From positions 1-22,930 of the IMG/VR virus record IMGVR_UViG_3300028592_000082: a stretch of DNA of 22,930 nt, one strand, 5' to 3'. The DNA comes from a virus. How positions within the stretch are numbered: the first letter of the stretch is position 1; every line of letters begins with the position of its first letter. The translations under genes were made by a program, and so were the position numbers. The notes under the pieces were generated by a model. The model had not been told where the DNA came from and searched no databases. It saw nothing but the letters and a program-made list of their open reading frames with translations. Below are positions 1-22,930 of this stretch, one piece after another.

Positions 1-682
1 AGTTGGCGGTGAACTTCACGTCGGCATCCATGTCTGACTTGTCCACGATCCAGGTCAGGTAGCCACGGTCGGTCTGGGCTACCTCCTTGAAGCTCTTGCC
101 GCGGTATTTGCCGAAGTTCATCCTCGGCAGGAAACCGGGCTCCTTGCTGATCTCGATCAGGCGCTCGACGGGACGAAGATCGAGGAGCTTCTGGAATATG
201 TGCGCCGTCACATAGGCGTCGGGCAGGGCGCGGTGCGGCGGCATAGCCAGAGCCGGGTCGAGATCGAGACCCAGCCAGTAACGTAGGGTCTGGTTGTTGT
301 GGCCCGGCGCTTCCGGCCATGCCCGATAGGCGCACTTCAGAGTGCAAATCCACGGCTGCGGCCGCTTTGAGTAGAAGTGCTGCTCGAAGGCGGCGTTATG
401 CGCGACATAGATGTCGTCTTCCGCCAGACCGCCGGCCAAGGTCTTCGTCATCTCGACGTGGCCCGGCGCATCCACGAAGTCAGCGGCCAAGAAGTGATGG
501 ACCGCCGATGTCTCAGGCGGAATCTCGCCCATGGGCTTGCGAAGGCCCTGCCGGGCGCTGCCATCGATGATGAAGCGTCCAGCCAGGTCGACGTCGACAA
601 AGCCATATTCGATGATTTCGGCGGCTTCGTTTTCGGGGAAACCCGTCGTTTCGAAATCCAATACGCGAGCAATGGTGGCCAT
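1..682 (-). CDS. DnaQ/ExoX-like 3'-5' exonuclease (partial, C-terminus off the window)
   Basis: About 227 residues are readable before the window edge. The N-terminus has the DEDDh exonuclease motifs: ExoI 'VLDFETTGF' (Asp and Glu metal ligands near residue 10), ExoII 'AHNAAFEQHF' (Glu where many members have Asp) and ExoIII 'HRALPDAYVTAHIF' (His and Asp). After residue ~195, 'MNFGKYRGKSFKEV' followed by 'YLTWIVDKSDMDADVK' resembles the DUF3820 module at the C-terminus of ExoX-like phage nucleases. The likely role is 3'-end resection or proofreading in phage recombination and repair. The ATG shares one base with the TAA of the recT-like gene, so it is translationally coupled and the last visible gene of the leftward operon. 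Family confident; exact substrate not known. Confidence 0.85.
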   Translation of the reverse strand, partial: MATIARVLDFETTGFPENEAAEIIEYGFVDVDLAGRFIIDGSARQGLRKPMGEIPPETSAVHHFLAADFVDAPGHVEMTKTLAGGLAEDDIYVAHNAAFEQHFYSKRPQPWICTLKCAYRAWPEAPGHNNQTLRYWLGLDLDPALAMPPHRALPDAYVTAHIFQKLLDLRPVERLIEISKEPGFLPRMNFGKYRGKSFKEVAQTDRGYLTWIVDKSDMDADVKFTAN

Positions 683-1704
683 TATGCGTCTCCATCGGTG
701 GGAAGGTCGCCAAGGAAGTCATCATCAGCCGGCGGAGCCTTGGATTTCACCACTACGCCAGAGGCGGTGACGATCTCGTCGTAGCTGGCGGCTATAATGC
801 TGTGGCCGCGCGGCTGTCCCTTCTTGCCGTGCAGATCGTCGGGGATGACGAGTGCTCCGGAAAGATTGGTGGAGAAGCCTTCGGGCAGTACTCCCATCTT
901 GAGGGCGGCAGCGGTCTCGTCTGCGCTGTTCCAGTCGACGAACGACGGGTCCAACGGCTCCTCTACGGTGACTGTAGACGGGACTTCCTCCAGCGCTTCA
1001 CCGTCTGCGCCCAATGGCTGTTCTTGGGCCTCCTGAGCCTCGCCGAGCGCCCCTTCAACGGACTGAGCGCTGAAGCCGCCGCCGTTGTTCTGCAGCCGAG
1101 CCGCCAGCCCAGTTCCTGCCGGCGGCGTCACGTCTTTGATCTGCTCCGCTTCGTCCCGATCATAGACGCCGAGAATGACTTCCGGGCAGTGACGACGGGC
1201 CCATGAGCGGGCGGCGAAATAGCCGAGCTGCTGCTTCGGGTCGGACTTCCAGAGCGGGGAGTTCTTGACTGTGATGCTGCCGATGGTCGGCGTCTCATAA
1301 ACGCATTCGGTGTCATCCAGGGTGCCGGTGACGCGGCACATAAGGGTGCTGCCCTCGCCCTCGTACTCATAGCGCAACCGGCCCTTGATGCCGGAACGGG
1401 TATTGACCACGGCGGCGATCAACTGCGCCTCATAGGCAATCGTGCCGCTCACGGAATAGGACTTCGATGCTACGGCAAATGGATTCATCTGCCAGTCGAG
1501 CGCCTGAAGCGCCACGGCCATGCAGGCGCCGGGATTGCCCCGCAAGTGCTTGGGAAGGGCGATGTCCGCCCGGCTCATGAGGTCGGCAAACTTGACCACC
1601 TCACCAAGGTTCTGCGGCGCAATGCGCGATCCGCTTCCTTCTCGCGCCATGCCGACCGAGGCCAGTGACGTGTTCTGCTGATTTTGGGGTGCCAACTGGT
1701 TCAC
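682..1704 (-). CDS. recT: RecT-family single-strand annealing protein
   Basis: 340 residues. Recognised from RecT-type segments: 'LPKHLRGNPGACMAVALQAL', 'MNPFAVASKSYSVSGTIAYE' with the following 'AQLIAAVVNTRSGIKGRLRY', and 'SPLWKSDPKQQLGYFAARSW' near residues 150-170. The C-terminal third is acidic and Pro/Glu-rich and looks like a flexible tail. RecT proteins anneal complementary single strands exposed by a partner exonuclease, which here is the gene immediately upstream. The start is GTG, overlapping the upstream TGA (GTGA), so the two are coupled. The RecE-like/RecT pair plus the exonuclease downstream forms a complete phage recombination cassette. The name is by family resemblance. Confidence 0.9.
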   Translation of the reverse strand: MNQLAPQNQQNTSLASVGMAREGSGSRIAPQNLGEVVKFADLMSRADIALPKHLRGNPGACMAVALQALDWQMNPFAVASKSYSVSGTIAYEAQLIAAVVNTRSGIKGRLRYEYEGEGSTLMCRVTGTLDDTECVYETPTIGSITVKNSPLWKSDPKQQLGYFAARSWARRHCPEVILGVYDRDEAEQIKDVTPPAGTGLAARLQNNGGGFSAQSVEGALGEAQEAQEQPLGADGEALEEVPSTVTVEEPLDPSFVDWNSADETAAALKMGVLPEGFSTNLSGALVIPDDLHGKKGQPRGHSIIAASYDEIVTASGVVVKSKAPPADDDFLGDLPTDGDA

Positions 1705-2678
1705 TGCGCAAACTCCGCTTCAAGGGTGTCGAGGTGTCGGTCGAGGGCTTCGCGACCATAGGAGGGAAGGGAAAGGCGCTGGGCATCGGCCTGACGGGCC
1801 GTTGGCCCCGGCCATACACCGGTCGCGAGGCAGCGTTCGAAGATGGACAGGGCGGCCATGGTGGCGCGTTCGCCCAGCACGATATCGGCGTCGTCCAGCG
1901 TCTTGATCGCGACGGAATGGACATTCGTTGTGTCCACAAAGACCAGGTGGAAGCCCTCCATGTCCCGGCCCAGCACTCGCTTGGCGGCCATGCCGATGAC
2001 GGCGCCCTGAACGTGGTAGCCGTGATCGAGGACCGTGTTGGCGAGGCTGTGATCGGTGACGCCGGACACGCCGCGGGGTGATACCGTCTTTAGGTCCGCG
2101 AAGTCGTTGCTGTCACCCGGAATGGCGTCGGGACGAGCCTTCACCCAGACGTCGCCAACCTTGAAGATCAGCGAGCGTTCGATCTCGCCCGACAGCACGC
2201 CGCCTTGGGCGACGAGCGGGGTATTGGCGAGACCGCAGTTCGTCATGCCCTTCTGCCACGGCAGTAAGCCTGCCATGCCCTTGATCTTCTCGATCTGGGC
2301 AGGCGTCAGGACGGTGCGCCCAGCATCAGCCTGCACCTTCAGCCACTCGATGCAGGACTTGTTGTTGCCGTTCCAGACGCGCCCGTCCGGCGCTTCTTCA
2401 GGGCGCAAGATGAAGTGCTTGCCGAAGTCGCGCTCGCCCAGCAGCAAGTGGTGAGCGGCGCGGCCCAGGATAAACGCTTCCTTGTCGTCTTCTTCGACGC
2501 GGTGCGGGTTAAGCGATGACGTGCGCCAGTACTCAGCCGGGCTCCGTAGCAGCGCGCGGATGCCGCTCGAGCTGATCGACGGTCCGTCGCAGCATTGCTG
2601 GTGATACCACTCGATAGGCGTGTCATAGACGCCAGGCTCAGTGATAATCTCGCCGGGTTCGACAGTGACGACCATCAT
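1701..2678 (-). CDS. RecE-like PD-(D/E)XK exonuclease (DUF3799 type)
   Basis: 325 residues. The N-terminal half has the 'ISSSGIRALLRSPAEYW' and 'AFILGRAAHHLLLGE' segments typical of phage RecE-like/DUF3799 nucleases. The catalytic core is readable as 'VWVKARPDAI' (Asp184) followed by 'FADLKTV' (Asp195, Lys197), then 'HGYHVQGAVIGMA' with the expected Q-motif. This should be the 5'-3' double-strand exonuclease that makes the tails used by RecT. The ATG at 2678 overlaps the previous gene's TGA (ATGA); a second ATG follows directly, so the exact start is uncertain by one codon. The usual genomic partner (recT) lies directly downstream. Confidence 0.85.
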   Translation of the reverse strand: MMVVTVEPGEIITEPGVYDTPIEWYHQQCCDGPSISSSGIRALLRSPAEYWRTSSLNPHRVEEDDKEAFILGRAAHHLLLGERDFGKHFILRPEEAPDGRVWNGNNKSCIEWLKVQADAGRTVLTPAQIEKIKGMAGLLPWQKGMTNCGLANTPLVAQGGVLSGEIERSLIFKVGDVWVKARPDAIPGDSNDFADLKTVSPRGVSGVTDHSLANTVLDHGYHVQGAVIGMAAKRVLGRDMEGFHLVFVDTTNVHSVAIKTLDDADIVLGERATMAALSIFERCLATGVWPGPTARQADAQRLSLPSYGREALDRHLDTLEAEFAQ

Positions 2679-3022
2679 TCCGCAGCCCTCATCACTTCGA
2701 CATCGACGCCCTCGACAGCCGCCATCGCGACATCGTCGGTCGGCTCTTCGATGGGATCGGCGAAATAGCCCAGAGCGTTCGACACGTCGGCCAGACGGCT
2801 CGCCGCATCGGCAAGGATGGGCGCTGGGTCGCCTCCCGACATCTGGGCGCCCTTGGCATAGGCAAGGGTCTCATGGAGCTTCCGGGAACAATCCAGGGCG
2901 AGCTGCAAATCCTTCATGGCGGGGTCCTTCATGGTGATGCGCTCAGCGCCGCAGACGAGGGCGGTGAAGCTCTTGATGGGGTTGAAGGGGGATTGGCCGA
3001 TGGCTTGGGCGATGCGGGTCAT
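2675..3022 (-). CDS. Small phage protein of unknown function
   Basis: 115 residues, mostly helical in appearance ('LALDCSRKLHETLAYAKGAQ', 'DAASRLADVSNALGYF') with an acidic C-terminal tail. No catalytic motif, membrane segment or signal peptide is seen. It starts with an ATGA overlap on the upstream gene and ends with an ATGA overlap on the RecE-like gene. It therefore belongs to the recombination operon and may be an accessory or host-modulating factor, but no function can be assigned. Confidence 0.75.
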   Translation of the reverse strand: MTRIAQAIGQSPFNPIKSFTALVCGAERITMKDPAMKDLQLALDCSRKLHETLAYAKGAQMSGGDPAPILADAASRLADVSNALGYFADPIEEPTDDVAMAAVEGVDVEVMRAAE

Positions 3023-3270
3023 GACCGGCCCTCGGCCTTGGTGATCAGCTCGCCGAGATAGTCGAGGTCGATGACGGAGCCGAGATCAGCGCCTTGGAGC
3101 GCGGCCGTGGCTTCGCGAAGGGCAGAGGCCATGTCCTGAACCAGGTCGGCCAGCGCGCCGATGTCCTTCTGCGCGTCTTCGACGAAATACATCATCTGGG
3201 CCTTGGAGCCGGATGCGACTTCGTTGGCGCTGCAAGCCTCATAGGTGGCGACGGTGTGACGGAGCTTCAT
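3019..3270 (-). CDS. Small acidic phage protein of unknown function
   Basis: 83 residues starting 'MKLRHTVATYEACSANEVAS'. The frame stays open upstream to 3483, but that part overlaps the neighbouring gene and reads as an out-of-frame shadow rich in Arg and Ser. The ATG at 3270, four bases after the upstream stop, is therefore the likely start. The centre ('DIGALADLVQDMASALREAT') looks helical and acidic. It ends in an ATGA overlap with the next gene. Unrecognised. Confidence 0.7.
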   Translation of the reverse strand: MKLRHTVATYEACSANEVASGSKAQMMYFVEDAQKDIGALADLVQDMASALREATAALQGADLGSVIDLDYLGELITKAEGRS

Positions 3271-3274
3271 GGTC

Positions 3275-3694
3275 TCACTCCGCTGCCATAGCCGGCACGC
3301 CATCGAGCGCATCGGCAATATTCCGAAGCTGGCCGGGAATGACGCCGAGCGCTTCCATGGCCTCGCCGAACCGAGCGAGGTCGGCGCGGATCTTGGCTTC
3401 CCATTCATCGTCGGACACATCGCCCTCGGGGCGCATGAACGGAGGAATGCCCTGACCAGCGAACTCGATCTTCTCGCCAGCATCGACGTGGAAGATCACC
3501 TCCTCGTCGCCGGTCCATTCAACGCTGCCATCGCTTTCAATGAAGCGGGCCGTGACAGCGTAGTGGCCGTCATGATCGTAGTCACAGGACACAACCTCGG
3601 CAGCGCCGCCGAAGGGGCCGAAATCTCCGCCCTTGCGCCAGATGGAAACTCCCGACGCAAGACGTTCGATGCTGATGAAGGTGGGCAGAGACAT
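3275..3694 (-). CDS. Unknown protein, first gene of the leftward (PL) operon
   Basis: 139 residues beginning 'MSLPTFISIERLASG'. An in-frame ATG four codons upstream (3706) has no ribosome site, whereas GGAG lies six bases before the ATG at 3694, so the inner start is chosen. The first half is rich in Gly, Asp and beta-prone residues ('GGDFGPFGG', 'SCDYDHDGHYAVTARF', 'EEVIFHVDAG'); the second half is helical. It is the first gene after the operator-controlled promoter at 3757-3785, with a leader of roughly 55 bases. It should therefore be made immediately on induction or infection, the slot where phages often place host-takeover or anti-defence proteins. No family recognised. Confidence 0.75.
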   Translation of the reverse strand: MSLPTFISIERLASGVSIWRKGGDFGPFGGAAEVVSCDYDHDGHYAVTARFIESDGSVEWTGDEEVIFHVDAGEKIEFAGQGIPPFMRPEGDVSDDEWEAKIRADLARFGEAMEALGVIPGQLRNIADALDGVPAMAAE

Positions 3695-3756
3695 GGATGG
3701 CTCCATCGGTTCTGAGCAGATCGGCCAAGTGGCTTCTTCGTGCTGCTGATGGAGCG

Positions 3757-3785
3757 AACGTAATGCGGATCAAAATCCGCGTCAA
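3757..3785 (-). promoter_or_regulatory. Leftward early promoter (PL-like)
   Basis: On the minus strand TTGACG (3785-3780) is followed by a 17-base spacer and TACGTT (3762-3757), a good -35 with a partial -10. The spacer is filled by one operator palindrome (3765-3780), so repressor binding would block RNA polymerase directly. The first coding start downstream is 3694. Confidence 0.65.
3765..3780. promoter_or_regulatory. Repressor operator, site in PL
   Basis: GCGGATCAAAATCCGC: 6-bp inverted arms (GCGGAT/ATCCGC) around a 4-base centre, inside the PL spacer. It is closely related to the sites at 3793-3808 and 5921-5936. The obvious binder is the S24 repressor encoded between the two operator regions; this is inferred from the layout. 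Confidence 0.75.
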
Positions 3786-3792
3786 CAGAAAA

Positions 3793-3808
3793 GCGGAATG
3801 AAATCCGC
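3793..3808. promoter_or_regulatory. Repressor operator, site upstream of PL
   Basis: GCGGAATGAAATCCGC lies just upstream of the PL -35 element. Its 16 bases are identical to the operator in the rightward promoter at 5921-5936, about 2.1 kb away. Two sites 28 bp apart (start to start) suggest cooperative repressor binding. Confidence 0.75.
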
Positions 3809-3892
3809 ACAATGTTCTTGACGAACCTTTCCTGCGCGCGCATACACGCGGTTATGGAGTAAGATGTCGTGGTTGAGGGGATATCACGGCAA

Positions 3893-4037
3893 GAACCGAA
3901 GCATCGGTTCTATCGGCCCGGACAGCGAGGCAGCCGCGCCTAGCGGCGCTGCCTCAGGTTCAGCGGTTCAATCACACCGAACTATCCAGGCACTGGATGT
4001 ATCAATAGGGCAATACGCGCGAGGCCTTGCAGGCCTC
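3893..4037. terminator. Cluster of three hairpins between the immunity operon and PL
   Basis: Three inverted repeats lie in the gap between the end of the immunity operon (4043) and PL. They are GAGGCC-5-GGCCTC (4021-4037), GAGGCAGC...GCTGCCTC (3927-3934 with 3948-3955) and GAACCGA-4-TCGGTTC (3893-3910). The first begins six bases past the stop of the 85-aa gene. None has a clear T-run, so termination is inferred from position and strong GC stems. No gene is seen in the 3850-4042 gap. Confidence 0.45.
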
Positions 4038-4042
4038 CCGGC

Positions 4043-4300
4043 CTATTCCATATCCGGCACATCGCCTTCCTGAAACAGGATCACCGGATCCCCAAATTCG
4101 CCATTGGTGAGATCGGCAGAGCGCCACCAGGCTATCGCGCCGACATATTTGCCCGACGACCAGAGAATGCGCGCCTGCTGCTTCGCTGCAGATTCGGACT
4201 GCGCCTCGCGGGCCTCGAAAGCGGGCTGCAGCTCGCCTTCCTCGTCGCGAACGAAAGCCAGATAGACGATGAGCTTGGTGGGCTTCGGTTGCTCGCTCAT
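4043..4300 (-). CDS. 85-aa phage protein of unknown function, last gene of the immunity operon
   Basis: 85 residues starting 'MSEQPKPTKLIVYLAFVRDE' and ending 'PVILFQEGDVPDME'. The pattern (PKPTKL...LAFxRDEEGEL...A...E..A...AR.L......GVIAW.R.AD...GE.G.P..LF..G..PD.E) is one I associate with a widespread small protein of rhizobial phages with no assigned function. There is no membrane segment. It overlaps the XRE gene's TGA (ATGA), so it should be expressed in the lysogen together with the repressor. Confidence 0.75.
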   Translation of the reverse strand: MSEQPKPTKLIVYLAFVRDEEGELQPAFEAREAQSESAAKQQARILWSSGKYVGAIAWWRSADLTNGEFGDPVILFQEGDVPDME

Positions 4301-4749
4301 TCGGGCCTCAGGTGTTTCTCGATCAGTTCTCGGGCCATATCCATAACCCGGCCAAGGCCCGGCGTGGCATCTGCCGGCGCCTGTTGCTGTTCCAGCAGGA
4401 GGAGGGCGGTTTCGTATAGCTCAACCGTCTCCTCGCCCGTCAGGAGGTCCTTGTCGTGCAGGGTTTGCACCAGGGCAGCGAGAATCGCGGAGCTGGACAG
4501 CGTGACGGCGGCGATGGTTTCCGCCGGCCCATCGTCATCCTCTTCGACGTAGGGACCGATCAGCAGCCAGACCGGGTCACATCCGAAGATCTGGGCATAA
4601 TGCTGGGCCTGCTCTGTGGTGAAAGCGTTCTGCCCGTTCTCGTGTGCCCGGTAGGATGACTCTGAGATGCCCGCGGCCGCAGCCGCTTTCGAGGCCGACT
4701 TGAAGCCAGCCATTAGCCGCGCCTGTCGAAGGCGGTCACCGGGTGTCAT
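4297..4749 (-). CDS. XRE-family transcriptional regulator
   Basis: 150 residues. Residues ~1-62 form an XRE helix-turn-helix: 'PGDRLRQARLMAGFKSASKA', then 'AAAAGISESSYRAHENGQNA' and 'AQHYAQIFGCDPVWLLIG'. The rest is a helical acidic tail (residues 65-150) that may be for oligomerisation; there is no S24 peptidase domain. It sits third in the operon headed by the S24 repressor, with ATGA overlaps on both sides, so it is a second regulator made in lysogeny. It might tune the repressor's own promoter, PR, or a cargo promoter; its target cannot be read from sequence. Confidence 0.85.
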   Translation of the reverse strand: MTPGDRLRQARLMAGFKSASKAAAAAGISESSYRAHENGQNAFTTEQAQHYAQIFGCDPVWLLIGPYVEEDDDGPAETIAAVTLSSSAILAALVQTLHDKDLLTGEETVELYETALLLLEQQQAPADATPGLGRVMDMARELIEKHLRPE

Positions 4750-5090
4750 TGAGAGCCGGGAAGCGGAATGCCGGCCGGCGCCTCTCGCTCATCAACCACG
4801 AGACGGATGGAAACGGGTCCAGCCTCAGAGCCTACATAGGGGGAGCAAGAGATTACCGCCCGATAAGCACCCCGCGCCAAGTCGTAGCCCAGCTCGTTGT
4901 CCGGCGAATAACCGGTGATCTCTGCCTTCGAGACGCTGCCGTCGGTTGCCAGGACGATGTCGATCTGGACCTCAGCGCCGATGCCCATTTGCGACGGCAT
5001 GACGTTCCAGCACTTCTGCACGTCGCTCGGCTCCAGGGCCATTGCAGGTCCGGAGAGCGCGCATAGCGACACGAAAATCAAACGCTTCAT
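4746..5090 (-). CDS. Periplasmic TolA C-terminal-domain-like protein
   Basis: 114 residues. 'MKRLIFVSLCALSGPAMA' is a short Sec signal with a probable cut after AMA (residue 18) and no lipobox. The mature part reads like the TolA domain III/TonB C-terminal fold. It has 'VQKCWNVMP' (Cys27), the strand pattern 'VQIDIVLATDGSVSKAEITG', helix 'DLARGAYRAVISCSPY' (Cys82) and 'GPVSIRLVV'. The paired CW...CxPY cysteines are the TolA hallmark and probably form a disulfide. The membrane anchor and long helical domain of a true TolA are absent, so this is a free domain. It lies between the repressor and the XRE gene with ATGA overlaps, so it should be produced in the lysogen. Superinfection or bacteriocin exclusion is an inference. 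Confidence 0.75.
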   Translation of the reverse strand: MKRLIFVSLCALSGPAMALEPSDVQKCWNVMPSQMGIGAEVQIDIVLATDGSVSKAEITGYSPDNELGYDLARGAYRAVISCSPYVGSEAGPVSIRLVVDEREAPAGIPLPGSQ

Positions 5091-5863
5091 CGTCCAGGCC
5101 TTCTCCGGAGATTGGCGTAGGCAGTCAGCACCACGCCGATGATTTTGACTTCTTCGCCGTCACCATTCACCGAGTGGTCATGTTGGACGACAATAGGGGT
5201 GTGATCCCGATTGCTGCTGACGGGGCGTAGCTCATACCGGTCCCGGAAGAAATGCACTTCCTTGACGGTCAGTTCTCGCTCGGAGCCCTGGTAACGAACC
5301 CGCTCGACGATCACGAGATCCCCGGTGACGATGTCGCCATAGGTGTCGATGTAGTCAGCTGCATCGGCGCCAACCACCCACATGCCGTCGAGGATGCCCG
5401 CCTCGTCCATCGAGTCGCCCAGCGACCGCCAGACGTATTGGCGGACCCGGTTGTACTGGGGGACCATCAGCACGTAGTCGGGCACTTCGTCGGGGTCTTG
5501 ATTGAAATACTCGTCGACGGCCAGGAACTTTCCCGCCTGCACGTTGCCGGCATAAGGGGGCTTTGCGCCTTCATGGAGCACGCCAGGGCCCTCCAGATGG
5601 CCATCGCCATCCGGCAGTTCCTCGGGGCCCACTTCATCGGTCAGCCAGGAGGCTGTTGTTTGCAGCACCTTTGCCAAGGCACGGATCGTGTCCATGCGCG
5701 GGCTAAACGGCTCGTGCTTCTTGGCCTTGTCGTAGATTTTTCTAATGGCGTCGCGCTTGCCCTCGCCCATCGCTTTTTCGGACGCGGCCGAGGGCGAAAG
5801 CTTAAGCTTTTCAAGGCGCCGCTCGATGCGGCCTGCAAGGGTGTGAGGATCAAATTCCGACAT
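5087..5863 (-). CDS. S24-family (LexA/CI-type) phage repressor
   Basis: 258 residues starting 'MSEFDPHTLAGRIERRLEKL'. The open frame extends to 6046, but that part would run through PR and its operator, so the ATG at 5863 is chosen although its ribosome site is weak. Residues ~8-75 form an XRE-like DNA-binding domain ending 'LAKVLQTTASWLTDE'. 'GNVQAGKFLAVDEY' contains the Ala110-Gly111 self-cleavage site. The peptidase domain carries Ser151 ('SLGDSMDE') and Lys201 ('LTVKEVHF'). The enzyme therefore looks intact, and RecA-stimulated self-cleavage is expected to induce the phage. First gene of a four-gene leftward operon set between two operator regions, as with lambda cI. Confidence 0.92.
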   Translation of the reverse strand: MSEFDPHTLAGRIERRLEKLKLSPSAASEKAMGEGKRDAIRKIYDKAKKHEPFSPRMDTIRALAKVLQTTASWLTDEVGPEELPDGDGHLEGPGVLHEGAKPPYAGNVQAGKFLAVDEYFNQDPDEVPDYVLMVPQYNRVRQYVWRSLGDSMDEAGILDGMWVVGADAADYIDTYGDIVTGDLVIVERVRYQGSERELTVKEVHFFRDRYELRPVSSNRDHTPIVVQHDHSVNGDGEEVKIIGVVLTAYANLRRRPGR

Positions 5864-5912
5864 GCCGCACCGTAACCCGTCCGCGCATTCCGCAAAATCG
5901 GATAGAAAGCCG

Positions 5913-5942
5913 TTGACAATGCGGAATGAAATCCGCATGAAT
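5913..5942 (+). promoter_or_regulatory. Rightward early promoter (PR-like)
   Basis: TTGACA (5913-5918) is a perfect -35. The best -10 is a weak ATGAAT (5937-5942) at 18 bases, or CATGAA at 17. The operator palindrome fills the spacer, the same arrangement as in PL. The first coding start downstream is 5992. A 5-bp hairpin (5959-5972) lies in the leader. The repressor's own leftward promoter must lie in the same 5864-5960 stretch but no convincing elements were found. Confidence 0.65.
5921..5936. promoter_or_regulatory. Repressor operator in PR
   Basis: GCGGAATGAAATCCGC, extended to a 20-bp dyad ATGCGGA-6-TCCGCAT (5919-5938). It is identical over 16 bases to the operator at 3793-3808. It lies between the -35 and -10 of PR and just upstream of the repressor start, so it can both block PR and feed back on repressor expression. 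Confidence 0.8.
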
Positions 5943-5991
5943 AGTGGCAACGGACGAATTCGATTTGTCGAACTAGCGGGATAACCCAGGA

Positions 5992-6246
5992 ATGCTGCCA
6001 CTGACCGAGCAACTGTCCATCGTCGCCCAGGCTTACGCCAAAGCAACTGGCACGTCGTTGGCCACGGTCAGCACGAAGCTCTTCAACGGGGGCGGTCGCC
6101 TGACGGCCATTATCGGCGGCGGCGATCTCAACACCCGGAATTTCGAGAAGGCTATGGGTTGGTTTTCGGACAATTGGCCGGAAGCACTCGAATGGCCTTC
6201 GCATGTGCCTCGACCGGCACCGTCTGAACTGGCCGCAGCCAGCTAA
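5992..6246 (+). CDS. Small protein in the Cro position
   Basis: 84 residues ('MLPLTEQLSIVAQAYAKATG', then 'SLATVSTKLFNGGGRLTAII'). It is the first gene under PR and opposite the repressor, the slot usually held by Cro. The stretch 'AYAKATGTSLATVSTKLF' has the helix-turn-helix-like spacing of a small DNA-binding protein, but I cannot confirm the fold. AGGA abuts the ATG with no spacing, an unusual ribosome site. It is followed by a 78-base gap (6247-6324) with nothing recognisable. Cro-like function is inferred from position only. Confidence 0.7.
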   Translation: MLPLTEQLSIVAQAYAKATGTSLATVSTKLFNGGGRLTAIIGGGDLNTRNFEKAMGWFSDNWPEALEWPSHVPRPAPSELAAAS

Positions 6247-6324
6247 CCACCGATTTCAACATCACCAAGCCTCCGAGCGCATGGAGCGCCGACGGCCTGT
6301 CTATGCACCACAGGATGATCTGAA

Positions 6325-6657
6325 GTGTCAGAAAAGATCGAAGCCAGCGCAGAACTTCAGGTCGTTCGTACAGAGCGCGGGTTTGCCAGTGCCGAATTCA
6401 CCGACCTCTACGGTGTAAAGTGCTCGGTCCAGAAGTCGTCGCTTGCCACCGAAGAAGCTATCTGGATTGGCGCGAACGAAATCGGCCTGAAGCACTTCAA
6501 GACTTTTGAAGGCTGGTTGGATGTTCCGACGCCTCACAGCGTCGATGAACACTGGAGCGCCAACACCCGCATGCACCTGTCCCGCGAACAGGTCGCGGCG
6601 CTTCTGCCGATGCTTACTCGATTTGTCGAGACGGGCGAGATCGAGGCGCGGTCATGA
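6325..6657 (+). CDS. Conserved phage protein of unknown function
   Basis: 110 residues beginning with GTG, with AGGA nine bases before it. It reads 'GFASAEFTDLYGVKCSVQKS', 'IWIGANEIGL' and 'NTRMHLSREQVAALLPMLTR' with 'FVETGEI'. I recognise this as a very common small phage protein, usually annotated hypothetical and found in early regions. It looks like a compact alpha/beta fold with no catalytic motif. The TGA overlaps the next ATG (ATGA). Confidence 0.8.
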   Translation: MSEKIEASAELQVVRTERGFASAEFTDLYGVKCSVQKSSLATEEAIWIGANEIGLKHFKTFEGWLDVPTPHSVDEHWSANTRMHLSREQVAALLPMLTRFVETGEIEARS

Positions 6658-6953
6658 ACCCGCGCGCCGAACTCCGCGACCGGCTGACGCGCATCGCCGC
6701 CGCTACCGTTCCCCATCTCAAGGTTCCGGGCCGCATCCAGTATTTGGCCCGTCGCATCAGCGACGAGTCCGGCCTCGCTGTCGGGGCAGGGACGGTCAAA
6801 GACTGGCTCTACGCGCTCGACAGTGACGATCGCCGCGTCGACAGCCGCCACATGGACTGGGCGCGTAGCCGCGACCGGGTTCTCGGCGTCGCCAACGACA
6901 ACCGGGTGATGCGACCAGGTAACGCCGAAGCCGTGATCGGGTGGGCGGCATGA
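6654..6953 (+). CDS. Small basic phage protein, possible DNA-binding
   Basis: 99 residues. 'IQYLARRISDESGLAVGAGT' followed by 'VKDWLYALDSDDRRVDSRHM' reads like a helix-turn-helix (GLAVGAGTVKDWLYA as turn and recognition helix) in an Arg-rich protein. No other domain. ATGA overlaps at both ends tie it to its neighbours. Function unassigned. Confidence 0.7.
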   Translation: MNPRAELRDRLTRIAAATVPHLKVPGRIQYLARRISDESGLAVGAGTVKDWLYALDSDDRRVDSRHMDWARSRDRVLGVANDNRVMRPGNAEAVIGWAA

Positions 6954-7774
6954 GCGTCCAAGTCATCACAGGCGACTGCCGCGACGTGCTCAAGACGCTG
7001 CCAAGGGATAGCGTCGATTGTGTCGTGACGTCGCCACCATATTTCTGGCTTCGAGACTATGAGGTCGACGGGCAGGTCGGGCACGAGCCAGATATTGCCA
7101 CCTTTGTGGATGTGATCGCTGGCGTCTTCGACGAAGTGAAGCGCGTCTTGAAGCCTTCTGGCGTGGTCTGGCTGAACCTCGGCGACAGTTATTATAGCGG
7201 CAATGGTCAGTCGACTGGTCACGACCCGCGCTCGCCATCGCGCAACTTCAGCCGCATCAAGCTGCGGCCGCTGGACGTGAGCGGTTGGGACATTCCGAAA
7301 AAGAGCCTTTGCGGCGTTCCATGGCGCGTGGCGCTCGAAATGCAGCGGCGTGGTTGGACACTTCGGTCTGACGTCATCTGGTGCCGCCCAACCGCCTTGG
7401 CGGAGCCTTCGGTGAAAGACCGGCCCGGCCGCCAACACGAATACCTCTTCATGTTCTCGAAGTCGCGCCGGTACTGGTTCGACCGCAGCGCGCTCCGCGA
7501 GGAGAGCGTCTGGCACATCGCGCATCAGCGTGGGCTGGACGGCCACAGCGCGGCGTTTCCAGTCGAGCTGGCTGAGCAGTGCATCCTGTCGGGTTCGCCA
7601 GCTGGTGGTTCGGTGCTGGACCCCTTTGGCGGCGCGGGAACCACCGGCCTAACAGCTGCCCGTCACGGCCGCAGCGCCACGCTGATCGAACTCAACCCGC
7701 AGTTCGCCGAACTGGCCCGCAATCGCATCGTCGATGACGCCCGTCCACTCGCGCAGATGGCAGGTGCAGCATGA
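6950..7774 (+). CDS. DNA methyltransferase, beta-group amino-MTase (N4-cytosine or N6-adenine)
   Basis: 274 residues. The order is the circular permutation typical of beta-group amino-methyltransferases: catalytic motif IV TSPPY at residues 27-31 near the N-terminus, then motif I 'VLDPFGGAGTTG' at 222-233 near the C-terminus for S-adenosylmethionine binding. The middle carries the target-recognition region. S-PPY rather than DPPY favours N4-cytosine but does not prove it. No cognate nuclease gene is nearby, so it is an orphan enzyme, likely protecting phage DNA from restriction or marking it. The ATG at 6950 makes an ATGA overlap; an upstream in-frame start at 6941 is less likely. Confidence 0.9.
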   Translation: MSVQVITGDCRDVLKTLPRDSVDCVVTSPPYFWLRDYEVDGQVGHEPDIATFVDVIAGVFDEVKRVLKPSGVVWLNLGDSYYSGNGQSTGHDPRSPSRNFSRIKLRPLDVSGWDIPKKSLCGVPWRVALEMQRRGWTLRSDVIWCRPTALAEPSVKDRPGRQHEYLFMFSKSRRYWFDRSALREESVWHIAHQRGLDGHSAAFPVELAEQCILSGSPAGGSVLDPFGGAGTTGLTAARHGRSATLIELNPQFAELARNRIVDDARPLAQMAGAA

Positions 7775-8157
7775 CGGCGCGATCTGACTTCCCACCAGAT
7801 GTTCAGGCGCTGGCGAAGCAGGCGCATGCCGAGTTCGCCGATAGCCGGAACCGGGACAACCTCGGGGTCATCATCGCCCGAACGATCATGGCCGACCGCA
7901 TCCGGCGCGTCCCGGTCAAGGCGCTCACGGCGCGACAGGCTGACTGCCTGAAGTTCATCGCCTCGCACCAGAGCGAGAACGCGGGCCTGACGCCCACCTA
8001 CGACGAAATCAAGAACGGCCTCGGCCTCGCCAGCAAGAGCGGCGTCAACCGCCTGATCGACGGCCTTGTCGAACGCGGCGCCATCCAGCGCCTGCCCAAC
8101 CGCGCCCGCGCCATCACCATCATCGCCAACCCCGCATCCCAGCAGGAGCAAGCATGA
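7771..8157 (+). CDS. LexA DNA-binding-domain protein lacking the peptidase domain
   Basis: 128 residues. Residues ~51-118 match the LexA winged helix: 'LTARQADCLKFIASHQSENA', 'LTPTYDEIKNGLGLASKSGV' and 'NRLIDGLVERGAIQRLPNRA' with 'RAITII'. There is no S24 Ser/Lys domain, so it cannot self-cleave. A stand-alone LexA-like domain in the early operon could compete with or mimic host LexA or regulate phage genes. The ~50-residue N-terminal extension is unrecognised. ATGA overlaps at both ends. Confidence 0.82.
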   Translation: MTARSDFPPDVQALAKQAHAEFADSRNRDNLGVIIARTIMADRIRRVPVKALTARQADCLKFIASHQSENAGLTPTYDEIKNGLGLASKSGVNRLIDGLVERGAIQRLPNRARAITIIANPASQQEQA

Positions 8158-8387
8158 CCACCACACGCCCACCATCGGCACTTCGTGGCCACACAGCGGC
8201 TGAGGCCGAAGCCCGGTTTATTCCGGGCCGGAAGTCGCCATATGCGACCAAGCTGCCGCCCATCGATCTTCCCGATGACTTCGGTACCCATGACGCCGCC
8301 GACCGGCGCGCCGTCTCATGGCTCGCGGCCACACTCGTCGTCCTCTTCGGCATCGCTGCCTTCCTCCTGATGGGAGTGGTGGCATGA
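8154..8387 (+). CDS. Small tail-anchored membrane protein
   Basis: 77 residues. The first ~52 are soluble and basic/polar ('PGRKSPYATKLPPIDLPDDF'). Residues ~54-76 form one hydrophobic helix ('VSWLAATLVVLFGIAAFLLM') at the very C-terminus, so the soluble part should face the cytoplasm. Coupled by ATGA overlaps at both ends. No lysis gene is nearby, so there is little reason to call it a holin. Function unknown. Confidence 0.7.
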   Translation: MTTTRPPSALRGHTAAEAEARFIPGRKSPYATKLPPIDLPDDFGTHDAADRRAVSWLAATLVVLFGIAAFLLMGVVA

Positions 8388-8848
8388 CCAAAACCCCACC
8401 ACCACAGCTAAAACGCAACAGCTACGAGGACTCTGATTTCGCGCAGGTTATCGCCGAGATCGAAGAGATGGACGAGGAGATCGCGTCCATCCAGGCCACG
8501 GCCGCCGGGAAGATCGGCGGGGTAAAGACCCGCAAGTCGAACCGCATCAAGATCGCCAAGCAGGAACTTGGCATTCCGAGCGACGTGCTGAAGGCCGTCC
8601 TCGCCCAGCGCGGCCTTGAACGGAAGCTGCAGAAGCTAGCCGGCGGCGTGCCCGATGACCTGATCGAGGTCTACGAGGACGCGAGCGGGCAGTTCTCGCT
8701 CTTCAAGGCCGAGGAAGGGCAGCCGATAAAGCCAGCGGCTCAGGCCGCAGCACAACAGCGCGCCGCCGATATCCAGAAGGTGACCGAGAAAGAGCAGGCC
8801 GAAGGCTCTGCGGCCCTCGACGAGCTTGCCGGCGGGACGGTCAACTGA
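8384..8848 (+). CDS. Charged helical phage protein, GapR-like in style
   Basis: 154 residues from the ATG at 8384, chosen for its ATGA overlap; the open frame extends to 8318. Residues ~15-90 are strongly helical and charged ('QVIAEIEEMDEEIASIQATA', 'SNRIKIAKQELGIPSDVLKA', 'VLAQRGLERKLQKLA'), suggesting a coiled coil. This recalls DUF2312/GapR-type DNA-binding proteins common in alphaproteobacteria and their phages, but key positions could not be aligned, so the resemblance is tentative. The tail is Ala/Gln/Glu-rich. Confidence 0.7.
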   Translation: MTKTPPPQLKRNSYEDSDFAQVIAEIEEMDEEIASIQATAAGKIGGVKTRKSNRIKIAKQELGIPSDVLKAVLAQRGLERKLQKLAGGVPDDLIEVYEDASGQFSLFKAEEGQPIKPAAQAAAQQRAADIQKVTEKEQAEGSAALDELAGGTVN

Positions 8849-9039
8849 TGTTCACTAACCCTTTCCAGCATCTGATCGACTCCCTGTTCGATTTCGACGG
8901 CGACGCTTTCGCCCAGGCGATGGCGTCCATCCGTCCCGTTGGCAATGTCGGCCCAAAACATCGCTCGTCAGGCCAACGCGCTCACCGCAACTGGAAGCGC
9001 ACCCGCGCCGCCGGCATCACCAAGAGGACGCGGCGATGA
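8848..9039 (+). CDS. Small very basic phage protein
   Basis: 63 residues: an acidic-hydrophobic start ('FQHLIDSLFDFDGDAFAQAM') and an Arg/Lys/His-rich end ('HRNWKRTRAAGITKRTRR') that suggests nucleic-acid contact. It starts in a TGATG overlap and ends in an ATGA overlap, which supports it as real despite its size. Unrecognised. Confidence 0.6.
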   Translation: MFTNPFQHLIDSLFDFDGDAFAQAMASIRPVGNVGPKHRSSGQRAHRNWKRTRAAGITKRTRR

Positions 9040-9434
9040 CCGGCTGGAACCTCGACATGACCAAAGCTCCGCGCGGTCGCTTCCGCGTCGTGCCATCGGG
9101 TAACGGCAAGGCAACGCGCCGCGTTTTTGAACCCGCCGAGATCATCGTGGCAGGTCGCTGCGGCACCGTCACGGTCGCTCACTGGATGGACGACCAGAAG
9201 CGCTGGAACATGTTCACCGCCGAGGTTCCGCCGATTGCATGGCAGCCCTATGCCGGTCCCCGGTCCTATGTCGATGACAAGGGCAAGACCCGGTACGCCA
9301 TCGATCTCCCTGCCCATCCATCAATGCCGGAAAGCTGGTTCGAGACCTTCATGCGCGAGCGGAAGGGCGCCGGCACGCCGATGCAGCGCCAGCAGGAATG
9401 CTTGGACTGGATCGCAGCGAGGGCCGCGGCATGA
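9036..9434 (+). CDS. Conserved phage protein of unknown function
   Basis: 132 residues. 'GWNLDMTKAPRGRFRVV', 'VTVAHWMDDQKRWNMF' and 'PPIAWQPYAGPRSYVDDKGK' resemble the small 'WQPYxxP' proteins frequent in rhizobial phage early regions, which have no assigned role. A helical C-terminus follows ('FETFMRERKGAGTPMQRQQE'). ATGA overlaps at both ends. Confidence 0.75.
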   Translation: MTGWNLDMTKAPRGRFRVVPSGNGKATRRVFEPAEIIVAGRCGTVTVAHWMDDQKRWNMFTAEVPPIAWQPYAGPRSYVDDKGKTRYAIDLPAHPSMPESWFETFMRERKGAGTPMQRQQECLDWIAARAAA

Positions 9435-9976
9435 GAACCGTTCTCGCCCTCGATGTCGCGACAGTCAGTGGCTGGGCGTTTGGGCCCATTGTGCCCGGTC
9501 AGGGCCCGTCCGTGTCCGGGCATCACCGATTTGGTCGTGAGGGCGAGGACGACCCTCGGGTATGGGCCGCCGCGCTTGTCTGGCTCAATCAGATGATCGC
9601 GGTCCACAATCCGACCATCGTGGCGATCGAGGCACCGATCAACACCGCAGCGCCGTCTGGTGGGTCTAATGCCGCCACACTGGGTCGCCTGATCGGATTG
9701 CAGGCCATCATTCGCGCCGTGGTCGAAATCAAGTTGCCGGTCTCGGCAAAGCTGATCGCGGTCCAGAGCGCGCGCAAGCTCTTCATCGGCCATGGAAATC
9801 TGCCGAGCAAGCAGGCCAAGGCCGAAGTCCAAGCCCGCTGCATTGATCTGGGCTGGCTCGATTACGAGGGCATGCAGCCCGATAGGGCCGATGCGTGCTG
9901 CCTGTGGGGCAAGGCCTGTGCCGATGCCGACCCCGACTTCTTCGCCGCCTTCCCAAAAATCAAGCGCAGAGCATAG
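9431..9976 (+). CDS. RuvC-like Holliday-junction resolvase
   Basis: 181 residues from the ATG at 9431 (ATGA overlap); the frame is open further upstream but that part is a shadow. It has the RNase H-fold RuvC pattern: Asp8 in 'VLALDVATVSGWAFG', Glu67 in 'TIVAIEAPI', the basic helix 'SNAATLGRLIGLQAIIRAVV', and the C-terminal acidic pair in 'QPDRADACCLWG' (Asp151, Asp154). It should cut four-way junctions made during phage recombination and replication before packaging. All catalytic acids are present. Confidence 0.85.
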   Translation: MRTVLALDVATVSGWAFGPIVPGQGPSVSGHHRFGREGEDDPRVWAAALVWLNQMIAVHNPTIVAIEAPINTAAPSGGSNAATLGRLIGLQAIIRAVVEIKLPVSAKLIAVQSARKLFIGHGNLPSKQAKAEVQARCIDLGWLDYEGMQPDRADACCLWGKACADADPDFFAAFPKIKRRA

Positions 9977-9978
9977 CC

Positions 9979-10665
9979 ATGTCCGATTCCCTCAGAGTGC
10001 TTGTGGCCTGCGAATTTTCCGGCACCGTGCGCCGCGCCTTTGCCGCGCTCGGCCATGATGCTTGGTCCTGCGATCTACTGCCGGCGGAGGACCGCTCCAA
10101 CAAGCACATCACCGGCGACGTTCGCGACATCCTTGGTGATGGCTGGGATCTGCTGATGGTCGCTCACCCACCATGCACCCGTCTTTGCCGTTCTGGCCGC
10201 CGCTGGCTGTCCGGCGCCGGCGATATGACGCCGCCCAAGCAACTTCCAGTCGGCCGTACCTGGGACAGCATGAAGGAAGAGTTCTTCGATGGGCTCGACC
10301 TGTTCCTGTCCTGCTGGAATGCGCCGATCGAGCGCGTCGCCATCGAGAACCCCGAAATGCACGACATCGCGCGCCGGCGGATGCCGATGGATGTGCCGCG
10401 CCCACAGATGGTGCAGCCGCACTGGTTCGGGCATCCCGAATATAAATCGACCGGCCTCTATCTTCGCGGGCTGCCGCGTCTCGTGCCGACCGACGAGCTG
10501 GTTGAGCCCGCCAAGGGCTCCGACGAGTGGAAGGCATGGAACCGCGTCTGGCGCATGCCGCCCGGCGCCAATCGTGGCCATGAGCGGTCACGCTTCTTTC
10601 CCGGCATGGCCAAGGCAATGGCGCTCCAGTGGGGCGGCTATGCCGAAGAGAGGGCCGCAGCATGA
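9979..10665 (+). CDS. C5-cytosine methyltransferase-like phage protein
   Basis: 228 residues. Motif I-like 'VACEFSGTVRRAF' (residues 9-21), motif IV 'AHPPCT' (Pro64-Pro65-Cys66) and motif VI-like 'VAIENPEMHD' (Glu123) follow the order of cytosine-5 methyltransferases. It is much shorter than the ~330+ residue enzymes, and the usual target-recognition domain and motifs IX-X are not evident. The end 'GHERSRFFPGMAKAMALQWG' is typical of this phage subfamily. Activity is plausible because Cys66 is present but target specificity is unclear. It starts two bases after the resolvase stop. Confidence 0.75.
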   Translation: MSDSLRVLVACEFSGTVRRAFAALGHDAWSCDLLPAEDRSNKHITGDVRDILGDGWDLLMVAHPPCTRLCRSGRRWLSGAGDMTPPKQLPVGRTWDSMKEEFFDGLDLFLSCWNAPIERVAIENPEMHDIARRRMPMDVPRPQMVQPHWFGHPEYKSTGLYLRGLPRLVPTDELVEPAKGSDEWKAWNRVWRMPPGANRGHERSRFFPGMAKAMALQWGGYAEERAAA

Positions 10666-11561
10666 TCAGCCCAATCCTCCCAGCCCACGACGCCGACACC
10701 ATCTCTCTGGAGCTGGGCATCTTCATTGCCCGGCAGTCCTACCACTATCGCGTCTCCCGCGATGCGGTTGTTGCCGCGATCCGAGACGCACTCCCATCGC
10801 AGCCGTCCTCCTCCTCCCATGCACCGGCTGCGCAGACGGATGGGGAGGGTGTGCCCCCAGCTTCCCCATCCGCACCAGATCAGCCGGAAACGGCACCGAG
10901 TGGCGAGGCAGCGCAAGCGGCCGCTGCGGGTGAGAGCCCCGCACCCCAAGCCGGCGAGACCCCGGCGCAACCCATGGGAGGCGAAGATGTAGCCCCACCA
11001 GACGACACGCAGACAGAAACACTGGACGCTGCCGCCGAAGGCCGCACTCTAGCCGGAGAGACGACCGGTAGCGCCGTGGGATCAGGCGCGCCACTCACCA
11101 AGCGCGAGCAAATCCGGCTCTGCCATGAAGAGCATCCGGATTGGCCGGCTAAAGTCGTCGCCGATCACCTTGGCCTGTCCATGGGCAGCATCTGGGGGGC
11201 CGCATCGATCCTTGGCATCAAGTTCGGCTCTCAGGTTGCCTACGATGCTCAGCAGCGGGCGAAGACCTCGGAGGCGCTGCGAGCCAACTCGCCATCTCCA
11301 GAGCGACCACGGCCACCGGTAGAGCGAGAATTCCCCGATGTGATCCATCGCGTGCGAAAGCCAGCGGCTGCAGTGCGGTTCTATCTCCGCGACCGGGCTG
11401 GCAACTACGTCCATCAGAGCCTTGATGCCGACCCGTCGGGGCAAGTCATGCTCACGGCCAAGCGGGTGTATGCGTGGTTCGGGACGGCGGCGCAGCTCAC
11501 TGCGGCAGCCAAGAAGTGGCCAGAGCTGGCATCGATGCGTCAGGTGGGGCCAGACCAATGA
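10662..11561 (+). CDS. Helix-turn-helix phage protein with a long disordered linker
   Basis: 299 residues from the ATG at 10662 (ATGA overlap). Three parts: a small N-terminal segment ('AVVAAIRDAL', residues ~28-37); a low-complexity linker rich in Ala, Pro, Ser, Gly and Glu (~40-140); and a basic region with helix-turn-helix character ('TKREQIRLCHEEHPDWPAKV', then 'VADHLGLSMGSIWGAASILG', residues ~145-190). The last ~80 residues look globular ('AAVRFYLRDRAGNYVHQSLD', 'LTAKRVYAWFGTAAQLTAAA'). A DNA-binding regulator or replication accessory is plausible; no family is named. Confidence 0.7.
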   Translation: MISPILPAHDADTISLELGIFIARQSYHYRVSRDAVVAAIRDALPSQPSSSSHAPAAQTDGEGVPPASPSAPDQPETAPSGEAAQAAAAGESPAPQAGETPAQPMGGEDVAPPDDTQTETLDAAAEGRTLAGETTGSAVGSGAPLTKREQIRLCHEEHPDWPAKVVADHLGLSMGSIWGAASILGIKFGSQVAYDAQQRAKTSEALRANSPSPERPRPPVEREFPDVIHRVRKPAAAVRFYLRDRAGNYVHQSLDADPSGQVMLTAKRVYAWFGTAAQLTAAAKKWPELASMRQVGPDQ

Positions 11562-12133
11562 GCGTCGCCAATTCCAACTATGCGCGCGTCGACGGCGACA
11601 AGTATTTTACCCCAGCCTGGACAACTGAGGCGCTCCTCAGCGTTGAGCGCTTCGTCAAGGCCTGCGACCCAGCGGCCGGAGACGGTGCCATTGTCGACGT
11701 GCTGCTGGCCGCCGGCATCAAAGCTTGGGGCGCAGACATCGCGCCGGACGCTCCGCATATCGTCGAGCGTGACTTCTTTGATTGCACCGATCTCGACGGC
11801 TTCGACGTCATCGGCAATCCGCCCTACGGGCCCGGGTCGCGGCTGGCTGTCAGATTCATCGAGCACGCTCTGAAACTCACCGAGCGTCACGGCGGCAAGG
11901 TTTCGATGCTGCTCAAGGTTGGCTTCGACAGTGCTCCGGGCCGCGCCCGGCTGTTTCGGGATCACCCCGCCTTCGCCGCAGAGCACCGGCTGGTGAAGCG
12001 CATTTCGTGGGCCAACCTGCCACCAAAATATGACGCCAAGGGCAACCTTATGGGCCCGACGGAACACCACAGCTGGTTCACCTGGGACTGGCGCAAGCGC
12101 GGCGGCCCGGCAGTGAAGGGGTATCTGCCATGA
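11558..12133 (+). CDS. N6-adenine methyltransferase-like protein (NPPY type)
   Basis: 191 residues from the ATG at 11558 (ATGA overlap). Motif I 'ACDPAAGDGAIVDVLL' (residues 36-50) binds S-adenosylmethionine, and motif IV 'DVIGNPPYG' (NPPY at 87-90) is the adenine-flipping motif. The start 'DKYFTPAWTTEALL' is common in phage N6-adenine enzymes, and the tail 'HHSWFTWDWRK' is also typical. It is small, with no separate target-recognition domain, so specificity is unknown. It is the third methyltransferase-like gene in this operon. Confidence 0.82.
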   Translation: MSVANSNYARVDGDKYFTPAWTTEALLSVERFVKACDPAAGDGAIVDVLLAAGIKAWGADIAPDAPHIVERDFFDCTDLDGFDVIGNPPYGPGSRLAVRFIEHALKLTERHGGKVSMLLKVGFDSAPGRARLFRDHPAFAAEHRLVKRISWANLPPKYDAKGNLMGPTEHHSWFTWDWRKRGGPAVKGYLP

Positions 12134-12426
12134 CCCCGCGCCAACTCCGTCTGGTCAACGCCAGCGACGCCGTAGATGCCGCCAAGGGCCGCATCGCTCG
12201 CATCTTGCACACGGTCGACAAAGACGTCGCCGACGCATGGGGCCGCGATATCGCCGCGCTCGATCTCGCCAGCAAGACCGTCATGGCCGTCGCCGAAGAC
12301 CCCGAGAACTTCGGCAAGGTCATGGAGCTTCGCGCCAAGAAGCCGAGGGAGTTCGAGGCCATCATGGTGCTGGTGCGGATCGAGCTTGAGCGCCCGGCGC
12401 CGACGGATCAGCAGGTGGCGGCATGA
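12130..12426 (+). CDS. Small phage protein of unknown function
   Basis: 98 residues, helical and charged ('DAAKGRIARILHTVDKDVAD', 'FGKVMELRAKKPREFEAIMV'). ATGA overlap at its start. Its own end reads GGCGGCATGAT, an ATGA that in this operon normally opens the next gene. Here that next gene (the primase) is displaced 959 bases by a reverse-strand insert. No function recognised. Confidence 0.7.
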   Translation: MTPRQLRLVNASDAVDAAKGRIARILHTVDKDVADAWGRDIAALDLASKTVMAVAEDPENFGKVMELRAKKPREFEAIMVLVRIELERPAPTDQQVAA

Positions 12427-12428
12427 TG

Positions 12429-13310
12429 CTAGCCTCTCAGAGCGGGCCAAAGGTCGTCAACGACTTCAAACTCCCGGGCAGGGAAGCCATTCACGGTTGC
12501 AGTTTCGATGCCCCGGCAATCATGGAAAATTACCAACCCGTCGGCCGGCGCGACGGCACTTCCGTCCGGCTTGTACAGCTCAAGAAAAAGCTTCGAGACG
12601 TCACTTTTGCGAAAACCAACATACTCGCTAGCGACTGCTTGGAGGCGTACGCCGGCCATGTTGCATCGATCAAAAGTCATATCCGACACTACTGCGGTCG
12701 AAAACACGATGCCGCTGAGATCGAGGTTGAGATACCGGTAGCCGCACATATAGGCTTTCAAGGAGAACATGGCCGTTTCGTCGGCCGAGATCTCTTCGTC
12801 ACCCATTTCGTTTATAGCGGAAATGCCGCGAACTACCTCGTTTGTGTTTGGCCGACTAACCGGGAAATTGCCGGAATAGCGGAGCGTTCCACGGTCCACT
12901 GCGACGTGTCGGGTCTGATCAGCTCCATACTCGGTCAAATAAGCCATCAGAGCATCCAGGACCGGTCGCCGGTAACGCTTAGACTCCTTGGCGACCTCGA
13001 CCAACAACGCCACTGCCGCGGCACCCTTTCCGGAGTCTCCGTCCATCAAGTCAAGCGCCTTCTGAAGACGGGAGGCAAGATCGGCACGCAAGCTTACCCG
13101 GTAGCTGAAATAAGCAAGCAGGCCGGCGACAACGGCTGCAAGGAGTGTTCCTGCAGAAATTGCGATCTCCATCCTAGGCTTGTCACCGAACCAGTACTCA
13201 GCCTGCCTCCAAGGCTCATACAAAAAGAACACCAGCACCAACAAACAGAAGAGCCCACAGGCGGCGACAGTCGCGGCTTCTTTAATGCTTTGGCGCTGTT
13301 CTTTTTTCAT
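12429..13310 (-). CDS. Two-TM membrane protein with a pentapeptide-repeat-like segment (cargo gene)
   Basis: 293 residues on the strand opposite to the replication operon, with a good ribosome site (GGAGAGG five bases before the ATG). Two hydrophobic helices, ~12-33 and ~47-70, are followed by a cytoplasmic part. That part has a helical repeat-like region (82-128) and a stretch in pentapeptide style ('YLNLDLSGIVFS', 'MTFDRCNMAGVRLQ', residues 192-225). Base composition is visibly lower in GC than the flanks: 29 of 60 bases at 12661-12720. The layout is typical of a moron: own promoter side, reversed orientation, inserted between coupled genes. A role in exclusion or host defence is a guess. 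Confidence 0.8.
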   Translation of the reverse strand: MKKEQRQSIKEAATVAACGLFCLLVLVFFLYEPWRQAEYWFGDKPRMEIAISAGTLLAAVVAGLLAYFSYRVSLRADLASRLQKALDLMDGDSGKGAAAVALLVEVAKESKRYRRPVLDALMAYLTEYGADQTRHVAVDRGTLRYSGNFPVSRPNTNEVVRGISAINEMGDEEISADETAMFSLKAYMCGYRYLNLDLSGIVFSTAVVSDMTFDRCNMAGVRLQAVASEYVGFRKSDVSKLFLELYKPDGSAVAPADGLVIFHDCRGIETATVNGFPAREFEVVDDLWPALRG

Positions 13311-13381
13311 TTTGACCTCTCCGTGTCGCTGTCAGTTTTGATGGCGCACGTTGGCTCATTTGGCAATTGGCGGATCTCTCG

Positions 13382-15679
13382 ATGATCGGCCGTTTCCCCG
13401 AATCCTTCCTCGACGAGCTGCGCGCCGCGGTGCCGATCTCTCAGGTCGTTGGCCAGTTCGTCCAATGGGACAGTGGCAAGTCCAACCCAGGCCGGCATGA
13501 CATGTGGGCTTGCTGCCCCTTCCATGCCGAGAACTCGCCCAGCTTCCACGCTCAGGACAGCGAGCAACTGTACCATTGCTTCGGTTGTGGCGCCTCCGGC
13601 GACCACTTCAAGTTCCTCATGGAGCATCGCGGCGCGTCGTTTCCAGAGGCCGTGGCGTTCGTTGCCGAGATGGCTGGCATCGACCTGCCGGAAGGCAATG
13701 GAAGCAGCAAGCCATCCCGACCACCAGAACAGCCACGGCAGACCAAAATGGCCCCACAGCCCTCCGCTGGCGAAATCCGGCCAGAGATCGTCAAGACCTA
13801 TGACTACACCGACCGCGACGGCGCGCTGCTTTATCAGGTCTGCCGGCTCCAGAAGAAGCTGCCAGACGGCACCTGGGCCAAGAACAAGGATGGCAAGGGG
13901 ACGTGGAAGACCTTCTTCCAGCGCCGACCGGATGGGGCAGGGAAGTGGATATGGAGCCTGTCGGCTGGCGAGTTCATGCGGAAGCCCGGCGGCGACTGGC
14001 GGGTCTATGACGGCAAGAAGTTCGAAGAGGGCATGGAGACGCGGTTATTCGATGCCGGCGCCGAGCACACCATCTACCGCCATCCCGAAATCGAGATCGC
14101 CATCGCCGAGGGCAGGACGATCCTGATCACCGAAGGCGAGAAGGATGCCGAGACGGCCGTCGTCCTCGGATTCTGCGGCACCACGAATAGCAGCGGCTCG
14201 AAACACTGGAAGGATTACCACTCGGCATGCTTCCGCGGTGCCGATGTCTTGATCTGCCTCGACAATGACGCTGCCGGCGACCGGGCTGATGAACTGGCCA
14301 AGTCGATGCGAGGCATCGCCCGGCGAATCCGAGTGCTGGATTTCGCAAAGGTGGTCGATGGCTTCCCTGAGAAAAAGGACATCACGGACTGGGTCGAGGA
14401 GTTCGGCGGCACCGCCGACCAACTCGTGCAGATTTTGCACCAGTTGCCAGACTATCGGCCGCGCCCTCCGGCATCCCGCTTCAACGCCCTAGCCGTCAAA
14501 GATGCCATTCGCTTCGCCGCCAACCACGATTGGCTGGTCGAAGACCTGATCGAAGCGCGTGGCACCTTCGCTTTCGCCGGTAATAGCCAGTCGGGCAAGA
14601 CATTCCAGGTTATCGAGCTCGCCTTCTGTGTTGCCACTGGCCGCAAATACTGGGGCAGGGACGTGAAGCAGGGGCTCGTCGTCTACCAAGTCGGCGAGGG
14701 CGAGGAGGGCTTTATGAAGCGCCTTGCCGGCTACTTCAAAGACCGCGGCATCGATGACATGTCCGACCTTCCCATCGTCGTGCTGCCGAAAAAGATCAAC
14801 CTCTTCACGGGCGACGATGACACCACCAACCTGATCGCGGAAGCCAAGGTGTGGGAGGAATACTACGGCATCCCGCTCCGCATGATCGTCATCGATACCT
14901 ACAACAAGGCCACGCGCGGCTCGAACGAGATCAGCGGGCAGGACGTCGGCAAGATCAATGACCGCCTTGAGCGCATCCAGAGCGAGTGCAAGTGCGCCGT
15001 TGGCGTGGTGGACCATCTCAGCGCGGGCGGCCGGGTGCGCGGCCATGGATCCAAGACCGGCGACATCACCAACATGATCATTGTTGAGAAGGACGAGAAG
15101 AAGGTGGACCGCAACGGCCGCGCGCTGCGCCGCATGCGCCTCGACAAGAACAAGGATGGTGAGAACGGCGGCACCATTGAATTTGTGCTGCGCCAGGTCG
15201 TGGTCGATTTCAACGCCGCCGGCAAGGCGATCACGACGTGCGTGGTCGAAGCCCCCCATGGCAGCGAGGAGGAGCTGGAGAAATCCGGGCGCCTGCCGCT
15301 GAACCAGTCGATCATCCTGCAGACCATTCGCGACGTCATTGCCCGTGATGGTTTCCCAGCACCACCAGACATGCCGGAGGAAGTCCGGCGCCCAGTAGTG
15401 GCATGGAAAACAGTGATGACCGAGTTGCGTAGGAAGTGGCTCTACAAAGCGCCTGAGAACGAGCCGGAGGCGCGCGAGCACGAACTACAGCGCATCGTCA
15501 CCGATGCCGGCAGGAAGCTCCAGAACCACGGCTACATCGATCGCGACAATACCAAGGGCATCGTGTGGTGGACCGGCAAGACTGATCGCCCCATCCCGAA
15601 GCCAAAGCCAGCCGAACCGGCCCCGACCGTCTCGCCAGCCCTCGCAAAGGAATTTGCAGAATCGGACGTGCCATTTTGA
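13382..15679 (+). CDS. Phage primase-helicase (CHC2 zinc finger + Toprim + RecA-like ATPase)
   Basis: 765 residues. The N-terminal zinc-binding domain has Cys45, His48, Cys66 and Cys69 in 'CCPFHAENSPSFH' and 'YHCFGCGASGDHFKFL'. The Toprim domain shows 'ILITEGEKDAETAVVLGF' (~250) and 'LICLDNDAAGDRADE' (~292). The RecA/RepA-like ATPase has Walker A 'GNSQSGKT' (~400) and Walker B 'RMIVIDTYNKA' (~500). It should prime and unwind DNA at the phage replication fork. ATG 13382 is preferred over TTG 13367 because it restores the ATGA junction with the gene at 12426 when the cargo insert is removed mentally. The C-terminal ~120 residues look like a winged-helix or linker region. Confidence 0.9.
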   Translation: MIGRFPESFLDELRAAVPISQVVGQFVQWDSGKSNPGRHDMWACCPFHAENSPSFHAQDSEQLYHCFGCGASGDHFKFLMEHRGASFPEAVAFVAEMAGIDLPEGNGSSKPSRPPEQPRQTKMAPQPSAGEIRPEIVKTYDYTDRDGALLYQVCRLQKKLPDGTWAKNKDGKGTWKTFFQRRPDGAGKWIWSLSAGEFMRKPGGDWRVYDGKKFEEGMETRLFDAGAEHTIYRHPEIEIAIAEGRTILITEGEKDAETAVVLGFCGTTNSSGSKHWKDYHSACFRGADVLICLDNDAAGDRADELAKSMRGIARRIRVLDFAKVVDGFPEKKDITDWVEEFGGTADQLVQILHQLPDYRPRPPASRFNALAVKDAIRFAANHDWLVEDLIEARGTFAFAGNSQSGKTFQVIELAFCVATGRKYWGRDVKQGLVVYQVGEGEEGFMKRLAGYFKDRGIDDMSDLPIVVLPKKINLFTGDDDTTNLIAEAKVWEEYYGIPLRMIVIDTYNKATRGSNEISGQDVGKINDRLERIQSECKCAVGVVDHLSAGGRVRGHGSKTGDITNMIIVEKDEKKVDRNGRALRRMRLDKNKDGENGGTIEFVLRQVVVDFNAAGKAITTCVVEAPHGSEEELEKSGRLPLNQSIILQTIRDVIARDGFPAPPDMPEEVRRPVVAWKTVMTELRRKWLYKAPENEPEAREHELQRIVTDAGRKLQNHGYIDRDNTKGIVWWTGKTDRPIPKPKPAEPAPTVSPALAKEFAESDVPF

Positions 15680-16029
15680 ACCGTCACTTCGTCCCCAAAC
15701 CATTCGAACCGCGCCGCACGGCGACATGGAACATCCGCCTCGGCTTCTATCATGGCCAAGGCCAGTCATCGGTCGAGATAGCCAAGCTGTTGGGTGACGG
15801 CACCGGCCCCGAGACGGTTCGGACCATGCTGCAAGGCGCCGGCCTTCCCAGCCCCGGCCGCCGCCGCATCTACGTGCCGCTCAATCTGGAATCGTGGGAG
15901 CGCGACATTCTCCAGCGCCATGCCCATGAGCGCGGGATCGACATGCAGACGCTGATCTACCGCATGGTGGCCTCGGGCCTGGTGCTGGACGACCTCTACG
16001 ATGCCGTGACCGATGGAAGGTATAGCTGA
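15676..16029 (+). CDS. Helix-turn-helix phage protein, TTG start
   Basis: 117 residues. The only start that uses the whole frame is TTG at 15676, overlapping the primase TGA (TTGA), in line with the coupling pattern of the operon. 'GFYHGQGQSSVEIAKLLGDG' followed by 'TGPETVRTMLQGAGLP' is a clear helix-turn-helix of the GcrA/Hin style. A second helical region ('WERDILQRHAHERGIDMQTL') follows. Probably a DNA-binding regulator; target unknown. Confidence 0.75.
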   Translation: MNRHFVPKPFEPRRTATWNIRLGFYHGQGQSSVEIAKLLGDGTGPETVRTMLQGAGLPSPGRRRIYVPLNLESWERDILQRHAHERGIDMQTLIYRMVASGLVLDDLYDAVTDGRYS

Positions 16030-16577
16030 TGATTGAAGCCGACATCGATCTGTGGACGCCTGAGGCGGTCAAGACGGCCTATGCCGAGGCGCTGGTCATC
16101 ATCGAGCGGACAGGCATACGGGAAGTCCCGCGCATGGCCCGATCGAACTATGGGGGCATCCACACCTCCGATGATATCGCCGGACAGGCAGACCGATATG
16201 GCTTGGACAGCAGGATCAAGGACAACCGGGGCCGTGCGCAGCACATCATCATGCCGCAGCGGGGCAACAAGGTCCGGGTTCGGTATTCGCCTGAGCAGAT
16301 CGCGTGGGCGACCTTTGTGCTGTGCGGCGGCTCATTCCATGGCAGTGCCAAGGTCGAGCCATGGACGTCGGGCATCATCGGCAAGAGCGTGACGCGCGAG
16401 AGCTTCGAGGCATGGGGCAGGCAGGTCGCAGGGCGCCGGCTGGGCGCGGAGAAGCTGACGATGAACGAGATCGCCGCATCGGTCGGCTTGCCGCAGCGAA
16501 CGTTCTTTCGCTATGTCACAGGGGCGGCGGAGCAGATCGCGAAGGCGCTCAACGCGGCAAGGGTGGAGTTGGTGTGA
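16029..16577 (+). CDS. Phage protein with C-terminal helix-turn-helix, last gene of the early operon
   Basis: 182 residues starting in a TGATG overlap. The first ~75 residues are unrecognised ('WTPEAVKTAYAEALVIIERT'). The C-terminus 'LTMNEIAASVGLPQRTFFRY' followed by 'VTGAAEQIAKALN' is a helix-turn-helix. Proteins of this kind sit between the replication and terminase modules in many alphaproteobacterial phages and may regulate late genes. That role is inferred from position. It stops two bases before a convergent gene. Confidence 0.75.
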   Translation: MIEADIDLWTPEAVKTAYAEALVIIERTGIREVPRMARSNYGGIHTSDDIAGQADRYGLDSRIKDNRGRAQHIIMPQRGNKVRVRYSPEQIAWATFVLCGGSFHGSAKVEPWTSGIIGKSVTRESFEAWGRQVAGRRLGAEKLTMNEIAASVGLPQRTFFRYVTGAAEQIAKALNAARVELV

Positions 16578-16579
16578 GC

Positions 16580-17212
16580 CTATTCGACGTCTAACTTCGG
16601 CGCGCCGGGTAGGGACCGGAATCGCGCAGTGAACTCCGTGACGCCGTTGCGCATGATTTCGCGCTCGAAGTGCTCCTTGTGCACTTTATCTGTGCCGTCG
16701 ATCGCATATTCGATGTTGATACCAACGATAGTGCGCCAGTCGGTGGTGCGACCAACCTTCTCTGTCACCTGATAAAGGAACTCGTAGTTGGGCGGGTTGG
16801 TCCCCAGAGAGCGATTCCCGGGGAGCCTAAGCGGTGGGTCATAGGAATACTGGACGACTTCGTCTAACTCACCTTCATCGCGGATAATGGCGTCGACGAT
16901 TCCAGCGAGTGCCATTTGGTCGTCGTGATCCGAAATCCTGTAGGCAATGAAGCCATCATTGGTTTCAAACTCAAGCCGACGAAGCAGCATTGCCCGGCGA
17001 TTGTAGTTGGTGATCTGCACTGCGACGCGCGGGATGCCGCCGCCATACAGCGTGCTCTCGATCTGAAAGACTTCAATGAAGGGGTCAATCTCGCCCAGCG
17101 CTTTGTCCGCGTTGCGCTTGGCGTGTATCGACGATCGCCAAGCGATGAGGGCGGCTCCAGCGGCGATAGCCGCCGCGATGCTGCTGACAATGGTTTGGGG
17201 TTCAATTTCCAT
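16580..17212 (-). CDS. Membrane-anchored protein of unknown function (cargo)
   Basis: 210 residues from the ATG at 17212; the open frame runs to 17362 but overlaps the upstream gene. One N-terminal hydrophobic helix (residues ~7-25, 'IVSSIAAAIAAGAALIAWRS') is followed by a charged linker and a ~170-residue globular part rich in beta-prone stretches ('RVAVQITNYNRRAMLLRRLE', 'GINIEYAIDGTDKVHKEHFE'). Basic residues after the helix suggest a cytoplasmic domain. It overlaps the upstream HTH gene by 11 bases, so the two are a pair. GC is lower than in the phage core. No family recognised. Confidence 0.72.
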   Translation of the reverse strand: MEIEPQTIVSSIAAAIAAGAALIAWRSSIHAKRNADKALGEIDPFIEVFQIESTLYGGGIPRVAVQITNYNRRAMLLRRLEFETNDGFIAYRISDHDDQMALAGIVDAIIRDEGELDEVVQYSYDPPLRLPGNRSLGTNPPNYEFLYQVTEKVGRTTDWRTIVGINIEYAIDGTDKVHKEHFEREIMRNGVTEFTARFRSLPGAPKLDVE

Positions 17213-17471
17213 TGTCGCCCGCCAGCAGCCGTCTCTCGGCCTCTGCCCGTGCCGCCTCAAGCACGCCCGGAATAGCCCAGGTCGCGACAACAGCCGCGAC
17301 CCATGGTGGCAAGTCTTCAGCCCCATCCAGCCACTTCGCCACGGTGGCAGTCCCTGGGCCATAGATGCGCCGAAACTGGTTCGGCGTCATCTGGTGGGTC
17401 CCGAGCGCGGCAGAGAACTCCTCCGCCGTCATTCTCGTAAATCGGTATGGCGTCCCGCCGACTGATGGCAA
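17202..17471 (-). CDS. Small helix-turn-helix protein paired with the membrane protein
   Basis: Residues 'MTAEEFSAALGTHQMTPNQF', 'RRIYGPGTATVAKWLDGAED' and 'LPPWVAAVVATW' form a compact helix-turn-helix of the type used by small alphaproteobacterial DNA-binding proteins. The start is uncertain. TTG at 17471 has an excellent AAGGAG six bases upstream (89 residues); ATG at 17432 has a poor site but gives the usual 'MTxEEF' N-terminus (76 residues); GTG 17498 is also possible. It overlaps the downstream membrane-protein gene by 11 bases and may regulate that cassette. Confidence 0.68.
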   Translation of the reverse strand: MPSVGGTPYRFTRMTAEEFSAALGTHQMTPNQFRRIYGPGTATVAKWLDGAEDLPPWVAAVVATWAIPGVLEAARAEAERRLLAGDNGN

Positions 17472-17536
17472 GGCAATCTCCTTCGCATGGTGGCCCACGC
17501 GCCTGCGTCCACAAGGTCATAGTCACGGTCCCGCCG

Positions 17537-17746
17537 CTAGTCGAGTATCTGAATGAGGCAACCGATCGGATCCGAAGCGCTGAAGCAGCGCTCGACGGAT
17601 GGTGGTGGCCACATCATCATGCCGAGAAAGATGCCGGCCGAGAACAATCCGCAGGCGACAAGGCATGCCACGCTGCAGAGAAGCGATGGTGGGAGGCTCA
17701 ATACTAAGGGATGGGGCGCAGATGCGCGGGCTGGCACTGGGGCCAT
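17537..17746 (-). CDS. Small single-TM protein (cargo)
   Basis: 69 residues. AGGAG lies nine bases before the ATG, which is why this frame is preferred over the longer minus-strand frame 17523-17774 and the plus-strand frame 17447-17707. Residues ~13-48 are hydrophobic ('LLCSVACLVACGLFSAGIFL') and are followed by a short tail with two Cys. It could be a small membrane protein or a toxin-like peptide. First gene of the leftward cassette that continues to 16580. Coding status is moderate. Confidence 0.5.
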   Translation of the reverse strand: MAPVPARASAPHPLVLSLPPSLLCSVACLVACGLFSAGIFLGMMMWPPPSVERCFSASDPIGCLIQILD

Positions 17747-18079
17747 GGATGACTACTCCTGTCGTGGGTGGCACAATCGCCTGGCGGTCGAGGACCGTTG
17801 ATGTGGAAGAAATAGGAGTTCGCGGAATCAGTCAACACGATTTATGCGGATTTTGTTGTTGGTCGCGACAGGTCGCCGACGTCGGAACAGCGATATCGAA
17901 ATCGGTGCAAGCACTTGCACGGTGGTCTTAAAGTTAAAAATAGTTTGCGGAATGTCGGACTCTTGCCCCGTTTTGACCGGTGGCAGCAAATCAGGCGATA
18001 AGCGGGTCATTCCAGATAGCGTGGAAATGCTGAGCCAACCGTGTTGCAGGCCGAGCCTCGCCCGGATATGCATTTTCCC
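17747..18079. promoter_or_regulatory. Divergent intergenic region with repressor-like half-sites and a separate dyad
   Basis: This 333-base gap separates the leftward cargo cassette from the rightward DUF6864-like pair. A leftward -35 TTGACT (17835-17830) has a weak -10 TATTTC at 15 bases, and a GCGGAAT half-site (17822-17828) lies in that spacer. Further half-sites are GCGGATT (17846-17852) and GCGGAAT (17947-17953). A perfect dyad GTGCAAG-CA-CTTGCAC (17905-17920) overlaps a candidate rightward -35 TTGCAC, followed by an AT-rich stretch (17929-17945). No gene is seen. Confidence 0.4.
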
Positions 18080-18463
18080 ATGAGCAACGCAGAACCCAGT
18101 CTTCCATTCCCGCCGCTTCCCAACCCGCTCACCGCAGTGGTAAATGCAGGCGGCAAACGGGTCGTATCGACTGGCAGTCTTGTGCTGCAGAGGAATGACA
18201 GTATCGAGATCAAGGTTGAAGACCTGATCTTCGTGCTCGAATTCGTTGAAGGTGACGAGCAGGAAGTTCGCTACGAAGTTCGTGACGACAAGCTATTCGC
18301 CACTTTCACGGCCTTTGATAACTCATTGGGCAGTTCCGTGAGCCCGGTAAAGGTCGCCACTATTGATGGCGTTCCGCTCCTCTTGGGCGTGTATAGTCAA
18401 ACGATCGGCGATAAGGGGCGTCTCGTCATCTACACACTCCTGACGGAGGTCGTGGGTGGCTAA
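18080..18463 (+). CDS. DUF6864-like protein (cargo)
   Basis: 127 residues from ATG 18080. ATG 18068 and GTG 18041 are possible earlier starts; none has a strong ribosome site. The body reads 'VVSTGSLVLQRNDSIEIKVE', 'DLIFVLEFVEGDEQEVRYEV', 'FTAFDNSLGSSVSPVKVATI' and 'RLVIYTLLTE'. This matches my recollection of the DUF6864 pattern (a 'sG.v...n...i.i.dL.i.f.F', 'NFdNsLGt...Pi', 'l.YT' beta-rich domain). No function is known to me for that family. It overlaps the next gene by eight bases, so the two are translated together. Confidence 0.75.
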   Translation: MSNAEPSLPFPPLPNPLTAVVNAGGKRVVSTGSLVLQRNDSIEIKVEDLIFVLEFVEGDEQEVRYEVRDDKLFATFTAFDNSLGSSVSPVKVATIDGVPLLLGVYSQTIGDKGRLVIYTLLTEVVGG

Positions 18464-18743
18464 CAAGTTTGAGTTGCCCAAAAATACTCAGCTCGCAGGA
18501 AAGATGCTCGATGAGCAGCGCAAGGAGCGTGGCGCGATGGGCTGGCTATGGGGCACCAAGGAACATGCCCCGCTGAACATAGCGGGCTTCATGCTGATTT
18601 CGTGTGTTCTGGCACTTGTGGTCGTCGCATTTATTGTGCCGGATCTGGTGCGTTCGCACTCCCAGCTAATCGTTTCAAGCATATTCAGTTTGATCACGTT
18701 GATCGTCGGGTACATTTTCGGGCGCAAAACTTCCGACGACTGA
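18456..18743 (+). CDS. Two-TM membrane protein, partner of the DUF6864-like protein
   Basis: 95 residues from a GTG start with GGAGGT five bases upstream. A charged N-terminus ('KMLDEQRKERGAMGWLWGTK') is followed by two hydrophobic helices (~44-65 and ~73-90: 'FMLISCVLALVVVAFIVPDL', 'LIVSSIFSLITLIVGYIFGR'). Both ends probably face the cytoplasm. GC is low here (26 of 60 bases at 18661-18720), pointing to transfer. The eight-base overlap with the upstream gene suggests a soluble sensor plus membrane partner, but that is inference. Confidence 0.78.
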   Translation: MANKFELPKNTQLAGKMLDEQRKERGAMGWLWGTKEHAPLNIAGFMLISCVLALVVVAFIVPDLVRSHSQLIVSSIFSLITLIVGYIFGRKTSDD

Positions 18744-18770
18744 TGCCGCCGAAGCGGCACTTCGATCAGT
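18739..18770. terminator. Hairpin between convergent genes
   Basis: TGCCGC-CGAA-GCGGCA (18744-18759) is enclosed by an outer ACTGA/TCAGT pair (18739-18743, 18766-18770). It spans the exact convergence point of the rightward pair (stop at 18743) and the leftward gene (stop at 18766). There is no T-run, so a bidirectional terminator is suggested by position and stem strength only. Confidence 0.5.
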
Positions 18771-18990
18771 CAGAATCTCGCGGCAAGCGCTGCAGATGAC
18801 GGAGCAGTGAAAACTCCGATCCGATGAACTTCGCTAAGGAGTCGCTGCGGTGTTGCGCGTCAGCCCAAGCGAGGGCGACAAGAAACCCAATTGCTCCTAA
18901 CGCAATGGCGGCGCCTTGGTACATCGCAAGCCAGTAGACGATCCAACCGAACACGGCGCAAGCGCCTATCATAGCGACAGATTTCAACAT
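18766..18990 (-). CDS. Small two-TM membrane protein (cargo)
   Basis: 74 residues. A strong ribosome site GGGAGG lies six bases before the ATG. Hydrophobic helices at ~3-22 ('SVAMIGACAVFGWIVYWLAM') and ~26-43 ('AAIALGAIGFLVALAWADAQ') are followed by a basic/polar tail ('FSLLRHLQRLPRDSD'). It could resemble a holin in size, but it is on the strand opposite to the late genes and next to other reverse-strand cargo, so a lysis role is not supported. Its start codon overlaps, on the other strand, the ATG of the fragment at 18989. Confidence 0.68.
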   Translation of the reverse strand: MLKSVAMIGACAVFGWIVYWLAMYQGAAIALGAIGFLVALAWADAQHRSDSLAKFIGSEFSLLRHLQRLPRDSD

Positions 18991-19054
18991 GCTCGTCCTC
19001 CCAAACCAACGTCATGAAGCATTCGCCCAGGCGCTCGCCAAGGGCAAGAGCTAG
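18989..19054 (+). pseudogene. Remnant N-terminus resembling a terminase small subunit
   Basis: A 21-codon open frame with ATG and TAG, squeezed between two reverse-strand genes. Residues 6-21 read NQRHEAFAQALAKGKS. This is very like the conserved start of Terminase_2-type small subunits, where a helix 'xxRHEAFAQALAKGxS' is normally followed by 'A..AY..AGY'. Here the frame stops at the boundary of the 94-aa cargo gene (its TAG overlaps the reverse gene's end at 19051). It is best read as a gene fragment left by insertion or replacement upstream of the present terminase genes. Too short to be certain. Confidence 0.5.
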
Positions 19055-19335
19055 GTCGTTGGGGGCAGAGAAGCCCAGACAGCGAGCCCTGCAGCCAGAG
19101 CTGCGAGACCGCTGGTGAGGGCTGCCCAGAAATTTATCCGAGATTGCCTGTTGAAGTAGGCGAGCGCCTTTTCCCAGTCCACCCCGCCCATTATGAACGG
19201 TCCGTCGGTCGATATGCTGATGACCTTGGGCTGCGCCACCTTTGAGAATGGACTAGGCATAAGGGAAGACCATAGCCACAACAGGCTGGACGCTACCCAT
19301 AACAGTGCCGACGTCCAAAGCATGGCGTTGACCAT
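19051..19335 (-). CDS. Small two-TM membrane protein (cargo)
   Basis: 94 residues from the ATG at 19335, which has AGGAGG five bases upstream; the frame is open to 19377 but that extension lacks a ribosome site. Hydrophobic helices lie at ~3-26 ('AMLWTSALLWVASSLLWLWS') and ~70-90 ('INFWAALTSGLAALAAGLAV'). They flank a ~45-residue loop ('PKVISISTDGPFIMGGVDWE'). It is followed 60 bases later by another small membrane protein on the same strand, so the two may be one leftward cassette. No family recognised. Confidence 0.7.
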   Translation of the reverse strand: MVNAMLWTSALLWVASSLLWLWSSLMPSPFSKVAQPKVISISTDGPFIMGGVDWEKALAYFNRQSRINFWAALTSGLAALAAGLAVWASLPPTT

Positions 19336-19391
19336 TTCGACCTCCTTCTTTGAGGTTGGTTCGTGCCCGAAATTCAAACGGAAATCAAACG

Positions 19392-19754
19392 ATGGTAGCG
19401 ACTAAGCGCGGAGGTCGTCGGGAAGGCGCAGGGCGACCCACAGGCAGGCGAAACACCGCCACCCGTAGCCAAGGCGCATCCCTGAGCGAGCTGGCGCGCA
19501 AGCACACCGCTGACGCCCTATCAGTGCTGGTGTCCGTGGCCAAGAAGAGCGAGAGCGACAGCGCTCGGGTGGCGGCCGCCAATGCCATCCTCGACCGAGG
19601 ATACGGCAAGCCGCGCCAGGCGGTCGAGCACTCTGGCTCCATCGGCACCTACGACCTTACCAAATTGGATGACGATGCACTCGACAAGCTCGAATCCATC
19701 CTCGGTCCGCTTGCCCACGATGGCGGAGATCAGGGCGGAGAGGAATCGACGTAA
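19392..19754 (+). CDS. Terminase small-subunit-like protein
   Basis: 120 residues from the ATG at 19392; the frame is open to 19350. The start 'KRGGRREGAGRPTGRRNTAT' is the basic low-complexity head of small-terminase-like proteins of alphaproteobacterial phages. 'LARKHTADALSVLVSVAKKS' and 'SARVAAANAILDRGYGKPRQ' are the conserved helical core. It probably binds phage DNA and guides the large subunit. It overlaps the large terminase gene by 35 bases. The ribosome site is weak (GGA nine bases upstream). Confidence 0.78.
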   Translation: MVATKRGGRREGAGRPTGRRNTATRSQGASLSELARKHTADALSVLVSVAKKSESDSARVAAANAILDRGYGKPRQAVEHSGSIGTYDLTKLDDDALDKLESILGPLAHDGGDQGGEEST

Positions 19755-21246
19755 GGCCGAGCGCGAGAAGGAGCGCATTGCGCGAGACGGCGAGGCGATC
19801 CGGGCTTGCTGTCAGACGCTGGAAGGCTTCATCAAAGAGCACTGGCATGTGTTGGAGCCGGTTCGCCCGCTGAAGTTCGGCTGGGCCTTGCGGGCTATGT
19901 GCCGGCATCTGGAGTCGGTCTCTGCGGGCGATATCCAGTTCCTGCTGATGACCGTGCCGCCCGGCATGATGAAGTCGCTGGTGCTGGTCTTCTGGACGGC
20001 ATGGGAGTGGGGGCCGTATGGCCGCCCTGACCTGCAAACGCTCGCGACCTCATACAGCCAGCTCAACGTGCTGCGCGACAATCTCAAGCTGCGGCGCCTC
20101 ATCGAGAGTGACCAGTTCCAGGCCCTATGGCCGCTGAAGCTGCGAGGCGATCAGAACGCCAAGGGAAAGTTCGAAAATACCGGCAACGGCTTCAGTGAGG
20201 CCCGCCCGTTCGGATCAATGACCGGTGGCCGCGGCGACCGGGTGAAGGTTGACGACCCTCATTCTACTGAGACCGCCGAAAGCGATGCAGAGCGCGCCAC
20301 CACGGTGCGCATCTTCCGCGAGGGCGTCACCGACCGGCTGAACGATCTTACCTCCTCGGCCATGGTGATCATCATGCAGCGCCTGCACTCGCAGGACGTT
20401 GCTGCCGTGGCCATGGAACTGGACCTGGGTTTCGTCCATCTCAATCTCCCCATGGAGTTCGAGGCGGAGCGTGTGGATGCCAATGGGAAGCGATCCGGCG
20501 GCCCCTGCCGTACCTATGTGAAGGGCGAACTGTTCTTCGAGGATCCGCGCACTACCGATGGTGAACTCCTGTTCCCCGAGCGCTTCCCCCGCGCAGAGGT
20601 GGACAGGGTCAAGCGGGCCAAGGGCGAATATGCATATGCCGGCCAATACCAACAGCGGCCATCGCCGCGTGATGGCGGCCTGTTCAAGCGCCAGTGGTTC
20701 GCTGACAAGATCAGGCGCATGGCCCCTGAAGGCACGCGCTGGGTGAGGCATTGGGACTTGGCCGCAACCAAGAGCGCAACGGCCGCCAGAACGGCCGGCG
20801 TGAAGCTGGGCAGGGCTCCTGACGGCACTTTCTGGGTCGGCCATGTAGTTAAGACCCAAGATGAAGGCAACGCGGTCAAGGTGCTCATCAAAGCCACGGC
20901 CGAGATTGACGGCAAGTCCGTCGAGGTCAGCCTGCCGCAAGACCCCGGCCAGGCTGGCAAGGTCCAGAAGTCGGACATGATCTCGATGCTGGCTGGCTGG
21001 AATGCCCATGCTGAACCAGAAACAGGGGACAAGGTCACCCGTGCCGAACCTTTCTCCGCCCAGTGCGAGGCAGGGAATGTCTTTGTCGTCGAGGGGGACT
21101 GGAACTCGGACTATATCGACGAACTCTGCCTGTTCCCGGGGGGCAAGTTCAAGGATCAGGTCGACGCCTCATCTGGGGCGTTCGGCCGACTGGTGACCGC
21201 CGAAATACCAGGGCGCGCCGTTGTGGTTGAGACAGGATTTTATTGA
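19720..21246 (+). CDS. terL: Terminase large subunit (ATPase/nuclease)
   Basis: 508 residues from the ATG at 19720; the open frame runs back to 19582 but that part shadows the small-subunit gene. The ATPase has a deviant P-loop 'LLMTVPPGMMKSLVLVF' (Lys85, Ser86, as in the 'PPGxMKS' terminases), 'GGRGDRVKVDDPHS' as Walker B (~175-180) and 'MVIIMQRLHSQD' as the coupling motif. The RNase H-like nuclease begins at 'WVRHWDLAATKS' (Asp346). It pumps DNA into the prohead and cuts it. All key residues are visible except a classical GKS triplet, which is normal for this subfamily. Confidence 0.93.
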   Translation: MAEIRAERNRRKAEREKERIARDGEAIRACCQTLEGFIKEHWHVLEPVRPLKFGWALRAMCRHLESVSAGDIQFLLMTVPPGMMKSLVLVFWTAWEWGPYGRPDLQTLATSYSQLNVLRDNLKLRRLIESDQFQALWPLKLRGDQNAKGKFENTGNGFSEARPFGSMTGGRGDRVKVDDPHSTETAESDAERATTVRIFREGVTDRLNDLTSSAMVIIMQRLHSQDVAAVAMELDLGFVHLNLPMEFEAERVDANGKRSGGPCRTYVKGELFFEDPRTTDGELLFPERFPRAEVDRVKRAKGEYAYAGQYQQRPSPRDGGLFKRQWFADKIRRMAPEGTRWVRHWDLAATKSATAARTAGVKLGRAPDGTFWVGHVVKTQDEGNAVKVLIKATAEIDGKSVEVSLPQDPGQAGKVQKSDMISMLAGWNAHAEPETGDKVTRAEPFSAQCEAGNVFVVEGDWNSDYIDELCLFPGGKFKDQVDASSGAFGRLVTAEIPGRAVVVETGFY

Positions 21247-22661
21247 TGACCTTCGATCCAACCGCGACCCACCCAATGTACAACGCCTTCGCGCCATCTT
21301 GGCGGCTCATGCGCGACTGCATGGCCGGCGAAGACGAAGTGAAGTCCAAGGGCGAACTGTATCTCCCCATGAAGTCGGGGACGCGGGCCATCAGCGACGT
21401 GGCACTTCGGGCGGCCGCCTATGATGCCTACAAACTCCGGGCCGAGTTTCCCGAACTGGTAGCCCCAACCGTGCGCGGTGCCGTTGGCACGATGCTCGAC
21501 CAGGCGCCCGTGATCGAGCTACCGGCTGGGCTGGAAGGCCTTCGGGAACGGGCAACGCGTGACGGGCTATCACTTGAGGCCCTGCACCGTCGCATCGCCA
21601 CCGAACTGATGCTGGTTGGTCGCTATGGGGTGCTGCCGGGCATATCGCAGAATGGCAGCCCGTATCTCGCGGGCTATGTCACCGAAGCCATCACCAATTG
21701 GGACACTGACGCCGAGCAGCGCCCTGATTGGCTGATGCTCAATGAGAGCGGCCTGTCGCTCGACCGCGCCACCGGCAAATGGGAGGCGCTCGATCAATAC
21801 CGGGAATGCTTCGTGCGTGACGGGCGCTACGGCGCGCGGGAATGGGTGAAGACGTCTGGCGGCTGGACCGCGACTGAAGTTGTCGAGGCGGCGACCCGCA
21901 AGCGCACGCCGTTGGAGGAACTGCCCTTCGTCTTCATCGACACCAACGACCTGACACCTGATCCGGACGACGTGCCGCTCTATGGCCTCGGCAAGCTGGC
22001 CGTGCGCGTCTATCGCCTCGATTCCGACTATACCTTCGCTCTGCACATGACGAGCGAGCCGACGCCTTGGGCGAACGGGTTTGCTGATCCCGCCGAGGCA
22101 GTGAAGAACGGGCAAGCCCCGACGACGCTCGGATCGTCCAAGCTCTGGCTGCTGCCCGAGGGGGCGCAGGCGGGATATCTGGAATTCACCGGCCCGGGCC
22201 TTGAGGCTCAGAACAAGGCCATCACCAATAGCCTCGACCGTGCCGTCATCTTTGGCGCCAACCTGCTGGCCGATACCGGCAAGACGGCAGAAAGCGGCGA
22301 GGCCATCAAGCTCCGCCTGGGCAACCAGACCTCGACGCTCAAGACCATCGCCATGACCTCGGCGGCGGGGCTGGAGCGGGCTTTGCGAAATCTGGCGACG
22401 TGGATGGGCGAAGACCCGGAAAAGGTCGTGGTGACGCCCAATCTTGATTTCTTCGACCACACCCTCAGCCCGCAGGAAATCACCGCCATTGTCGGCGGTT
22501 GGCAGGCCGGCGCCTATAGCCGCAAAACCATGTTTGAACGGTTCAAGAAGGGCGAACTTATCCCGACTGAACGGACCTTTGAGGACGAACAGGATCTGAT
22601 CGACACGGAACCTCCGACAGGCCTGATTCCGCCGGCAGACACAACCGATGACGACGAATGA
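21246..22661 (+). CDS. Portal protein (DUF4055 type)
   Basis: 471 residues. The ATG at 21246 overlaps the terminase TGA by one base; a TTG three bases earlier is possible. 'MYNAFAPSWRLMRDCMAGED', 'YLPMKSGTRAISDVALRAAA' with 'YDAYKLRAEF', and the later 'LEFTGPGLEAQNKAI' and 'LGNQTSTLKTIAMTSAAGLE' match the DUF4055 portal family. It follows terL as expected. The protein forms the dodecameric ring at the capsid vertex. The C-terminus is Pro/Asp-rich and flexible. Confidence 0.9.
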   Translation: MTFDPTATHPMYNAFAPSWRLMRDCMAGEDEVKSKGELYLPMKSGTRAISDVALRAAAYDAYKLRAEFPELVAPTVRGAVGTMLDQAPVIELPAGLEGLRERATRDGLSLEALHRRIATELMLVGRYGVLPGISQNGSPYLAGYVTEAITNWDTDAEQRPDWLMLNESGLSLDRATGKWEALDQYRECFVRDGRYGAREWVKTSGGWTATEVVEAATRKRTPLEELPFVFIDTNDLTPDPDDVPLYGLGKLAVRVYRLDSDYTFALHMTSEPTPWANGFADPAEAVKNGQAPTTLGSSKLWLLPEGAQAGYLEFTGPGLEAQNKAITNSLDRAVIFGANLLADTGKTAESGEAIKLRLGNQTSTLKTIAMTSAAGLERALRNLATWMGEDPEKVVVTPNLDFFDHTLSPQEITAIVGGWQAGAYSRKTMFERFKKGELIPTERTFEDEQDLIDTEPPTGLIPPADTTDDDE

Positions 22662-22930
22662 TGATCTGCTGGACCTTGCCGTAAGGCACCAGGTCGGACT
22701 GCAGCGCTATTCGACAGCCACCGTGCGCAAGATGTTGGCACTTCTCAATCGCGTCGACGCGGATATCGTCGCCCAGATGCAGCGCCATGACCCGGACGCG
22801 GTAACCGGCACATGGTCGGCCAAGCGGCTCGAAAAGCTGCTGGAGGCCGTCCGCATCGTCAACCGCGATGCCTACAACCGGGTCAACAAGGAGCTGACCG
22901 CCGAATTGAAGGCCTTGGCCGGATATGAGG
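22648..22930 (+). CDS. Head-morphogenesis protein, N-terminal part
   Basis: About 94 residues are readable before the window edge, from an ATG that overlaps the portal gene by 14 bases. 'LAVRHQVGLQRYSTATVRKM', 'LALLNRVDADIVAQMQRHDP' and 'AKRLEKLLEAVRIVNRDAYN' are the helical start typical of Mu gpF-like/SPP1 gp7-like minor head proteins, which follow the portal gene in most tailed phages. Identification rests on synteny and helix pattern; the conserved C-terminal domain lies outside the window. Confidence 0.75.
   Translation, partial: MTTNDDLLDLAVRHQVGLQRYSTATVRKMLALLNRVDADIVAQMQRHDPDAVTGTWSAKRLEKLLEAVRIVNRDAYNRVNKELTAELKALAGYE

Follow-up and report, generated by a model that had tools for sequence, protein, structure and literature searches.

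The C-terminal domain of TolA (domain III) is a docking site for several proteins: the N-terminus of TolB and the filamentous phage protein g3p bind the same edge by strand addition, and colicin A binds the opposite one (PMC7391070). At the β3 site of the domain, TolB has competitors in colicin N and g3p (PMC4339652), and in E. coli a signal sequence fused to TolAIII leads to release of periplasmic protein and destabilisation of the outer membrane (PMC6195910). In phage lambda the immunity region is laid out as OL - rexB - rexA - cI - OR, and in the lysogen rex and cI are transcribed together (PMC11077077).

The DNA analysed here (the window) is a virus record of 22,930 bases from IMG/VR, with phage genes throughout (Table 1). 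The phage came from soil. Its portal protein is 86% identical to one in G119, a genome of the Devosiaceae (Hyphomicrobiales), the family to which Pelagibacterium luteolum belongs, and on this ground a Devosia-like host in the same family is probable. One gene of its repressor operon encodes a signal peptide followed by a stand-alone TolA C-terminal domain (TolA-C). Prophage exclusion proteins of the cell envelope are known, but none known to us consists of a host import domain in free form, and none turned up in the literature searched.

Table 1. Positions of features in the window and in the related phage and host loci
Locus	Feature	Position	Strand	Remarks
Window	RecT gene	682-1704		
Window	First gene of leftward early operon	3275-3706	-	Beyond distal operators
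Window	Third operator-like palindrome, variant GCGGATCAAAATCCGC	3765-3780		
Window	Operator-like palindrome GCGGAATGAAATCCGC	3793-3808		16 bases, identical to that at 5921; operon far end, before next leftward early gene
Window	Small conserved gene	4043-4300	-	Last in operon; 87% identical in L002
Window	XRE-type regulator	4297-4749	-	C-terminal domain (AAVTLSSSAILAALVQSLHDK) tags immunity cassette in related phages
Window	TolA-C gene	4746-5090	-	114 aa, ATG start; signal peptide residues 1-18, domain about residues 20-102
Window	S24 (LexA/CI type) repressor	5087-5863	-	258 aa; overlaps TolA-C start by ATGA
Window	Operator-like palindrome GCGGAATGAAATCCGC	5921-5936		Between repressor and divergent early gene
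Window	First rightward early gene, divergent (phrog_7669, Cro position)	5992-6246	+	89% identical in L002
Window	Primase/helicase gene	13367-15679		
Window	Large terminase gene	19582-21246		
Window	Portal gene	21243-22661		
L056	S24-position repressor	5291-4629		Too diverged for Pfam match
L056	Exported TolA-C	4632-4222		136 aa
L056	XRE	4225-3779		
L056	Another exported protein	3782-3462		Followed by early genes with RecT-like protein
L052	Host tol-pal free TolA-C	1911-2333		
L053	Host tol-pal free TolA-C	1802-2185		
L054	Host tol-pal free TolA-C	1631-2056		
L109	Host tol-pal free TolA-C	5215-5616		
L110	Host tol-pal free TolA-C	4948-5472		
L111	Host tol-pal free TolA-C	4987-5388		
L113	Host tol-pal free TolA-C	2270-2884		

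Identity and conservation of the phage TolA-C protein

The original prediction, made from the sequence alone, took the open reading frame at 4746-5090 to encode a free, exported TolA-C-like domain without an anchor; the N-terminus and the profile comparison given below both bear this out. The protein opens with a predicted Sec signal peptide (MKRLIFVSLCALSGPAMA/LEP), called from sequence and hydropathy with the cut site read by eye, and this is retained in the close phage L002. Neither the membrane anchor (domain I) nor the linker is present, so the architecture is not that of a full TolA. A lipoprotein signal was considered and dropped, since Leu precedes Cys10 and there is no lipobox.

Taken singly, the sequence gives weak library matches, to Pfam TonB_C (14.7 bits) and to the NCBIfam models tonB_Cterm (16.1) and tolA_full (10.2), all under the curated cut-off, and a single-sequence search of the PDB was too weak to use. 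A profile of two rows (A1), combining the window protein with its 87% identical relative in L002, matched 106 of 136 Devosiaceae genomes (E <= 0.1; best E about 5e-10). Nearly all of these matches are open frames of about 340-490 aa, identified as TolA where read, and tolR or tolB adjoins the matches read where the locus shows neighbours; TonB, the other candidate, was dropped on the same grounds. When compared by hhalign with the C-termini of 20 host TolA proteins, residues 22-86 were matched with a probability of 98.6% (E 6e-16), and the host TolA profile itself matches the solved domain III of P. aeruginosa TolA (6S3W, 1LR0; E about 6e-5). The cysteine pair remarked on in the original prediction proved to be conserved: C27 and C82, together with P84 and Y85 of the CxPY motif, are invariant in 11 rows covering phage, stand-alone and host proteins. 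In the diverged prophage L056 the first cysteine is one place off, beside a tryptophan. We therefore regard homology of the window protein to the alphaproteobacterial TolA C-terminal domain (domain III) as firm at the level of sequence comparison.

AlphaFold with the two-sequence input returned two models that disagree, with a pLDDT of 48.9 for the whole protein and 59.2 for the mature part, and nothing significant was found by Foldseek with these low-confidence models. The PADLOC models gave no match to the protein at E 0.1. Among IMG/VR, GTDB genomes, plasmids and phage records, its close relatives were limited to the L002 protein and one cellular TolA from a phage-labelled record. L007 (MT837095.1 6098-13251), labelled bacteriophage, contains tolQ, tolR and tolA in one locus and is probably of cellular origin.

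Between the window and L002 the gene differs at 38 bases, 25 of them third positions; 23 of the differences are synonymous and 15 non-synonymous, against a null mean of 10.95 synonymous (P = 1e-4). The dN/dS of 0.19 compares with 0.05-0.09 in three neighbours for the same pair. Judged by these substitutions the gene is under purifying selection, yet it is the fastest gene in the operon; the possibility of a chance ORF was dropped on the synonymous excess and the dN/dS. Synonymous divergence for this pair is 0.48 in the repressor and 0.32 in TolA-C, compared with 0.91 in the XRE gene and 1.39 in the small gene, and the lower values could reflect a recent exchange of repressor and TolA-C as a unit.

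The repressor operon and its operators

The minus-strand operon runs from the S24 repressor through TolA-C and the XRE gene to the small gene, with overlaps of a few bases from gene to gene. The ATGA overlap that had been proposed to place TolA-C in the repressor operon is seen in GACGATGAAG, the repressor stop and TolA-C start, and is followed by CTCAATGACACC at the TolA-C stop and XRE start; both are kept in L002, and their L056 equivalents are GAGATGATG and ACAATGACC. In the repressor, the A110-G111 cleavage site, S151 and K201 are invariant over 7 relatives. Homologues of the small gene adjoin the XRE C-terminal part (XRE-C) in L072 and L065. The XRE C-terminal domain retains 70-79% identity even in L003, L004, L005 and L006, where the HTH part is missing, which argues for a function of its own.

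Operator-like palindromes flank the operon. The exact GCGGAATGAAATCCGC occurs twice in the window, at 5921 and 3793, and the variant beside the distal copy is also found in L002 at 7083, one of two operators there (7055 and 7083) that face a single one at 3814. The palindrome of L056 is another one, TTTGCGANNATCGCAAA-like, and its copies are placed in the same way: a single one adjoining the repressor (5358) and a pair at the distal end (3186, 3221). Beyond the distal operators of the window, the leftward early operon continues to a PDDEXK-like DUF3799 gene and recT. TolA-C thus occupies the position that rexAB has in lambda, on the same strand as the repressor, overlapping it and lying between two operator sets. 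We infer that the repressor binds these palindromes and that the TolA-C operon is active in the lysogen; with matching operator sets on both sides of it, the case for such expression is stronger than the ATGA overlap by itself would allow. A sigma-70 scan of positions 3600-6150 found no consensus promoter. The same layout with a second operator family is seen in two other repressor operons (L015 606-1540; L017 4918-6125), which have two CGGGAAATTTCCCG-type palindromes on each side.

Recurrence, the variable slot and host counterparts

The order of repressor, TolA-C and XRE gene recurs in L002 and in L056, a diverged prophage in the Devosiaceae chromosome G027, in keeping with the predicted link to immunity regions. 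Since the L056 protein is only about 27% identical to that of the window, the link does not merely reflect recent descent. Phages with TolA-C are rare, being limited to the window, L002, L056 and one prophage with a copy in its tail module, and no TolA-C gene lies in the immunity region of G119, the nearest structural relative found.

We surveyed 11 lineages with an XRE-C gene, found by means of the XRE C-terminal part. The slot beside or between the repressor and XRE-C is occupied in 7 of them, in all seven cases by genes for exported, lipoprotein or membrane products, a count that is small, was made after the pattern had been noticed and includes three loci (L004, L074 and L076) with no repressor visible directly upstream. 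The occupants are TolA-C (window/L002; L056), exported proteins of 176 aa (L003) and 117 aa (L004), two membrane proteins (L005), a bPH2 membrane protein (L074) and a lipoprotein (L076); the other four lineages (L006, L065, L072 and L073) have no gene in this position. A small membrane-protein gene in L015 lies outside the operators and was left out of the count. L014 and L016, which have an S24 repressor and no XRE-C, carry other downstream genes in which no export signal is obvious, and we therefore claim an envelope bias for XRE-C cassettes only.

Known or candidate defence families are found in the same cassettes. In L003, ShosT and ShosA (5295-5861 and 5848-6606; PADLOC E 2e-18 and 7e-68) directly follow the XRE-C gene; the inter-operator cassette of L002 includes a minus-strand gene (5711-6838), absent from the window, that matches PDC-S33 and has a RelA/SpoT domain (E 5.5e-85); and the L065 cassette has a match to PDC-M41A (E 1e-75). 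Genes similar to the ShosT/ShosA pair of L003 also occur in L074. Given the operon setting, the variable slot in relatives and these defence-family neighbours, TolA-C counts, by genomic context, as lysogen cargo within the repressor operon, a setting with more support than the first reading could give it.

Free exported TolA-C proteins are also encoded by the bacteria themselves. In tol-pal operons of Hyphomicrobiales they adjoin tolA or sit between tolA and tolB (Table 1), and orphan copies occur near tRNA-Lys (L108) and as a tandem pair (L112); no description of the tol-pal proteins was found in the literature. Because of these host proteins, the arrangement of signal peptide and TolA-C is not unique to the phage. 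Of the original prediction, in which a soluble TolA-C decoy could give the lysogen exclusion or altered envelope behaviour, the domain, the operon setting, the cysteines and the immunity link stand; the domain arrangement is one that host operons share. The host tol-pal proteins presumably do ordinary envelope work and are a likely source of the phage gene. In a tree of 70 TolA-C domains, L056 groups with the orphan L108 (99/93), the phage copies have very long branches and stay apart from the tol-operon copies, and the window copy, with long branches and few columns, takes no resolved position; the tree suggests more than one origin, a point on which the long branches leave us unsure. A free exported TolA-C is also present in a prophage or GTA-like tail module (L055 3987-4358, the same as L114 8987-9358), where it is flanked by a tail protein gene and, just after it, by the tape measure gene.

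A possible decoy role and its alternatives

A prophage with this gene would make free periplasmic TolA domain III while its other phage genes are silent. Lacking the membrane anchor, the free tip would transmit no force, but its β-strand edges would be open to the same docking partners as those of host TolA. It could thus compete with the membrane-bound protein for two kinds of partner, the N-terminus of TolB and the phage or bacteriocin proteins that use TolA as a dock on their way in, and Tol-dependent entry into the lysogen would fall. We put the chance that the free domain acts as such a dominant-negative decoy, giving superinfection or bacteriocin exclusion, only slightly below even, and favour it because of the TolA precedents together with the slot and cassette context. 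In its favour are the TolA identity, selection on the protein, the place in a repressor operon between operators (window, L002 and L056), the order and start-stop overlaps shared by two diverged phages, and the variable envelope-protein slot with defence-family cargo in the same cassettes. Against it we count the rarity of TolA-C phages and the lack of the gene in G119, the dN/dS above that of the neighbours, the host tol-pal copies and the low-confidence fold models; nor do we know of any Tol-dependent phage or bacteriocin for Devosiaceae. The wider proposal is of natural exclusion by molecular mimicry, in which a lysogen-made TolA tip soaks up TolB and Tol-dependent phage and bacteriocin proteins and TolA-C is one of the interchangeable envelope proteins that occupy a slot in the immunity regions of Hyphomicrobiales phages; we advance it tentatively, as somewhat more doubtful than not.

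The free domain might instead titrate TolB so as to tune Tol-Pal in the lysogen (vesicles, permeability) or to aid phage release at induction, with any block to import a side effect. The effect of artificial TolAIII export on the E. coli outer membrane (PMC6195910) would fit such envelope modulation, as would the host free proteins that adjoin tolA and tolB and the tail-module copy of L055, for which late expression is expected; the window gene, however, is in the repressor operon, apart from lysis and late genes, defence families are among the contents of the neighbouring slot and cassettes, and a leaky lysogen would bear a cost, so that we consider modulation unlikely, though worth keeping in view. 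Those same host copies, recurring in tol-pal operons of several Hyphomicrobiales lineages and as orphans in L108 and L112, raise the question of whether the phage simply carries a captured host protein that keeps its non-antagonistic job (for example stabilising TolB or Pal). The clustering of L056 with L108 speaks for a passenger of this type, but the very long phage branches apart from tol-operon copies, and a slot shared with unrelated envelope proteins, make it distinctly improbable. The long branch, the curated models that miss the protein and the disagreement of the AlphaFold models could also point away from TolA altogether, to a drifted domain (for example a partner of a non-Tol envelope protein of phage or host) or to a gene that mainly keeps repressor and XRE translationally coupled; set against the profile homology to TolA (E 6e-16), the invariant cysteines and CxPY and the purifying selection, a role of this sort seems very improbable.

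Exclusion by a TolA decoy is, by analogy, a hypothesis with good precedent. If it is true, phages use the trick that engineers found by exporting TolAIII, and the importance of Tol-dependent entry in alphaproteobacteria becomes testable. The interchangeable slot beside phage repressors is a place to seek envelope-acting defence genes, and the host free TolA-C proteins in tol-pal operons call for a function in their own right.

Compared with TolA of the Tol-Pal system, the phage protein has a homologous domain III with the cysteine pair, CxPY and a predicted periplasmic location; it differs in being encoded by a phage, in lacking the domain I helix and domain II linker, in having its own signal peptide and in a shorter loop before the last strand. 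The free TolA-C proteins of Hyphomicrobiales tol-pal operons likewise combine a signal peptide with TolA-C, have no anchor and keep both cysteines, but are chromosomal and lie by tolA, and their loop following CxPY is longer and contains a W/Y motif. The engineered signal-sequence-TolAIII fusion (rbp-tolAIII) is also a signal peptide with TolA domain III alone, though artificial, overexpressed and derived from E. coli, whereas the phage gene is natural and in a repressor operon. As probable lysogen-expressed envelope cargo, TolA-C would be of a kind of gene already known. Lambda rexAB is likewise beside the repressor, in its operon and between operator regions, and hence expected to be expressed in the lysogen; RexA is a DNA-binding protein and RexB an inner-membrane protein, and neither has a sequence relation to TolA-C. 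SieA of P22 is, like the proposed decoy, a prophage-expressed envelope protein proposed to stop entry, but it sits in the inner membrane and blocks the passage of DNA, whereas the phage TolA-C would mimic, in soluble form, a host protein used for entry.
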